Shown piece by piece: positions 1 to 64,000 of a DNA stretch of 64,000 bases. The stretch covers positions 111,940 through 175,939 of the forward strand of contig QQUF01000033.1 of assembly GCA_008501735.1 (NCBI GenBank). Reading direction: 5' to 3'. Source of the DNA: Calditrichota bacterium. GTDB lineage: Bacteria > CLD3. The notes under the pieces are model-generated. The model ran no database searches. It was not told the DNA's origin and saw only the letters and a list, made by a program, of their open reading frames with translations. A program made the translations under genes and the position numbers. Each line of letters opens with the position of its first letter. Position 1 is the stretch's first letter.

Positions 1-1426
1 AGCATTCTTCCCCTTTTGTATTTCCAAGAAATCTATTTTTAGACTCTTCATAAATAAAATGAACATCACAGCCTTCAGCCCAAATTAAGTCATCTTGACT
101 TAAACCATCAAAATCAGAAGGTGTTTCCCACGAACCTACAAATTCTTCTGGGTTCGAAAGCCTATAAATTCTATCGAAAAGACCATTATTTTCATAAGTT
201 AAATGATAAATTCTTTGCCTGTAAGGACTGCTTTGGCTTTCAAACTGAGCTTGTTCTACATAAACCCAATAACCGTCTTTCCTCTCACTCCAAATTGTCG
301 CAATTTTCATTCTTACATCAAAGATATAAGGATCATTTGAATTTTGTGCTTGTTCTTCACTACTGAAAGAACCTGTCAACCAATCAGAAAGTAAATCCAA
401 ATCTTTACTTTTACCAAACCCATTGATAGGAATTACAACTAATGAATCAGTTTGTGAGTTACTTTTAATTACTAATGAATCAGAGTGGGCATTAGTACTA
501 ATTGGTAAAAAAGTTACATTGAATGATTGAGACTCATTTGGAAGAATTGACATTGGAGTTGCTGCATCTGTTTCAAATCCTTTAAATTCATTTAAAAAAT
601 AAATTTCAGTGACTAATAATTCAGAATTTCCTTCATTTCTTAATGTTATACTTTTTGAAAATGATTCGCCAATCTCTGTATCCTCAAATTCTATATTTGG
701 AGTATCTGAAATAATTTGGCTAAAGGCTTCGTCTGCATTTCCGATAAATACTGTATGTTTTGGGTTTGCTTGATTACTAAAAATACTCATTTCGGCACTT
801 GCTTGTCCGATTGCTTGTGGTTTGTAAGTAAAATTAATAAAAGATGAATCTCCATTTGATATTTCAAGAGCTGTTACTAAAGCTGTTTCAAAGTTTCTAG
901 GAGGTGTAAATACAATATTTGAGATACGAACTGGTGAGTTTCCTAAATTTTTCACTTTCATATTTTTAGTAATTTCATTTGGAAAAACGACCGTTCCGAA
1001 GTCCAAAGTATCAATTTCAGTTCCAAGTAAAAAAGTTTGTGCTAGTCCTTTCCCTCTTAAAGTCATAATATTTGAACCACCTTTTGCATTGCTCGAAACC
1101 GAAAGTTTCCCTTCGTAATTAGTTACTGCATTTGGTGTAAAATTTATTTCAATTTTATGATTCTCACCACTTTCTAAGATTACTGGTAAAGAATCATTAG
1201 AAACACTAAAAATTAATGAAGAATCAATAGAAATTGAGTTTACTTCTAAAGGAAGGTCACCAACATTTTCAATTGTTAAAAATTGTGATGTTTTAAAAGT
1301 TACAGGAATATCGCTAAACTCCAATACTGCTGGGTTAAGATTAATTTCTGGTTTGCTTTCAATTTTGTCCTCAGAACAAGAGAACAGAAAAGTTAAACTC
1401 AGAAGAAATAAATATTTAAAATTCAT
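1..1426 (-). CDS. Lipoprotein with three Ig-like repeats and a C-terminal CpcT/CpeT-family domain (partial, cut by left edge)
   Basis: The frame is open from the ATG at 1426 to the window edge (475 codons, no stop). Residues 1-17 form a lipoprotein signal with lipobox L-F-S-C (Cys17). Residues about 30-335 hold three roughly 100-residue Ig-like repeats of the choice-of-anchor-D/ASPM-SPD-2-Hydin style, each starting like L-x-F-x-D/G and passing through E/K-N-x-G-(D/N)-(L/S). From about residue 341 the sequence matches the CpcT/CpeT family: LLSDWLTGSFSSEEQA, then W-V-Y-V-E-Q-A, P-Y-R-Q-R and an E-G-C motif. In cyanobacteria that family attaches bilins to phycobiliproteins; outside phototrophs its role is unknown. 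Nothing here suggests phycobiliproteins, so a lyase function is not claimed. It lies 10 bp downstream of the S8 protease gene and probably shares its transcript. The end of the domain is outside the window. Confidence 0.8.
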   Translation of the reverse strand, partial: MNFKYLFLLSLTFLFSCSEDKIESKPEINLNPAVLEFSDIPVTFKTSQFLTIENVGDLPLEVNSISIDSSLIFSVSNDSLPVILESGENHKIEINFTPNAVTNYEGKLSVSSNAKGGSNIMTLRGKGLAQTFLLGTEIDTLDFGTVVFPNEITKNMKVKNLGNSPVRISNIVFTPPRNFETALVTALEISNGDSSFINFTYKPQAIGQASAEMSIFSNQANPKHTVFIGNADEAFSQIISDTPNIEFEDTEIGESFSKSITLRNEGNSELLVTEIYFLNEFKGFETDAATPMSILPNESQSFNVTFLPISTNAHSDSLVIKSNSQTDSLVVIPINGFGKSKDLDLLSDWLTGSFSSEEQAQNSNDPYIFDVRMKIATIWSERKDGYWVYVEQAQFESQSSPYRQRIYHLTYENNGLFDRIYRLSNPEEFVGSWETPSDFDGLSQDDLIWAEGCDVHFIYEESKNRFLGNTKGEEC

Positions 1427-1436
1427 TTTTAAATCC

Positions 1437-4343
1437 TTAATGAATCAATGTCATTTTTTTAATTTCTTGAAATTTACCTGCACTTAATTTGTAAAAATAA
1501 ATTCCTGAAGAAACAAGCGAATTTTTAGAATCCGTTCCATTCCAAATCACAGTTCCTTTTTTTTCCTCAAGTTCAAATTCTTTAACTGTTTCACCCAAAA
1601 TATTAAAGATTACTAATTTCGCATTTTCAGAATTCGCAATTTCTAATTCATAATTAATTGAAGTTGTTGGGTTAAAAGGGTTTGGATAATTTTGACTTAA
1701 TTTGAAACTAAAAGGAGAATTGCTAATTTCTTTTGAATCTGCCAAAACGTCCCACCAAATCAGTAAGCTTTCCATAAAATTTTCTAATCCGCTAAGACTT
1801 GGGTTTGGGGATTCCAAAATTGCCGACAGTGAGAAACCAGAAACAACCGTTTTCCAATTTGTTCCAGAATTGTAAACAACTGCAGGAGAGAAATTAGAAC
1901 TTACTCCGTAGTTAAAAGCGGTTGTTCCATTCAGGTTTATCATTGCATCTTTTCCATTTTGCTGAACTCCGTTCACTGAATAAAGTTTGTCGTTTCCAAG
2001 AGGGTCGTTTTGAACACTTTTGATAAAACTGTTAGTTGTGCCATTTGCATCAATTTGGATTCCAAAAACATTGGTTCCCAAAATTGTTCCTGTTAAACTA
2101 TTTACAACATCTTCACCAGTAAGAAAAATATTTCCACCATTGTTCAAGAACGTTTCAATTGAATTCAAGTTTGCTGAATTCAAAGGATTTGTTCCAAAAT
2201 CACCAGTTTCCCAAATTACATTTTTATAAATTAATTGATTCAAAGTGTCTGCAGAAATTTCACCTCTTTCTACAACATTCCAATAGTAAAAAGGAATTTC
2301 CAAATCTTCTAAGGCAGTCAAATAATTCGCCTCATAATTTGCACCAGTGTCGTCGTCAATTAGCAAAACTTGAGTAGTTTTCAAGCTAAAAGTTTCTTGC
2401 AATGGATTTGAGTTTGCTACTACAAAAGTGTCAGGTAAAGATTTAATCTCAAAATTTAATTTTGGAACTAAACTTAAGTTAGAATAATTCAAAAATTCAC
2501 TGTACGAAACAGGAATTTGAGAAAAACTAAAGTTACCGTTTACATCACTCTGCACTGTTAATTTAACTTCGTCAATATTTCCATAATTGGCAAACAACTC
2601 AACTTTGACATTTTCAATTGGTTGAGAATTATCAGAAAGAATCGTCCCATTAAAATCTCCAAGAACTGAATTTTGTAAAACTGTATCTTGTTGAACAAAT
2701 TCACCTAAAGTTAGATTTTTTGAAATGATAAGTGGCTCAAATCCGAATTTGAAAACCTTTAATTCTTGTGTTCCCTGTGGAATCAAAACAGAATAATTTC
2801 CTAATGAATCTGTAGTTGTAATTTTACTCTGAGTTTCAACTCTTGCTCCTTCAATCGGATTTCCGAATGAATCTGTAATTTGTCCTTGGATTGTTCCACC
2901 AAGCAAATTGTAAGCACCTTGAATGTTTGGTCTAACTCCAATTTGTTTAAAACTTTGAGCTTGAGGTGAGCCTGAAGCCATAAACAAATCACGCAAATCT
3001 AACGCAGAAAGTGTTGCTGTTCCACCTGATACATTTTTGTAAAATCCTTGCAAACTTGCCAAAGCTCCTGTAACAATCGGTGAAGCAGAAGAAGTTCCAC
3101 CAAAAGAATTTGTGTACTCTTGGTTAACATCATTTGTGCCAAAAGTGATTTCTCCATAACCTGCTGTGTAAACTCCAGAACCCCAACCACTTAAGTCAAC
3201 AGTTTCACCGTAATTTGTAAACCATTCAGGAGCATTTGCACTTGGAGTTCCTGCTCCAATCGTAACTGCTCCGCTGTCGTTTGATTTCAAGAACCAATCA
3301 TTGTATTCAGGAGCATCTAAATCTTGTTGTCCATTTCCAGCAGCCTGAATCACAACTCTTCCGTCACCTGTTGCTGTTTGGATTGCAAAATATGCACTAA
3401 TGTTCCACTCGCAAGGAACTAAGCCAAATTGTGATGTTCCGCCAGTGTGATTTGGTCCAGGAATGTGAACTTCAAGTAAAATAAAATCACCTTGATTTAT
3501 TGAAAGTGAAGTTACCATTATTGTATTTCCAAATGAACCTCCAGCAGCCCAAGAATGAACACCAGCTGTTGCATCAGGAACAATTCCTGTAATTCCATAA
3601 CCATTATCTTGTCCGACCATTTCACCAAGAACCGCAGTTCCGTGGTCAAAATCCGAACCACTTCCAGGACTTGTTCCATTCAAAACATAATTTGGGTCAA
3701 TACAATAATCTTCGTGATTCTCGTTCCAAGCATTCTCTAAGTCAATTATAACAATTCCTTGACCTGTTCCACCAGGAATTGTCCAACCAAAATTTGCGTC
3801 AACACCAAGAGGTGCAGGACTTAAGTAACCTTGTGAACCTTGATAATTTGGAGTTGTCGGCGAAATGTCAGAAACGTTACAAACAGGAACTTTTGGAATC
3901 GGACAAGGAAAAGCAACTTCAACAAAATCTAAACGATTTAAGTCGTCAATTAAATTTTGAACTTCGGTTTTCGTACTTTTCTCAAATTCGGCAATAAAGA
4001 ATAAATTTAAATCAGGTAGGATTTTGTTAAGATTCTGCTCTGCTCTACTTCGAGACGCATTCAATTCTTCTTTTGGAGAAGTGTAAGATTTTCTTAGCAA
4101 AGTTAATTTTTGAGAATTTAAAACAGAATTTAACTGTTCTAATTTTTCAATATTTGTTGAGATTAGTTTTCCATCTACAAAATCAAATCCTTCGTTCTCC
4201 CAAATTTTGAATTCAATTTTATCTAAGTAAACGCCTTCAGTAACAAGGCTTTGATTTGGAGAATAGTTTACAATTCTACGTTCAGTTGAAAATAAATCTT
4301 GGGTAAGTAGTAGTGCTAAAAAGAGACTAAAGACAATTTGCAT
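1437..4343 (-). CDS. Secreted subtilisin-like (S8) serine protease with T9SS type A sorting domain
   Basis: 968 aa with an N-terminal signal peptide (about 1-19) and a propeptide-like region to about 175. The S8 domain shows Asp201 (I-I-D-L-E), His234 (D-H-G-T-A-V-L-G), oxyanion Asn337 (A-A-G-N-G) and Ser418 (G-G-T-S-S-A-S-P). Asp is followed by L-E rather than the usual S/T-G, as in some poorly characterised S8 subgroups. Residues about 480-640 contain two carboxypeptidase-regulatory-like beta-sandwich repeats, then a roughly 230-residue region. The last 85 residues (SQNYPNPFNPTTS to the end) are a FlgD-like/T9SS type A sorting domain, so secretion through the outer membrane by T9SS is expected. 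An AGGGAAA ribosome-binding site precedes the ATG. The CpcT/CpeT-like lipoprotein gene follows 10 bp downstream. Substrate unknown. Confidence 0.92.
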   Translation of the reverse strand: MQIVFSLFLALLLTQDLFSTERRIVNYSPNQSLVTEGVYLDKIEFKIWENEGFDFVDGKLISTNIEKLEQLNSVLNSQKLTLLRKSYTSPKEELNASRSRAEQNLNKILPDLNLFFIAEFEKSTKTEVQNLIDDLNRLDFVEVAFPCPIPKVPVCNVSDISPTTPNYQGSQGYLSPAPLGVDANFGWTIPGGTGQGIVIIDLENAWNENHEDYCIDPNYVLNGTSPGSGSDFDHGTAVLGEMVGQDNGYGITGIVPDATAGVHSWAAGGSFGNTIMVTSLSINQGDFILLEVHIPGPNHTGGTSQFGLVPCEWNISAYFAIQTATGDGRVVIQAAGNGQQDLDAPEYNDWFLKSNDSGAVTIGAGTPSANAPEWFTNYGETVDLSGWGSGVYTAGYGEITFGTNDVNQEYTNSFGGTSSASPIVTGALASLQGFYKNVSGGTATLSALDLRDLFMASGSPQAQSFKQIGVRPNIQGAYNLLGGTIQGQITDSFGNPIEGARVETQSKITTTDSLGNYSVLIPQGTQELKVFKFGFEPLIISKNLTLGEFVQQDTVLQNSVLGDFNGTILSDNSQPIENVKVELFANYGNIDEVKLTVQSDVNGNFSFSQIPVSYSEFLNYSNLSLVPKLNFEIKSLPDTFVVANSNPLQETFSLKTTQVLLIDDDTGANYEANYLTALEDLEIPFYYWNVVERGEISADTLNQLIYKNVIWETGDFGTNPLNSANLNSIETFLNNGGNIFLTGEDVVNSLTGTILGTNVFGIQIDANGTTNSFIKSVQNDPLGNDKLYSVNGVQQNGKDAMINLNGTTAFNYGVSSNFSPAVVYNSGTNWKTVVSGFSLSAILESPNPSLSGLENFMESLLIWWDVLADSKEISNSPFSFKLSQNYPNPFNPTTSINYELEIANSENAKLVIFNILGETVKEFELEEKKGTVIWNGTDSKNSLVSSGIYFYKLSAGKFQEIKKMTLIH

Positions 4344-4444
4344 AAGATTTCCCTGAAACTTTGGTTAAGGTTTTAAAAGTTAAGGATAGAAAATTGAAAA
4401 GATAATTTTTATTCCAATTATTAACAAGTTCAATTTCTCTTGGA

Positions 4445-4513
4445 GTGAGAACCCGACTCAGAGTCGGAATCTCACAACTCTTCTGAGATTCTCACTCCCA
4501 GTGAGGCTCTCAG
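4445..4513. repeat. BIME-like pair of 31-nt palindromes downstream of the RAYT gene
   Basis: Two hairpins lie side by side. Hairpin A (4445-4475) pairs GTGAGA and CCGACTC with GAGTCGG and TCTCAC around one central base, with a 2x2 internal loop. Hairpin B (4483-4513) pairs CTGAGA and CTCACT with AGTGAG and TCTCAG around CCC, also with a 2x2 internal loop. Both are exactly 31 nt. The same A+B pair recurs at 5176-5245 on the other side of the transposase gene, which is the arrangement of REP/BIME elements around RAYT genes. Confidence 0.85.
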
Positions 4514-4522
4514 TTTCTAAAA

Positions 4523-5071
4523 TCAAATCCAGTATTTTGCTTTAACTTCTGAAATTATCGTTTGCGAAAATTTGTAGTAGGATTTTGGGTTTTCAAATTT
4601 CGACAAAATTAGTTCTTTCTTAGGCAAACTTCCATTTCGCAATTCGACGTAATCTTGGAAACTGCTAAACTCCCAATCTTCTTGTTTGTCAACTAAATTT
4701 GCTCGTAATGGGTTTTGGTGAATGTAAGTTACAAGGTTTACAAAATAGCTTGGTTCATCAACCAATTTCATTTTCGCGTGTTTCTGAAACAAACTACCTT
4801 GCCTACGAAATCGTTTGTTAATTCCTCTTGTGTAAGAACTTTGTAAAGTGCCGATTTTACTTTTTAGCTCTGAAATGTCTTCTGAAATAATTTTAATCAA
4901 AAAATGAAAATGTGTTGGCATCAGACAGTAAGCAATTGTTTCAAGATGCTCGTCAAGGTGAAATCTGTATTTTCGTAAAAAGTAGATGTAGTTGTCTCTT
5001 TCTTTGAAAAGTAATTCACGATTGTTACTTCTGTTGTAAAAATGGTAGTAGTTGTCTTTGTAAAGTTCCAT
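4523..5071 (-). CDS. REP-associated tyrosine transposase (RAYT, Y1/HUH family)
   Basis: 182 aa, the normal size of the family. The HUH motif is M-P-T-H-F-H-F-L-I (His54, His56) and the probable nucleophile is Tyr116 in T-Y-I-H-Q-N-P-L-R-A. The start is supported by a GAGGA site 5 bases upstream of the ATG at 5071. RAYTs are domesticated single-strand transposases that recognise REP hairpins and are usually single-copy; they lack the cargo and paired ends of IS200/IS605 elements. Here the gene is bracketed by 31-nt palindromes at 4445-4513, 5099-5129 and 5176-5245, its likely substrates. It sits between a secreted protease gene and a polysaccharide operon, unrelated to either. The reading frame is intact, so it is probably functional. 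Confidence 0.92.
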   Translation of the reverse strand: MELYKDNYYHFYNRSNNRELLFKERDNYIYFLRKYRFHLDEHLETIAYCLMPTHFHFLIKIISEDISELKSKIGTLQSSYTRGINKRFRRQGSLFQKHAKMKLVDEPSYFVNLVTYIHQNPLRANLVDKQEDWEFSSFQDYVELRNGSLPKKELILSKFENPKSYYKFSQTIISEVKAKYWI

Positions 5072-5098
5072 TTATTCCTCATCTTCTGAGATTCATCT

Positions 5099-5129
5099 CT
5101 GAGATTCTCACTTCCAGTGAGGCTCTCAG
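5099..5129. repeat. Single 31-nt REP-like palindrome (type B) just upstream of the RAYT start
   Basis: It pairs CTGAGA and CTCACT with AGTGAG and TCTCAG around a TCC loop, differing from the 4483 copy only in the loop. A partial extra copy of the left arm (TCTGAGATTCATCT) precedes it at about 5084-5097. It lies 28 bp upstream of the RAYT start codon, so it could also affect expression of that gene. Confidence 0.8.
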
Positions 5130-5175
5130 TTTGATTTTAAAGTTTAGCGAGAAAGCCCGTTTTAATGTTTAGCGA

Positions 5176-5245
5176 GTGAGAGCCCGACTCAGAGTCGGAA
5201 TCTCACAAAATCCTCTGAGATTCTCACTCCCAGTGAGGCTCTCAG
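5176..5245. repeat. Second BIME-like pair of 31-nt palindromes (A+B)
   Basis: Hairpin A (5176-5206) and hairpin B (5215-5245) repeat those at 4445-4513 in the same order and orientation, almost base for base, separated by 8 bases. The preceding 5140-5175 contains two copies of TTTAGCGAG, which look like a decayed further unit. The pair ends 10 bp from the stop of the downstream sugar-transferase gene. Confidence 0.85.
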
Positions 5246-5255
5246 TTAAAGTTGT

Positions 5256-6641
5256 CTAATAAGCACTTTTATCGAAAAACACTTTTACGCAGGTGATTAA
5301 AATTATCTTGAAGTCAAATCTGAAGCTCCAATTTTCGATATAAAATGTGTCGTATTCAATTCTGCGTTGAATGGAAGAATCTCCTCGAAATCCATTTATT
5401 TGAGCCCAACCTGTAATTCCAGTTTTTACTTGGTGTCTGCTCATATAATTTTGGAAATCTTCTCGGAATTTTTCTGCAAAATGTGGTCTTTCGGGTCTTG
5501 GACCAACAACACTCATTTGACCTTTTAAAACATTCCAAAATTGTGGCAATTCATCAAGAGAAGTTTTCCTCAAAATTTTTCCAATTACTGTAACTCTTTT
5601 GTCATTTTCAGTTGTCCACTTTGTATCAGACTCTTTAACAATCTGCTCAAACATTGTTCTAAATTTATAAATTGAAAAAGGTTTATTGTCTAATCCTAAC
5701 CTCTCCTGTTTAAAGAGAATTTTGCCTTTTGAAGTAAACTTTATCCCAAGAGCAATTAGTAAAAAAACAGGAGAAAAGACTATTAACACAAAAGAAGAAA
5801 AAAGAATATCAAAAATTCTTTTAAAGATTCGATTTCTAAATCTTGCTAATGGAGTCGGCTGTACGGAGACCAAAAAATTATCTACGACTCTTTCAATTTT
5901 AATATTCGAGTTATTAATCGCTTCACTAAAATTTGGCAAAATTTGAATCTTAATCCCTTCACTATGACAAAAATTTATTTCCCTAAAGATATTCTCTGAA
6001 TCACCTTTTTCAGGAATCGAAAAAAAGACGATTCTTGTATGATTTTGCTTCACGTAGTTTCTTAAATCAGAAATATTGCCCAAAAGATTTTTTTCTCCCG
6101 AATCGTCAAAAAAACCTAAAAAATTTAAGTCTTGAGTCGTGTCATTTATAAGCCTTTCAACAAGATTAACTGCTTTTTTATCTTTCCCTACTATGACGAA
6201 TCCTTCTCTACCTGACTTTGAGAAAATGAATTTTTTGTAAAGGGAACCAAAGAAAATGTGAACTATTGAAGTAATTGAAAAATTCAGAAGCCAAAAATAC
6301 CCGACAGTTAAACGAGAAAATGAAGGTCCTCGAAAAAAGAAAATGAATCCCAAAACTCCTGCAACTACAAGAGTTACTTTCAAAAAAGTACTTCTCAAAA
6401 TCCAAGTAAATTGCTGTACCGGAAGATTTGAATAGTGGTCTTGATTCATAAAAATGAAGATTTCTCCAATTGTAAAAACAAGACTTAAAAGAAAATAATA
6501 CTGTGGGTCGTAAGGTGCAGGAGGAATTCCGCCAATCATTAAATCAAAGCGTAAAAACAGTGCAAGTTCAAATATTAATAGAATTGCGAAAAAGTCAACA
6601 ACGATTAGAATTAATTTAAATTGATTTAATCGTTCTCGCAT
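5256..6641 (-). CDS. Polyprenyl-phosphate sugar-1-phosphate transferase (WcaJ/PssY-like, bacterial sugar transferase family)
   Basis: 461 aa. Four N-terminal membrane segments (about 10-32, 46-66, 86-104, 113-133) lead into a CoA-binding-like Rossmann region (about 145-240). A membrane helix at about 278-300 then precedes the C-terminal catalytic domain with Y-K-F-R-T-M (325-330), the Asp-Glu dyad D363-E364 in S-L-D-E-L-P-Q, and V-V-G-P-R-P-E-R-P (378-386). Enzymes of this family move a sugar phosphate from a nucleotide sugar to undecaprenyl phosphate, the first step of capsule, exopolysaccharide or O-unit assembly. Its start overlaps the end of the GT2 gene by 26 bp, so the two are translationally coupled. 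No polymerase or flippase is present in the window. Confidence 0.93.
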   Translation of the reverse strand: MRERLNQFKLILIVVDFFAILLIFELALFLRFDLMIGGIPPAPYDPQYYFLLSLVFTIGEIFIFMNQDHYSNLPVQQFTWILRSTFLKVTLVVAGVLGFIFFFRGPSFSRLTVGYFWLLNFSITSIVHIFFGSLYKKFIFSKSGREGFVIVGKDKKAVNLVERLINDTTQDLNFLGFFDDSGEKNLLGNISDLRNYVKQNHTRIVFFSIPEKGDSENIFREINFCHSEGIKIQILPNFSEAINNSNIKIERVVDNFLVSVQPTPLARFRNRIFKRIFDILFSSFVLIVFSPVFLLIALGIKFTSKGKILFKQERLGLDNKPFSIYKFRTMFEQIVKESDTKWTTENDKRVTVIGKILRKTSLDELPQFWNVLKGQMSVVGPRPERPHFAEKFREDFQNYMSRHQVKTGITGWAQINGFRGDSSIQRRIEYDTFYIENWSFRFDFKIILITCVKVFFDKSAY

Positions 6642-7509
6642 AATTTCTTGCTCTAAAGGGAGTTAAAATTAATTTTATTAAAAAACTTACAATTATGCCA
6701 ATGTAAACAATAAATCCAATTCCAAGAGAATATTTTTGTGCAAAATGTTTGTTGAAAAATATTAACATTGCCTTATAAAATTCCAAAAGCGCTTTAAAAT
6801 TTGTTAGATTTTTACTGCTCACACTCTTGAGATGGGTTATTTGTACTTCACCAAAATAAGCGTTTTCAAATCCTGCTTTTTTCGCTCTTAAACAAAAATC
6901 TAGATCCTCACCATACATAAAAAAATCTTCATCAAAATATCCAATTTCCTCTAGCAAAGACTTACGGCAAAGCATAAAAGCTCCTGAAATTGCATCAACT
7001 AAAAAGTTGTCTTTTTCTGGAAAAGTCGAAAGATTGTAAGCTGTAAACTTTGGATTTTTGGGAAAGAGTTTGTGTAAAAAGAAAAGCCTGTAAAATGACG
7101 TTTCAGGAGTTGGGAAACTTCTTTTACAAGCTGGGTCAATTTTCCCATCACTTAAAGTCAGTCTTGGAGTTACAAATCCGAATTTGTCATTTTTTTTAAT
7201 GTTGGAAAGAAGGAAATCTAAAGCATTTTGGTTTACAATAGCATCAGGATTTAGAATTAAAACAAATTCGCCTGTTGTTTGTTTTAAAACCAAATTATTA
7301 GCTTTTCCAAAACCTAAATTTTGAGAGTTTTGAGTGAATGTTACTTTTGGAAAATGTTCGGAAATAATTTTTTGAGTAGAGTCTTTTGAGTTATTGTCAA
7401 CAACAAAAATTTCTTTTTTTATGAATTTTGTACTTTCAAAAAGTGCTTCCAAACAACTCTGAATTGTGGATTCTGAATTGTAAGTAACGATTACAACTGA
7501 AAGTAACAT
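6616..7509 (-). CDS. Family 2 glycosyltransferase (rhamnosyltransferase-like)
   Basis: 297 aa. The GT-A fold is shown by V-I-V-T-Y-N-S at the N-terminus, the nucleotide-binding V-V-D-N-N-S (37-41), the DXD-equivalent N-P-D-A (87-90) and the acceptor-side motif G-E-D-L-D-F-C. A C-terminal hydrophobic segment (about 262-285) may anchor it to the inner membrane. This architecture is typical of WbbL/RfbF-like enzymes that extend lipid-linked O-antigen or exopolysaccharide units, often with rhamnose; the true sugar cannot be read from sequence. The gene abuts the dolichyl-phosphate-mannose-synthase-like gene at 7510 and overlaps the sugar-transferase gene by 26 bp, so it lies in the middle of one polysaccharide operon. 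Confidence 0.9.
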   Translation of the reverse strand: MLLSVVIVTYNSESTIQSCLEALFESTKFIKKEIFVVDNNSKDSTQKIISEHFPKVTFTQNSQNLGFGKANNLVLKQTTGEFVLILNPDAIVNQNALDFLLSNIKKNDKFGFVTPRLTLSDGKIDPACKRSFPTPETSFYRLFFLHKLFPKNPKFTAYNLSTFPEKDNFLVDAISGAFMLCRKSLLEEIGYFDEDFFMYGEDLDFCLRAKKAGFENAYFGEVQITHLKSVSSKNLTNFKALLEFYKAMLIFFNKHFAQKYSLGIGFIVYIGIIVSFLIKLILTPFRARNYARTIKSI

Positions 7510-8232
7510 CTACTTGTAATTACCAAAAATTTTGCCAAGTCTTAGTCGCCAAACCAAAAAAGCTGCTTCCCAAATTATATCAGGGTGCATTTTGGAAGTT
7601 CCTCTTTCTCGGTCTCTAAAAATTATAGGAATTTCTTTAACACGAAAATTTCTAACCCAAATCTTGAAGTTAATTTCAATTTGGAAAGAATATCCATCGG
7701 AATGAACTCGGTTTAAATCTATCGCTTTAAGTGCTTCAATACGAATACATTTAAATCCGCCAGTTGCATCTTTGATTGGCATTCCTGTAATGATTTTTGA
7801 ATAAACATTTGCAAAGTAGCTCAAAAGCAATCGGCTAAGAGGCCAGTTTACAACATTGACTCCAGTAATGTAACGTGAGCCAATTACTAAATCATTGTCT
7901 TTGATAGTTTCTAAAAATTGCCTTAGAACTTCTGGACTGTGCGAGAAATCTGCGTCCATTTGGCAAACAATATCATAATTATTTTCGATTGCCCATTGGA
8001 ATCCTTTTACGTAAGCAGTTCCAAGACCAAGTTTGCCTTCTCTTTGCAAAAGGTGAATTTTAGGATTAATTTTGGAAAGGTCTTTAACGATTTCAGCAGT
8101 TCCATCTGGTGAATTGTCGTCAATTACCAAAATCTCAACACCCAAATTAAGATTTTCTATACTTTCAAGAATTAGGGATATATTCTCTGATTCGTTGTAA
8201 GTAGGAATAATTACTAAAGTTTTCTCACTCAT
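7510..8232 (-). CDS. Polyprenol monophosphomannose synthase-like glycosyltransferase (Dpm1 family, GT2)
   Basis: 240 aa with I-P-T-Y-N-E (9-14), V-I-D-D-N-S-P-D-G-T (36-45) and the DXD motif M-D-A-D-F-S-H-S-P (92-100), the hallmarks of dolichol-phosphate mannose synthase-like enzymes. Members transfer a hexose, commonly mannose, to polyprenyl phosphate at the inner membrane. There is no C-terminal membrane domain, as in the short bacterial form. It ends exactly where the next GT2 begins (7509/7510), implying cotranscription with the surface-polysaccharide genes. A TlpA-like gene lies 9 bp upstream. The product could feed a GT-C protein O-mannosyltransferase, but none is in view. Confidence 0.9.
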   Translation of the reverse strand: MSEKTLVIIPTYNESENISLILESIENLNLGVEILVIDDNSPDGTAEIVKDLSKINPKIHLLQREGKLGLGTAYVKGFQWAIENNYDIVCQMDADFSHSPEVLRQFLETIKDNDLVIGSRYITGVNVVNWPLSRLLLSYFANVYSKIITGMPIKDATGGFKCIRIEALKAIDLNRVHSDGYSFQIEINFKIWVRNFRVKEIPIIFRDRERGTSKMHPDIIWEAAFLVWRLRLGKIFGNYK

Positions 8233-8241
8233 TAATTCAAC

Positions 8242-8817
8242 TTATAAATGTTTCTTAAGTTCGTTTTCAAAGACATCTTTGTCGCGATAACCAACAAAAC
8301 GGTTTACAATTTTACCTTCTTTGTTCAAGACAAAGGTTGTTGGAATTGGTTTAACACCATAAGCAGCAATAACATCAGGTTTTACAACAACTTGCAAATA
8401 ATTCATTTTATAACTTTTAACAAATTTTTCAACAACTTCTTTTCCTTGGTCAACACTGACACCTAACATTACAAAATCCTTGTCAGCGAACTCTTTTGAA
8501 AGTTCAACAAAATGTGGGATTTCAGCTCTACAAGGTGGACACCAAGTTGCCCAAAAATCTAAAATGACGATTTTTCCCTTTAAGTCTTTGATAGATTTAA
8601 ATTTGCCATTTTCATCTTGCCACTGAAAATTTGGTGCTTCTTGATTTAAAAAATTATAATCTGCAACTTTGTTTTTGGCAATTGATTTTCCTTCTGTAAC
8701 AAAGCCGTACTTGATATTTTTATCATTTTCTGAATTTTCACTTTTCTTGTTCTCGGCACAAGAAACCAATGAAATAGAAACTATTAATAAGAAAAATAAT
8801 TTTAGAGATTTTAACAT
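8242..8817 (-). CDS. TlpA-like thioredoxin-fold lipoprotein
   Basis: The chosen ATG at 8817 gives 191 aa with a lipoprotein signal ending S-L-V-S-C (Cys20). A longer frame reaches 8910 but would overlap the upstream gene and put about 30 polar residues before the signal. The AhpC/TSA-Redoxin domain contains D-F-W-A-T-W-C-P-P-C (Cys93 and Cys96) and the cis-Pro region K-P-I-P-T-T-F. Such proteins reduce periplasmic disulfides, for example for cytochrome c maturation, or act as thiol peroxidase-like reductases. Its place between a SPOR lipoprotein and glycosyltransferases gives no specific partner. The multiheme cytochrome at 61132 would need a haem-ligation thiol pathway, but that link is only an inference. 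Confidence 0.88.
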   Translation of the reverse strand: MLKSLKLFFLLIVSISLVSCAENKKSENSENDKNIKYGFVTEGKSIAKNKVADYNFLNQEAPNFQWQDENGKFKSIKDLKGKIVILDFWATWCPPCRAEIPHFVELSKEFADKDFVMLGVSVDQGKEVVEKFVKSYKMNYLQVVVKPDVIAAYGVKPIPTTFVLNKEGKIVNRFVGYRDKDVFENELKKHL

Positions 8818-8827
8818 TTTAATACTT

Positions 8828-9595
8828 TCATTCATTTTCGACGACAAAAGGTTTGAGACTTTCACCATTAATTTGAAGATTTTTAAAAGTTTCGGTCGCA
8901 GCTTTTGCATCTACCCTATTTTTGAAATTTCCAACTTTTACTTTAGAAAGCCCGTCCATTTGTGAATATTCCACAGAAACTTGTTCACCAGAGATTTTAC
9001 GAAGTTTTTCTGCAAAAGAATTTGCGTTTTTTTCAGTACCAGCAAAAACTTGCAAAGAATATTTTTCTTTTAAAGTAGAAATATTTTCATTTTGCGTTGG
9101 TATTCCAATTTCTGAGGAAACTATAAAAGCACCTCCATAAAATTTCTCTTTCACTTCCATTTTAAATTTTTCAGCTTCATTCCTTGTCAAGAAATTACCC
9201 ATTCGGACTTTCCAAAGTCCATTTTCTTCAATAACGTAACCTTGAGTGTTTAATTTCTTTTCAGCTTGAATTTTGATATTTTCAGCAGAAATCGAATTTT
9301 GGAATGCCTCAATTTGTACTCGAAATCCCATTAAGACATTTGATTTAACAGGAGTAATCTCTTCAACTTTTGAAGGTTCTTCTTCAATAATTGGTTGAAT
9401 GTCAATTGGCTCTGACTCTGAAATTAAAATGTCAATTGGGTCGGTTTCACTTGCTTCTTTTGTAAGAAGCGTGTCAGCTTTTGGAACTTCTTTAATGTTA
9501 ATTAGTGGTTCTTTTTCGATTAAGGCTTTTTTCTGAGAAAGCCCACAAGAACTGAAAATTGCTGCAATAAAAAATAATAAAAAATAATTTTTCAA
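8828..9595 (-). CDS. Lipoprotein with two SPOR domains
   Basis: A TTG start at 9595 is preferred: it has AGGGAG 8 bases upstream and places a lipoprotein signal (I-F-S-S-C, Cys17) at the true N-terminus, giving 255 aa. The first part is acidic and probably disordered (E/P/I-rich, about 25-85). Two SPOR domains follow: one around R-V-Q-I-E-A-F to V-R-M-G-N-F, the second around L-Q-V-F-A-G to V-K-V-G-N-F. SPOR domains bind denuded peptidoglycan glycan strands, often at the division site, so an outer-membrane-anchored wall-binding role is likely. It starts 1 bp after the polyprenyl synthase stop, indicating translational coupling with a cell-envelope precursor gene. Confidence 0.88.
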   Translation of the reverse strand: MKNYFLLFFIAAIFSSCGLSQKKALIEKEPLINIKEVPKADTLLTKEASETDPIDILISESEPIDIQPIIEEEPSKVEEITPVKSNVLMGFRVQIEAFQNSISAENIKIQAEKKLNTQGYVIEENGLWKVRMGNFLTRNEAEKFKMEVKEKFYGGAFIVSSEIGIPTQNENISTLKEKYSLQVFAGTEKNANSFAEKLRKISGEQVSVEYSQMDGLSKVKVGNFKNRVDAKAATETFKNLQINGESLKPFVVENE

Positions 9596-9596
9596 T

Positions 9597-10571
9597 TTAA
9601 TTCTCCCTTGAAACTGTAAACTGTAAAAGTTCAATTAGTGCATTTTTATATTTCGAATCGTCAAAAAAATCTAAACTTGAAATGCCTTTTTCGACAAATT
9701 TTTGTGCCATTAATTCTGATTTTTCAAGACCTTCGTAACGATTGATAAAGTTAATAAAATATTCCAAATTGTTTAACTCAATTCCTTTTTTGACCTTAGA
9801 AATTATCTCTTTACGTTCTTTTTTATCACAAGTTTCTAAAGCTAAAATCATTGGTAAAGTTAGTTTCCCTTCCAAAAGGTCATTGCCTTGAGGCTTTCCT
9901 GTTTTTTCAAATTCACCCTGAAAGTTTAGCAAATCATCTTTAATTTGAAAAGCTATTCCAAGATTTTTTGCATAATTTTGGATTGCATTTCTTGCTTCAA
10001 GCGTATTATTCCCACTTGTGATTACTCCTAGTTTACAAGATGCCATAAAAAGAGCAGCCGTTTTTGCTTCAATTAATTTCAAATAAATTTCTAAAGGAAT
10101 ATCAACTTTACGTTTTGTCTCAATTTGTAAAAGTTCGCCCTCTGTCATAATTTGTGCAGTTTCGGCTAAAATTGAAATTGCTTCTAAATTGTTGAGTTGA
10201 TTTAAAATTTTCAAAGTCTGAGCAAACATATGGTCGCCAACAAAAACTGAAAGTCTGTTTTTCCAAATTTTATTCACTGACTCTGAGCCTCTTCTTGTTG
10301 GTGCTTCATCAATCACATCGTCGTGAATCAAAGTTGCCGTGTGAAGTAATTCCATTGCAATTGCTGACTTGATTGTTGAACCTTCTGTTTGACCACAAAC
10401 TTTTGCAGAAAGGATTACCAAAATTGGTCTTAAACGTTTTCCACCTCTTTCAGAAACGTACGTAAAAATCTCGTCTGAAAGGGCTACTTCACTTTTCAGA
10501 GTTTCTATGAGTTCCTTTTTTAAAATAGAAAATTCAGGCTCAATTGCTTCAAAGACTGCTTGTAAATTCAA
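9597..10571 (-). CDS. Trans-polyprenyl diphosphate synthase (IspB/octaprenyl type)
   Basis: 324 aa, normal length. The family signature G-G-K-R-L-R-P (43-49) is followed by the first aspartate-rich motif L-I-H-D-D-V-I-D (Asp84, 85, 88) with T-R-R-G. The second motif is K-D-D-L-L-N (Asp212, Asp213), with Asn in place of the usual third Asp. The enzyme condenses isopentenyl diphosphate onto an allylic starter to make the long side chain of a respiratory quinone; chain length cannot be fixed from sequence. The gene lies 25 bp downstream of an Opp/Dpp ATPase gene and 1 bp upstream of the SPOR lipoprotein gene. Confidence 0.93.
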   Translation of the reverse strand: MNLQAVFEAIEPEFSILKKELIETLKSEVALSDEIFTYVSERGGKRLRPILVILSAKVCGQTEGSTIKSAIAMELLHTATLIHDDVIDEAPTRRGSESVNKIWKNRLSVFVGDHMFAQTLKILNQLNNLEAISILAETAQIMTEGELLQIETKRKVDIPLEIYLKLIEAKTAALFMASCKLGVITSGNNTLEARNAIQNYAKNLGIAFQIKDDLLNFQGEFEKTGKPQGNDLLEGKLTLPMILALETCDKKERKEIISKVKKGIELNNLEYFINFINRYEGLEKSELMAQKFVEKGISSLDFFDDSKYKNALIELLQFTVSREN

Positions 10572-10595
10572 ATCTAATTTTTCTGGATTTTATTC

Positions 10596-11570
10596 TTAGA
10601 AATTTCCGAGTTCAGAACACCTAACCCAATGATTCGGCTCAATTTCGATTAATTCTGGTTCCGGTTCATTTTTGCATTTTTCAGTTGCGTATTTACACCT
10701 TGTATGAAAATGACAACCACTCGGAAAGCTCGTTGGATTTGGAACGTTTCCTTCAATAATTTCTAATCTTTCGACTTCCGCTCCAAGTTTTGGAATTGAG
10801 TTAATTAAACCTAATGTGTAAGGGTGTCTTGGATTTTTGAAAATTGTTCTCACATCACCAGTTTCTACAACTTTACTTGCATACATTACTACAACTCTAT
10901 CACAAACCTCTGCGACAACTCCCAAATCGTGAGTAATTAAAATTACAGCCATATTCATTTCTGTTTGTAAACGAGCCATTAGTTCAAGAATTTGAGCTTG
11001 AACAGTTACGTCCAAAGCTGTTGTCGGTTCGTCAGCAATCAAAAGTGAAGGATTACAAGAAAGTCCCATAGCAATCATTACTCTTTGCCTCATTCCACCA
11101 GAAAGTTGATGCGGATATTCGTCAACTCTTTTTTCAGGGTCAGGAATATTTACTAAGTCAAGCATTTCAATTGCACGGTTTCGAGCTGCTTCCTTATCTA
11201 AATTTTGGTGAAGCATTACGGCTTCTTGAATTTGGTCTCCAACTGTAAAAACAGGGTTTAACGAAGTCATCGGTTCTTGGAAAATCATAGCAATTTCATT
11301 TCCACGAATTTTTCTCATCTCGTCTTCTTCTAATTTTAGAAGATTTTGACCTTTAAAAATGATTTCTCCGCTTACAATTTCTCCAGGAGGTTTTGGTATC
11401 AATTGCATAATCGAAAGTGAAGTAACACTTTTTCCACAACCTGACTCACCAACAATTCCGAGTGTTTCACCTTCGTTAACGAAAAAATCTACACCATCAA
11501 CAGCTGTTGCAGTTCCACTGTCAGTTTGAAAATATGTTCTGAGATTATTTACTTCGAGGAGTTTACCCAT
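10596..11570 (-). CDS. Oligopeptide/dipeptide ABC transporter ATP-binding protein (OppD/DppD family)
   Basis: 324 aa. Walker A G-E-S-G-C-G-K-S (41-48), Q-loop F-Q-E-P-M-T-S-L-N-P, signature L-S-G-G-M-R-Q-R (156-163) and Walker B L-L-I-A-D-E-P (176-182) are all present. The C-terminal oligopeptide-transporter domain has the family Cys cluster C-H-F-H-T-R-C-K-Y and a later Cys, which in some members holds an Fe-S cluster. It energises uptake of peptides or nickel. It stands alone: no permease, second ATPase or binding-protein gene adjoins it, so its partners must be elsewhere in the genome. It is the first gene of the minus-strand run that continues into ispB. Confidence 0.94.
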   Translation of the reverse strand: MGKLLEVNNLRTYFQTDSGTATAVDGVDFFVNEGETLGIVGESGCGKSVTSLSIMQLIPKPPGEIVSGEIIFKGQNLLKLEEDEMRKIRGNEIAMIFQEPMTSLNPVFTVGDQIQEAVMLHQNLDKEAARNRAIEMLDLVNIPDPEKRVDEYPHQLSGGMRQRVMIAMGLSCNPSLLIADEPTTALDVTVQAQILELMARLQTEMNMAVILITHDLGVVAEVCDRVVVMYASKVVETGDVRTIFKNPRHPYTLGLINSIPKLGAEVERLEIIEGNVPNPTSFPSGCHFHTRCKYATEKCKNEPEPELIEIEPNHWVRCSELGNF

Positions 11571-11891
11571 TTTCTGTTTCCTGTAAACTTAGTTTTGGTT
11601 TGAGAATTGGACTAAAAATAAATGAAAAAAATAATTTTAGGTAAGTTTTTTAGAACAATAGTTCGGACATTTTTAAGATTTTCCATTTTTCAAAAAATAA
11701 ACTGCGTATAGACGCACGGCTGTGCATCTCTAAAACATAAATTTCATAAAAATCTGAAATGTCTGAACCATTTTTAGAATAAAAATTAAGTGTAAGCTTT
11801 AAATTTTGGGAAAGTTTTATCTTTTTAAAATCTTGATTTTTAAATTTCAATTTTAATCGTATTTTCAAGTCAACTAGTAAGCGAGAAAAAA
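11571..11891. other. 321-bp intergenic region between divergent genes
   Basis: It separates the minus-strand Opp/Dpp ATPase from the plus-strand receiver protein. It should hold both promoters, but I cannot assign a confident -7/-33 pair. The only clear structure is the palindrome at 11710-11729. A 72-codon minus-strand frame inside (11650-11868) has low-complexity AT-rich content and is not called. Confidence 0.6.
11710..11729. repeat. Decayed REP-like palindrome
   Basis: AGACGCAC and GTGCATCT form an inverted repeat around GGCT with one mismatch. It resembles the AGACGCACGGCCGTGCGTCT-type palindromes seen as dispersed repeats in many bacteria (recalled, not searched). It does not match the 31-nt elements near the RAYT gene. 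Confidence 0.5.
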
Positions 11892-12323
11892 TTGAATACC
11901 AAACCCAAAATCCTAATTACAGACGATGAGTTTTCAAACACATTTGTCTTGAAGAAATTTCTTAGTAAAGAGTACGAAGTCAAAACTGCCAGAAATGGTA
12001 AAGAGACAATTGAACTCATAAAGACCTTTGAACCTGATTTATTACTTTTAGACATTGTTATGCCTGAAATTTCCGGTTTAGAAGTCTGCGAAGTTCTCAC
12101 ACAAGATGAGAAGTTTTCAGATATGCCGATAATTTTGATTACTTCGAAATCGACTGCTAACGATATTCAAAAAGGCTTTGAAGCAGGTGCAACAGATTAT
12201 CTAGCAAAACCATTTTCCAAGGTTGAGTTAGAAGCTCGAATCAAAACTGCACTTCGATTTAGAAAAGTTGCACTTGAAAGAACTCAACTTAGAAAAGAAT
12301 TTGAGAAACTAAATTCTAAGTAA
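11892..12323 (+). CDS. Single-domain response regulator (CheY-like receiver)
   Basis: 143 aa starting at TTG 11892; no in-frame ATG precedes the first acidic residues of the receiver fold. Conserved sites are Asp11/Asp12, phosphoacceptor Asp54 in L-L-L-D-I-V-M-P, the switch Thr in L-I-T-S and Lys in A-K-P-F-S (about 106). After the receiver there is only a short basic, helical tail and no output domain. Such proteins pass phosphate to or from a histidine kinase or act on a target by direct binding. No kinase gene adjoins it. The kinase-like protein at 59216, which has a phosphoacceptor domain but no ATPase domain, is one conceivable partner, but this is speculative. Confidence 0.92.
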   Translation: MNTKPKILITDDEFSNTFVLKKFLSKEYEVKTARNGKETIELIKTFEPDLLLLDIVMPEISGLEVCEVLTQDEKFSDMPIILITSKSTANDIQKGFEAGATDYLAKPFSKVELEARIKTALRFRKVALERTQLRKEFEKLNSK

Positions 12324-12333
12324 AAACATTAGT

Positions 12334-13251
12334 CTAATTTTCTAATAAATTTTCAAAGATTCTTGGAATTTCTTCAAAGTCCTGTCCAAAGTTCAATTCA
12401 AAACATTGGCAATCATTTAAAATTGATTGCATTTTACTTAGCTGAGATTTCACTGCTCTGAAATCGCTTAGCGTAAGCGAAAGCGACAGAAGTTTTGAAA
12501 ATGCTTCTGATTTTTCTAATTTTGATAAACTACTTTTGCCTTTAATAATTTTTGGAAAAACGAAAATTTTTGGAATTGCTTTTTCCGTCGTTTCGAAAGT
12601 ATTTTTAGAAACTAAGGCTTTACCTTGATAAGAAACTTCTTCATTTAAATTAAGATTTAGAAGTCTTTGAGACTCTTCGGTAAGTTTCACAGGAGTTGGG
12701 AAAGCAAAACAGAAATTGCTCTCTTCTTCAAAAAATATCCTGTCATCAGAAACAAGTTTGAATCCATTTTGGGAAAGAAGGTAAGAAAGTGTGGTTTTAC
12801 CATTTCCAGAAGCTCCAGGAATCACGACACAAAAATCATTTTTTGCTACGCAACCTGCGTGCAGAAAATAATATCCATTTTTCCTCAAAACCTCAACAAG
12901 TGCAATCTCAAACATCCAATCAAAAAAAACATCAGTTCTTTCACACAAAAATTCTTCAACATAAAATTTGCATTCATCGCTTTTAATTTCGCAGAAACTT
13001 CCGTCTCTTTTAAAAACGATGTAAAAAGAATCATTCTCACGATAATAATCTAAATTTGGAGTTGAGTGAACTTTTGGAGAATCTATTTGAAATTTAGAAT
13101 TTGATTTTAAAATTTCAAATTTGAAGGAGGGTTTTACATTATTTTGCTTTGGAAAATATTTTTCAATTTCAGAGAAATACTTACTGTCAAAATCCGTAAC
13201 AGAAAAAATAAATCTCTGAAATCGAAAAAATTTTATGTTCTTTTTGCTCAA
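12334..13251 (-). CDS. HPr-kinase-like P-loop protein
   Basis: 305 aa. Residues about 125-200 resemble the C-terminal domain of HPr kinase/phosphorylase: F-L-H-A-G-C, Walker A P-G-A-S-G-N-G-K-T-T (145-154) and L-V-S-D-D (166-170). The N-terminal 120 residues do not match the normal HprK N-domain that I can recognise, and the usual HprK capsid loop and signature were not found. HprK-like proteins of this kind occur in many non-PTS bacteria, sometimes with PqqD/radical-SAM peptide clusters, where the substrate is unknown. Here the neighbours are a zinc-ribbon protein gene (15 bp upstream) and a convergent receiver gene, with no PTS genes. ATP binding is likely; kinase activity is an inference. 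Confidence 0.75.
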   Translation of the reverse strand: MSKKNIKFFRFQRFIFSVTDFDSKYFSEIEKYFPKQNNVKPSFKFEILKSNSKFQIDSPKVHSTPNLDYYRENDSFYIVFKRDGSFCEIKSDECKFYVEEFLCERTDVFFDWMFEIALVEVLRKNGYYFLHAGCVAKNDFCVVIPGASGNGKTTLSYLLSQNGFKLVSDDRIFFEEESNFCFAFPTPVKLTEESQRLLNLNLNEEVSYQGKALVSKNTFETTEKAIPKIFVFPKIIKGKSSLSKLEKSEAFSKLLSLSLTLSDFRAVKSQLSKMQSILNDCQCFELNFGQDFEEIPRIFENLLEN

Positions 13252-13266
13252 AAGAATAATCTAATT

Positions 13267-13992
13267 TTATGCTTCTTCTGCTTCAATTTCAGGCAACAAA
13301 ATGGCACTACAAGAAGAACAGAAAATATATCTGTCCATTGCACGAACATCAACAACAACTTGTGGCATTAATTTTCTAAAGCAAGCTCCGCAAGCAGATT
13401 TTGTAACTCTTGCAATTCCGACTCTGTTATTGCTTTTTGCTACTCTTGTATATTTTCTTAATATTTTTGCGTCAATTTCAGGAACTAATTTCTCGCGTTT
13501 TTTAGTTAACTTTTTTTCATCTTTAATTGACTTCTCATCAGTTTCAGCTAATTCTTTTTCTTTCTCGTCAATTTCTTGTTGAATGTCTTTGGTTTCTTTT
13601 TCTAAATCTTCAATTTCTTTTTTGACTTCTTCTTCTTCAGCAATCAAATCGAGAATTTGTTTCTCTAAATCTTCAATTTTCTGTTCTTGAGTTTCAACTT
13701 CTGTATTTATTGCTTCGTACTCTTTATTTGTACTTACTTCATAACGTTGTGCTTGATATTTTTTAATTTTCTCACTTGAAATATCAATATCGCCTTGAAT
13801 TTTTCTTTGTGATTTTTCGATCACTTCAATTTGGCTTTTAAGAGCATTCAAATTGGCATCTTTCAGTTCAAAATCTTCTTTAAGTTCTGAAATTTGTTCT
13901 GGTAATTTACCTCTAGTATTTTTAATGTATTCAAACCCTAAATCTATTTTTTGAAGTTCTTCTAACAATTCCAAATTTTTTCTAATTGGCAT
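13267..13992 (-). CDS. Coiled-coil protein with C-terminal C4 zinc ribbon (CdsZ/CT398-like family)
   Basis: 241 aa. Residues about 5-175 are a long charged alpha-helical hairpin rich in E/K/Q heptads. The C-terminus carries a zinc ribbon with Cys201-G-A-Cys204 and Cys225-S-S-Cys228. This matches the C4-type zinc-ribbon family (PF02591-like). The ATG at 13992 has an AGAAAGG site 9 bases upstream. In other bacteria the gene often follows a Nif3-like gene, but here it follows two tRNA genes and a doubtful 65-codon frame (13982-14179). Proposed roles of the family include RNA- or nucleic-acid-linked functions and a chaperone role in chlamydiae; none can be assigned from this sequence. Confidence 0.88.
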   Translation of the reverse strand: MPIRKNLELLEELQKIDLGFEYIKNTRGKLPEQISELKEDFELKDANLNALKSQIEVIEKSQRKIQGDIDISSEKIKKYQAQRYEVSTNKEYEAINTEVETQEQKIEDLEKQILDLIAEEEEVKKEIEDLEKETKDIQQEIDEKEKELAETDEKSIKDEKKLTKKREKLVPEIDAKILRKYTRVAKSNNRVGIARVTKSACGACFRKLMPQVVVDVRAMDRYIFCSSCSAILLPEIEAEEA

Positions 13993-14204
13993 AATTTGAC
14001 CTTTCTTGAGTGAATATTGAGCAAAAAAAAAGTGCCTTTACCGATTCGGTTAAAAAGTGCACTTTATCTAAATTTTTAATTTTTGTATTTATTTCTAAGA
14101 GTTTGGAAATATCATCTATTGGCGGAAATTTGAATTTTTCAAATAATCTGAAATTTTTCATTTGCATAAGATTAAGCAACGATAAATTAAGTTAATTAAA
14201 AAAG

Positions 14205-14278
14205 TGGGCCCTCAGGGACTTGAACCCTGGACCTACGGATTATGAGTCCGTTGCTCTAACCAACTGAGCTAAAGGCCC
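14205..14278 (-). tRNA. tRNA with CAT anticodon (Met or Ile2)
   Basis: 74 nt. The acceptor stem GGGCCTT pairs with AGGGCCC, the D-arm is GCTC-AGTTGGTTA-GAGC, the anticodon loop is C-T-CAT-A-A on an ACGGA/TCCGT stem, and the T-arm is CAGGG-TTCAAGT-CCCTG. The discriminator is A and CCA is not encoded. The GGGCC acceptor and TTCAAGT loop are more like bacterial tRNA-Ile2 (lysidine-modified CAT) than elongator Met, but the two cannot be separated with certainty here. It is not an initiator: position 1 pairs with position 72. Confidence 0.93.
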
Positions 14279-14301
14279 AATTTTAAAGAGTAGGAATTAA
14301 G

Positions 14302-14344
14302 ATAAAATAAAAATCCCGAATTTACATCGGGATTTTTATTTTAT
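14302..14344. terminator. Strong bidirectional hairpin between the two tRNA genes
   Basis: A perfect 18-bp stem runs from 14302 to 14344, with core ATCCCGA/TCGGGAT and AT-rich flanks giving a U-tract on either strand, around a 7-nt loop. It starts one base after the 3' end of tRNA-Phe. The second tRNA begins only 23 bp beyond it, which leaves little room for a separate promoter outside the hairpin. Confidence 0.85.
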
Positions 14345-14345
14345 A

Positions 14346-14418
<73 letters not shown>

Positions 14419-14554
14419 ACTTACTATTTCTTAGTAAAATTGAGTGCCAAAGATAACACCGCTTATATTTATTGTCAATAAAAAATATTGAAGTTTTTTA
14501 ACAAAAAAATATCCCTTCTTTTAAGAACTTTTAAAATAAAGTCTTAAAGAAAAA

Positions 14555-15496
14555 CTATTTTTTTCTTTTCAACACTTTTTGTGATGCTTCGATGATTTCT
14601 TTACTTGTTAAACCAAACGCTTTCATCAATTCTGAAGGTTTTCCTGACTTGCCGAATCTATCTTTTACAGCAACGAGTTCCATCGGAACAGGTGAATTTT
14701 GAACTACAACTTCAGAAACGGCTCCACCAAGTCCACCGTGAATTTGATGTTCTTCAGCAGTAACAATTGCTCCTGTTTCTTCACAAGCCTTAATAATTGC
14801 TTCTCTGTCAATTGGTTTGATAGTATGCATATTTAAAACTCGTGCAGAAATTCCATTTTTTCCAAGTTCTTCTGCAGCAACCAATGCTTCATAAACCATC
14901 ATCCCACAAGCAATAATTGTTAAATCGCTTCCACTTGCCATTTCAATTGCTTTACCGATTTGAAATGGTGTGTCTTCATTTGTTACAACAGGAACATTTT
15001 CACGACCGAATCTTAAGTAAAATGGTCCGAAAGTATTTCCAGCAGCAATTGTAGCTTTTCTTGTTTCGTGAATGTCAGAAGGACAAATCACAGTCATATT
15101 TGGAATTGAACGAATGATTGCAAATTCTTCCATTGCTTGGTGAGTCGCTCCATCAGGTCCAACCGAAATTCCTCCATGAGCCCCACCAATTTTTACATTT
15201 AAATTTGAATAAGCAACTGTTATTCTGATTTGGTCAAGTGAACGAGTAGAAGCAAATGCTCCATAAGTTGCTAAGAAAGGAACTTTTCCAGTAAGTGAGA
15301 GTCCTGCCGCAACACACATCATATTTTGTTCAGCTATTCCAACTTGAACAAATCTTTCAGGATATTTTTCAGCAAAGAAGTTACACATAGTAGAGCCATT
15401 AAGGTCAGCCGTAAGGACTACAACATTTGGATTTTCGTCGCCTAATGCAACAAGACCTTTTCCCCAACCTTCTCGTGTTTTTTTCATTTCTGGCAT
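14555..15496 (-). CDS. Transketolase, C-terminal subunit (split type)
   Basis: 313 aa from the ATG at 15496, which has GGAGAT about 11 bases upstream. The frame extends to a TTG at 15520 that directly follows the N-subunit stop, so that start cannot be excluded. The protein covers the pyrimidine-binding and C-terminal transketolase domains, with V-G-I-A-E-Q-N-M and Y-L-R-F-G-R-E. Together with the upstream N-terminal subunit it makes a full-length enzyme that transfers two-carbon units between sugar phosphates in the pentose phosphate pathway. The two-gene form is common in Bacteroidota-related and thermophilic lineages. It is transcribed with and just downstream of its partner. Confidence 0.93.
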   Translation of the reverse strand: MPEMKKTREGWGKGLVALGDENPNVVVLTADLNGSTMCNFFAEKYPERFVQVGIAEQNMMCVAAGLSLTGKVPFLATYGAFASTRSLDQIRITVAYSNLNVKIGGAHGGISVGPDGATHQAMEEFAIIRSIPNMTVICPSDIHETRKATIAAGNTFGPFYLRFGRENVPVVTNEDTPFQIGKAIEMASGSDLTIIACGMMVYEALVAAEELGKNGISARVLNMHTIKPIDREAIIKACEETGAIVTAEEHQIHGGLGGAVSEVVVQNSPVPMELVAVKDRFGKSGKPSELMKAFGLTSKEIIEASQKVLKRKK

Positions 15497-15520
15497 TATT
15501 TTAAAATCTCCATTTTTCAA

Positions 15521-16381
15521 TTAATTGTTTTCGAGATGAGTTGTCCACTCTTCTAAAGTTGTTCCTAATTCCTTACAAGCAATTTCGGCTTGTTCTTTAT
15601 TCGGTGGATTTCCGTGCCAAGTATGCAAATCTTCCATAAAAGAAACACCTTTACCCATTATCGTATTACCAAGAATCACAGTCGGCTTTCCTTTGGTATT
15701 TTTTGCCTCTTCTAAAGCTGCAAGAATTTCTTCAAAATTATGCCCGTCAATTGTAATTACATTCCAATTAAAAGAACGGAATTTTTCATCTAAAGGGTGA
15801 ATTCCCATAATGTCTTCAACATCACCATCAATTTGTTTTCTATTGTAGTCAACAAAAACACAAATATTATCAAGTTTGTAGTGAGCAGCAAACATTACGG
15901 CTTCCCAAATTTGACCTTCTTGAAGTTCCCCATCTCCACAAATTGCATAAACTCTTCTTGAGTGTTTATCCATTCTTGAACCTAAAGCTGCCCCAACAGC
16001 AACTGAAAGTCCTTGGCCAAGTGAACCACCTGAACATTCAATTCCGGGAACGTGAGCTTTACAAGGATGTCCTTCTAAAAAGCCATCAAGTTTTCTGAAT
16101 TTTAGTAAGGCATTTTTTTCAAAATAACCTGACTCTGCCATCAAACTATAAATTACAGGTGTGACGTGCCCAATAGAAAAAAACCACATATCTCTTTCGG
16201 AGTATTCAGGATTCTTGGGGTCAATATTCATTTCGTTAAAAAATAATGCTGTTCCGTAATCTGTTGAAGAAAGTGAACCGCCAGAATGCCCAGAGCCAGC
16301 GTAAGTCAACATTGTAATAATGTCTCTTCTGACTTCTAAGGCTTTAGCTTTAAGTTCATCAATATTTAATTTTTTTCGCAA
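15521..16381 (-). CDS. Transketolase, N-terminal subunit (split type)
   Basis: 286 aa. This is the thiamine-diphosphate-binding half, with G-S-G-H-S-G-G-S (29-36), the cofactor motif I-C-G-D-G-E-L-Q-E-G (147-156) and the metal ligand Asn180 in V-D-Y-N. It ends 24 bp before the preferred start of the C-terminal subunit gene, so the pair forms a two-gene operon. Split transketolases assemble as heteromers in which both halves build the active site. No frameshift or broken fusion is apparent: each half has its own start and ribosome-binding context, so the split is a normal subunit arrangement rather than a pseudogene. Confidence 0.94.
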   Translation of the reverse strand: MRKKLNIDELKAKALEVRRDIITMLTYAGSGHSGGSLSSTDYGTALFFNEMNIDPKNPEYSERDMWFFSIGHVTPVIYSLMAESGYFEKNALLKFRKLDGFLEGHPCKAHVPGIECSGGSLGQGLSVAVGAALGSRMDKHSRRVYAICGDGELQEGQIWEAVMFAAHYKLDNICVFVDYNRKQIDGDVEDIMGIHPLDEKFRSFNWNVITIDGHNFEEILAALEEAKNTKGKPTVILGNTIMGKGVSFMEDLHTWHGNPPNKEQAEIACKELGTTLEEWTTHLENN

Positions 16382-16496
16382 TGTTTCAATTCCTTATTTT
16401 TATTAAAAAATTTTAAGACTGCCAAGTTAAATAAGAACCTTTGTTTTTCCAAACACTAAGAACTGAAAAAACAACGATTGAAAGACAAATTTGAGC

Positions 16497-16536
16497 AAAA
16501 AAAAAGCAGTCAAAATTAAAAATCTTGTCTGCTTTT
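16497..16536 (-). terminator. Probable Rho-independent terminator of the cold-shock gene
   Basis: On the minus strand AAAAGCAG pairs with CTGCTTTT, with one mismatch and an additional CAA/TTG pairing, followed by a run of nine T. It lies about 45 bp after the stop of the csp gene. Confidence 0.75.
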
Positions 16537-16582
16537 GTTCTACAATTTATAAAATATAAACGTAAAATAGTTTTTTTAGGAA

Positions 16583-16801
16583 TTAACCAACAATAGTTAC
16601 ATTGTCAGCTTGTGGTCCTTTTTGTCCTTGAACTACTTCAAAAGACACTTTTTGTCCTTCTACTAAAGTTTTTCTTCCAGAACCAGAATCAGCTATTGAT
16701 CTAAAATGAACAAATACATCTGGTCCATTTTCACGTTCAATAAAACCAAATCCTTTTTCGTCATTAAACCATTTAACGACACCTGTTGATTGATCAGACA
16801 T
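16583..16801 (-). CDS. Cold-shock domain protein (CspA family)
   Basis: 72 aa, a single cold-shock domain. The nucleic-acid-binding motifs RNP1 (K-G-F-G-F-I) and RNP2 (V-F-V-H-F) are intact, after V-V-K-W-F-N. Family members bind single-stranded RNA or DNA and act as RNA chaperones, either in the cold or constitutively. An AGAGGT site lies 7 bases upstream of the ATG. The gene is monocistronic, with a terminator about 45 bp downstream and a long AT-rich region upstream that could supply the structured 5' leader usual for csp mRNAs, although no conserved cold box was recognised. Confidence 0.96.
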
Positions 16802-17232
16802 TTAATTACCTCTTTAAAGTTTGAGTTTATTTTAATAGTATAAAAATCATTGTAACAGAACATCTATTAGCAAATAAAAGATTTTAAGCTATTTAAGTTA
16901 AGCACTAAAGGTATGAAATTGATTTTGTTTCGCAAAATATAATTTAAAAGAATTATAAAATGGCTTTGGAAATTGCCTTTATTTTCAATAAAACATTCAG
17001 TTGAAAATAAAAACCCTGAATTTTGAGGCTTCTTGACAAAATTATTCTTCAAAATTTTGTCGTTAATAAAAAAGGAGAAAATTTAGCTCAACAAAAATAA
17101 GTAGAAAATATACGATTTTTTGCGAATCTCTTTAGAATTGTGAAATTAGGATTCGAAAAATTGTTTTTTGAAAATAGCTTTTTGTTAAATTGGACCAATA
17201 TTTTATGCACTTACCACTTTAATTGAAAAAAT
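16802..17232. other. 431-bp intergenic region between divergent csp and ABC-transporter genes
   Basis: Very AT-rich. It should contain the csp leader and promoter (minus strand) and the promoter of the ABC operon (plus strand, candidate at 17161-17193). A 61-codon minus-strand frame at 16867-17052 has no ribosome-binding site and low-complexity content and is not called. No palindromes or repeats of note were seen. Confidence 0.6.
17161..17193 (+). promoter_or_regulatory. Candidate Bacteroidota-type promoter for the ABC-transporter operon
   Basis: TTG at 17161-17163 and TAAATTGG at 17186-17193 are separated by 22 bp, close to the TTTG / TAnnTTTG pattern. The -7-like box ends 39 bp before the start codon. 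In such AT-rich DNA chance matches are common. Confidence 0.35.
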
Positions 17233-17973
17233 ATGCCACAACAAATCTTAGCAAATAATCTCACAAAATATTTTGAAGACTTTAGGGCAGTAAGTTCTGT
17301 CTCGTTTGAAGTAAATGAAGGCGAAATTTACGGCTTACTTGGTCCGAACGGAGCTGGTAAAACTACAACTCTGCGTATGCTTTCAGGAATCTTAAAGCCA
17401 AATCAAGGCTTTGTAAAAATTACAAATTTTGACATCCAAGAACAAAAAATTAATGCTTTAAAAAATTTAGGTTTCTTAACTGGAGACACTGGACTTTACG
17501 AAAGACTGAACGCAGAAGAAATGATTCGTTACTTCGGTGAACTTTCAGAAGTTGAACCTCAAGTTTTAGAAAATCGAATTAATGAACTAATCTCTACTTT
17601 TGAAATCTCAGAGTTTAGAAAAAAGCTTTGCGGAAAACTTTCGACAGGGCAAAAACAAAGAGTTTCATTGGCAAGAACTCTGATTCACAACCCACAAGTT
17701 ATAATTTTGGACGAACCGACGACAGGATTAGACATTATTGCAAGTGAACTAATTTTGAAATTTATCCAAAAGGTGAAATCTCAAGGAAAAGCTATTATTT
17801 TTTCAACTCACAACCTTTCAGAAGTCGAAAGGCTTTGCGACAGAATCGGGATCATTCACAAAGGCGAAATGAAAATGCAAGGAACATTGCCTGAAATTCT
17901 TGATAAGACAGGAACAGAGTCTCTTTCAAATGCTTTTTTGAATTTAGTTGGAGACGAAACTTATGAGATTTAA
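17233..17973 (+). CDS. ABC transporter ATP-binding protein (NatA-like)
   Basis: 246 aa. Walker A is G-P-N-G-A-G-K-T (37-44), the signature is L-S-T-G-Q-K-Q-R-V-S-L-A, Walker B is I-I-L-D-E-P-T-T-G-L-D, and the H-loop lies in F-S-T-H-N-L-S-E. NatA-type ATPases power ABC-2 exporters for sodium, drugs or other substrates. It overlaps the following permease-protease gene by 11 bp and must work with it. The pairing with an ABC-2/CPBP fusion resembles the NatAB-like loci in which the permease is linked to a CPBP protease. Substrate unknown. Confidence 0.94.
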   Translation: MPQQILANNLTKYFEDFRAVSSVSFEVNEGEIYGLLGPNGAGKTTTLRMLSGILKPNQGFVKITNFDIQEQKINALKNLGFLTGDTGLYERLNAEEMIRYFGELSEVEPQVLENRINELISTFEISEFRKKLCGKLSTGQKQRVSLARTLIHNPQVIILDEPTTGLDIIASELILKFIQKVKSQGKAIIFSTHNLSEVERLCDRIGIIHKGEMKMQGTLPEILDKTGTESLSNAFLNLVGDETYEI

Positions 17974-19969
17974 CGTCATAAAAACAATTTTCTTAAAAGA
18001 ATTAAAAGAGACTTTACGAGATAAAAAAGTCCTTTTTATGATGATTTTACTGCCAATGTTTTTGTATCCGATTTTATTCATTGGAGTTAGCGAAATCACT
18101 GCTTTCCAAAAGGCAAAACTTGACAATAAAGATTTAAAAATTCTTGTTTCAGAACAAGTTTTCAACTCACCTTTGATTGATGCTTTAAAGGAAATCGAAA
18201 ACGCCGAAATTGAAACTTCTGAAATAGATATTGAAACTGTTGACTCGTTAAAAAATGCGATTGGGATTTCAATTGAAGGAAATTATGAAGAATCGCTTTC
18301 TGCAAATTCTTCCGCTAAATTAAAAATTCTTTACGACTCAACAAAAGAATTACCAGTTTTAGCAAGAAAGAAAGTCAAAGAAAAACTTGCCGACTTAAAT
18401 AAAGAAATTTTGGGCGAAAGACTTACTAAAATTGGTTTTGATTCAAGTTTCATTGAGCCAATTTCTATAGAATCCGAAGACATCGCTTCTGACGAGGACA
18501 CTCTTGGAAATATTCTTGGCAAAATCATTCCGTCACTTTTGATTTACTTTTTGTTGCTTGGTGCAATTTATCCTGCAATTGACTTGACAGCAGGAGAAAA
18601 GGAACGCAAAACCTTACAAACAATCTACTCCGCTCCACTTTTGATTCCAGAAATTATTACTGGGAAATTCCTTTTGGTTTACGCAGTAGCACTTGCATCT
18701 TCATTTGCAAACATTTTGAGTATGCTCGGAACTTTGGCTTTTCAGTTTTTTATCGGTGAAGGAAGCTCATTAGGTTTTGAACTCAAACTTGCATTTTCGT
18801 TCAGCAATTTCATTTGGATTTTTATCCTTTTACTCTTGATGGGAAGTTTGATTTCTGCAATCACAATGACGGTTTCACTCTTAGCTAAATCTTATAAAGA
18901 AGCCCAAAGTTTCGTTACCCCTTTGATTGTAGTTTTTATAATTCCGTTAGTTGTAGTGAACCTTCCCGGAATGGAACTCGACGTTACAACCGCTTTAATT
19001 CCAATTTTGAATGTTTTACTTGCGATGGTTTCGATTTTCAAAAATACAGTTGATTTACAAAATATTTTCCTCGTAGTTCTCACAACTTTGGGTTATGCAG
19101 GACTTGCAATTTTTGCTTCAATCAAAATGTTTAGCAATGAAAATGTAATCACAGGCGAAAAAATCAGCTACAAACAAATCCTACAATCCGATGGGAAAAA
19201 GTTCTTTGGTGGTAGTGAAGCCTTGCTTTTCTTTTTTGTAGTTTTACTCGTTTACCTTTACATCGGAACTACTTTGCAAACAAAATTGGATTTAGTTACG
19301 GGTTTAATTTTGTCACAAATTGGAATTCTGGGTGGACTTTCACTTTTGGTTGCTTTGAGTTTTAAAGTTGATTTCAAGAAATTTTTCCAATTCAATCCTT
19401 TTGGAGTAAAGGCATTTTTCGGTTCAGTTTTATTAGCTTTTTCAATGTGGCTTCCTTTAGTAATTTTTCAAGAAATGATTCCAATGGAATACTTGGAAGA
19501 ATTCGCAAAAGCCCTTGAACCTATCGAATCTTTGCCATTTTTCGCAATGGTTTTAGTAATCGGAGTTTTGCCCGGAGTTTTTGAAGAACTTGTTTTTCGT
19601 GGCGTAATTTTTTCAGGTTTAAAAAATTCTCACGGCAAATGGACAGTAATTTTGATTTCAGCTTTGACTTTTGGAATTATGCATATGAGCATTTTTAGGC
19701 TAATTCCAACTTTCTTAATCGGAATTGTTCTGGGTATTATCGTTTGGGAAACAAAGTCAATTATCCTAAGCATAATGACTCATACAATTCACAATTCACT
19801 TTTAGCTTCACTCGAAAAAGTTGGCGAAACAATGTCTCCAGACTACCTATTAATTTTTGAAGAAAATTTTTACTTTTTTGTTTTTGGAGGTTTAGTTTTG
19901 GTAGCAATAGGTTTAATTTTGGTAACTTCTGAAAACAGAAACTTAAAATTTCAGAACGAATTAAAATGA
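17963..19969 (+). CDS. ABC-2 permease fused to a CPBP (CAAX-like) intramembrane protease
   Basis: 668 aa from the ATG at 17963, which has GGAG 9 bases upstream. Residues about 1-400 are a NatB/ABC-2 permease: one N-terminal helix, a roughly 150-residue extracytoplasmic region and a helical bundle with the conserved A-G-E-K-E-R-K-T motif. After additional helices, residues about 535-620 are a CPBP domain with F-E-E-L-V-F-R (EExxxR motif) and I-M-H-M as the His motif, so the protease residues look intact. Such fusions are known in several phyla, but their substrates are not. The domain could process the exported substrate or give self-immunity. The gene is coupled to natA-like 17233 and overlaps the HAD gene by ATGA. 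Confidence 0.9.
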   Translation: MRFNVIKTIFLKELKETLRDKKVLFMMILLPMFLYPILFIGVSEITAFQKAKLDNKDLKILVSEQVFNSPLIDALKEIENAEIETSEIDIETVDSLKNAIGISIEGNYEESLSANSSAKLKILYDSTKELPVLARKKVKEKLADLNKEILGERLTKIGFDSSFIEPISIESEDIASDEDTLGNILGKIIPSLLIYFLLLGAIYPAIDLTAGEKERKTLQTIYSAPLLIPEIITGKFLLVYAVALASSFANILSMLGTLAFQFFIGEGSSLGFELKLAFSFSNFIWIFILLLLMGSLISAITMTVSLLAKSYKEAQSFVTPLIVVFIIPLVVVNLPGMELDVTTALIPILNVLLAMVSIFKNTVDLQNIFLVVLTTLGYAGLAIFASIKMFSNENVITGEKISYKQILQSDGKKFFGGSEALLFFFVVLLVYLYIGTTLQTKLDLVTGLILSQIGILGGLSLLVALSFKVDFKKFFQFNPFGVKAFFGSVLLAFSMWLPLVIFQEMIPMEYLEEFAKALEPIESLPFFAMVLVIGVLPGVFEELVFRGVIFSGLKNSHGKWTVILISALTFGIMHMSIFRLIPTFLIGIVLGIIVWETKSIILSIMTHTIHNSLLASLEKVGETMSPDYLLIFEENFYFFVFGGLVLVAIGLILVTSENRNLKFQNELK

Positions 19970-20730
19970 AAATTTCAGCTTTACTAATTGATTTAGACGG
20001 CACAATTTATTCTAAAGGAGAAGTTTTTCCTCAAGCCAAAATCGCATTGGAAAAAATTTCAAGCCTGAAAATCCCTTATAAATTTATCACTAACACAACT
20101 ACAAAAACTCAAAAAAAATTGCTCAAAAGTTTGAAAGAATTGGGAATTGGGGCAAATAGTGAAACTCTTTTTACTGCACCAAAAGCAGCTTTGAATTTTT
20201 GCAAAAGCCAGAATCTAAGGAATGTAAAGTTGGTTCTACAAGACGACAGTTTAGAAGAGGATTTTCAAGAATTAAGTTTAGTTTCAAAAAATCCAGAAGC
20301 AGTGATTTTGGGAGATTTAGGAAACAAATTTTCACTTGAAACTTTGAATCCAATTTTTCAAGATTTGATGAACGGAGCAAAATTAATTGCTTTGCACAAA
20401 AATAGATTTTGGGAATCAAAAGACAGCTTAACAATGGATTTAGGCTGTTTCGTTTCAGCTTTAGAATTTGCTTCAAACACAAAAGCTGTTGTTTGCGGAA
20501 AGCCTTCAAAAGACTTTTTCGAATTAGCTATTTCAGATTGGGATTTACCAAAAGAAGAAATTGCAATCATTGGTGATGACATTGAAACTGATGTTTTTGG
20601 TGGACAAAATACTGGTTTAAAAGGTATTTTGGTTAAGACAGGAAAATTTAATCAAAACTTTGTAAACCGAAGCGGGGTTAAACCCGATTTAATTTTACAG
20701 AACTTTGGTGAAATTTTAAATTATTTTTAG
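19966..20730 (+). CDS. HAD-superfamily phosphatase, subfamily IIA (NagD/LHPP/HDHD2-like)
   Basis: 254 aa. Motif I is L-I-D-L-D-G-T (Asp9, Asp11), motif II is I-T-N-T-T (about 40-44), the motif III Lys lies in C-G-K-P-S, and motif IV is I-I-G-D-D-I-E-T-D (201-209). The C2-type cap between motifs II and III gives the subfamily IIA assignment. Members dephosphorylate nucleotides, sugar phosphates, phosphoglycolate or phospholysine/phosphohistidine; the substrate cannot be read from sequence. Its ATG overlaps the stop of the ABC-2/CPBP gene (ATGA at 19966-19969), so the two are translationally coupled, though no functional link is evident. Confidence 0.9.
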   Translation: MKISALLIDLDGTIYSKGEVFPQAKIALEKISSLKIPYKFITNTTTKTQKKLLKSLKELGIGANSETLFTAPKAALNFCKSQNLRNVKLVLQDDSLEEDFQELSLVSKNPEAVILGDLGNKFSLETLNPIFQDLMNGAKLIALHKNRFWESKDSLTMDLGCFVSALEFASNTKAVVCGKPSKDFFELAISDWDLPKEEIAIIGDDIETDVFGGQNTGLKGILVKTGKFNQNFVNRSGVKPDLILQNFGEILNYF

Positions 20731-20762
20731 AGAAGACATTCCACTAAGCAAAAGTTAATTTT

Positions 20763-21629
20763 ATGGAAGAAAAAAAGAAATTTATAAAAGAACTTACCGC
20801 AGGTGATATTGTTACATCATTTTTCTTTTTAGAAAAAATGACTTTGAGAACAAACCGAAACACAGGGCAAAAGTTCATTGAATTAATTTTAAGAGATAAA
20901 AGTTCTTCAATTTTGGCTTTAGTTTTAGCTAATGCAGAAGAAAAGTTTTTAAAAATTTCCGAAAAATCAGTTGTGAAGATTCGTGGTAACGTTGGTTCAA
21001 AAAATAATAAAAAATTCCTTACAATTGACAAAATCAGACTCATCACTTCTGAAGATGAAATTTCCTCTTATGACTTGATTCCAAGTTCAACTAAAACTTC
21101 AGAACAAATTCTGAAGGCATTAGAATTCAAAGCTAAACATTTCAAAAACATTTATTTACAAAGACTTTGTGAGTTCTTTTTTGCTGATGAAATTCTTTTG
21201 AAAAAATTTTTTAAAGCACCTGCAAGTTTGGAAGGAAATCATAATTTCTTAGGTGGATTAGCCGAACACACTTTCGGAGTTGTAAAAGTCTGCGAACTTC
21301 TTGCAGAACAGTACCAAAATCTTAATAAAGAACTTTTGATTACTGCCGCAATCTTCCACAAAGTCGGAAAAATCGAAGAATACATTTATGAAACTCATTT
21401 GGATTTTTCCGAACAAGGAAAACTAATAGGATACATTCCAACAAGTCTCCACATTTTGGAAAAAGGTTTCGACAAAATCTTAGATTTTCCGATTAAAATT
21501 AGCTCAAGCCTCAAGCATTTAATTTTAGCTCAAGACAAAAAATTTATCAAAGAAACACTGCTTTTGGAAGCTGAGGTCCTACAAATTGCTATCGAAATTG
21601 ACGTTCTTTTGAACAAGCCGAAAGTTTAG
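20763..21629 (+). CDS. YhaM-like OB-fold/HD-domain protein with degenerate active site
   Basis: 288 aa. The N-terminal OB-fold (about 10-95) and the HD-domain layout follow YhaM 3'-5' exoribonuclease, including G-N-H-N-F-L-G-G-L-A-E-H-T (158-170). The catalytic residues are mostly gone: the HD pair is His199-Lys200 (F-H-K-V-G-K), the family S-H-H-G is A-Q-D-K (256-259), and the family H-x-x-D-N-L-D-A is Q-I-A-I-E-I-D-V (274-281). Metal binding and exonuclease activity are therefore unlikely, while the fold seems kept. It may be a regulatory or nucleic-acid-binding remnant. It follows the HAD gene by 32 bp and overlaps the aldo/keto reductase stop by 4 bp, tail to tail. Confidence 0.85.
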   Translation: MEEKKKFIKELTAGDIVTSFFFLEKMTLRTNRNTGQKFIELILRDKSSSILALVLANAEEKFLKISEKSVVKIRGNVGSKNNKKFLTIDKIRLITSEDEISSYDLIPSSTKTSEQILKALEFKAKHFKNIYLQRLCEFFFADEILLKKFFKAPASLEGNHNFLGGLAEHTFGVVKVCELLAEQYQNLNKELLITAAIFHKVGKIEEYIYETHLDFSEQGKLIGYIPTSLHILEKGFDKILDFPIKISSSLKHLILAQDKKFIKETLLLEAEVLQIAIEIDVLLNKPKV

Positions 21630-22585
21630 TTTTCCAACTCCTTTTTGGCAATTTCAGAAATTTCTTCCAACAAGTCTTTTGAAGGTAAATTTCCCAAAGC
21701 ATTAACCGCAGATTCAAGTTGGGCAAAAGATTTTGTTCCGCACAAAGCTGTACTTAACTCCTCAAACTGCAAAACAAACCCAAGTGCCATTTCCAAACCA
21801 GTGTGATTGTTAGCTTTGAGAATCGGCATAATTTTTTCCATTGCGTTGAATTTTGGCTTTCTGTCCGCAGACTTCCACCAAGGAGCGTGAGAACGTGCAT
21901 CGGCTTTGTCATATTTTCTGTTCGGAGTTACAGTTCCTGTCAAAATTCCTTTGTCAAGAGTTCCCCAACTCATAAAACCTAAATTCTTTTCTCGAATAAT
22001 TTCAAACAAACTTTCTTGCGGATACCTTGCAAACAAATTGAATTCATTTTGCAAAACTTCGACTTGAGCAATTTCACAGGCTTTTTCGATGTCTTCTGGA
22101 AAAGAGTTACCAAGTCCAATGTGGCGAATTTTGCCTTCTTCTTTAGCTTTGTAAAGAACTTCCATTGGTTTGCGAATGTCGTGTTTTTCGTCGGGCCAAT
22201 GAATCATAAACAAATCAATGTAATCTGTTTGCAAATCCTTAAGCGATTGGTCGAGCATTTTTTGTGCAATTTTCGGGTCGTTGTTCATATCAACTCGTTT
22301 TGAACTATCCCAAGTAACACCTGATTTGGAGACGATAAAAACCTTTTCACGCATACCTTTAAATGCTTTCCCAAAACGTTTTTCCGAAAGTCCAAAGCCG
22401 TAAATTGGAGCTGTGTCAAAAAGATTAATTCCAGAATCGTAGGCTTTGTGAAGCAAGTCCAAAGCATCTTTTTCTTCCACAAAACCGAATCCGTAACCTC
22501 CTCCTTCACCACTTACTGCTGCTCCTCCAAAACCAATTTCGGAGACTTCAAAACCTGCTATTGAACCAAATTTTCTGTATTTCAT
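21626..22585 (-). CDS. Aldo/keto reductase
   Basis: The ATG at 22585 gives 319 aa; a TTG five codons upstream is possible. The TIM-barrel signature is clear: G-F-G-G-A near the N-terminus, F-D-T-A-P-I-Y-G with catalytic Asp and Tyr, K in I-V-S-K-S-G, His in M-I-H-W-P-D, and I-G-L-G-N. It reduces aldehydes or ketones with NAD(P)H; the physiological substrate is unknown. It follows the small exported protein at 22604 by 18 bp on the same strand, and its tail overlaps the convergent YhaM-like gene. Confidence 0.93.
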   Translation of the reverse strand: MKYRKFGSIAGFEVSEIGFGGAAVSGEGGGYGFGFVEEKDALDLLHKAYDSGINLFDTAPIYGFGLSEKRFGKAFKGMREKVFIVSKSGVTWDSSKRVDMNNDPKIAQKMLDQSLKDLQTDYIDLFMIHWPDEKHDIRKPMEVLYKAKEEGKIRHIGLGNSFPEDIEKACEIAQVEVLQNEFNLFARYPQESLFEIIREKNLGFMSWGTLDKGILTGTVTPNRKYDKADARSHAPWWKSADRKPKFNAMEKIMPILKANNHTGLEMALGFVLQFEELSTALCGTKSFAQLESAVNALGNLPSKDLLEEISEIAKKELEN

Positions 22586-22603
22586 ATTTTTTGCTTTCAA
22601 TTT

Positions 22604-23122
22604 TTAAAATAAAAGTCCTGTTAAAAGACTTATCCTTAAACCATTTTTTGAGAAAATAACTGCTAAATCTAAAGGAACATTTGCATTTCCCCATTCAAAG
22701 TTTTTTCCAGCACTTAGAGTTAAAGAAACTCCAGCTAAAGAAACATTTGGACCGATTCCAAATTGAAAATTAGAATTTGTTCTTAAACCAATTAGTCCTG
22801 TCCAAGAAGGAAAAAATAGATTTTTCTCTAAGCCACCAAACAACAAAATATTTGCAAAATAAAATTCACCTTTTTCATTTGTATTCGAAATTAAGTGTTC
22901 CTTCTGATAGCCAAATTGCATAATAAAATGACCCGTTTTATACTCTGTTTCACCAATTGTAATTTTATCTTTGTCTAAGTAAGTTCCGCCAATCCTAAAA
23001 CCAGAATTCTTTGAAAAGAAGTCAAATCCATTATTGTAATGATTTCTTGGGAAGATTTGTGCTTGTGAAATGTTTGAAACAAGAAAAACCAAAACAATGG
23101 ATTGAATTAAAACTAATTTCAT
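22604..23122 (-). CDS. Exported protein of unknown function (possible small beta-barrel)
   Basis: 172 aa, not recognised. A signal peptide (about 1-22, ending S-Q-A-Q) is clear and an AGGAGG site lies 7 bases upstream of the ATG. The mature part is rich in alternating hydrophobic and polar residues, glycines and aromatics, with repeated G-x-x-x-x-F/L strands, and ends in L-L-F. This suggests an outer-membrane or periplasmic beta structure of 8 strands or so, but no family can be named. It precedes the aldo/keto reductase on the same strand. A repeat-bearing intergenic region lies upstream. Confidence 0.7.
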   Translation of the reverse strand: MKLVLIQSIVLVFLVSNISQAQIFPRNHYNNGFDFFSKNSGFRIGGTYLDKDKITIGETEYKTGHFIMQFGYQKEHLISNTNEKGEFYFANILLFGGLEKNLFFPSWTGLIGLRTNSNFQFGIGPNVSLAGVSLTLSAGKNFEWGNANVPLDLAVIFSKNGLRISLLTGLLF

Positions 23123-23152
23123 TTTTCCTCCTAAAATTAATTCTTCTTTTGA

Positions 23153-23300
23153 AACACGGATTAGACGGATTAAAAGATTTTTAAAACGAGAGTACTACCT
23201 CTCTTTCAGAGTTAGCACCGCAAAATTTATAAAATTTCTTTTTAAATGATTAATTTCTTTAGAAAGAAATAATCGCTCTTAAATCCGTAAAATCCGTGAT
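23153..23300. repeat. MITE-like element with imperfect 22-bp terminal inverted repeats
   Basis: The left end (23153-23174) and right end (23279-23300) are inverted copies matching at 18 of 22 positions, each built from two ACGGATT-like units. Inside are two hairpins: 23192-23218 (9 of 11 pairs, loop CTTTC) and 23253-23270 (ATTTCTTT/AAAGAAAT). The internal string GCACCGCAAAATTT also occurs at 57541-57554. No coding capacity. Confidence 0.5.
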
Positions 23301-23332
23301 TTAATTTAGCACAACAACCAAGCTAATCAAAA

Positions 23333-24865
23333 TTAATGTCTAAAGTGTCTTTTGCCTGTGAAAATCATTGCGATTCCTGCTTCGTTTGCGGCTTGAATTA
23401 CTTCTTCGTCACGAATCGAACCTCCAGGTTGAATTATTGCTTTCACTCCGTTTTGAACTGCTTCGTCAATTCCGTCTCTGAAAGGGAAAAATGCATCAGA
23501 ACTCAAAACCGAACCTCCAAGCGGATTCTTTTCGTCAACTGCTTTCATAACTCCGAGTTTTGCAGCGTCAACTCTTGACATTTGACCTGCTCCGATTCCG
23601 ATTGTTCTTTTGTCATTTGCGTAAACAATTGCATTTGATTTTACGTGTTTTACAACTTTCCAAGCGAATCTTAAAGCTGACATTTGCTCGGCAGTCGGTT
23701 GTGCTTTTGTTACAATTTTCCAATCTTCTTCTTTATCAATTTCAAAATCATTCTCTTGAATCAAAATCCCGTTTACAACTTTTTTGATGTCAAATTCATT
23801 AATTTTAAATTCTGAGAAATCGACTTCGAGAAGTCTTAAGTTTTTCTTCTTTCCAAGAATTGCAAGTGCCGTTTTGTCGAATTTTGGAGCAATTACAACT
23901 TCCATAAAAATCTTAGCCATTTCCTCTGCCATTTCTTCGTCAATCGTTCTATTTGCAACAACGATTCCACCGAAAGGAGATTTTGTGTCAGTCGAAAATG
24001 CTCGCCTGTAAGCCTCTGCAATTGAGTCAGCTTGTCCAACTCCACAAGGATTCATATGTTTTAAAATTGCAACTGTTGGTTTTGAAAACTCACGAATCAA
24101 AGAAATTGCGGCATTTGCATCAGCGATGTTGTTGAATGAAAGTTCCTTACCTTGAAGCTGTTTGACAACATCAAAAAAGTTTCCATAAAGTGCCGCTTTT
24201 TGATGAGGATTTTCACCGTAACGAAGAACTGACTCAAGTTTTAGGTTTGAGTTAAACTGCTGTGGAATTACTTCTTCCGATTGCTCAGTCAAATAATTTG
24301 CAATCAAAGAATCGTAACGGGAAGTGTGATTGAAAGTCTTTTTTGCAAGTTCAATTCTTGTTTCAAGTTTTGTGTTTCCACTTTCGCTAATTTCTGAAAG
24401 TGCTTTCTCGTAATCGCTTGAGTCAACTAAAACTGTAACAAATTTACAATTTTTCGCAGAAGAACGAAGCATTGTTGGACCGCCAATGTCAATGTTTTCG
24501 ATTGCGTCGTCAAAAGTGCAATTCGGCTTTTTGATTGTTGATTCAAAAGGATAAAGATTCACAACAACGAGGTCAATCAAACCGATTTCCATTTCTTTGG
24601 CTTCTTGGAGATGGTTTTCTTTTGAACGGTCGGCGAGAATTCCACCGTGAATTTTTGGCTGTAAAGTTTTGACTCTTCCGTTCATAATTTCAGGAAAACC
24701 TGTGTAATCAGAAACTTGAATTACCGCAACTCCGTTTTCAGAAAGAAGTTTTGCCGTTCCACCTGTGCTTAGAATTTCAATTCCTTGTTTATCCAATTCA
24801 CGACAAAAATCAACGATTCCTGTTTTGTCTGAAACGCTGACTAACGCTCTTTTTATTTTATCCAT
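23333..24865 (-). CDS. purH: Bifunctional AICAR formyltransferase/IMP cyclohydrolase
   Basis: 510 aa from the ATG at 24865; a second ATG four codons upstream is possible. The N-terminal MGS-like IMP cyclohydrolase domain starts R-A-L-V-S-V-S-D-K-T-G and contains S-T-G-G-T-A. The C-terminal AICAR transformylase domain has the K-H-M-N-P-C-G motif and ends G-R-R-H-F-R-H-like (G-K-R-H-F-R-H). It performs the last two steps of de novo purine synthesis in the cytosol. Its start overlaps the end of pdxJ, so the two are cotranscribed and coupled, an unusual metabolic pairing but without sign of disruption. Confidence 0.97.
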   Translation of the reverse strand: MDKIKRALVSVSDKTGIVDFCRELDKQGIEILSTGGTAKLLSENGVAVIQVSDYTGFPEIMNGRVKTLQPKIHGGILADRSKENHLQEAKEMEIGLIDLVVVNLYPFESTIKKPNCTFDDAIENIDIGGPTMLRSSAKNCKFVTVLVDSSDYEKALSEISESGNTKLETRIELAKKTFNHTSRYDSLIANYLTEQSEEVIPQQFNSNLKLESVLRYGENPHQKAALYGNFFDVVKQLQGKELSFNNIADANAAISLIREFSKPTVAILKHMNPCGVGQADSIAEAYRRAFSTDTKSPFGGIVVANRTIDEEMAEEMAKIFMEVVIAPKFDKTALAILGKKKNLRLLEVDFSEFKINEFDIKKVVNGILIQENDFEIDKEEDWKIVTKAQPTAEQMSALRFAWKVVKHVKSNAIVYANDKRTIGIGAGQMSRVDAAKLGVMKAVDEKNPLGGSVLSSDAFFPFRDGIDEAVQNGVKAIIQPGGSIRDEEVIQAANEAGIAMIFTGKRHFRH

Positions 24866-25589
24866 TATTTTTTCCATTTATTAAATCTGACATTTCTTTG
24901 ACAGCATTTTCCAAACCTACAAAAACACTTTTTGCGATTATTGAAAAGCCGATATTGTATTCTTCGATGTGAGGAACTTTTAAAATTTCATAAACATTGT
25001 TGTAATCAATTCCGTGTCCAAGCGAAACTTGAAGTCCGATTTCGTGACCAAGATTTGAGCCTTTTACTAATTTTTCGATTTCTTTTTGTTGTTCAATTTT
25101 AGTTTTGGAATTACCAAAAGTTCCTGTGTGAAGTTCGATTACAGTTGCTCCAACTTCTTTTGAAGCACGAATTTGTTTTTCGTCTGCGTCAATAAAAAGA
25201 CTAACAACGATTCCACTGTCTTTTAATTTTGATACATTTTCTTTAAGACTTTCAAAATTTCCGACAACGTCTAAACCGCCTTCTGTCGTAACTTCTTGGC
25301 GTTTTTCTGGAACGATTGTAGCCATATTTGGCAAAATTTTGCAAGCAATTCCTACCATTTCAGAAGTGTTAGCCATTTCCAAATTCAAGTGAGTTTTTAC
25401 AACCTGTTTAAGGATTTCAACATCTCTGTCATTGATGTGTCTTCGGTCTTCTCTCAAATGACAAACGATTCCGTCAACTCCTGCATTTTCAGCAATTAAA
25501 GCAGCAGCGATTGGGTCAGGGAAATTTTCTTTTCTTGCTTCTCTTAAAGTTGCAACGTGGTCAATGTTTAAACCAAGTCTTTTGTGCAT
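24858..25589 (-). CDS. pdxJ: Pyridoxine 5'-phosphate synthase
   Basis: 243 aa, the standard size. The N-terminus L-G-L-N-I-D-H-V-A-T-L-R-E-A-R and C-H-L-R-E-D-R-R-H-I are family signatures holding the phosphate- and substrate-binding residues. E-L-H-T-G further on and the late G-H-G-I-D-Y-N motif complete the barrel. It condenses 1-deoxyxylulose 5-phosphate with 3-amino-2-oxopropyl phosphate in DXP-dependent vitamin B6 synthesis. The partner gene pdxA is not in the window. It overlaps the start of purH by 8 bp. Confidence 0.97.
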   Translation of the reverse strand: MHKRLGLNIDHVATLREARKENFPDPIAAALIAENAGVDGIVCHLREDRRHINDRDVEILKQVVKTHLNLEMANTSEMVGIACKILPNMATIVPEKRQEVTTEGGLDVVGNFESLKENVSKLKDSGIVVSLFIDADEKQIRASKEVGATVIELHTGTFGNSKTKIEQQKEIEKLVKGSNLGHEIGLQVSLGHGIDYNNVYEILKVPHIEEYNIGFSIIAKSVFVGLENAVKEMSDLINGKNNG

Positions 25590-25754
25590 TTTTAGCCTTT
25601 TGAATTAATTCAAAAATTTAAAATAAATTTGGCGAGAATTTAAGTTTTTGAGTTCTTTTTTCCAACAGATTCTAAAGTTAAAAATTTTGTAACCAAAAAA
25701 TCTCGTTTTCGTCAAATAAAATCAACCTTAATTTTAAAAATCGGAGAAATTAAA

Positions 25755-26774
25755 ATGAATGTTCTAATTTTAGGAGGAACGAATTTTGTCGGACCTCAAA
25801 TTGCTAAACAACTTCACAACAGAGGGCATAAAGTTTCACTTTTTCACAGAGGAGTTACCGAAGCTCATCACATAATTCCAGAAGAAGTTCATCACATTCG
25901 TTGTGGAAAAGATGGAAAATTGGAAGATTTTCTTGAAGAAATCAAAATCTTTAGTCCTGACGCAGTAATTCATATGACTCCAATAGGAGAAAAGGACTCA
26001 AAAAGGATAGTGAATTTCTTCAAAGGAATTACTGAGAGAATTATTTCAATTAGTAGTATGGACGTTTACCAAGTTTACGGAGTTATTCACGAAACTGAGA
26101 ATGTTCCGATAAATAATGAAATTATTACAGAATCTTCACCTTTAAGAACAAACCTTTACCCTTATCGAAAAGATTTTCCTGATAAAAATCACGTTCTGCA
26201 TAACTATGACAAAATTTTAGCTGAAAGAGAAATTTTAGGGGATTCTGAGATTTCAGGAACTATCTTGAGACTTCCAGTGATTTATGGCGAAAGAGATTTT
26301 CAGCACAGATTCTACTCTACTCTGAAAAGATTTGAGGATAAAAGACCTGCAATTTTGCTTGAAGAAACTTTTGCAAAATTCATCATTTCAAGGGCATTTG
26401 TCGAGGACGTAGCTTTCGCGATTGTTTTGGCAACTGAACAAGAGAAAGCAAAGAATCAGGTTTACAACGTTGCAAACGAATATTTTTTAACTGAAAAAGA
26501 AATGAATAAAAAGTTAGCAGAAGTTTTTGGTTGGAAAGGAAAAATTGTTGTCATTCCAGATGCCGATTCAGAGAAAGCAAAAAGTATGCGGCAACACATA
26601 ATTTCAAGCTCAGAAAAAATTAGAACAGAGTTAGGCTACAAAGAACTCTACCCTTTTGAAGAAGGTTTGAAAAAAACAGTCGAATTCCAAATGGAAAATC
26701 CGCCGAAGAAAATTGACCATAAAATGTTTGATTACAAAAAAGAAGACGAGATTTTATCAAAATTAATTACTTAA
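25755..26774 (+). CDS. NAD-dependent epimerase/dehydratase family protein
   Basis: 339 aa. The Rossmann motif V-L-I-L-G-G-T-N-F-V-G (3-13) is at the N-terminus. S-I-S-S-M-D-V-Y supplies the Ser region. The canonical YxxxK appears changed: the nearest candidate is N-Y-D-K-I-L-A-E-R, Y-D-K-I rather than Y-x-x-x-K, so the assignment to extended SDRs is firm but catalysis is uncertain. An SD site (CGGAG) lies 9 bases upstream of the ATG. The gene is divergent from pdxJ and monocistronic. Related proteins include plant-type CSP41/epimerase-like RNA-binding proteins as well as true sugar epimerases, so the function is left open. Confidence 0.82.
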   Translation: MNVLILGGTNFVGPQIAKQLHNRGHKVSLFHRGVTEAHHIIPEEVHHIRCGKDGKLEDFLEEIKIFSPDAVIHMTPIGEKDSKRIVNFFKGITERIISISSMDVYQVYGVIHETENVPINNEIITESSPLRTNLYPYRKDFPDKNHVLHNYDKILAEREILGDSEISGTILRLPVIYGERDFQHRFYSTLKRFEDKRPAILLEETFAKFIISRAFVEDVAFAIVLATEQEKAKNQVYNVANEYFLTEKEMNKKLAEVFGWKGKIVVIPDADSEKAKSMRQHIISSSEKIRTELGYKELYPFEEGLKKTVEFQMENPPKKIDHKMFDYKKEDEILSKLIT

Positions 26775-26887
26775 ATAAATCGCTTCTTTTAAAGTTTTCA
26801 ATATTCATTTTCAATTGCTAAAAAAAATTGTAAATTAATAAATTCTCAAGGGTAATTAAGCCCTTAAGCAAAATATGGAGATTAAAA

Positions 26888-27406
26888 ATGTCAAAACAAA
26901 ACCTGTGGGAAGACATAAAAAAAAGTCTTAAAGAAGGCGTAGATTTTGCAATCAATAAAACTGAAGAATACACTAAAGTTGGTAAAATTAAATTAGACAT
27001 TCTTGGAATTAAAAGAAGAATCGAGAGAGCATTTACCGAACTTGGAGGTATTTCTTACCATCACTCAACTTCAAAGAAAAAGACAGTTTTAACAAACACT
27101 AAAGTCTTTAAAGAAATCATTGGTAAAATCGATGAGCTAAAAGTTGAGTTAGAAGCAAAAGAAAAAGAATTAGAGAAAATCAAATCTGAGTTCAACATTG
27201 TTGACGACGCAGAAGTTACTTTTGAAGAACCGATAACAGAAGTTAAAGTCGAAGATGTTGAGTTTGAAGAAACTGTTGAAGAAAAGCCTAAAAAGAAAGC
27301 TACTCCAAGAAGAAAACCTGCTACTAAAAAAGCTACAACGACTAAGAAAACAACAACGACAAAAAAAACCGAACCTAAAACAACTACTGAATCAAAAGAA
27401 GAATAA
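26888..27406 (+). CDS. Coiled-coil protein with Lys/Thr-rich histone-H1-like tail
   Basis: 172 aa, no named family recognised. Residues 1-70 are helical and basic; about 75-110 form a coiled coil rich in E/K/L (I-D-E-L-K-V-E-L-E-A-K-E-K-E-L-E); about 112-133 are strongly acidic; 134-172 is a low-complexity K-A-T / K-T-T tail with P-R-R-K-P-A-T. Such tails bind nucleic acid in bacterial H1-like proteins such as HctA/Hc1 and AlgP, so DNA or RNA association is likely, but the acidic segment could also make it a membrane- or ribosome-linked scaffold. A short GGG/CCC hairpin (26849-26866) lies in its leader. It sits 9 bp upstream of the NtrC-type regulator gene and is probably cotranscribed with it. 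Confidence 0.75.
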   Translation: MSKQNLWEDIKKSLKEGVDFAINKTEEYTKVGKIKLDILGIKRRIERAFTELGGISYHHSTSKKKTVLTNTKVFKEIIGKIDELKVELEAKEKELEKIKSEFNIVDDAEVTFEEPITEVKVEDVEFEETVEEKPKKKATPRRKPATKKATTTKKTTTTKKTEPKTTTESKEE

Positions 27407-27415
27407 GACTCAAGA

Positions 27416-28840
27416 ATGGAATTTGAACCTTCGATTCTTCTAATTGACGACGAAGAAAACATTAGAAAATTTCTAACTCGCTCTTTTACAAAGAAGGGTT
27501 ACAAAATTAAAACTGCTCCAACCGCCGAAGACGGTTGGAGTATTTTGTCTAAGGAAAAAATAGACATTTTAATTCTAGACATTAATTTGCCAGGAATGTC
27601 TGGAATTGATTTGCTCCAAAAAATCCGCGAAGTTGATGAGAAATCACCATTCATTGTAATGATTACAGCTTATGGCGATGTAAAAACCGCAGTTACTGCA
27701 ATGAAAGCTGGAGCTCAAGACTACATCACAAAGCCTTTTGAATTCGCCGAAATTGAAATCGTAATCCAACAAGCTTCAAAATTTATTTCGCTTTCCCAAA
27801 AAGTAGATATTTTAGAAAAGCAGATTCCGAAACGCACAAGTTTTGGAGATATGATAGCACAAAGTCCTGCAATGTTGGAAATATTCGACATTATCAGCAA
27901 AGTTTCAAAATCTCCTACCTCAACAATTCTAATCACTGGTGAAACAGGAACCGGAAAAGAGCTCGCCGCAAGAGCAATTCACCAAAGTTCTAATCGAAGT
28001 AAAAAACCCTACATTGCAATAAACTGCACTACAATTCAAGAGACTTTACTTGAAAGTGAGCTATTCGGACACGAAAAAGGCTCGTTCACTGATGCAAAAG
28101 AACGCAAAAAGGGTTTGTTTGAACTTGCAAATGGAGGAACTATTTTATTAGACGAAATTGGTGATATGGACGTAAAACTTCAAGCCAAACTTCTTCGAGT
28201 TCTCCAAGAAAAGACAATCCGCCGAATCGGTGGCGAAAGTGATATTCCAATTGACATCAGAGTCATTGCAACTACTCATCAAGAATTAGAAAATGCTGTT
28301 TCAGAAGGCAAATTCAGACAAGATTTATTTTTTAGGCTAAACGTAATTCCGATAGAACTTCCACCTTTGCGTAAAAGAAGAGAAGACATTTCAATGCTTG
28401 CAGAAGCCTTCCTTGCACATTTTAACAAAGATTTTGGAAAAGAAATCAAAGGATTTAGCGATTCGGCAAAAAAGGCTCTTACTAATTACCCTTGGAATGG
28501 AAACATTCGTGAACTCAAAAATGTAATCGAAAGAATAGTTCTAATCGAAAGTTGTGAAGAAATTGATGTTCACAATATTCCCAAAAATATCTTGGCTTAC
28601 CTTGGAGAGATGAATTCAAACCAGAAATTTCTACTTTCTTTAGACGAAGATAACTTGAGTTTTAACGATGCTAAAAATAAAATCGTGAACGAATTTGAAG
28701 TCAATTACATCACAAGCCTTTTAGAAAAAACAAACGGTAACGTTACCCAAAGTTCAAAAATTTCTCAGACAGACAGAAGCAGTTTGCAAAGAATTATGCG
28801 AAAACACGGGATTAAATCTGAAAACTTCAGAGATAGTTAA
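27416..28840 (+). CDS. Sigma-54-dependent response regulator (NtrC/AtoC family)
   Basis: 474 aa with three domains. The receiver (about 1-120) has phosphoacceptor Asp55; the AAA+ domain (about 143-380) has Walker A G-E-T-G-T-G-K-E (175-182), the sigma-54 contact loop G-S-F-T-D-A (222-227) and Walker B L-L-D-E-I-G-D (244-250); and a Fis-type helix-turn-helix lies near the end (about 443-470). GSFTDA departs from the consensus GAFTGA, but Asp at position five is found in many relatives. It should activate sigma-54 promoters after phosphorylation. No cognate kinase is adjacent. It follows the H1-like-tail gene by 9 bp. Confidence 0.95.
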
Positions 28841-28909
28841 ATTGAAATCCCTAATTCACAATTACTTAACAACAAAATTTTATATTCAAATTAATTTGAA
28901 AAGCACAAA

Positions 28910-29752
28910 ATGAAAAAATATCTACTTTTAGCACTCACTCTCTTTTTTGTACAAAACTCATTTGCACAAAACGACAATTTTAATGCAACACTTTGGACTC
29001 AAGTTTCTGCTGAATTCAGAGCTTTAACTTTACAAACTTACAAAAATGCCACTAAAAATTTAGAATCTGCTCTTAAAGACAAAAATTGGTCAGCAGAAAT
29101 TTCACAAAGAGAAGGATTCGAAGACCTTACTCCTTGTGTTATTTTGGACATTGACGAAACGGTTTTAGACAACTCAAATTATCAAGGGCAACTCGTTTTG
29201 GACAACTCAAGTTATGCCACAAAAACTTGGGACAAATGGATTAAAATGGCAAAAGCGACAGAAGTCAAAGGAGCTTTAAATTTTGTCAAAGAAGCTAAAG
29301 AAATGGGAATCACTGTTTTTTACTTAACTAACAGAAAATGTATCGAAAGAGACGATTTGGCTTGCCCACAAGAGTTAGAAACAATCAAAAATTTGGAAAC
29401 CTTAGGTTTCCCAAAAGTCAAAAAAGAAGAAATTTTACTTCGCTATGAAAGAGAAGAATGGGGTTCAGAAAAAATTTCACGTCGTCAGGAAATTGCAAAA
29501 GACTACAGAGTTTTAATGCTTTTTGGCGATGATTTAGGCGATTTTATACCAGAAGTTAAAAAGAAAATTACTTTTGAACAAAGGTTTGAATTAGTTGAAA
29601 ATTTTAATGATTATTGGGGCGAAAAATGGTTTATCTTGCCGAACCCGACTTACGGCTCGTGGTTAGGAATTCTTGGAAAAAATAAAAGTGAATTCCTCAA
29701 AGGTTACAAAACAAATTCAGAAATGGAGCAATCATCTGATGAAAAAAATTAG
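28910..29752 (+). CDS. Secreted HAD class C acid phosphatase / e(P4)-like 5'-nucleotidase
   Basis: 280 aa with a signal peptide (1-19, ending S-F-A-Q). The catalytic motif is I-L-D-I-D-E-T-V-L-D-N (Asp80, Asp82), followed by a motif II region F-Y-L-T-N-R-K and the metal-binding motif F-G-D-D-L-G-D-F. This is the acid phosphatase family that includes lipoprotein e(P4), a nucleotide or NAD-derived phosphate-releasing enzyme, but there is no lipobox Cys here, so a soluble periplasmic or secreted form is expected. The next gene starts 14 bp inside this one and is also a secreted phosphoesterase/nuclease, which suggests joint use on extracellular nucleotides. Confidence 0.9.
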   Translation: MKKYLLLALTLFFVQNSFAQNDNFNATLWTQVSAEFRALTLQTYKNATKNLESALKDKNWSAEISQREGFEDLTPCVILDIDETVLDNSNYQGQLVLDNSSYATKTWDKWIKMAKATEVKGALNFVKEAKEMGITVFYLTNRKCIERDDLACPQELETIKNLETLGFPKVKKEEILLRYEREEWGSEKISRRQEIAKDYRVLMLFGDDLGDFIPEVKKKITFEQRFELVENFNDYWGEKWFILPNPTYGSWLGILGKNKSEFLKGYKTNSEMEQSSDEKN

Positions 29753-31679
29753 CATTCTATTTTTACTTTTTACTTTAATTGGAACTGTTTTTGCGAAACA
29801 GAACAAAAAGCAAACTACTGTAAATTTACTTTTTACGAATGACATTCACGGTGTTTTTACAGAACAACCTGCAACTTTTATGAATCCAACTCACCCACCA
29901 ATGCTTTCGGGTTTTCCTGGTTTTGTAACTTATTTAAAAAATATCAAAAAAGACGCTGTTCGCAAAAATGAAGGTGTTTTGGTTTTTGATTCTGGAAACT
30001 TTTTTCAAGGAAATCCAATCGCAGTTTTAGATTCAGGAAGATCTGCAATCGAAATGATGAACGGACTTTACGACGCAATGACACTTGGACCTTACGACTT
30101 CATTTTCGGCTCAAAAAATATCGAAAACCTTTCTGAGCAAGCAACTTTCCCAATCGTTGCTGCAAATTTAAACCCTACAGCAGGTAGTTTTGCTAAAGTC
30201 AAGCCTTTTGTTATCAAAGAGTTTAACGGTGTAAAAATCGGAATTTTAGGTTTAGTTACAGGAAGTTTAAGAAATGCTGTTATTCGTGCAAATCTCAAAA
30301 ATTTAAGTCCAGTTTCAGAAGTTGAAGCAATGAAAGAATGGATTCCAAAAATTAAAGAAGCTGGTGCAGATGTTGTAATTATTCTCGCAAGTGCCGGAAT
30401 TCCTTACGACCGAGAAGACAAGTACGAAGAATTTTTGACAGAAGTAGATGAAGGACTTGACGTTGAAAATGCTTCATTAAATGCTCTTGGAGTCGCAAAG
30501 TATGCTAAAGGAGCTGATTTGATTTTGACAAGTGGAGCCGGAAGAGGTTACAACGTTCCTTGGTACGACCCCGAATCTCACGTTTACGTTTTTCAAAATT
30601 ATGGAGGCGGCTCAGAATTCGGTCACATAAAAATGAAAATTGATTCCGAGACAAAAAAGTTCGTTGGGTTTGAAAATGCAATCTACAACGATGCTGGTCA
30701 AACTGCGATGCAAGAAAGATTTCCTGCCGACAAAGAAACAGCTACGAAAGCAAATTCAACACTCGAAAAGGCAATGAAAAATCTTTACGATTACAAAGAA
30801 ATTAAAGCAGAAGTAAAAATTAGCGAAGCCAAAGCAGAAGATTTTAGGGCAAAAAGACCAAACAACTGGGAAGTTCCAAGCGTGAATTTGGAAGATGAAA
30901 TTGACATTATTACTTGGAACTTAGAATTTTTTCCTGCAAGTGACGAAGAAACAATCGAAGCACTTTCTGAAATTATGATGGACTTGGACGCTGACATTTT
31001 CGCTTTACAAGAGATTAGATACACTGGCTGGTTAAGCGATTTAATGGAAAAAATCCCTCATTACGGATTAGTTGCCTCTCAACAAGCTTCGTTTATGGAT
31101 TTAGCAATTGTTTACAAAAAAGATATGTTTCACTTGGTTGGTCAAACTGAACCTTTTGCTGAAAATGATTACGATTATGCAGGAAGACCACCGCTTCGAG
31201 GAGATTTTATTTACTACAAGAATGGTGAAAACATTCCCCTTTCAATTATTAACCTCCATATGAAATGTTGTAATTCAGGACTTCAAAGACGTAAAAATGC
31301 TGTAAAAAAATTGCATTCTTACGTTGACAAAGAATACCAAAATGGCACAAAAAACTTCATAATTTTAGGTGACTGGAATGATGACTTAAAAGATGCTCCA
31401 GGTGAACACAGTTTTGATTCATTCTTTAACGACGACAGATTTTATTTTGCAAACCAAGAATTAGTTTACGACATCGAACAATCTTCTTATCCACACGAAC
31501 CTTGGGTAAGTTACCTTGACCACATTTTAGTTTCAGAATACTTAGTTCCAAAAGATTCAGGTTACAGAATTCAAACAATTTTAATGGATAAATTTATGGG
31601 CGGAATGGAAATTTATGAAAAATTACTTTCTGACCATAGACCTGTGGCTTTAGGTTTTAAACTCAAAAAGCCATTTTAA
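29739..31679 (+). CDS. Secreted fusion: degenerate 5'-nucleotidase-type metallophosphoesterase + EEP (endonuclease/exonuclease/phosphatase) domain
   Basis: 646 aa from the ATG at 29739 (GGAG 10 bases upstream). A signal peptide (about 1-19) is followed by a metallophosphoesterase fold of the UshA/CpdB type (about 26-330). Its first motif N-D-I-H (34-37) is kept, but D-x-G-D-x-F-Q-G reads D-S-G-N-F-F-Q-G (Asn87), G-N-H-E-F-D reads G-P-Y-D-F-I (117-122) and the G-H-x-H motif reads S-G-A-G-R-G. Residues about 385-645 form an EEP domain with intact W-N-L-E, L-Q-E-I, I-N-L-H-M, G-D-W-N-D and L-S-D-H-R-P. The protein is thus likely a nuclease or phosphodiesterase with a non-catalytic N-terminal domain. 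It is coupled to the acid phosphatase gene. Confidence 0.88.
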   Translation: MKKISILFLLFTLIGTVFAKQNKKQTTVNLLFTNDIHGVFTEQPATFMNPTHPPMLSGFPGFVTYLKNIKKDAVRKNEGVLVFDSGNFFQGNPIAVLDSGRSAIEMMNGLYDAMTLGPYDFIFGSKNIENLSEQATFPIVAANLNPTAGSFAKVKPFVIKEFNGVKIGILGLVTGSLRNAVIRANLKNLSPVSEVEAMKEWIPKIKEAGADVVIILASAGIPYDREDKYEEFLTEVDEGLDVENASLNALGVAKYAKGADLILTSGAGRGYNVPWYDPESHVYVFQNYGGGSEFGHIKMKIDSETKKFVGFENAIYNDAGQTAMQERFPADKETATKANSTLEKAMKNLYDYKEIKAEVKISEAKAEDFRAKRPNNWEVPSVNLEDEIDIITWNLEFFPASDEETIEALSEIMMDLDADIFALQEIRYTGWLSDLMEKIPHYGLVASQQASFMDLAIVYKKDMFHLVGQTEPFAENDYDYAGRPPLRGDFIYYKNGENIPLSIINLHMKCCNSGLQRRKNAVKKLHSYVDKEYQNGTKNFIILGDWNDDLKDAPGEHSFDSFFNDDRFYFANQELVYDIEQSSYPHEPWVSYLDHILVSEYLVPKDSGYRIQTILMDKFMGGMEIYEKLLSDHRPVALGFKLKKPF

Positions 31680-31683
31680 AAAT

Positions 31684-31708
31684 GCCCTGTTGAAATTTCG
31701 ACAGTGGC
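31684..31708. repeat. 25-nt palindrome after the phosphoesterase-nuclease gene
   Basis: GCCC-TGTTGAAA pairs with TTTCGACA-GTGGC, with one G-T pair and a one-base bulge. A further ATTTCGAC copy follows at 31712-31719. It could be a decayed REP-like element or an mRNA 3'-end structure; the actual terminator is further on at 31744. Confidence 0.4.
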
Positions 31709-31743
31709 GATATTTCGACGTTTCCATAACGACAAATTTTATG

Positions 31744-31783
31744 AACCCTTGATTTAAGAGATTGAATCAAGGGTTTTCTTTTT
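31744..31783 (+). terminator. Rho-independent terminator
   Basis: AACCCTTGATT and AATCAAGGGTT make a perfect 11-bp stem around a 10-nt loop, followed by TTTTCTTTTT. It ends the transcript of the acid phosphatase/EEP gene pair and insulates the gene at 31825. Confidence 0.92.
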
Positions 31784-31824
31784 GGCATTAAGTTTGAAAG
31801 AATCAGAATCAAACTTACTTCAAA

Positions 31825-32304
31825 ATGGAAAAGAAAATGGAAACCAAATTAAATTTATCGGATTACGGCTCAACTCAACTCCAAGAGTGGCTGCGAGCAA
31901 ATCTTGTTGACGGACAAATCGCAAAAAGAAATTCTAATCAAGCAACTAAGTTTTACAATTCAAATAAACAAATGTGGATTGATATTTTCCATAACACAAA
32001 TGTTTCTCAAGTAGAGTTTATCCCAAGTGCCTTTTGGGTAATAATTCCAACAGCTGAACAGATTGAAAAGTACATTTCAAGCTTTTGCAAAAAAAATAAA
32101 CTTGTTTGGAGCTATGTTTTAAGAGATTTAAATCAACGCCTTATTGAAATTTACAATTCAGACTTAAAACTTATTTATTCAACTTCAATGCAATTCAGTA
32201 AAGATAAAATTGAAATTCAAGAGTCAAGAATTTTGACATTAAAGTGGATTTGCAACCAAATTCAAAAATCTAATAAATTTTCTCAAACAAAAATCGCAGT
32301 ATAA
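31825..32304 (+). CDS. Hypothetical protein, 159 aa
   Basis: Not recognised. It has no signal peptide, membrane segment or Cys motif. The composition is normal for a soluble cytoplasmic protein, with alternating helical and short strand-like stretches and aromatic clusters (Q-M-W-I-D-I-F, S-A-F-W-V-I-I-P). The start could be 31825 or the ATG at 31837. It is bracketed by a strong terminator upstream (31744) and a hairpin downstream (32350), so it is likely its own transcription unit or a short leader gene of the prkA unit. Codon use is like its neighbours. Protein coding is supported by length and lack of an overlapping alternative, not by homology. Confidence 0.65.
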   Translation: MEKKMETKLNLSDYGSTQLQEWLRANLVDGQIAKRNSNQATKFYNSNKQMWIDIFHNTNVSQVEFIPSAFWVIIPTAEQIEKYISSFCKKNKLVWSYVLRDLNQRLIEIYNSDLKLIYSTSMQFSKDKIEIQESRILTLKWICNQIQKSNKFSQTKIAV

Positions 32305-32349
32305 TTTTTTTCACATTTACTACCCCTACTATCTCGAAAAAACTCATAC

Positions 32350-32379
32350 GAAATGTTAACTTTAATTAGTTAGCATTTC
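32350..32379. other. Hairpin upstream of prkA (terminator-like without T-run)
   Basis: GAAATGTTAACT and AGTTAGCATTTC form a 12-bp stem (one G-T pair) with a 6-nt loop, about 45 bp after the stop of the 31825 gene and about 100 bp before prkA. No T-run follows, so it may be a weak terminator, an mRNA-stabilising structure or an operator for a dimeric protein. Confidence 0.45.
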
Positions 32380-32480
32380 TAGAGTTTTACCTCCTTCTTT
32401 ATTAATTTTTTATAAATCACTTCTTGTTTCAAATCTTTTCATTAAATTTTATTTTCAACAAAAATTCTAAGGGTAAAAAG

Positions 32481-34796
32481 ATGAATTTTGATGCAAATAA
32501 AATTATTAATGATTTTATAGACAAAAATGACAACTCTAAGTTAGAAAAGAACTTTTCTTCAATTTCTTTTTCTGAGTTTCTTGAAAAACTTTCAGCTAAT
32601 CCAGAAACTTTTGCAAGAAATTCAGCTGGCTATTTGTCCGATATGTTTGATTTTTACGGTTTTTATGAAATTGACTCCTTTGGTGAAAAGATTAAACGTT
32701 GGAGAGTTTTCGATTCAGTAACTGATTCAAAAAAACGTTATAAAATTATTGGAAATGAGGAAATTCAAAATTACATAGTTGGGAAAATTAAATCTTTTTC
32801 AAATCAAGACCGCGTTGGAAAAATGATTTTGCTGAAAGGTCCAACAGGAACTGCAAAATCTACTCACTTAATTTGTATTGCTTCTGCAGTACAAGAATTT
32901 TCAAAAACTGAAGAAGGTGCTGTTTACACATTAAGTTGGGAGATTCCTTATAATTTTGGCGAACAATTTGAATTCGGAATTCAACTCGGGAAAAGTTCTC
33001 AAAAGTCAACTCAAAGCAAAAAAAATATTATAAAAAAAACTTGTGACTACAATGACTCTCCTCTTTTCATTTTGCCCAAAAATATGCGTAAAGATTTTTT
33101 GGAAAAGTTGGAAAAAGAACACAACATCGAAGGCAAATTAACAAAAGAAACTAACCTTGATGGCGAACTTTGCGTAAACTGTAATCGGATTTACAATCGT
33201 CTTTTGAATCACTTCAAGGGCGACCACAGGAAAGTTTGGGAACACGTCCAAGTTGACAGAATGATTCTTTCTTTGTTCGGGAATACTGGAGTTATCAAAA
33301 TTGACCCACAGAAAAATCCTGATTTTAATGTTAGAGAAGAAAAAATTTGGGGTTACCGAGAACTACCAACGATTATGCACGACATTTCTTTTATGACACC
33401 AAGTTCTGGTGGAATTCATCGTGGAAATCGTGGAATGATTGAATACAGCGATATTTTCAAACGCTCTTCTGAATATTTAAAGTGTTTGCTTGACGTTGTT
33501 CAAGAAGGAATAATTTCTGAAGGATCGATTCGTGTGAATTTAGATTCGGTTTTATTTGCAACTTCTAACGAAGAAGATTTTCTGCGTTTCACCCAAGACC
33601 CACTTTACGTCCCTTTTCGCAGAAGATTAGATTCTGTTGATTTGGGATACTCATTAAAAATTTCTGATGAGAAAAAAATTCACGCATCACATTTTAGATT
33701 TCTAAAAAATGAATTTGAATTCTGCCCTTTCAGTGAAGAAGCTCTTGCAATTTGGGCAGTTACGACAAGAATGGAAGAACCTATTCAAACTTTTGAAGAC
33801 TACAAAAAAGAAGATTTGCAAACCATTGCCAAAATCACTCCTTTACTAAAAGCTCTGGTTTACGACCAAAGAGAACTTCCACAATCCACGCTAAATCTTG
33901 CTGGAAAAGAAGAGGAAATTTCTTACCAAGAAAACATTACTCTTCAAAAGAATTTGAAATTACTCAGAAGTGAATGGAAGTTCTTAAAACAATCTGATAA
34001 ATCTATTAAATATGAAGGACTTATTGGAGCATCGCCGACTGTCGTTGAAACAATTTTACAGAATTTAACAAATGGTAATCCTAGTTCAATTACTTATTTA
34101 GAAGTTATTAAATCTATACAAAATTTTGTGGATAAAAGCAAATTGCATTACGCTTTTATTGGAAGAGGAATCGACCCAAACAAGCCTTTTTACTTTATCG
34201 AAAACAACTTGGACGCAATCGAGAATTATTACAACCAACAACTTATCAAAAACATTCTTGACGCTTCAGGAATAATTGTTGAAAGTGAATTAGAAATTAA
34301 ACTAGAAAAATATATTAACTGTCTTAAAACACATTTGACAAAAGAAAAAAGTTATTTCGACAAAGAATCTCAAAAGTACATTGAAACTGATTACGATTTT
34401 ATGGAAAAATTTGAGAGCAATCTTGAAGGGTTTAAAAAAGGAAATATTGAAGACGAAAGAAGTAGGATTCAATTTAAATTGGCTGAAGGAATTCAGAATC
34501 TAAAAAGTAATTTTGAAGGAATCAAAATCACTCCTCAAGTTTATAAAAACATTCTTAATCGTGAAATACAGTTTTATAAAAGACACTTAATCAAAACTCA
34601 TTCAAAAAAGTTAAACACCTTAGTTTTAGATACTTTAAGTTATTTAGATAAATTAATTTATGGCGAGGAAATAAGTCAAACTAAGGAATTAACTGAAGTT
34701 TTAAATTTTGTAAAGAAATTGAAACTAAATGGTTTTCAAGAAAGGAGTTTACGTTCTCTACTTGGTCATTTGATTAGTAAAAAATTACTTTTTTAA
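32481..34796 (+). CDS. prkA: PrkA-type AAA+ serine protein kinase
   Basis: The ATG at 32481 (AAGGGTAAAAAG upstream) gives 771 aa; a longer frame to 32424 lacks a ribosome-binding site. It shows the PrkA N-terminal helix (F-S-E-F-L-E-K-L), an AAA+ core with Walker A G-P-T-G-T-A-K-S (120-127), and the family motif R-G-N-R-G-M-I-E-Y-S-D-I-F-K, followed by a helical C-terminal part. C-V-N-C-N-R-I in the core could bind metal. At 771 aa it exceeds E. coli YeaG/PrkA (about 640). PrkA homologues act in stress and sporulation, and some work as ATP-dependent proteases rather than kinases. The usual partners yeaH (DUF444) and spoVR are not adjacent. Confidence 0.85.
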   Translation: MNFDANKIINDFIDKNDNSKLEKNFSSISFSEFLEKLSANPETFARNSAGYLSDMFDFYGFYEIDSFGEKIKRWRVFDSVTDSKKRYKIIGNEEIQNYIVGKIKSFSNQDRVGKMILLKGPTGTAKSTHLICIASAVQEFSKTEEGAVYTLSWEIPYNFGEQFEFGIQLGKSSQKSTQSKKNIIKKTCDYNDSPLFILPKNMRKDFLEKLEKEHNIEGKLTKETNLDGELCVNCNRIYNRLLNHFKGDHRKVWEHVQVDRMILSLFGNTGVIKIDPQKNPDFNVREEKIWGYRELPTIMHDISFMTPSSGGIHRGNRGMIEYSDIFKRSSEYLKCLLDVVQEGIISEGSIRVNLDSVLFATSNEEDFLRFTQDPLYVPFRRRLDSVDLGYSLKISDEKKIHASHFRFLKNEFEFCPFSEEALAIWAVTTRMEEPIQTFEDYKKEDLQTIAKITPLLKALVYDQRELPQSTLNLAGKEEEISYQENITLQKNLKLLRSEWKFLKQSDKSIKYEGLIGASPTVVETILQNLTNGNPSSITYLEVIKSIQNFVDKSKLHYAFIGRGIDPNKPFYFIENNLDAIENYYNQQLIKNILDASGIIVESELEIKLEKYINCLKTHLTKEKSYFDKESQKYIETDYDFMEKFESNLEGFKKGNIEDERSRIQFKLAEGIQNLKSNFEGIKITPQVYKNILNREIQFYKRHLIKTHSKKLNTLVLDTLSYLDKLIYGEEISQTKELTEVLNFVKKLKLNGFQERSLRSLLGHLISKKLLF

Positions 34797-34878
34797 AATC
34801 AATAAAATTGAATTAACAATTTTCTAAAAACTTCTTTAATTTTGACAGATATTTTTTAGGAAACAAACTTAGAAATTA

Positions 34879-36528
34879 ATGCTTAAATCTCTTTACATAA
34901 AAAATTATGCACTGCTTGAAGAAGAAAAAATCGAATTTTCGGAAGGGCTAAACATCATCACTGGTGAAACAGGAGCTGGAAAATCAATAATTCTCGGTGC
35001 CTTGTCTTTGATATTGGGAGAAAGAGTCAAACCAGAGTCAATTCGAAGTGGAAAAGATTTTGCAATTGTTGAAGCAGAATTTGTTGACGGAAGCGATAGA
35101 ATTTTAATCAGGCGTGAAATTAACGGTAAGTCTAACAACAAAATTTCGATTAATAAACGCACTGTAACACTTGTTGAACTCAAAAAATTCTCGTCTTACC
35201 TAATTGATTCGCACACTCAACACGAGCAACACACTTTACTAAATCCTGAAAATCACATCAACTCAGTTGACGAGTTCGGCGATTTAAATTCTTTAGTACA
35301 AAGGACGAAATATAGCTTTCAGAAAATAGCGGAACTGAGACAAAAACTTATTCGAATCAAAGCCAAACAAGCAGACTTTCAGCAAAAAAAAGAATTGTAT
35401 CACTACCAATTTGAAGAATTGATGAATGCAGAACTCTTTCTCAATGAAGACGAGCAAATCGAAAAAGAGCTTCGGCTTTTACAAAACGCCATTAAAATTA
35501 AAAAAATGACGTTTGCAATTTGTAATCATCTTTTTGAAAGTGAGAATTCTATTTTTGAACAGCTTCAACTTCAATCTAAAGCGATGAGTGAGCTTGGAAC
35601 TTTTGTCGAAGAAGTGAATAAATATTCCGCAGACATCGAAAGTGCTTTGACTTCAATTTCTGAAACATCACATTTTTTATCAAAAATTAGTGAGAATGTT
35701 GAATTCAACGACGAAAGATTCGAAAGCCTTCAAGAACGCCAAATAATTTTAGACTCTCTAAAGAAAAAATACAAAACCGACCTAAATGGACTTTTAGAAA
35801 AAATTGCGAAACTACAAACTGAATTAGAGCTTGAACTTTCTTTTGAAAAAGAGTTTAAAGAAACGGTAAAACAGTACGAAATTGAAAAAAGTAACTACTC
35901 TACTCTTGCTTCAAAATTATCAGAATCTCGACGGAAACTTGTTTCAAAAATCGAATTTATGGTAACAAAAGTTTTAGCTCGAATTGGAATGGAAAAATCA
36001 CAATTCAAAATTTTGGTGAACAGGTACGAGAACCCAAAAGGAATTGCAGAAATTGACGGTGTAAAATTTTTGTCAAAGGAAAGTGGAATTGATGAAGTGG
36101 AATTTTACATTTCTACAAACATTGGTGAAAATTTAAAGCCTTTGGCAAAAATCGCTTCTGGAGGTGAGATTTCAAGAATTATGCTTGCCTTGAAAACTGT
36201 AATCGCAAAAGCAAGTTTGACACCAACTTTAGTTTTTGACGAAGTTGATTTAGGAATTTCTGGTAAAATCGCTTTAGCAGTTGGGAAGACTTTAGCAAAT
36301 CTTGGCAAAAAACATCAAGTGATTTGCATTACTCATTTGCCTCAAATTGCAGCTCAAGGTGAAAATCACTTTGCAGTTCGGAAAGAAGTAATTGGTAAAA
36401 GAACCTTTACAAAAGTGTCAATGTTGAACGAGAAAGAACGAATTTATGAAATCGCAAAGTTAATCTCTGGCTCAAAAATTACAGAAACAAGTCTTGAACT
36501 TTCTAAATCTTTACTTTCTGACGGGTAG
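34879..36528 (+). CDS. recN: DNA repair protein RecN
   Basis: 549 aa, typical size. Walker A is I-T-G-E-T-G-A-G-K-S (28-36) in the SMC-like N-terminal half, with coiled-coil arms (about 150-370). The C-terminal half carries the signature I-A-S-G-G-E-I-S-R-I-M-L-A and Walker B L-V-F-D-E-V-D-L-G-I-S-G. RecN is an SMC-like ATPase that holds DNA ends together during RecA-dependent double-strand break repair. A TAATTTTG box (34837-34844) upstream is a possible -7 element. The gene is tail-to-tail with the TRAP permease gene at 2 bp. No LexA-like site was recognised. Confidence 0.96.
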   Translation: MLKSLYIKNYALLEEEKIEFSEGLNIITGETGAGKSIILGALSLILGERVKPESIRSGKDFAIVEAEFVDGSDRILIRREINGKSNNKISINKRTVTLVELKKFSSYLIDSHTQHEQHTLLNPENHINSVDEFGDLNSLVQRTKYSFQKIAELRQKLIRIKAKQADFQQKKELYHYQFEELMNAELFLNEDEQIEKELRLLQNAIKIKKMTFAICNHLFESENSIFEQLQLQSKAMSELGTFVEEVNKYSADIESALTSISETSHFLSKISENVEFNDERFESLQERQIILDSLKKKYKTDLNGLLEKIAKLQTELELELSFEKEFKETVKQYEIEKSNYSTLASKLSESRRKLVSKIEFMVTKVLARIGMEKSQFKILVNRYENPKGIAEIDGVKFLSKESGIDEVEFYISTNIGENLKPLAKIASGGEISRIMLALKTVIAKASLTPTLVFDEVDLGISGKIALAVGKTLANLGKKHQVICITHLPQIAAQGENHFAVRKEVIGKRTFTKVSMLNEKERIYEIAKLISGSKITETSLELSKSLLSDG

Positions 36529-36530
36529 CT

Positions 36531-38489
36531 TTATTTATCTTTAGTTTTCTTTTGCCAGAAATAAAGTGAAGCAAAACCAACTCCTCCAATTAAATCAGTT
36601 TGCCAATCTGGAAAAATCAAAGTTAGAGCAAAAACGAAAAATAAAACCCTTTCCCAAATCGTTGTTTTTCTAACCAAAAACCCTTGAATTCCTGCACTCC
36701 AAGAAATCATTCCAATAAGTGCTGTTACGAAGACAAAAAGTATTTTCCAATTCGAATCAGCAATCATCAAAAGTTCAGGATTATAAATAAAGACAAAAGG
36801 CAAAACAAAAGCACTCAAGTCAAATCTAAAAGAATGGAATCCTGTTTCAATTGGGTCAGAACCAGCAATTCCAGCTGCTCCGTAAGCTGCCAAACCAACT
36901 GGTGGAGTGTCATCAGCAACAATTCCGTAATAAAAAACGAAAAGATGGCAAGCAATAAGTGGCAAAGCTGCGTCAATTCCCAAAAGAGCAGGAACAGTCA
37001 AAGTTACCATAATTATGTAAGTTGCCGTTGTTGGCAATCCCATTCCGAGAATTATGCACGAAAACATTGTCAAGATTAATGTTGGTAAAAGCTGTCCGCC
37101 CGAAATTGTTAAAATCAAATCCGTTAGTTTTAATCCCAAACCTGTCAGAGAAAAAACTCCAATAATTATTCCTGCACAAGCACAAGCCGAAGCAATTCCA
37201 ACAATGTTTCTCGCTCCTGCTTCCATACTTTCGTAGATTTCAGTGAATGAAACTTTAATCGGATTAATTTCATAATTTTTGTCTTTAACTAATAAAATTG
37301 CACCTTTAACAATTGTTACCAAAATTGAAAAAACAATACTCCAAAACACAGAAGAAAGAGGTGTAAAATTCTGCACTAAAAGTAAATACAACAAAATAAC
37401 CAATGGAATTATGTGGTAGAATCCTTTAAACAAGACTTTGAAAAAAATTGGTAATTCTTCTTTTGGAATTCCTTTAACACCCGTTTTAAGAGCTTCAAGA
37501 TGGATAATTACAAAAATTGCAAAGTAACTTAACACAGCTGGAATCAAAGCGTGTTTTATAATTTGTGTGTAAGGAATGTCTGTAAATTCCGCCATAATAA
37601 AAGCTGCTGCTCCCATAACTGGTGGCATTAATTGACCGTTTGTTGAAGCTGCAACTTCGACAGCTGCTGCAATTTTTGGTTTAAAACCTGCCTTTTTCAT
37701 CAAAGGAATTGTAAGAGTTCCAGTTGTAACAGCATTTGCAATTGAACTTCCAGAAACTGAACCGAAAGCAGCACTTGCAATAACGGCAGCTTTTGCTGGT
37801 CCACCACGAAATTTTCCAACTAAAGAAAATGCCAAATCTATAAAAAATTTACCTGCACCTGTTTTATCAAGAAAAGCACCAAAGACAACAAACAAAAAGA
37901 CAAAACTTGCACTAACAGCAATCGGAACTCCAAAAATACCTTGGTCTGTCAAATAAATATGGTCAATTACTCTTGTAAAAGAATAACCTCTATGAGCAAT
38001 TACATCTGGTAAATAAGGACCTAAAAATGCATAAGCAACAAAAACTAAAGTCAAAGACGGTAAAACGGGCGATACAGTTCTTCTTGAGGCTTCGATGATT
38101 AAAATAAAAAGTGTGATTCCAGCAACTAAGTCTAAAGTTGTTGGGTCTCCAATTCGCGAAATCAAATCTTCAAAAAAATAGGCGATGTAACTTGAAGCCA
38201 AAAAGCCTAAAATCCCTAATCCTAAATCAAGAGATGGAAGTTTATCTTTTTCTGATTTTTTGGAAAATGGGTAAAAAAGGAAGCAAAGTAAAATCACAAA
38301 CGCAAGGTGAATTGAGCGTTGTTTCATCGCAATAATTCCACCAAAAGCAAATCCACTCAATGCAAAGTAAAGATGGCTTAGAGTCATTAAAACTGCCAAA
38401 AAAGTTGTGATTTTTTTAGCGACTCCGAAGTAGTTTCTTGCACCAAATTCGGTTGCTTGGACGAGTTCTTTTGCTTCTTTAACTGACAT
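36531..38489 (-). CDS. TRAP transporter fused permease (TAXI type, 4TM/12TM)
   Basis: 652 aa, hydrophobic almost throughout. About 16-18 predicted membrane segments fit a fused DctQM-like TRAP permease, with M-subunit motifs such as G-G-P-A-K-A-A-V-I-A-S-A and G-M-G-L-P-T-T-A-T-Y and the repeat P-P-V-G-L-A-A-Y. These permeases import organic solutes with sodium or proton flux and need a periplasmic TAXI-family binding protein, usually the gene next door. None is adjacent: upstream is a 199-bp divergent gap to an EamA gene. The partner must be encoded elsewhere or shared. Substrate unknown. Confidence 0.93.
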   Translation of the reverse strand: MSVKEAKELVQATEFGARNYFGVAKKITTFLAVLMTLSHLYFALSGFAFGGIIAMKQRSIHLAFVILLCFLFYPFSKKSEKDKLPSLDLGLGILGFLASSYIAYFFEDLISRIGDPTTLDLVAGITLFILIIEASRRTVSPVLPSLTLVFVAYAFLGPYLPDVIAHRGYSFTRVIDHIYLTDQGIFGVPIAVSASFVFLFVVFGAFLDKTGAGKFFIDLAFSLVGKFRGGPAKAAVIASAAFGSVSGSSIANAVTTGTLTIPLMKKAGFKPKIAAAVEVAASTNGQLMPPVMGAAAFIMAEFTDIPYTQIIKHALIPAVLSYFAIFVIIHLEALKTGVKGIPKEELPIFFKVLFKGFYHIIPLVILLYLLLVQNFTPLSSVFWSIVFSILVTIVKGAILLVKDKNYEINPIKVSFTEIYESMEAGARNIVGIASACACAGIIIGVFSLTGLGLKLTDLILTISGGQLLPTLILTMFSCIILGMGLPTTATYIIMVTLTVPALLGIDAALPLIACHLFVFYYGIVADDTPPVGLAAYGAAGIAGSDPIETGFHSFRFDLSAFVLPFVFIYNPELLMIADSNWKILFVFVTALIGMISWSAGIQGFLVRKTTIWERVLFFVFALTLIFPDWQTDLIGGVGFASLYFWQKKTKDK

Positions 38490-38688
38490 AATTCTTTCTT
38501 TTTAAAATTAGGTTTTGAAGTTAAAGAGAATGTTTAATTTGTCCAATGAAAAAGGAATAGCATTGATTTTAACATTTTAACTTCCAGTTAAGAGATTGGT
38601 AAAATATTGATTTCAATTCTTAAACTCTTTGAAAACAACTCTCTTTTGTTTACAATCATTTCTTTTTTAGCAAAGATTAGGAATTCTT

Positions 38689-39570
38689 TTGAAACAAAAA
38701 ACCAAAACATATCTTGCAGATTTTGGACTTCTTTACGCTGCGGCGATTTGGGGCTCAACTTTTTTTATTGTAAAAGAAAGTCTCGATTCAATTGACCCTG
38801 TTGTAATGGTTGGTTACAGGTTTTCAATTGCAGCTTTAGTTTTAGCGATTTTCCTAAAATTCAAGAAAAAAGCCTTGTTTACAAATTTCAAAGAAGGCTT
38901 AATTTTAGGCTTTTTACTTTGGTCTCTTTACATTCCTCAAACAATTGGATTAGGTTACACTTCTGCTTCAAATTCAGGATTTATTACAGGGCTTTTCATA
39001 GTTTTTGTTCCTCTTTTTACATTCCTTTTCCAAAAGAAACTTCCTTCATTTTTGAAGAATGTTGCAATTTTGCTCTCATTAATCGGACTTTGGTTTCTAA
39101 CAGGCGGGCTTAAAGATGCAAATTTTGGTGATTTAATCACATTAATAACAGCAGTTTTCTATGCTGCCCATTTGTTTACTGCTGACCTTTTTGTAAAAAA
39201 GGAAATTGACCCAATTGTTCTGAGTTTTCAACAGTTTTTCTGGGTAGGAATTTTTAGTTTTATAACTTCTTTAGCTTTCGATTTACCATTTGAGATTCTT
39301 ACAACAAAAGTAGTTTGGATAGTTTTATTCTTAGCTTTCCTACCAACCTTAATGGCATTTGTAATCCAACTCGTTGCACAAAAATTTACTTCACCAATTA
39401 AAGTTTCTTTAATTTTCGCACTTGAACCTGTTTTCGCAGCGATTTTTGCTTGGACTCTTGGTGGTGAAACATTTGTCCTACAAAATGCGTTTGGAGGTTT
39501 ATTAATATTTATAGGAATGATTCTGTCAGAAATCCCATCGGAAAAAATTAGAATTAATTCAAAAAAATAG
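38689..39570 (+). CDS. EamA/DMT-family transporter (RhaT/YdcZ-like)
   Basis: 293 aa from TTG at 38689, preceded by TTAGGA 7 bases upstream. Ten membrane helices form two EamA repeats, beginning A-A-I-W-G-S-T-F-F-I-V-K-E and, in the second half, L-E-P-V-F-A-A-I-F-A-W, the hallmark of the family's second repeat. DMT transporters export or import amino acids, nucleotide-like compounds or other metabolites; the substrate is not predictable. It is divergent from the TRAP permease gene and is followed 55 bp downstream by tldD. A TAAATTGG promoter-like box for tldD lies at 39582. Confidence 0.92.
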   Translation: MKQKTKTYLADFGLLYAAAIWGSTFFIVKESLDSIDPVVMVGYRFSIAALVLAIFLKFKKKALFTNFKEGLILGFLLWSLYIPQTIGLGYTSASNSGFITGLFIVFVPLFTFLFQKKLPSFLKNVAILLSLIGLWFLTGGLKDANFGDLITLITAVFYAAHLFTADLFVKKEIDPIVLSFQQFFWVGIFSFITSLAFDLPFEILTTKVVWIVLFLAFLPTLMAFVIQLVAQKFTSPIKVSLIFALEPVFAAIFAWTLGGETFVLQNAFGGLLIFIGMILSEIPSEKIRINSKK

Positions 39571-39581
39571 CTTTCTCTTTG

Positions 39582-39589
39582 TAAATTGG
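39582..39589 (+). promoter_or_regulatory. Candidate -7 element (TAAATTGG) for the tldD-tldE-selA unit
   Basis: The box lies 36 bp before the tldD start and matches similar boxes at 17186 and 43717. A good -33 TTTG at the expected distance was not seen, so the call is weak. Confidence 0.3.
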
Positions 39590-39625
39590 GCAGCTATTCG
39601 AATTATGAAAATAAAAAGGTTTTAA

Positions 39626-40990
39626 ATGAAAAATAGAATAAACGAAGCGATTGCAAAAAGTAAAGCTCGCTACACAGAAATTAGGCTTGAAGAAAAAGAA
39701 TTTTCAAACATAATGCTAAAAGGTAAGGAGATTGAAAAAATTTCCAAGAAGTTAGACACAGGTGGAATTGTTAGGTGTTTAGCCAAAAATGGCGGTTGGG
39801 GAATTGCCTCTTTTAACAATCTTGATGAACTCGACAAGCAAGTAGAAATTGCTACAAAATGTGCAGAAGCCGTTAGCAGTGAAAAGATTGAAATTGGAGA
39901 AACAGAGCCTGTCGTTTTAGAAAAATTTGCAAATATGAAAGAAGACTTTAGGCCACTTTCATTAAAAGCTAAAATGGACGTTTTAGAAGAATACAACGAC
40001 ATAATCTTGTCTGGAAAAGAGGTTCTTACAAGTGCAATAAATTATGGTGATAGATTTGTAAAATATCATTTTGCAAATTCTGAAGGAACTTACATTTATG
40101 ACGAAAAACCTTTAATTGATTTGTCAATTGGAGCAATAACTGCTAGAAATGGAGACACACAATTTAACTCTCAAGGAGATGCTTTCTCCAATTCAGGATT
40201 TGAAAATGTTAGAAACCAACAAGGTTTTGCTCACTTGGCTTTAAAAAATGCTCAAAATCTCTTAGACGCAAAACCAATGCAAGGAGGAGTTTACGAGGTT
40301 GTAACTGACCAGCTTCTTTCTGGTGTTTTCGTTCACGAGGCATTTGGTCACCTTAGCGAATCAGACTTTCTTTTTGATAATCCTTCTGCACAAGAAATGA
40401 TGACAATGGGAAGAAGATTTGGCACTGAGATTCTTAACATAGCTGACAGTGGTGTTGAAGGTGAAATTCTGCCTGGAACTCACATTTATGATGACGAAGG
40501 AATCCCAATGCAAAGAACTCAACTTGTAAAAGAAGGTGTTTTGGTTGGAAGACTTCATTCAAGAGAAACTGCACACAAGATGGGCGAAAAACCAACTGGA
40601 AATGCTCGTGCAACTGATTACCGTTATCCACCAATTGTAAGAATGAGAAATACTTTTGTTGAACCAGGCAACTCTACTAAAGAAGAATTGATTTCCGAAA
40701 TTAAAGATGGACTTTACGCAGTTGGAAGTTATGGAGGTCAAACTTATTTGGGTGATTTTAGTTTTAGTGCAAGTTTTGGTTATTTAATTAAAAATGGCAA
40801 AATTGAACAAATGGTTAAAAATATTATGCTTAACGGCAACATTTTTGAAACTCTTTCAAATGTTACTGGAGTTGGAAAAGATTTTGTTTGGCACTCAGGT
40901 GGAAGATGCGGAAAAGGGCAAGGAGGTTTACCAGTCGGAATGGGAGCTCCAAGTTTAAGAATTAAAAATGTTTTGATTGGAGGAGAATAA
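39626..40990 (+). CDS. tldD: Metalloprotease TldD
   Basis: 454 aa. The zinc-binding motif is H-E-A-F-G-H (237-242) followed by S-E, as in TldD proteins, and the C-terminus has the G-Q-G-G-L-P-V-G-M-G-A-P motif. TldD pairs with TldE to form a heterodimeric protease that cuts unfolded or leader peptides, for example in microcin B17 maturation and CcdA degradation. The next gene encodes TldE, with its ribosome-binding site inside the last codons of tldD. SelA then follows, so this could be one three-gene transcript. Confidence 0.95.
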   Translation: MKNRINEAIAKSKARYTEIRLEEKEFSNIMLKGKEIEKISKKLDTGGIVRCLAKNGGWGIASFNNLDELDKQVEIATKCAEAVSSEKIEIGETEPVVLEKFANMKEDFRPLSLKAKMDVLEEYNDIILSGKEVLTSAINYGDRFVKYHFANSEGTYIYDEKPLIDLSIGAITARNGDTQFNSQGDAFSNSGFENVRNQQGFAHLALKNAQNLLDAKPMQGGVYEVVTDQLLSGVFVHEAFGHLSESDFLFDNPSAQEMMTMGRRFGTEILNIADSGVEGEILPGTHIYDDEGIPMQRTQLVKEGVLVGRLHSRETAHKMGEKPTGNARATDYRYPPIVRMRNTFVEPGNSTKEELISEIKDGLYAVGSYGGQTYLGDFSFSASFGYLIKNGKIEQMVKNIMLNGNIFETLSNVTGVGKDFVWHSGGRCGKGQGGLPVGMGAPSLRIKNVLIGGE

Positions 40991-40991
40991 A

Positions 40992-42281
40992 TTGATTAAC
41001 AAATTAAAAAATAAATTCGATTCATTTGATGTTTATCAAGTTGAATCTACAGACGTTTCAGTTGACTTTACTTCAAGAAGAGGAATTGTATCTGCTGAAC
41101 AAAATCAAACTCGTGGTTTAGCAATTCGTGCATTTCAAAATGGAATTATGGGATTTACATCTACTTTGGACTTTACTAACGAAGATAAAGTTATTCAAAA
41201 TCTAAAAGAGTCAATTCAATTTGGACAAAAAGTAAACTATAAGTTGCCAAAACCTTCTTCAAACGGAGAAAATGTTTCCGGCACAAAGTTTTTGGAAATT
41301 GCAGAGCTAAAAGAAATCTCAGAAAAACTTAACGAAAAGCTGAAAAAAATTTCTTCTGAATTTGAATTTAAAGGTGGGTTGAGTTCTTCTCGTTCAAAAA
41401 TGTCACTTACAAATTCAAATGATGTAAATATTTATCAAGATTTTTCATTTACTTATGGAATGATTCAGTTTAGCAAAACCACTCAAAATGATGTAATTAT
41501 GGACGGCGAACATTTTGACCCCAAAAAATTCGATGACTCGGAAATTGATGCTTTAATTGAAAATATTTCAAAAAGAGTTGTGCTTTTGAATAAACTTGAA
41601 AGCCTGAACCCTAAAAAAATGCCTGTTGTTTTTTCTCCTCAAGGCTCAAAAATTATCACTTCTTCTTTAATTTCTCACCTAAACGGTTACTCCATTTACC
41701 AAAAAACTTCACCTTTAGTTGGTAAAATTGGAGAAAAATTGTTTGACGAAAAATTTTCGATTCTTGACGACCCTACTTGCGAAACAGGAATTGGAAGTAG
41801 AACTCACGACGACGAAGGAACTAAGTCAATAAAAATGCCTTTTATTGAAAATGGTGTTGTTAAGAATTTCTACCATTCTTTAAAAACTGCAAACTTGACG
41901 AACTCTGAACCAACAGGACACGGAATGAGAGGTGGAATCAATAATTTGCCTTCTCCTTCCAAAAGCAACATTTTAGTTCAAGAAGGTGAAATTAGCTTTG
42001 AAGAAATGATTTCTGATATAAAAGAAGGTATGTTAGTTGATTCTGTAATTGGTCAAGGAATGGCTAATACTTTGAATGGTGATTTCTCAAATTCAGTCGG
42101 AATGGCTTTTAAAATTGAAAATGGAAAAGTTGTAGGTCGAGTTAAAGGTTACGCAATTGCTGGAAATATTTACCAAATGCTCAAAAATATTAATGGAATT
42201 TCAAAAGATAATGAGTCATTTTTTGGCAGTTACGTTGCACCTTACTTAAGATTTGATGAAATGAACGTTGTCGGAGGTTAG
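40992..42281 (+). CDS. tldE: TldE/PmbA subunit of the TldD-TldE protease
   Basis: 429 aa from TTG at 40992, which has the AGGAG of the tldD tail 7 bases upstream; a longer reading to 40977 would start inside tldD without a site. TldE lacks the zinc motif and forms the heterodimer with TldD, covering the catalytic cleft. The family C-terminal region G-M-A-N-T-L-N-G-D-F-S and P-T-G-H-G-M-R-G are present. It follows tldD directly (stop at 40990, start at 40992) and precedes selA by 3 bp. Confidence 0.94.
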   Translation: MINKLKNKFDSFDVYQVESTDVSVDFTSRRGIVSAEQNQTRGLAIRAFQNGIMGFTSTLDFTNEDKVIQNLKESIQFGQKVNYKLPKPSSNGENVSGTKFLEIAELKEISEKLNEKLKKISSEFEFKGGLSSSRSKMSLTNSNDVNIYQDFSFTYGMIQFSKTTQNDVIMDGEHFDPKKFDDSEIDALIENISKRVVLLNKLESLNPKKMPVVFSPQGSKIITSSLISHLNGYSIYQKTSPLVGKIGEKLFDEKFSILDDPTCETGIGSRTHDDEGTKSIKMPFIENGVVKNFYHSLKTANLTNSEPTGHGMRGGINNLPSPSKSNILVQEGEISFEEMISDIKEGMLVDSVIGQGMANTLNGDFSNSVGMAFKIENGKVVGRVKGYAIAGNIYQMLKNINGISKDNESFFGSYVAPYLRFDEMNVVGG

Positions 42282-42284
42282 ACT

Positions 42285-43658
42285 TTGACAATAAACCCAA
42301 AAGTAAATTTTCGTTTTATTCCGTCGGTTTCTTCTTTACTTGAAGAAACCGAAATTGCACAAAATCCCTTAGCTCCTCAAATAAAAACAGAACTTCTTCG
42401 TAAAATCATCAGCGAAGTAAAAAATCTTTCTATTCTACCCGACTCAAAAGAGAAATTCACAACTTTAATATTAGACAAATTTAAAGCTAAGTTTGAAATT
42501 CTAAATTCAAATCCTTACCCGAAAGTCATAAATGGAACTGGAATAATTTTGCATACAGGTTTAGGAAGAGCTTCTTATTCTGAGAAAGCAAAAGAATATT
42601 TGAATGAAACAGTTAAAAATTACGCTCAAGTCGAATTTGATTTGAAAAATGGGAAACGTGGAGATAGGCAATCTGAAATTAAAAAAATATTACAAATACT
42701 AACTGGTGCTGAAAGTTCTTTAATTGTAAACAACAATGCGGCAGCAGTTTTACTCATTCTCAATACTTTTGCAAAAAATAAAGAGACAATCATTTCAAGA
42801 GGTGAACTTGTAGAAATCGGTGGTTCTTTTAGAATGCCCGAAATTATGGAAATGAGCCAAACCAAGATGATTGAAGTTGGTGCAACGAACAAAACTCACC
42901 TTAAGGATTACCAAAAAGCAATTTCTGCAAACACGGGACTTTTGACAAAAATTCACACAAGCAATTACAGAGTTTTAGGTTTTACAAAAGAAGTAACTTT
43001 GAATGAAATGGTCTCTCTCGGCAAGAAAAAAAGTATTCCAACTTACTATGACTTAGGAAGCGGTTTGTTTTTTCCACCAAATGAATTTGGATTGAGCGAC
43101 GAGCCAACTGTCCAAGAAATCTTACAATCAGGTGTTGATTTAGTCAGTTTTAGTGGAGACAAAGCAATCGGCGGTTCTCAAAGTGGAATAATTTTAGGAA
43201 GTAAGAAACTTATTGAGAAATTAGCAAAGAATCCATTAATGCGAACATTAAGACCTTGTAAACTCACTTTGTCAGTTTTGGCTGGAACTTTACAAGACAT
43301 ACTTTTAGGAAAAGATTCATTTGAAAAAATTCCTGTTTTAAAAATGTTCAATGAATCTAATTCCGTTACAAAGGAACGAGTTAAGAGATTTCTAAAATTG
43401 GTCAAAACGTCTTCATCTTTTAAAATAGTTGAAACGGAATTAACAGCACAATCTGGAAGCGGAGCATTTCCAATTCAAGAAATTCCTTCTTATGGAATTG
43501 AGATTTCAAGTAATAAATTATCTGATGAAGAGATTTTTCATCTTTTATTAGAAAATTCGATTGTAGGCTATAGACAGAATACAAAAGTGGTTTTAAATTT
43601 TAAAACTATTCACGAAGATGAATTAGAAACTTTAGCAAATAGTTTGAGTGAAATATAA
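42285..43658 (+). CDS. selA: L-seryl-tRNA(Sec) selenium transferase (SelA)
   Basis: 457 aa from TTG at 42285, with GGAGG 7 bases upstream inside the tldE tail. The N-terminal SelA region (I-P-S-V-S-S-L-L-E) is followed by P-K-V-I-N-G-T-G-I-I-L-H-T-G-L-G-R-A, N-N-N-A-A-A-V and the PLP lysine Lys293 in F-S-G-D-K-A-I-G-G-S-Q. The family R-V-D-K near the active site is R-P-C-K here. SelA converts Ser-tRNA(Sec) to Sec-tRNA(Sec) using selenophosphate. The usual neighbour selB is absent; selD and selC are also not in the window. It sits 3 bp after tldE. Confidence 0.9.
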   Translation: MTINPKVNFRFIPSVSSLLEETEIAQNPLAPQIKTELLRKIISEVKNLSILPDSKEKFTTLILDKFKAKFEILNSNPYPKVINGTGIILHTGLGRASYSEKAKEYLNETVKNYAQVEFDLKNGKRGDRQSEIKKILQILTGAESSLIVNNNAAAVLLILNTFAKNKETIISRGELVEIGGSFRMPEIMEMSQTKMIEVGATNKTHLKDYQKAISANTGLLTKIHTSNYRVLGFTKEVTLNEMVSLGKKKSIPTYYDLGSGLFFPPNEFGLSDEPTVQEILQSGVDLVSFSGDKAIGGSQSGIILGSKKLIEKLAKNPLMRTLRPCKLTLSVLAGTLQDILLGKDSFEKIPVLKMFNESNSVTKERVKRFLKLVKTSSSFKIVETELTAQSGSGAFPIQEIPSYGIEISSNKLSDEEIFHLLLENSIVGYRQNTKVVLNFKTIHEDELETLANSLSEI

Positions 43659-43772
43659 AACCTTGTTTCTTTTAATTCTTTTCAAGATTCTCTAACCAAA
43701 AATTAAGTTTTTGAATTAAATTGGAATTGCAAACCTTCTTTAAGTTTTAAAATTTTTATGGAGCTAATTACA

Positions 43773-44132
43773 ATGAAAAATTTTTTTTCAATTTTATCAA
43801 TTTTACTTATTTCTTTCGCAATGCTGAGTTGTGGGGAAAGTGATTTATCTTATGCAAAAGGAAGAGCAGAAGCAAATATTAAGATAATTAAAAAATATCT
43901 AAAGAAACCTCTCACAGACACAAGAACAATCCCAAACCCAGTAAGAGAAACAGCTTTTATTAAACAAAAACTAAAAATTTCTGAGATAGCAAAAATTAGT
44001 GAAATTCATACTCTACAAGCTGAAGCACTTTATTCTATGGCGGAAGATGAAATTGACTCGGATTTGGCAAGTAGAATTAAAATGTTTGCAAGAGAAATGG
44101 AAAAAGAATCGAAAGCTATTTTTGAAAGGTAG
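43773..44132 (+). CDS. Small lipoprotein of unknown function
   Basis: 119 aa from the ATG at 43773 (GGAG 9 bases upstream). The signal ends M-L-S-C with the lipid Cys at residue 20. The mature part is helical, basic and acidic mixed (Y-A-K-G-R-A-E-A-N-I-K-I-I-K-K-Y), possibly a small alpha-helical bundle. No family was recognised. Its end overlaps the start of the propeller protein gene by 11 bp, so the two are translationally coupled and may act together at the outer membrane. A TAAATTGG box at 43717-43724 is a possible promoter. Confidence 0.75.
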   Translation: MKNFFSILSILLISFAMLSCGESDLSYAKGRAEANIKIIKKYLKKPLTDTRTIPNPVRETAFIKQKLKISEIAKISEIHTLQAEALYSMAEDEIDSDLASRIKMFAREMEKESKAIFER

Positions 44133-45840
44133 ATTCATTAAGAGTCTTAGATATTTAATATTTTTATTAGTCCTAATTTCTACTCAAGTTTGTTTGGCTC
44201 AATTAGAGCCAAACCTTGAAAAAAGAAACCTCAAGTATAAATTTGGAGATTGGGTTTCAAATCTCCAAGTTGACTTCTGCTACTCAATTTCATCAAGTTC
44301 AAGAATCGGTTACTTTGGAACTTCTGGTGGAATTCAAAGATTCGATGTTTTAAAAAAAGAATTTATTTCACCACTTACAACTTCTGACGGATTCATTGGC
44401 AACAAGGCTTATATCGTTGCTTTTGACCGACTCAACTCTACCCTTTGGTCTGCTTCAGATAAAGGAATTTCATTTTGGAGTGAGATTTCTGAAAGAGTCA
44501 GAAATATTTCAAACTCAACAATCTTGATAAAAATCCCACAAATTACTTTTGAAGACCAACTATTTATAACAAACATTGGTTTTGGTGAAGGAAAAGTATT
44601 CTTTAGAATTCAAGCTTTTCAAACTTACTATTTGTCAACTCAAGCAAACGGTTCTGGTTTTTTGTCTTTAGTGGAAGATGTAGATTTACCACCGAATATC
44701 GAATGGTTTGGTTGGTCACAAAACACCGAAATAGAATTTGAGTCGAATTGGAATTTGGAAGGAAACTTCCGAATGGATTTGCAAGAAAAGGCTTTTGTAG
44801 GAACTGAATTCGAAAAATATCGGATTACTTTCAAACATCAAGATAGATTTGGAATGACTTATTTTGGCACAAATTCAAATCTTCTTGCAGTTGGTAGAAC
44901 TGTTGGTAAATTCCTCAAGCCTTACCAAATAGCACCTCTAAAAAAGGAAGTTACTTCGATTCTGTATAACGGAAATGAATTAGTTCTTGGAAGTAAATTT
45001 CCACATAGAAAATTCAAGGGCTTTTCAATTTTTGACTACCAAACTAATTCTTGGAATTACTTTGATTCAAGAGAAGACTATAACATTCGTGAAGACAGAG
45101 TTTTAAAAATCAAAAAAATTGGAAATACATATTTTTTTGGAACTTTGAACGGGCTTGTAACTTACAACTCCGAAACTGATTACTGGAATCAATTAACTTT
45201 AGCTTCTGGTTTGGCAGATGAAGAAATCAATGATATTATTAAAGTAGGTTCTGAGGTCTGGCTTTTAACTGTACGAGGAATTTCGGTAGTAACTTTGAAC
45301 GGTAGTTTGATTTTGAGTAAAGATTTGCGAAAAGATTTTAGAGATAAAGAGTTTTATGAAACAGTTGAAAACAAAGAAACAATTTGGTTAGCATCAAGTT
45401 CGGGCATTTTTATTTACGACAAAAAAGAGAAGACTTTTGAGCTTTTTACTAAATTTGGTGAAAGGACAATTAAGCCCTCTTACAATCCTGTAAAAAATTT
45501 AGCACTTAACAAAACACACCTTTTCTGGAACAATGACGTTGGGGTTTTTAAGATGGATTTGAAAACTCAACAAGTTGAAATTCTTCCATTAAAAAGATAC
45601 CCACTTGGAGAAAAAATTCGAGATATTTTGGTCGACTCTGGTAATCTTTGGTTAGCAACAAATGAAGGACTTTTTGAATTTGAATTTAAAAATCAAAAAT
45701 GGACTCACTACACAGAAAAAGACGGTTTACCAAGCGACAATCTTTTTTGTCTTGCTTGGGATTTAGATTTTATAAAAATCGGCTCAGACAATGGAATCAC
45801 AAATTTCTACTGGAACAACCCAAGAAGAATTAAGAATTAA
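44122..45840 (+). CDS. Secreted/periplasmic beta-propeller protein (two-component-regulator-propeller type repeats)
   Basis: A TTG at 44122 gives 572 aa with a good signal peptide (Y-L-I-F-L-L-V-L-I-S-T-Q ending C-L-A-Q). The body contains repeated Reg_prop-like blades such as W-L-A-T-N-E-G-L-F-E-F and I-G-S-D-N-G-I-T-N-F, with loops reading D-G-L-P-S-D-N. These repeats form the sensory domain of hybrid two-component systems, but here there is no kinase or output domain, so the protein is a free propeller. It has no T9SS sorting domain and ends in P-R-R-I-K-N. It overlaps the lipoprotein gene and faces the alkaline phosphatase gene tail to tail. Confidence 0.78.
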   Translation: MKGRFIKSLRYLIFLLVLISTQVCLAQLEPNLEKRNLKYKFGDWVSNLQVDFCYSISSSSRIGYFGTSGGIQRFDVLKKEFISPLTTSDGFIGNKAYIVAFDRLNSTLWSASDKGISFWSEISERVRNISNSTILIKIPQITFEDQLFITNIGFGEGKVFFRIQAFQTYYLSTQANGSGFLSLVEDVDLPPNIEWFGWSQNTEIEFESNWNLEGNFRMDLQEKAFVGTEFEKYRITFKHQDRFGMTYFGTNSNLLAVGRTVGKFLKPYQIAPLKKEVTSILYNGNELVLGSKFPHRKFKGFSIFDYQTNSWNYFDSREDYNIREDRVLKIKKIGNTYFFGTLNGLVTYNSETDYWNQLTLASGLADEEINDIIKVGSEVWLLTVRGISVVTLNGSLILSKDLRKDFRDKEFYETVENKETIWLASSSGIFIYDKKEKTFELFTKFGERTIKPSYNPVKNLALNKTHLFWNNDVGVFKMDLKTQQVEILPLKRYPLGEKIRDILVDSGNLWLATNEGLFEFEFKNQKWTHYTEKDGLPSDNLFCLAWDLDFIKIGSDNGITNFYWNNPRRIKN

Positions 45841-45898
45841 GAATTGTGAACTGGTTAAAGTCTGCAAAAATAATCTATATTTCTTGTTTTATTTTTAA

Positions 45899-46981
45899 CT
45901 ACTCGAATTTTAGCTTATACATTTTTTTAAAAACATCAGTGTTGTCGTAAAAACCCCTGAAATTTTCAGAACCTCTTCCGTAAGCATAGACAGGAATTAA
46001 TGCTCCTGTATGATGTTTTGAAGCGAAAATTGTTTCGACTTTACCTTCTTCAACATTTCCGCCTGTAATTGCAATTCCGCCTGTTTCGTGGTCAGCTGTT
46101 ACAATGAGCAAAGTTTCAGGGTTTTTATCCACAAAATCAATTGCAATTCCAATCGCCTTGTCAAAATCAACCAACTCTGAAATTAAATAATTTTGGTCAT
46201 TGTCGTGTCCTCCCCAATCAATTTGCGAACCTTCAACCATTAAGAAAAAACCATTTTTATTTGTGGAAAGTTTGTCCAAAGCAATTTCGGTAGCCAAAGG
46301 TAAAAAGTCGCCTCTTCCTTCTGAGATTCGTGGCGTTGCGTCTTTAGCTAAAAGTGCGATGCTTTTTAAGGAATTTGAATTTTGTAAATCTTCTAAACTT
46401 GTAAAATTTTGAAATCCTCTTGAATTCATTTTTTCCAAAAGATTAACTTTGTCTTTCCGCTCAGTAAAATATTTCAATCCGCCACCAATTATTAAATCAG
46501 TTTCAGAATTTGCGATATCAGAAGCGATTTCTTCGTGCATACTTCGTTTGTTTTGGTGAGCAACAAAACTTGCAGGAGTTGCGTGAGTAATTGTAGAAGT
46601 TGCAACTAATCCAGTAACACAATTTTTATCTTCAAAATATTCTAAAATCGTTTTAACTGATTTTTTGTTGTCATCTACTCCGATTGCTCCGTTGTAAGTT
46701 TTGATTCCACAAGCAAAAGATGTCGCTCCAGCTGCTGAGTCAGTAACTAACTTATCAGAACTGTGGGTTGTCATTAAACCAATATTTTTAATCTTTTTTA
46801 GATTCAGATTTGATTTTTGTTGGTAATAAGTTGCACTAACTTGAGACAAACCCATTCCGTCACCAATCATTAAAATGATATTTTGAGGCTTTTGAGTTTT
46901 AGTTGAGTTCTTTTCAGAAGAAAATTTTACCGAGCAACTCATTAACAAAGTTGAAAAACTAAGTAAGATAATTTTTATCAT
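45899..46981 (-). CDS. Alkaline phosphatase, lipoprotein
   Basis: 360 aa with a lipoprotein signal ending L-L-M-S-C (Cys16). The fold is the PhoA type: metal ligand Asp41 in I-G-D-G-M-G, nucleophile Ser82 in T-D-S-A-A-G-A-T, T-H-A-T-P and the late T-A-D-H-E-T-G-G metal-binding motif. It removes phosphate from esters in the periplasm or at the cell surface. It is the third extracytoplasmic phosphatase/nuclease in the window. A Nudix hydrolase gene precedes it by 9 bp on the same strand. Confidence 0.95.
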   Translation of the reverse strand: MIKIILLSFSTLLMSCSVKFSSEKNSTKTQKPQNIILMIGDGMGLSQVSATYYQQKSNLNLKKIKNIGLMTTHSSDKLVTDSAAGATSFACGIKTYNGAIGVDDNKKSVKTILEYFEDKNCVTGLVATSTITHATPASFVAHQNKRSMHEEIASDIANSETDLIIGGGLKYFTERKDKVNLLEKMNSRGFQNFTSLEDLQNSNSLKSIALLAKDATPRISEGRGDFLPLATEIALDKLSTNKNGFFLMVEGSQIDWGGHDNDQNYLISELVDFDKAIGIAIDFVDKNPETLLIVTADHETGGIAITGGNVEEGKVETIFASKHHTGALIPVYAYGRGSENFRGFYDNTDVFKKMYKLKFE

Positions 46982-46990
46982 TTTAAAACC

Positions 46991-47530
46991 TTAAGAATTT
47001 AGGTTTAAGAAGTGAAATGCGGCAATTACTAAAGAATGAGTGATTGTTTTATTTCGGATTAAATCTGGAATTTCCGAAATTGGGATTTTCACCACTTCGA
47101 TGTCTTCACCAATATCTAAATTTTGCTGCTTTTCAAGTTTGCAATTTTTTGCCAAAAACATAAAACATTTATTTGTTTGAAAAGCGGGATTTGGGTGAAC
47201 CCAACCCAACTCAACAACTTCACTACTAACAAACCCTGTTTCTTCTTCAAGTTCACGGGTTGCACTATGTTTTGGATTTTCATCTGTCAAATCACAAGCT
47301 CCTCCGGGAATCTCAAGTGTAACTTCTTTTGTTCCGTGACGGAATTGTTTAACCATTACAACTTCATTATTTTCAGTAAGAGGAATAATGTTTACCCAGT
47401 TGTAAGTGTCAAGAATTATTACTTTATGCTCTTTTTGGTCTTTTGGTGAAATCACATTTTCTTTGAAAAGCCTAAAAATTAAAAAACTACCCAAAGATTC
47501 GTTAGTTTTCGTAATCCATTTTTTTATCAT
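46991..47530 (-). CDS. Nudix hydrolase (ADP-ribose pyrophosphatase-like)
   Basis: 179 aa. E-I-P-G-G-A precedes a Nudix box ending E-N-P-K-H-S-A-T-R-E-L-E-E-E-T-G-F, so the catalytic REUxEE segment is intact. Relative to the consensus there is one extra residue between the first Gly and the Glu. The subclass resembles ADP-ribose or GDP-mannose pyrophosphatases (Y-N-W-V-N-I-I-P, V-V-M-V-K-Q-F-R-H-G). It acts on nucleoside diphosphate derivatives in the cytosol. The downstream alkaline phosphatase gene follows by 9 bp. Confidence 0.93.
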   Translation of the reverse strand: MIKKWITKTNESLGSFLIFRLFKENVISPKDQKEHKVIILDTYNWVNIIPLTENNEVVMVKQFRHGTKEVTLEIPGGACDLTDENPKHSATRELEEETGFVSSEVVELGWVHPNPAFQTNKCFMFLAKNCKLEKQQNLDIGEDIEVVKIPISEIPDLIRNKTITHSLVIAAFHFLNLNS

Positions 47531-47863
47531 TTTTTCTTCTTATTTTTAAAACATAATAAAAGTGCTTATGAACTTTATAAAATCTATTCAATAATCCAAA
47601 CTAAATTATAGATTTAAAGAAATTTTCTTCATCTTAAAACCTTTTTGAGATAAACCATTTTACATAAGTCAAAAAGCATATTATTTTAAAAAAGGTTAAA
47701 CAAAATTTTAAAATTAATACTCTGCTTTTGTTTTTAATAAGAGCAAAAGCCAAAGAGGAACCAGCTCTAATTAGAACTTACTTCTACAAATTAGAAGCAG
47801 GAACTTTTACTCAAACAAACAAAATGATTTTACTCAAATAATTTTAAATTAAGGAAGAATTCA
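47531..47863. other. 333-bp intergenic region containing a stranded T9SS tail
   Basis: The region between the divergent Nudix and YWTD-protein genes holds the 72-bp relic at 47774-47845 and little else. The part upstream of it (47531-47770) is AT-rich without a clear promoter. The frame of the relic stays open for about 24 codons upstream without any recognisable protein. Confidence 0.7.
47774..47845 (+). pseudogene. Stranded 3' end of a T9SS sorting-domain gene
   Basis: This 72-bp stretch matches 49272-49343 in 71 of 72 bases. It encodes the last 23 residues and stop of the neighbouring YWTD protein (T-Y-F-Y-K-L-E-A-G-T-F-T to the end) plus four bases past the stop codon. The one difference (TAC/TAT) is silent. 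No matching gene body precedes it. It is therefore either the remains of a deleted paralogue or a footprint of recombination at the sorting-domain end. It ends 18 bp before the YWTD gene start. Confidence 0.85.
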
Positions 47864-49339
47864 ATGAAAAGTATAACAAAGACTCTCGTTACTGCCATTG
47901 CTTTAAACTTTGGGATTAGTTCAATTTGTAATGCACAAAAAATGTATTGGACAGATATTGGATCAGATAAAATACAAAGAGCTGATTTAGACGGTTCTAA
48001 CCTTGAAGACTTAGTAACAACAGGATTAAGTCAACCTGAAGGAATAGCATTAGATTTAACTAATTCTAAGATGTACTGGGTTGATGTAGTTACAGATAAG
48101 ATACAAAGAGCTGATTTAGATGGTTCTAATGTTGAAGATCTTATTACAACTGGTTTAAGTGCAACAGTCGGAATAGCATTAGATTTAACTAATTCTAAAA
48201 TGTATTGGACTGATTTAACTACAGACAAGATACAAAGAGCTGACTTAGACGGTTCAAATGTTGAAGATCTTATCACAACTGGTTTAAGTGCTCCACAAGG
48301 AATAGAATTAGATTTAACTAACTCTAAGATGTATTGGATTGACAGAGGAATTGATAAAATTCAACGAGCAGGTCTAGACGGTTCTAATAAAGAAGATTTA
48401 GTTACATCAGCAAATTTGGACGATCCAAAAGATATTGCTTTAGATATAACTAACTCTAAAATGTATTGGACTGATAATGGAGAGAATAACATCAAAAGAG
48501 CTAATTTAGACGGATCAAGCATAGAGGTGTTATTAACAGGATTATCAAATCCATTTGGAATAGAATTAGATCTAACTAATTCAAAAATGTATTGGATAGA
48601 AGCTAATGCAAAAAAAGTAAGAAGAGCTGATTTAGATGGCTCAAATACAGAAGATTTAGTTAGTGATTTAGACATTCCTCAATTACTTGCTTTAGGAATT
48701 TCAGATACACCTCTTTCTATTGAACTTAGCTCTTTTAACCTTTTCCAAATTGAAAACACAATTCAGTTAAAATGGGTAACAGTTACTGAAAGTAATAATG
48801 AAGGTTTTAATGTTTACAGAAAATCAAGTAGAACTGATTTTGTTCAAATAGCTTCTTTTAAAGGAAATTCAGAACTTCTAGGTGAATTGAATTCAACAAC
48901 ATCAAACACTTACACCTTCACAGATAAATCAGAATTTAGGAATAATGAATTTTATACTTATTTCATTTCTGACAATGAAACCAATGGCACAGAAATAAAA
49001 CACGAAAACCTAGCTCAAACAATTCTTTTTACCTTTAAAGAAGAAATTGTAAAATCAAAAATTGATTACATTTTAGAACAAAATTTTCCAAATCCATTTA
49101 ACCCAAGTACCAAAATTAATTTTCAAATTGCGAAAGAGGGAAAAGTTACTTTGAGGATTTTTAATCTCAATGGTGAACTTATAAACGAACTTGTTAATGA
49201 TAATTTAAATGAAGGTTCACACAGTGTAAATTGGAACGGAACAAACAGCGAAGGAAAGTCTGTTTCAAGTGGAACTTATTTCTACAAATTAGAAGCAGGA
49301 ACTTTTACTCAAACAAACAAAATGATTTTACTCAAATAA
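47864..49339 (+). CDS. Secreted YWTD (LDL-receptor class B) beta-propeller protein with T9SS type A sorting domain
   Basis: 491 aa with a signal peptide (about 1-24, ending C-N-A-Q). Residues about 25-275 contain six or seven repeats of roughly 42-44 residues reading M-Y-W-T-D then K-I-Q-R-A-D-L-D-G-S-N and G-I-A-L-D-L-T-N-S-K, the YWTD propeller repeat that normally forms a six-bladed ring. After a fibronectin-like segment (about 285-375) comes the sorting domain, N-F-P-N-P-F-N-P-S-T-K to the C-terminal I-L-L-K. Repeats are nearly identical at DNA level (spacing 126-132 bp), suggesting recent expansion. Adhesion or ligand binding is likely, but the ligand is unknown. A terminator follows at 49369. 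Confidence 0.92.
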   Translation: MKSITKTLVTAIALNFGISSICNAQKMYWTDIGSDKIQRADLDGSNLEDLVTTGLSQPEGIALDLTNSKMYWVDVVTDKIQRADLDGSNVEDLITTGLSATVGIALDLTNSKMYWTDLTTDKIQRADLDGSNVEDLITTGLSAPQGIELDLTNSKMYWIDRGIDKIQRAGLDGSNKEDLVTSANLDDPKDIALDITNSKMYWTDNGENNIKRANLDGSSIEVLLTGLSNPFGIELDLTNSKMYWIEANAKKVRRADLDGSNTEDLVSDLDIPQLLALGISDTPLSIELSSFNLFQIENTIQLKWVTVTESNNEGFNVYRKSSRTDFVQIASFKGNSELLGELNSTTSNTYTFTDKSEFRNNEFYTYFISDNETNGTEIKHENLAQTILFTFKEEIVKSKIDYILEQNFPNPFNPSTKINFQIAKEGKVTLRIFNLNGELINELVNDNLNEGSHSVNWNGTNSEGKSVSSGTYFYKLEAGTFTQTNKMILLK

Positions 49340-49368
49340 TTTTTTTTCTATTAAATAGAAAATTTTCT

Positions 49369-49399
49369 AAAAAGCCCGATAAAATTATCGGGCTTTTTT
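49369..49399 (+). terminator. Rho-independent terminator
   Basis: AAAAAGCCCGATAA and TTATCGGGCTTTTT make a perfect 14-bp stem with a 2-nt loop and a T-run, 30 bp after the YWTD gene stop. Confidence 0.93.
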
Positions 49400-49474
49400 A
49401 TTGCATTTGGACTCAATCAATTTTCTTTTCTATTAATCAAGATTTCATTAGTCATTAATCATTAGAAAGCCTTT

Positions 49475-49508
49475 TTTGTTTTTATTTTCTGAAAAAAATT
49501 TAAATTTG
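49475..49508 (+). promoter_or_regulatory. Candidate Bacteroidota-type promoter for the EEP nuclease operon
   Basis: TTTG at 49475-49478 and TAAATTTG at 49501-49508 are separated by 22 bp and match the TTTG / TAnnTTTG consensus exactly at the informative bases. The -7-like box ends 40 bp before the TTG start at 49549, in the gap after a strong terminator, where a promoter is required. Confidence 0.5.
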
Positions 49509-49548
49509 CACTTTAGTTCAAAACTTTAAAAAATATTGGAAAATAAAC

Positions 49549-52500
49549 TTGAAAAAATTTACTCTACTCTTTCTGACAATTAGTCTAAATGTTTTTGCTC
49601 AAAGCTCACCTGTTGATACTTTACGAATTATGACTTACAACATACTTGACTTTCCTGATGCAATCGGAACACAGAGAGTTCCGTCTTTCCGTACTGTAAT
49701 TGATGAAGTTCAACCTGACATTCTGGTTGTCCAAGAAATGCACACAAGTAGCGGTGTAAACGAATTTCTTGACGATGTTTTGAATTTTACAACTCCAAAC
49801 CTCTACTCTAACGCTCCATTTATTGACGCAAGTTTTGACACCGAAAATGCACTTTTTTATAAAAGCTCAAGTGTTAATTTTATTTCTCAAGACACGATTT
49901 TGACAAACATTCGAGCAATTTCCGAATACACTTTGGAATCAAATACTTTTGTTCCTCAAGAATTCAAAATTTATTCTGTTCACTTAAAATCCTCCGAAGG
50001 TTCTGCAAACGAACAACAAAGACTTGTTGAAGCAACAATTCTGCGAAACAGAACAAACCAATTACCAATCGGAACCGAATTTATGGTAGTTGGAGATTTT
50101 AATCTTTACTCTGACCAAGAACCTGCTTTCCAAAAACTTATCGGAAGTGAAGCGAACAACAACGGAAGATTTCGCGACCCAATTAACCAATCAGGAAATT
50201 GGCACAACAATTCATCTTACAGCCAAATTCACACTCAATCTACACGAACTTCAAGTGTTGGAAGTGGTGGAGCTCTCGGAGGTCTTGACGACAGATTTGA
50301 CTTCATTTTGCCTTCTTACGGAATGAATGATAATTTTGGAATCGACTTCCTACCTTCTACTCACATTGCCTTCGGAAATGACGGAAACCATTACAATCAA
50401 TCAATAAATTCAGGTTCAAATTCGGCAGTTTCTTCGGTAGTTGCAAATGCTTTGAATTTTGCTTCTGACCACTTGCCTGTTGTGATGGATTTTGCAGTTT
50501 ACAGTTTGGCAGATTCAACAAATCCACAAATCAACTCTGCTTCTGCTTTGAACTCAAACACTGTTCGTGTTCAGTTTGACGAAAATATTTCTCAACAAAC
50601 TGCCGAATCAGTTTTGAACTATTCTGTAAACAACGGACTAGGAAATCCAACAACTGCCGTTCAGTTTAGCGGAAATCAAGTTGACCTAACTTTTGCACAA
50701 AACATTGTAAGTGGTATCACTTACATTTTGACTGTAAACAACATTCAAGACACTGACGGAAATCTAATTGACCCGAATTCAACTACAACCTTTTTCCTTT
50801 CACTAACTCCTTTAGCTGGTGATTTGGTGATTTCAGAATTTTTCAAAAACCCATCTGCTGTTAGCGACAGTGACGGAGAATTTGTAGAAATTTACAATCC
50901 AACAGCAAATACTTACGACTTGAACGGCTTAACCCTAAGAGACAACGGAACAGAATCTCACACAATTAATAGCCCAAATCCTCTTCTAATTCAACCAAAT
51001 GACTTTTTTGTCTTCGGAATAAACGGAGATTCTAACACAAACGGCGGTTTTCAAGTTGATTACGTTTACGAAACTTTCTTTTTGAGTAATTCTACAAACG
51101 GCGACGAAATAGTTCTTACTGACGGAGCTACAATCATTGACGAAGTAATTTTTTCAAATGCTTTAGGTTTTCCAAATCCAACTGGAAGTTCATTGGAATT
51201 GAGTTCTTTGAATTCCGATAACTCAATTGGTTCAAATTGGCAAGTCTCAACTATTCCGCTTGGAAACGGAGACTTTGCAAGTCCAGGATTTTTCTTTGAA
51301 ACAACTCCTCCAACAATTGACACTGTTCAGGTTTTGACTGCAAATTTAATTTCTGTTGAGTTCTCAGAAGCAGTAAACTTAGCTACCTCACAAAATCCGA
51401 GCAATTACTCTATTGACAATTCAATTGGGAATCCTGTTACAGCAAATTTTGCAAGTGGAAGCACTCACGTTATTGAACTAACTCTTCCACAAAATTTAAC
51501 TTCTGCAACTTTTACTTTGACTGTAAACAATGTTCAAGATTTAAGTGGAAATGTGATTTTGCCAAATTCAACTGCAATTTTTTCTTATACTGCTCCTGAC
51601 CCAATTGAAATAATTATTACAGAATTTATGCGAAATCCATCAGCAGTCAGTGACCTTGCTGGAGAATTTGTTGAGCTTTACAATCCGACAAACAGTCCGA
51701 TTAACATTGACGGTTTTATCCTCAAGGACAACGACATCGAAACTCACACAATTGACAACGGTGGTTCTCTGCTCATTCCACCAAATGATTTTCTTGTTCT
51801 CGGAATCAACGGAGATACAAACACAAACGGCGGAATTAATGTTGATTACGTTTATCAAAATTTCTTTTTAAGTAATTCTTCAAATGGAGATGAAGTTGTA
51901 ATCGAAGCAAATGGAATTGTACTTGACGAAGTGATTTTTTCAGATGCATTAGGATTTCCGAATCCAAGTGGTAAGTCTTTAGAAATTTCATCTTTAACAG
52001 CAGATAATTCAATAGCTTCAAATTGGATAGAATCGACGAATCAACTTCCAAGTGGTGATTTTGCAACTCCCGGATTTTTCACAACTGCTGTTCCAACTCC
52101 TCCGACTATTGACACGATTTTGGCTTTAAATACTAATTTAATTTCGGTTGAGTTTTCAGAAAGTGTTGATTCTACAACTGCATTAGACCAAAATAATTAT
52201 TTTATCAACAACTCAATCGGAAATCCAAGTTCTGTAAGTTTTGCAATTGGAAGTTCAGAAATTGTAGAACTTACACTTTCACAACCGCTCACAAATGGCA
52301 ACTTTACTTTGACTGTGAACAATGTTGAAGATTTAGACGGAAATGTAATTTTACCAAATTCAACGGCTAATTTTTCATACACAACATCCGTTGTTGTAAA
52401 TCTTGTAATTACAGAAATAATGAAAAATCCGACTGCTGTAAGCGATTCTGATGGTGAATTTGTTGAGATTTTTAATCCAACAACAAATCCGATAAATATT

Positions 52501-53100
52501 GATGGATTTGTTTTAAGAGACAACGGAAGTGAATCTCATACAATTGATAATGGAGGTTCCTTAATAATTCAACCAAACAGTTTTCTTGTCCTTGGAATTA
52601 ACGGTGATTCAAATGTAAACGGTGGAATTATAGTTGATTACGTTTACTCAACATTCTTTTTGAGCAATTCAGCAAATGGAGATGAAGTAATTCTCGAAGA
52701 CAATGGAATTGTAATTGATGAAGTGATTTTTTCAAGTTCTTTAGGATTTCCAAACCCAACTGGAAAATCAATTGAAGTAACATCTTTGACAGTTGATAAT
52801 TCATTAGGCTCAAATTGGACGGAAGCTACAAACCAACTTCCAAATGGCGACTTTGCAACTCCTGGTTTTTTCGGAAGTTCTGCACAAATTGATGCTCCAA
52901 GTGTTTCAATTCAGATTTCAGGGACAGATTTAATTCTAAGTTGGAGTGCTGTAACAAATGCAACAAACTACGATGTTTACGAATTGGATTTGCTTTCTCA
53001 AGTGGAATCTCTTTTGGGTAACTCTACAAGCCTTAACTTTACAATTAACAATTTTTCATTAAATTCACAAAAATATTACTTTGTGAAATCGAAAAATTAA
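49549..53100 (+). CDS. Large secreted EEP-family nuclease with three lamin-tail domains
   Basis: 1183 aa from TTG at 49549 with a signal peptide (about 1-17, N-V-F-A-Q). The EEP domain (about 25-330) has Y-N-I-L, V-V-Q-E-M, V-H-L-K, V-V-G-D-F-N and A-S-D-H-L-P, all intact. Three units of about 263 residues follow, each an Ig-like bacterial domain plus a lamin-tail domain (starting about 424, 686 and 950; each with G-E-F-V-E-(I/L)-(Y/F)-N-P). The C-terminus is a short fibronectin-like segment and lacks the T9SS sorting domain. Proteins of this type cut extracellular DNA or phospholipids. The stop is directly followed by the ATG of the potassium-channel gene. Confidence 0.9.
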   Translation: MKKFTLLFLTISLNVFAQSSPVDTLRIMTYNILDFPDAIGTQRVPSFRTVIDEVQPDILVVQEMHTSSGVNEFLDDVLNFTTPNLYSNAPFIDASFDTENALFYKSSSVNFISQDTILTNIRAISEYTLESNTFVPQEFKIYSVHLKSSEGSANEQQRLVEATILRNRTNQLPIGTEFMVVGDFNLYSDQEPAFQKLIGSEANNNGRFRDPINQSGNWHNNSSYSQIHTQSTRTSSVGSGGALGGLDDRFDFILPSYGMNDNFGIDFLPSTHIAFGNDGNHYNQSINSGSNSAVSSVVANALNFASDHLPVVMDFAVYSLADSTNPQINSASALNSNTVRVQFDENISQQTAESVLNYSVNNGLGNPTTAVQFSGNQVDLTFAQNIVSGITYILTVNNIQDTDGNLIDPNSTTTFFLSLTPLAGDLVISEFFKNPSAVSDSDGEFVEIYNPTANTYDLNGLTLRDNGTESHTINSPNPLLIQPNDFFVFGINGDSNTNGGFQVDYVYETFFLSNSTNGDEIVLTDGATIIDEVIFSNALGFPNPTGSSLELSSLNSDNSIGSNWQVSTIPLGNGDFASPGFFFETTPPTIDTVQVLTANLISVEFSEAVNLATSQNPSNYSIDNSIGNPVTANFASGSTHVIELTLPQNLTSATFTLTVNNVQDLSGNVILPNSTAIFSYTAPDPIEIIITEFMRNPSAVSDLAGEFVELYNPTNSPINIDGFILKDNDIETHTIDNGGSLLIPPNDFLVLGINGDTNTNGGINVDYVYQNFFLSNSSNGDEVVIEANGIVLDEVIFSDALGFPNPSGKSLEISSLTADNSIASNWIESTNQLPSGDFATPGFFTTAVPTPPTIDTILALNTNLISVEFSESVDSTTALDQNNYFINNSIGNPSSVSFAIGSSEIVELTLSQPLTNGNFTLTVNNVEDLDGNVILPNSTANFSYTTSVVVNLVITEIMKNPTAVSDSDGEFVEIFNPTTNPINIDGFVLRDNGSESHTIDNGGSLIIQPNSFLVLGINGDSNVNGGIIVDYVYSTFFLSNSANGDEVILEDNGIVIDEVIFSSSLGFPNPTGKSIEVTSLTVDNSLGSNWTEATNQLPNGDFATPGFFGSSAQIDAPSVSIQISGTDLILSWSAVTNATNYDVYELDLLSQVESLLGNSTSLNFTINNFSLNSQKYYFVKSKN

Positions 53101-53913
53101 ATGCCCAAAAAACTAAAAGAATTGCGAGACAAACTTCATTCAATAATTTTTGAAGCAGAAACAAAAACTGGTAAATTTTTTGATGTAGTTTTAATATTTT
53201 TCATTCTATTAAGTGTTATTGTTGTAATGCTTGATAGTATGGAAGAAGTACGAACTACTTACCAAAATGAACTTTACATTGCTGAATGGTTTTTCACAAT
53301 TATTTTTTCACTCGAATATATTTTGAGAGTTTTTGCACTTTCGAGACCTTTAGTTTACGCAAAAAGTTTTTTTGGGATAGTAGATTTGTTATCAATTCTG
53401 CCGACTTATTTAGGCTTTTTCCTTCCGGGAACACATTACTTAGTTACAATTCGGATTCTCAGAATTTTAAGAGTTTTCAGAGTTTTAAAACTTGTCCAAT
53501 ACGTCGGAGAATCAACAACTTTAATTAAAGCCTTGGTTGCAAGTAAACGAAAAATCATTGTTTTTCTTTTTGCTGTCTTAACATCAACAATAATTTTAGG
53601 TTCATTAATTTACATTGTGGAAGGTAAAGAAAATGGATTTACAAGTATTCCAAGGAGTATTTATTGGGCAATTGTAACTTTGACAACCGTTGGTTATGGA
53701 GACATTTCACCCCAAACTAACTTTGGACAATTTATAGCTTCAATTGCAATGATTATGGGTTATGGAATTATCGCTGTTCCAACAGGAATTGTAACAGTTG
53801 AAATGTCAAAAGCAATGAAAGCAACAAATACTCAAAATTGCATAAATTGTGGTTTCGATGAACACGATAATGATGCAAAGTTTTGTAAAATTTGTGGGAA
53901 AAGTTTATTCTAA
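53101..53913 (+). CDS. Voltage-gated potassium channel-like protein with C-terminal zinc ribbon
   Basis: 270 aa with six membrane segments. The S4 helix has basic residues every third position (Arg118, 121, 124, 127, Lys130). The selectivity filter is T-T-V-G-Y-G-D (195-201) in the pore loop, and S6 follows with the I-A-V-P-T-G hinge. The cytoplasmic tail ends in a small zinc ribbon (Cys247-I-N-Cys250 and Cys262-K-I-Cys265), which may control or assemble the tetramer. The gene begins with no gap after the EEP nuclease gene, an unusual place for a channel, and precedes a beta-helix gene by 67 bp. Confidence 0.92.
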   Translation: MPKKLKELRDKLHSIIFEAETKTGKFFDVVLIFFILLSVIVVMLDSMEEVRTTYQNELYIAEWFFTIIFSLEYILRVFALSRPLVYAKSFFGIVDLLSILPTYLGFFLPGTHYLVTIRILRILRVFRVLKLVQYVGESTTLIKALVASKRKIIVFLFAVLTSTIILGSLIYIVEGKENGFTSIPRSIYWAIVTLTTVGYGDISPQTNFGQFIASIAMIMGYGIIAVPTGIVTVEMSKAMKATNTQNCINCGFDEHDNDAKFCKICGKSLF

Positions 53914-53980
53914 ATTCCAATGGTCTTTCAACAAATATTTCTTTAAATTGAAAAATTATTTTAACAAAAGGATTTTCAAA

Positions 53981-55054
53981 ATGAAATTAATAATTACTTC
54001 ATTCACTTTATTTCTAGCTATTTGTTTACAGACAGTAGAAGCAGCAAAAATCTTAGTTGACCAAACTTCTTCACAGTACACAACATTAACCCAAGCAATT
54101 TCAGCAGCAACTTCAGGTGATACAATTATTGTCTATCCTGGAACTTATAGTGGCTTTACAACATCAGTTTCAAAAAATTTAACCATAATCGGGACAAACC
54201 CACTTGGAAATGATGGAAATATTGGTTCTGCTGGAAGTACAATTTTTTCTTCAGGGATTATTTATTCAAATTCAAATAATTATTTTCGTTTTATGAATTG
54301 TTATGTACAGGGAAGTATTGATGTTACTGCAAATACTGGTAGCGTCAATTACAACATTGTTCAAAACGGAGAAGTTGAAATAAATAACGCACAGACTTTT
54401 GAAGTTCTCAATAATTTTGTTGACAATAGTAGTGGTGTTGACGCAATTGATGTTAACAACTCAAGTAACGTTACAGTCGCTGGGAATATCATTAAAACGA
54501 CTTCTTCTTCAAGTAGTGGTGAAGGAATCGCTATAACAGGTGATAATAATTTAGTTACTAATAATGTTGTTTTTGGTTACTACTATGCAATTTTCTTTAC
54601 AAGTTCATCAAATTCTATTGTTATTAATAATATTATTTATGATGCTTACCAATATGCAATTTACTGTAGTGTTTCTTCACAAACGAATGTTATTGCAAAT
54701 AATTGTCAATATTCAAGCCCTAGTGGATTTGTAATTTCACCTGCAACACAAGACGGTGGTGGAAATCTTAATAATGTTGACCCAAACTTTACAACTTTGA
54801 ATACTACTTTTCAATTTGGAAGCTCGAATTTGACTTTGTTGCCTGGTTCTCCTTGCATTGATTCAGGAAACGCACTTTTAACAGACATTGATGGAAGTGC
54901 AAGTGATATGGGAGTTTATGGAGGGATTTCTCCATTTAATTCAGAGTTTATAAAATTTCTGCCAGAAATCGTTGCCCTTGGAGTGACGCCTGTAATTGTT
55001 GCTCCCGGAGGAAATGTTACAGTTTCAGGTTCTGCAAAAACAATCGGTCAATAA
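53981..55054 (+). CDS. Secreted right-handed parallel beta-helix protein
   Basis: 357 aa from the ATG at 53981 (AAAAGGA upstream); a longer frame to 53849 lies inside the channel gene and is rejected. A signal peptide (about 1-21) is followed by Y-T-T-L-T-Q-A-I-S-A-A-T-S-G-D-T-I-I-V-Y-P-G-T-Y, the start of a DUF1565/pectate-lyase-like helix, with repeated N-N-x-V/I turns through about residue 260. The tail contains D-S-G-N-A-L-L-T-D-I-D-G-S, common at the end of such helices. It may bind or cut polysaccharide, but no catalytic residues can be named. No T9SS sorting domain is seen. It is followed 15 bp downstream by the repeat protein gene. Confidence 0.85.
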   Translation: MKLIITSFTLFLAICLQTVEAAKILVDQTSSQYTTLTQAISAATSGDTIIVYPGTYSGFTTSVSKNLTIIGTNPLGNDGNIGSAGSTIFSSGIIYSNSNNYFRFMNCYVQGSIDVTANTGSVNYNIVQNGEVEINNAQTFEVLNNFVDNSSGVDAIDVNNSSNVTVAGNIIKTTSSSSSGEGIAITGDNNLVTNNVVFGYYYAIFFTSSSNSIVINNIIYDAYQYAIYCSVSSQTNVIANNCQYSSPSGFVISPATQDGGGNLNNVDPNFTTLNTTFQFGSSNLTLLPGSPCIDSGNALLTDIDGSASDMGVYGGISPFNSEFIKFLPEIVALGVTPVIVAPGGNVTVSGSAKTIGQ

Positions 55055-55069
55055 AAGAAAAAATTCAAT

Positions 55070-57502
55070 TTGAAATTATTCAAAATTAAAATTTTTCTAC
55101 TTTTACTCTGCTCTTTCCCAATTCCAAAAGGCATTTTTGCACAAACAAGTTTAGCAGGAACAAATCTAGTTACTGGTGAATATTTTTGGGACAACGACCC
55201 GAACTTTGGAAACGGAACAACTTTTACTTTTACTCAAGACGATTCTATTGACTTCTCGGAAATTGTTAGTACAACAGGACTCACTAAAGGTGTTCACAAA
55301 CTTTATTTTAGATTTAAAGATTCAGCTAATTTATGGACGCAAAAACAACACGTTCTCGTGAATGTGAATGAAGCTTCAAACCAACCTGAATTTGCAGGTG
55401 CAAACTTAGTTACTGGAGAATATTTTTGGGGCAACGACCCAAATTTTGGAAACGGAAATCCTTTTACTTTTACTCAAGGCGATTCGATAAATTTCTCGGA
55501 AATTGTAAGTACAGCAGGACTTACAAAAGGTGTTCACAAACTTTATTTTAGATTTAAAGATTCAGCTAATTTGTGGACTTCAAAACAGCACGTTTTAGTG
55601 AATGTGAATGAAGCTTCAAACCAACCTGAATTTGCAGGTGCAAACTTAGTTACTGGAGAATATTTTTGGGGCAACGACCCAAATTTTGGAAACGGAAATC
55701 CTTTTACTTTTACTCAAGGCGATTCGATAAATTTCTCGGAAATTGTAAGTACAGCAGGACTTACAAAAGGTGTTCACAAACTTTATTTTAGATTTAAAGA
55801 TTCGGCTAACTTGTGGACTGACAAACAACACGTTTTAGTGAATGTGAATGAAGTTTCAAACCAACCTGAATTTGCAGGTACAAACTTAGTTACTGGAGAA
55901 TATTTTTGGGACAACGACCCAAGTTTTGGAAACGGAAATCCTTTTACTTTTACTCAAGGCGATTCAATTGATTTTTCAGAAATTGTAAGTACATCAGGAC
56001 TCACTAAAGGTGTTCACAAACTTTATTTTAGATTTAAAGATTCAGCTAATTTATGGACGCAAAAACAACACGTTCTCGTGAATGTGAATGAAGTTTCCAA
56101 CTTACCCGAATTTGCAGGAACAAACTTAGTTTCTGGTGAATACTTTTGGGACGATGACCCAAGTTTTGGAAACGGAACAGCTTTTACTTTTACTCAAGGC
56201 GATTCGATAAATTTCTCGGAAATTGTTAGTACAACAGGACTCACTAAAGGTGTTCACAAACTTTATTTTAGATTTAAAGATTCAGCTAATTTGTGGACTT
56301 CGAAACAACACGTTTTAGTTAATGTGAATGAAGCTTCAAACCAACCTGAATTTGCAGGTGCAAACTTAGTTACTGGAGAATATTTTTGGGACAACGACCC
56401 AAGTTTTGGAAACGGAAATCCTTTTACTTTTACTCAAGGTGATTCAATTGATTTTTCAGAAATTGTTAGCACAACAGGACTCACTAAAGGTGTTCACAAA
56501 CTTTATTTTAGATTTAAAGATTCAGCTAACTTGTGGACTACAAAACAACACGTTTTAGTGAATGTAAATGAAGTTTCCAACTTACCCGAATTTGCAGGAA
56601 CAAACTTAATTTCTGGTGAATACTTTTGGGACGATGACCCAAGTTTTGGAAACGGAAATCCTTTTACTTTTACTCAAGGTGATTCAATTGATTTTTCAGA
56701 AATTGTTAGCACAACAGGACTCACTAAAGGTGTTCACAAACTTTATTTTAGATTTAAAGATTCAGCTAACTTGTGGACTACAAAACAACACGTTTTAGTG
56801 AATGTAAATGAAGTTTCCAACTTACCCGAATTTGCAGGAACAAACTTAATTTCTGGTGAATACTTTTGGGACGATGACCCAAGTTTTGGAAACGGAACAG
56901 CTTTTACTTTTACTCAAGGCGATTCAATTGATTTCTCGGAAATTGTTAGTACAACAGGACTCACTAAAGGTGTTCACAAACTTTATTTTAGGTTTAAAGA
57001 TTCAGCTAACTTGTGGACGGGTAAGCAATTTGTTTTGGTTAGTGTTCAAGATGGAAGTCTCGGAGATTTGCCATTTTTCATAACTGATGTGGAGTATTTT
57101 TGGGACAACAACGACCCGGGAGAAGGAAATGCAAATTTAATCGGAAATTCAGAAAACTTTTCGGCTGTGCTTTCAACAACAGGTTTGACAGTTGACCTTC
57201 ACACTATAAATGTTCGAGCAAAAAATAATCTTAACATTTGGAGCGACCCAAAATCATTTTTGATTGGAGTTGGTTCAATGGCACTTTTTATTGATGTTGT
57301 AAATGATGACGTTCAGCTTTCTTGGTTAGAAGACCCAAGTGCTTTGGCTTATGAAATTTACAGAAGTACAAGTCCGACTAACTTACAAGACTTAACTCAA
57401 CTCTCTCCTTACACAACTGTTACTCTCACAAATTTCACAGATTTAAATGCCGCTTCTTCGGGAATGACAAACTATTTTTATAAAATTAAAGCAATTCCTT
57501 AA
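55070..57502 (+). CDS. Secreted protein of eight near-identical 80-residue repeats
   Basis: 810 aa from TTG at 55070 with a signal peptide (I-F-L-L-L-L-C-S, ending I-F-A-Q). Residues 29-668 are eight 80-residue repeats, each with G-E-Y-F-W-(D/G)-(N/D)-D-P-x-F-G-N-G and G-L-T-K-G-V-H-K-L-Y-F-R-F-K-D-S. A ninth, divergent unit (about 670-745) and a fibronectin-like C-terminal segment (about 740-810) follow. The repeats resemble the E-Y-F-x-D-x-D-P-G-x-G-x-G type found in many Bacteroidota surface proteins, of unknown role. No T9SS sorting domain is present. The gene is in the same orientation as the beta-helix gene, 15 bp away. Confidence 0.85.
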   Translation: MKLFKIKIFLLLLCSFPIPKGIFAQTSLAGTNLVTGEYFWDNDPNFGNGTTFTFTQDDSIDFSEIVSTTGLTKGVHKLYFRFKDSANLWTQKQHVLVNVNEASNQPEFAGANLVTGEYFWGNDPNFGNGNPFTFTQGDSINFSEIVSTAGLTKGVHKLYFRFKDSANLWTSKQHVLVNVNEASNQPEFAGANLVTGEYFWGNDPNFGNGNPFTFTQGDSINFSEIVSTAGLTKGVHKLYFRFKDSANLWTDKQHVLVNVNEVSNQPEFAGTNLVTGEYFWDNDPSFGNGNPFTFTQGDSIDFSEIVSTSGLTKGVHKLYFRFKDSANLWTQKQHVLVNVNEVSNLPEFAGTNLVSGEYFWDDDPSFGNGTAFTFTQGDSINFSEIVSTTGLTKGVHKLYFRFKDSANLWTSKQHVLVNVNEASNQPEFAGANLVTGEYFWDNDPSFGNGNPFTFTQGDSIDFSEIVSTTGLTKGVHKLYFRFKDSANLWTTKQHVLVNVNEVSNLPEFAGTNLISGEYFWDDDPSFGNGNPFTFTQGDSIDFSEIVSTTGLTKGVHKLYFRFKDSANLWTTKQHVLVNVNEVSNLPEFAGTNLISGEYFWDDDPSFGNGTAFTFTQGDSIDFSEIVSTTGLTKGVHKLYFRFKDSANLWTGKQFVLVSVQDGSLGDLPFFITDVEYFWDNNDPGEGNANLIGNSENFSAVLSTTGLTVDLHTINVRAKNNLNIWSDPKSFLIGVGSMALFIDVVNDDVQLSWLEDPSALAYEIYRSTSPTNLQDLTQLSPYTTVTLTNFTDLNAASSGMTNYFYKIKAIP
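55154..57073 (+). repeat. Eight tandem 240-bp repeats within a coding sequence
   Basis: The period is exactly 240 bp across all eight copies with no insertions or deletions. 56396-56656 is identical to 56636-56896 over 261 bp, and copies 2 and 3 are identical over about 170 bp (from 55381 to about 55563 against 55621 to 55803). The low divergence indicates recent unequal crossing-over; it also means an assembly could have collapsed or gained copies here. Confidence 0.95.
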
Positions 57503-57516
57503 AGTTGAAAAAGTAA

Positions 57517-57547
57517 GCGTTACGACGGCTTGAAGCCGTTGCACCGC
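57517..57547. repeat. 31-nt REP-like palindrome between convergent genes
   Basis: GCG and CGACGGCTT pair with AAGCCGTTG and CGC around one base, with a 3x3 internal loop (one G-T pair). It has the same 31-nt length as the palindromes near the RAYT gene but a different sequence. It may also serve as a terminator structure for the convergent genes at 55070 and 57567. Confidence 0.5.
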
Positions 57548-57566
57548 AAAATTTTACTCGATAATT

Positions 57567-59093
57567 TTACTCATCTTTACAAACTTCTTTAAGTAAATCT
57601 TGAAACCACTTTTCATTTCTGACAAAATCCAAATCTGTGTCTTCTTTGAGGTGTTTACAATTTGGAAGCCTTCCTTTTTCTTTAGATTTCAACAACCATT
57701 TTTTAGAGTTTTCAGAGTCTTTTAATAAAGAGTAAAAACAAGCTAAATTATAACTTCCTATACCTTCTTTTATTTTTTCAGCTTGCAAACAAACATCAAC
57801 TGCTTGTTTTAATAATTCTATTTTTTCTTCACCTTCTTTCGTTTGTGCAAAAAATGAAAATGCATTTCCTAAATTGTTAAATGCTTCGTGGTAGTCTGGT
57901 TTGAGTTTAACAGATTCACGAAAAATCGATATTGATTCTTCAAATAATTTTGATTGTTCTGAACCTGACTTCGTTTGTGCAAAATCTCTAAGTGCTATTC
58001 CTAAATTATAAAATGCTTCGTGTTTGTCTGGTTTGATTTTAACTGATTCACGGTAACTCGATATTGATTCTTCAAATAATTTTGATTGTTCTGAACCTGA
58101 CTTCGTTTGTGCAAAAAATGAAAGTGCATTTCCTAAATTGTAAAATGCTTCGTGATAGTCTGGTTTGATTTTAACTGATTCACGGTAACTCGATATTGAT
58201 TCTTCTAATAATTTTGATTGTTCTGAACCTGATTTCGTTTCTGCAAATTTATAAAGTGCATTTCCTAAATTGTTAAATGCTTCGTGGTAGTCTCGTTTGA
58301 GTTTAACAGATTCACGGTAACTCGATATTGATTCTTCTAATAATTTTGATTGTTCTGAACCTGATTTCGTTTCTGCAAATTTATAAAGTGCTATTCCTAA
58401 GCGAAAATGATAAATTTCATTTTCAGGATTTAATCTTATTAAAGATTTCCAATAAGATACTGCATCTTCCCAGATTTTATTTGCTTCAGCTCTTAGGGCA
58501 AAAGCAAATAATTTTGACTCTGCATCAACTTCCTTGTTTGAAATTGCTTCTTCGACAACTTCTTTTTCTTTTTCTGTGAGTTGACTTTGTTCACTTTCAT
58601 TTGTTTTTGGTTCTTCAAGTTTAATTTTCTTTAACTCAGCTTCAATATTTTTTGCTTTAGATTTTGTGGCTTCAATTTCTTCTAAACTACCTTTAGCTCG
58701 AAAAACAGTTTCTTTAATCCCATCTAAATACTCTTTTGATTTTTTTAAATTTTGTTCACTTTCCTCTCTTATTTTTTTAGTAAAAATAAAAGGAAAGACC
58801 ACTCCACCAACTGCAATTAAAGCAATTAGAACTCCACAAATCGTTAGCCACCAATCAATTTTCTTCCACTGAGTTTCGATTAGTTTTTCTTGTGTCTTTT
58901 GATTTTGCAATTTTTGGCTTCTTAGCTCTTCTTGGATTATTTGGAATTGGTCTTTTTGGAGTTTTAGTTCTCCTTGTAACAATTCCAACTTTAAAGATTC
59001 TTGAGTAATTTTGGTCGAATCTTTTTGTGCAAAAGCGAAATTTACAAAGATGTAAAAAATGAGAAGAAAAGTTATTTTTATTACAGATTTCAT
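57567..59093 (-). CDS. Membrane protein with coiled coil and extended TPR array
   Basis: 508 aa. A signal peptide (1-22) precedes a coiled coil (about 32-75), a single membrane helix (83-104) and another coiled coil (about 105-160). The C-terminal part (about 195-445) is a TPR array whose units are 44 residues, longer than the usual 34, because each has an insert reading (E/Q)-T-K-S-G-S-E-Q-S-K-L. The units repeat at the DNA level every 132 bp (57829, 57961, 58093, 58225, 58357), so the array grew recently. It ends with a non-repeat cap (about 450-508). It may scaffold a periplasmic or cytoplasmic complex; no partner is apparent. Confidence 0.8.
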   Translation of the reverse strand: MKSVIKITFLLIFYIFVNFAFAQKDSTKITQESLKLELLQGELKLQKDQFQIIQEELRSQKLQNQKTQEKLIETQWKKIDWWLTICGVLIALIAVGGVVFPFIFTKKIREESEQNLKKSKEYLDGIKETVFRAKGSLEEIEATKSKAKNIEAELKKIKLEEPKTNESEQSQLTEKEKEVVEEAISNKEVDAESKLFAFALRAEANKIWEDAVSYWKSLIRLNPENEIYHFRLGIALYKFAETKSGSEQSKLLEESISSYRESVKLKRDYHEAFNNLGNALYKFAETKSGSEQSKLLEESISSYRESVKIKPDYHEAFYNLGNALSFFAQTKSGSEQSKLFEESISSYRESVKIKPDKHEAFYNLGIALRDFAQTKSGSEQSKLFEESISIFRESVKLKPDYHEAFNNLGNAFSFFAQTKEGEEKIELLKQAVDVCLQAEKIKEGIGSYNLACFYSLLKDSENSKKWLLKSKEKGRLPNCKHLKEDTDLDFVRNEKWFQDLLKEVCKDE

Positions 59094-59215
59094 TTTTATA
59101 TTTCCTTAATATCTCAATCAAGAAAAACTATTTTAGAATTTATTCAAAATAATTTCTCTAATTTTTACGTTAAGTAATTTCTTAGAATTTAATTTTACTT
59201 AAAAGAGTCAAAGAA

Positions 59216-60646
59216 ATGTCAGAACTTGCCCAAAAACTAAACGAAATCGCAGATTCAACTGGAATCACAAAAGTCAATTTGCTTAATGCGGTTGCTTATT
59301 CACTTCACACTTCTAAAGTAGAGAAAACTAAAGAATTTGCTTTAGAAGCATTGAAGCTTTCACTTGAACTTAATTATGGTTTAGGTATTGCCGAGAGTAA
59401 CAAAAATTTAGGAATTTACTTTATTGTTAGCGGTAACAATACTAAAGCTGAACACCACTCAAGAATCGCTTTAAAAGAGTATTCAAAAGTTAAAGACATT
59501 TCAGGAATTGCAAATATTTATAATATTTTGGGTGTTATTGAAAGAGATAAAGGAAATTTGAAAGAGTGTATAAATTTTTATTACAAGTCATTAGAGATTC
59601 GGGAAAAATTGGGTGATAAAAAAGCAATTGGACAAGTTTTAGATAATATTGGAAACTCTTACCACAGTTTGAATGATTTCCAAAAAGCATTGGAATATCA
59701 CCAAAAAGCAACTGATTTATTTGAAGAAATTAATTACAAAGATGGTCTTGGAGCGAGTTATAATAATATTGCAAACTGTTACGACAAGTTCAAAGACTCT
59801 GTAAATGCCATCAAATATTATTTTAAAGCTGTAAAAATTTTAGAAGATTTAGATAACAAACAATATTTGGCAAATGCACTTCAAAACATAGGAAATATTT
59901 ATCTGGAAAGTAAGGAATTTGATGATGCTTATGAAAATTACATTAAAGCTTTTAATCTTCGCAAAGAATTAAACGATAAGCAAGGAATGGGAATGTCTTG
60001 TATTGCATTATCAAATTATCAAAACAAATTAGGAAAAAAGAAAGAGGCAATTAAATTTTTATTAGAAGGCTTAGAATTATCTAAGGAAAACTTTGAAATT
60101 GTAATGAGTATCTTAGAAGAATTGGCAGAAATTTATGAACAAATCGGAGACTTAAAAAATTCTAATCATTACTTGAAAGAGTTCTTACAAATCCAAAAAG
60201 AATTTTTCAATAAAACTCGTGAAGAAAGAGTTTTAGAACTAAAATCAAAATATGAGTCCGAAAAGAAAGAAAAGGAAAATGAGATTTACCGACTTAAAAA
60301 TATTGAACTTGTAAGAATTAATGAACAATTAGACAAAGCCCTCAAAGAACTTCAAGAGGCTCAAGAGAAATTAGTCGAATCAGAAAAACTCAAGGTTTTT
60401 GTAGCCACAACTGTAACTGCAAATCACGAACTAAACCAGCCATTAGCAATTATTAAAGGAAATATTGATTTGATAAAAATGTTAAACAAAGATGAGAAAT
60501 TAGAAAAATTTATTCAAACGGCTTCAACTTCCATTTTTAGATGCAGTGAAATTTTGGACAAACTAAATAAAATCAAAAAGCCAAAATTCATAAACTATGC
60601 AGGTTCAGTAAAAATGGTTGATTTAAAAAGCGATTCTGAGGGATAA
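59216..60646 (+). CDS. TPR protein with histidine-kinase phosphoacceptor domain but no ATPase domain
   Basis: 476 aa. Residues about 5-330 are a TPR array with several copies of G-x-x-x-x-x-x-x-x-N-I-x-x-x-Y. A coiled coil (about 335-395) leads into an H-box with His404 in A-N-H-E-L-N-Q-P-L-A, as in the DHp domain of sensor kinases. The protein then ends (G-S-V-K-M-V-D-L-K-S-D-S-E-G) without the HATPase_c domain. It could be a phosphorelay intermediate phosphorylated by another kinase or a dead kinase acting as a scaffold. It has no signal peptide or membrane helix. The TPR protein at 57567 is divergently transcribed from the same gap. Confidence 0.83.
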   Translation: MSELAQKLNEIADSTGITKVNLLNAVAYSLHTSKVEKTKEFALEALKLSLELNYGLGIAESNKNLGIYFIVSGNNTKAEHHSRIALKEYSKVKDISGIANIYNILGVIERDKGNLKECINFYYKSLEIREKLGDKKAIGQVLDNIGNSYHSLNDFQKALEYHQKATDLFEEINYKDGLGASYNNIANCYDKFKDSVNAIKYYFKAVKILEDLDNKQYLANALQNIGNIYLESKEFDDAYENYIKAFNLRKELNDKQGMGMSCIALSNYQNKLGKKKEAIKFLLEGLELSKENFEIVMSILEELAEIYEQIGDLKNSNHYLKEFLQIQKEFFNKTREERVLELKSKYESEKKEKENEIYRLKNIELVRINEQLDKALKELQEAQEKLVESEKLKVFVATTVTANHELNQPLAIIKGNIDLIKMLNKDEKLEKFIQTASTSIFRCSEILDKLNKIKKPKFINYAGSVKMVDLKSDSEG

Positions 60647-60653
60647 TTTTTTC

Positions 60654-61139
60654 TCAAAAGAATTGTTGAAAAGAGTTACCGCTTCCCAATTTTCCAATTT
60701 CATTCATTAACTCATCAACATCTTCGACTTGCTTAATTTTCGGGTCAATTTCCCAACTTCCCAAAGAAAAAACCGGTTTTCCAAGTTGTAGTGCAAAAGC
60801 AATTTCAGAAAGTGTTCCAAATTTTCCGTCAATTGCTACAACAATTTGTGCAGTTCGGATAATTACGATATTTCTGCCAATTCCCATTCCTGTTGCAATT
60901 GGAATTTTAATGTAAGGATTTGCAGTTTTTACGTCTTCGCTTGGTAAGATTCCGATTGTTGTTCCGCCATTTTCAAAAGCTCCTTTGCTTGCAAATTCCA
61001 TAACTCCACCAAGTCCACCACAAACTAAAGTAAAATTAAATTCGGCTAATCTTTTCCCGACTTCGTAGGCAAGTTTTTCGGTTTCCTTACTACACTCTCC
61101 TCCACCAATTACAGCAACAATTTTTTGTTTTTCATTCAT
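60654..61139 (-). CDS. LOG/DprA-like Rossmann protein (TIGR00725-type)
   Basis: 161 aa. The Rossmann motif V-A-V-I-G-G-G-E at the N-terminus, then G-G-L-G-G-V-M-E, and the G-T-L-S-E-I motif are typical of the lysine-decarboxylase-like/LOG superfamily, short TIGR00725 branch. LOG proteins cut nucleoside monophosphates to free the base and ribose phosphate. In the short branch the activity is not established. The gene overlaps the start of the cytochrome-TPR gene by 8 bp, so it is translationally coupled with it, and its stop lies 7 bp from that of the TPR/DHp gene on the other strand. Confidence 0.85.
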   Translation of the reverse strand: MNEKQKIVAVIGGGECSKETEKLAYEVGKRLAEFNFTLVCGGLGGVMEFASKGAFENGGTTIGILPSEDVKTANPYIKIPIATGMGIGRNIVIIRTAQIVVAIDGKFGTLSEIAFALQLGKPVFSLGSWEIDPKIKQVEDVDELMNEIGKLGSGNSFQQFF

Positions 61140-63576
61140 ACATTTTTTCTAACTCTTCAATTGAAGTGAGTTCGTGAATGTGGATTTTATTTCCTTCTTT
61201 TGCAAATTCTGGATTTTTTGCAACAAATTTCCCAAAATATATTTGGTCTAAATCGTCATCTTTATATTTTTCAAAAAGTTCTTTGTGTTCTTTTGTCTTT
61301 TCCAAATCGCCAATTTCTTTGTAACAAAGCATCAAATTAAAATGAGCATCTTTCCTTTCAGGGTCAATTTCCAAAAGTTTGTTGAAAGTTTGAACAGCAT
61401 CGGAATATTTTTTTCTCAAATATTGTGTTCTTCCTAAATTCAAAATCACATTTCTTGCTAAAGGAAAGTCAGTTAGAACTTCTTTGAATTTACTTTCAGC
61501 TTCGTCCAAATCCCCTTCAAGTTGTAAAATTCTACCAAGTTGGATTTTCGCTCGAACACAATTTTCGTCAATTTCTAAGGCTTTTAATGAATTCTTTTTT
61601 GCTTCTTGAATTTTGCTGTTTTGAATTAAAGAGATTCCCAAATTCACAAAACCATCAGCATAATCGGGTTTGATTTCTGTTAGGAGATTGAATATTTTTT
61701 CGGCACCAAGAAAATCACCTTGAGCTAACAAACCAATTCCGTAATCGTTCAAATCTCCCCAACGAATTTTATCTGACAAAATCCCACTGAACTCTTTTCC
61801 AGTTATAATTTTCACAGAATCTTGAGCAATTGGAAAAATTGGGAAATTTGGAATTTCTTCGCCCTCATAAACAAAATTTAGAAATTGGGAATTGAACTTA
61901 TTGTGATTCAATTTCGCTACAAAAGTAATCTCTCCCAAAGAATCAGGAATTTGAATTTTGTAATGCACAACTTGTGATTGACTCGGCGGAATTTGGTGGT
62001 TGTAAAGGATTGTTTTCCAATTCCAAACATCTCTTCGTTGTATCCTATTTCCATCTCCGTCAAGCAAAAAACCATTAAGAAAATGTGCTGTCGAATCAAT
62101 TTCATTCTCAATTCTGTAACCGCTTACAAGAATCGTCTTTTCATTATTTTTAACTTCAAACTCTAACCAATCGGAAAATGAATCAATGACTCCACCCGGA
62201 TATTTGTGTCCAACTCCTTTGTTCCTAATAACAACATCAACAATCAAATCTTTACCTGTTGGAATAACTGATTTTGGCGAATCCAAAGGCATTGAAATTT
62301 TTGTAAAATCTTCAGGAATTGTTGAGATATTACTTTTAGGAAATTCTTTAACCGCTACAATTGATACTTTTAGTTTCGAGTCTTGAAGAAAATTTTTGAC
62401 TAACTCAATTTGCGTAGAATCATTTTTCAGAAATGGAATTGCAGTGTTTGCTGCGTGAAATCTGTGACCTTTAATTTTACCATCTTTAGAACCGAAATCT
62501 TCTGAATCAACTAAAGGCATATGGCAACTTCTACAATTTTTCGGATTTTCAGGCAAGTAAAAAGATTCAGGATTGTTTCTTGTTGTTCCGCTATAATGCC
62601 AAGCATCAAATTCATTTTGCCCTCTTTTCCAAGTGTAATCATTAATTTCTTTTGTAACACCAACTTTATGACAACTACCACAAAGTTGATGGTTATTCAA
62701 AAAAGGTTTTGAATAAGTCTCTTTATGAATTCTTGGATTTAGCTTGACCAAATAATTTGAAAAATCTTTTGCCTCGTGATAAAATGGATAATTTTTACTA
62801 ACCTCAAAAATATAATTTGCGTTTCCTTTTAAAGATTCAGTTCCAGAGATTGAATGGCAAACAATGCAGGTGATTCCGGAATTTGCTTCTTGCGAATTTT
62901 TGTCAAATCCTTCTTTGAAATTTCCTGTAAACATTACAATTGGGTCGTGGCAACTTCCACAAAAATTTGTTTTCTCAAAACCGACTTCTTTTTCCATCAA
63001 CTCGAAAGTCTTTTTGTAAAAAATATTATTAAAACTTGAATTATGATGAACTGATGAATTCCATTGCTCAAAAATATCAGAATGACATTTTTTACAGTTT
63101 TGAGATTGATTTAAATTCGCAAAATCTGAAAAAGAATCGGTGGTATTTTTGAAAACGGCTGAAGTATTTGGGAAAGTCTTGGTAAACGTGGTTTCAAATT
63201 TTGAGAATAAAACGATACAAACAAAGGAAATTAAAGTTGCTCCCAAGGAGCTAAAATTTATATAATTCTTATTTTTGAAACTAAAGGCTAAGACATTAAC
63301 AAATAATGCAAGACTTGAAATAATGTGAACTTTAAGAAATAAATCTGATTTAGAAAGGAGTGGTGCAAAAAAGAGTAAAAGTCCACTTAGGTTTGCAAAA
63401 AGCGTAAAGTAAAATGAAACTTTGTGATTAGATTTTTTAAAAAACCAAGAAAAATAAAACCCACAAATTATATGAATTGGCGAAAGAACAAAGTGTAATT
63501 GTGGAGAAACCCCTTTTAAAAAGCTGAGGATTATGAAACAGAATTCAAAAGTTAATGCAAAACTAAAAAGTGCCAT
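61132..63576 (-). CDS. Membrane-anchored pentaheme cytochrome c fused to a TPR array
   Basis: The ATG at 63576 (overlapping the upstream TGA as TGATG) gives 814 aa; a GTG one codon earlier is possible. Residues about 1-135 are hydrophobic and hold about 5-6 membrane segments. Five CxxCH haem sites follow, at 161 (C-K-K-C-H), 206 (C-G-S-C-H), 237 (C-I-V-C-H), 299 (C-G-S-C-H) and 348 (C-R-S-C-H), in a cytochrome c554-like arrangement. A beta-sandwich-like segment (about 400-575) leads to TPR repeats (about 610-790). It is probably an inner-membrane protein with its haem domain in the periplasm. It is coupled to genes on both sides. Confidence 0.86.
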   Translation of the reverse strand: MALFSFALTFEFCFIILSFLKGVSPQLHFVLSPIHIICGFYFSWFFKKSNHKVSFYFTLFANLSGLLLFFAPLLSKSDLFLKVHIISSLALFVNVLAFSFKNKNYINFSSLGATLISFVCIVLFSKFETTFTKTFPNTSAVFKNTTDSFSDFANLNQSQNCKKCHSDIFEQWNSSVHHNSSFNNIFYKKTFELMEKEVGFEKTNFCGSCHDPIVMFTGNFKEGFDKNSQEANSGITCIVCHSISGTESLKGNANYIFEVSKNYPFYHEAKDFSNYLVKLNPRIHKETYSKPFLNNHQLCGSCHKVGVTKEINDYTWKRGQNEFDAWHYSGTTRNNPESFYLPENPKNCRSCHMPLVDSEDFGSKDGKIKGHRFHAANTAIPFLKNDSTQIELVKNFLQDSKLKVSIVAVKEFPKSNISTIPEDFTKISMPLDSPKSVIPTGKDLIVDVVIRNKGVGHKYPGGVIDSFSDWLEFEVKNNEKTILVSGYRIENEIDSTAHFLNGFLLDGDGNRIQRRDVWNWKTILYNHQIPPSQSQVVHYKIQIPDSLGEITFVAKLNHNKFNSQFLNFVYEGEEIPNFPIFPIAQDSVKIITGKEFSGILSDKIRWGDLNDYGIGLLAQGDFLGAEKIFNLLTEIKPDYADGFVNLGISLIQNSKIQEAKKNSLKALEIDENCVRAKIQLGRILQLEGDLDEAESKFKEVLTDFPLARNVILNLGRTQYLRKKYSDAVQTFNKLLEIDPERKDAHFNLMLCYKEIGDLEKTKEHKELFEKYKDDDLDQIYFGKFVAKNPEFAKEGNKIHIHELTSIEELEKMYE

Positions 63577-64000
63577 CACTCATAACCACTTAGTCCAAAA
63601 GAAGCAAGTTGGTTTGCGATTGTTTCAGGGTCTGAACCTGTAAGGCTCGGAAGGATTACTGACAAATGTTCAGCCGATTTTTCATAATCTTGGAGGATAA
63701 AATAATTATGAGCTAAAAGTAATCTCAAATTTTGTGGATTTACAGAAGAATCGTAATCGAAAGAATAAGCAGAATCCAATTCTAAAAGGCTCTCTAAAAT
63801 TAAGGCAGAACGTCGAAAATCAAGACTTTCGTAATTTAAAATGCCTAAACCTGAAATTGCATTTTTATAATTTGTATTACGTTCTAAAGCGGAATTAAAA
63901 AAAGTAAAACTTTCAGTAAAGTTTTCTAATTTTAGATGACACCAAGCAATCCCTGTTTCAATTTCGGTTTCATCTTCTCCTCTTTCAACCGCTTTTTCAA
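63576..64000 (-). CDS. TPR-repeat protein (partial, cut by right edge)
   Basis: The frame is open from the window edge to TGA at 63578-63576 (about 141 codons visible, no start in view). The visible part is a run of helical hairpins with TPR-like spacing (I-A-W-C-H-L-K-L-E-N-F-T-E-S-F, then N-Y-K-N-A-I-S-G-L-G-I-L-N-Y). A 67-codon TTG start inside (63779) is not the real start because the frame continues upstream. Its stop overlaps the cytochrome-TPR gene (TGATG), so the two are translationally coupled and the proteins may interact. No further domain can be named. Confidence 0.75.
   Translation of the reverse strand, partial: EKAVERGEDETEIETGIAWCHLKLENFTESFTFFNSALERNTNYKNAISGLGILNYESLDFRRSALILESLLELDSAYSFDYDSSVNPQNLRLLLAHNYFILQDYEKSAEHLSVILPSLTGSDPETIANQLASFGLSGYE

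Follow-up and report, generated by a model that had tools for sequence, protein, structure and literature searches.

The closest described systems are gene relics in tandem arrays of paralogues (3' truncated pseudogenes), cargo proteins with the T9SS type A sorting domain (TIGR04183, PF18962), and the T9SS surface proteins of Porphyromonas gingivalis, for which domain rearrangement and allelic exchange have been reported (PMC5266723). The locus described here, in a window of 64,000 nucleotides of a Calditrichota draft genome, resembles the relics in having a fragment beside an intact paralogue and in belonging to a many-copy family with turnover, but differs in that no more than the last 72 bp survive, still nearly identical to the end of the next gene. 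Like other T9SS cargo, the intact gene carries the sorting domain at its end, whereas the stranded copy amounts to a non-coding piece of that domain. The likeness to P. gingivalis would lie in recombination among T9SS surface proteins as a source of variety; there it takes place between adhesin and catalytic domains among strains (PMC5266723), whereas here it is similarity that is concentrated, in the last 70-120 bp, inside the arrays of one genome.

The stranded tail and the YWTD gene

The gene at 47864-49339 on the forward strand encodes a 491-aa surface protein in which five Ldl_recept_b (YWTD) repeats are followed by a T9SS type A sorting domain (Pfam/NCBIfam), the latter scoring above the curated cut-offs of both models (TIGR04183, 39.1 bits against 23; PF18962, 32.1 against 27), and the N-terminus, MKSITKTLVTAIALNFGISSICNAQ, looks signal-peptide-like by eye. 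The original prediction held that a copy of the 3' end of this gene lies stranded just ahead of it without a gene body of its own, and this proved correct. The stranded tail at 47774-47845 (forward strand; the last 22 codons of a sorting domain, the stop codon and 4 bp) is identical to the gene's own tail at 49272-49343 (forward strand) at 71 of 72 bases, and the sole mismatch, TAC/TAT, is silent (Tyr in both). Extending the alignment to 47769-47845 and 49267-49343 gives 96% identity, the longest exact run being 64 bp; random 72-mers from the window typically reach about 39/72 elsewhere, far below the match of the stranded tail. As had been claimed, 18 bp separate the end of the 72-bp match from the ATG at 47864, and the stop codon of the stranded tail (47839-47841) lies 22 bp ahead of that ATG.

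The ORF in frame with the stranded tail spans 57 codons and has no ATG start. Similarity to the gene family ends at a left breakpoint at 47769-47774 (forward strand), where the alignment is at background level 5' of AATTAGAACTTAC. A decayed sorting domain farther upstream was sought with a CTD DNA profile, which gave no match 5' of the stranded tail, and with anchored alignments, which gave nothing significant; a 24-bp stretch upstream was dropped, as its p of about 0.01 by shuffling became 0.07 against random windows. The stranded tail thus combines similarity to a gene family, confined to the 3' end, with the lack of an intact reading frame, as a gene relic does, and is most likely an ordinary genomic relic with no visible function of its own.

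Comparison with array spacers shows that the short spacer at 47846-47863 (forward strand) carries a purine-rich, ribosome-binding-like stretch (AAGGAAG) and is without the hairpin spacer of the arrays, which usually measures 80-95 bp. Downstream of the gene, an intrinsic terminator at 49369-49398 (forward strand) resembles those found 3' of array genes, being closest by eye to that of C50a. The gene is the only family member with a YWTD body found on its contig; the nearest body in the assembly is 63% identical, and there is no near-identical donor array.

Tandem arrays, putative promoters and other stranded tails

T9SS sorting domains number at least 150 in the genome surveyed (4.14 Mb in 59 contigs). 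The close family of the YWTD gene comprises about 25 genes; their bodies are YWTD or FG-GAP propellers, and the family, which is large, lineage-specific and fast-changing, is organised as tandem arrays that lie on contigs C47, C10, C1, C13, C24, C38 and C50. The normal layout of an array is tail then gene, with the tail of one gene usually about 80-116 bp 5' of the next. The tail DNA matches 40 places in the genome, at 77-93% identity when the two copies themselves are excluded. Matches in a separate scan of genome contigs were limited to distant T9SS genes, and phage records gave no match. The array on C38 (L066:4629-16230) comprises four FG-GAP genes and one YWTD gene, of which the last ~110 bp match the array and the remainder of the sorting domain does not.

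Of 26 family genes, 12, array leaders included, have a sigma54-type site (TTGGCAY-N4-6-TTG) in the 300 bp upstream; these consensus matches are putative promoters. No such site precedes any of the ten genes that follow a tail at 160 bp or less, the YWTD gene among them. RpoN is present in the genome, where the N5 form of the motif was counted 51 times, against 17 for a reversed control. With a tail close upstream and no sigma54-type site, the YWTD gene resembles an internal array gene that has been cut off from its array; it also lies far from the arrays' companion regulators, giant kinase-sigma54-activator proteins. Such regulators (~1,680 aa) adjoin T9SS YWTD/FG-GAP arrays on C47, C24, C1, C50, C13, C38, C5, C10 and C43 of the genome (G000; L061:9231-14279 on the reverse strand, and L065:7511-12568 and L063:5401-6345 on the forward strand), and combine Ser/Thr kinase, AAA_16, TPR, GAF and sigma54 activator domains, in some cases with a Fis-type HTH. 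Together with the sigma54-type sites before array leaders, their predicted domains suggest a dedicated kinase/sigma54 control of the surface-protein arrays.

Body-less tails were found at four other places in the genome (C47, C46, C7 and C20), which makes stranded tails a recurrent relic here. Two of them sit in arrays and are nearest to the gene or genes downstream: the C47 tail (L061:4709-4836, reverse strand) is decayed and finds its best match in the gene directly downstream (102/128), and that of C46 (L068:8942-9225, reverse strand) is a whole sorting domain lacking a body, with its two nearest relatives, at 246/278 and 245/278, both downstream. The C7 tail, also body-less, is unlike that of the downstream T9SS gene, and no T9SS gene lies directly downstream of the body-less tail on C20; the boundaries vary among the stranded tails. 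A tail at C24:305337 was not counted, since a run of N interrupts the gene preceding it, and a partial match at C24 (L065:2099-2137) was dropped because it sits within unrelated coding-like sequence.

Among the relatives compared, none has the locus and so shows the ancestral state, and the only genome of the same family lacks both YWTD bodies and synteny. In that genome only the part adjoining the sorting domain found a match, the YWTD body none; among the other members of the class sampled, the body had one match. Its NUDIX homologue adjoins a T9SS gene on the opposite side, and synteny was rejected; its short tails are mostly cut by contig ends and were left out of the counts.

Likeness of tails within arrays

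A single tail shared identically by all T9SS genes, which would have left the match uninformative about the locus, is not what the genome contains: of 68 positions, the stranded copy differs at 1 from the YWTD gene and at 5 from the next closest tail, and it has all six of the gene's other non-consensus bases. At the one mismatch the stranded tail carries the family-majority C. The idea that it preserves an ancestral base and the YWTD gene a private one is weakened by the T found at that site in five other genes.

Near-identity of this degree recurs elsewhere, the tails of several other gene pairs differing at 0-1 of 69 positions, with differences of 0 for C38a/C38d and C38b/C38c and of 1 for C10b/C10c and C46a/C46b. 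It also occurs across arrays (C47d/C13b and C13b/C24c, 1/69 each). The likeness can stop abruptly: C38d and C38e differ at 2/105 positions in the tail against 75/198 upstream (p = 3e-14), and C10b and C10c at 8/105 against 71/198 (p = 2e-8), so that C38e and C10b each carry the tail of the local array behind an unrelated upstream part. When array labels were shuffled within body class, tails proved more alike within than between arrays, even across body classes (permutation p < 0.001); in the first 60 bp there was no such effect (p = 0.59). Members of an array thus share their last ~70-120 bases while their bodies differ, and selection on the protein sequence of the tail alone does not explain the agreement of neighbours. 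Likeness of tails without likeness of 5' ends suggests instead that the 3' ends undergo gene conversion or exchange inside arrays, and such homogenisation is why other array neighbours equal the 71/72 identity seen here. A limited literature search turned up no account of tails being homogenised among T9SS genes.

Origin of the stranded tail

These data argue that the stranded tail is probably the 3' remnant of a former upstream neighbour in a tandem array of T9SS surface proteins. We infer that the YWTD gene was once an internal member of such an array, preceded by a sister gene, and that a break at about 47769-47774 removed the promoter, the body and most of the sorting domain of this neighbour, leaving its last 72-77 bp ahead of the YWTD gene. 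Either the neighbour would have been deleted in place, or an array fragment beginning inside the neighbour's tail would have been relocated; the lone position, the missing promoter and the missing regulator fit both alike. The near-identity of the two tails would then reflect the usual 3' homogenisation of array neighbours, by presumed gene conversion or unequal exchange, and the youth of the event. That an upstream paralogue was lost, or the gene separated from it, had been one of two routes originally proposed, and it is well supported by the arrays, the upstream tails within them, the four other stranded tails and the internal-gene promoter anatomy.

A short ectopic duplication by template switching, which placed a copy of 72-77 bp from the 3' end of the gene on its 5' side without there ever having been a second gene, would leave much the same picture. 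It would account for the stranded copy being nearest to the YWTD gene's own tail (1/68) and for the lack of any detectable remnant of a neighbour's body, but it does not account for a copy located where an array tail is expected, in front of a gene that, as is the case for other genes internal to arrays, has no leader promoter, nor for the four other stranded tails or a single mismatch that is the family-majority base, and we consider it unlikely. Slightly less likely still is the other route originally proposed, in which the YWTD gene arrived as a cassette through homologous recombination at a tail that was there before. This requires a tail already stranded at the site, when the breaking of an array is enough as a single event, and inspection of the gene's surroundings revealed no recombinase, insertion-element signature or defined recombination site adjacent to it. 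Although insertion is unneeded at this locus, the homogenisation of tails rather than 5' ends, even between YWTD and FG-GAP genes, and the composite structure of C38e and C10b lend some support to the general notion of exchange at the level of the tail. A misjoin through the repeated tail is very improbable: the assembly is a draft of 59 contigs, and several array contigs end within or near arrays, but an exact 127-bp overlap of two contig ends indicates k = 127, longer than the 64-bp longest exact repeat, which makes a graph misjoin at the stranded tail unlikely; the left junction is without shared sequence able to cause one, and there is no N in the window.

On this reading the stranded tail, taken alone, is a trace of turnover within a family of surface proteins. 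The within-array homogenisation adds to this a testable route by which T9SS-bearing bacteria may diversify their surface proteins, with exchange concentrated at the sorting-domain end. A more tentative extension is that the 3' sorting-domain tails might serve as local recombination handles, incoming passenger genes (5' end and body) adopting the tail of the array; sigma54-controlled T9SS propeller arrays would then swap bodies and keep a common end, and stranded tails would be by-products.

Elsewhere in the window, three repeats of ~790 bp at 50727-52872 lie within a neighbouring gene of 1,183 aa, which encodes three Big_5 and three lamin-tail domains, and seven weak matches at C52:167236-168699 of the same genome (about 55297-56760 in the window) are spaced at exactly 240 bp, which suggests a 240-bp tandem repeat.
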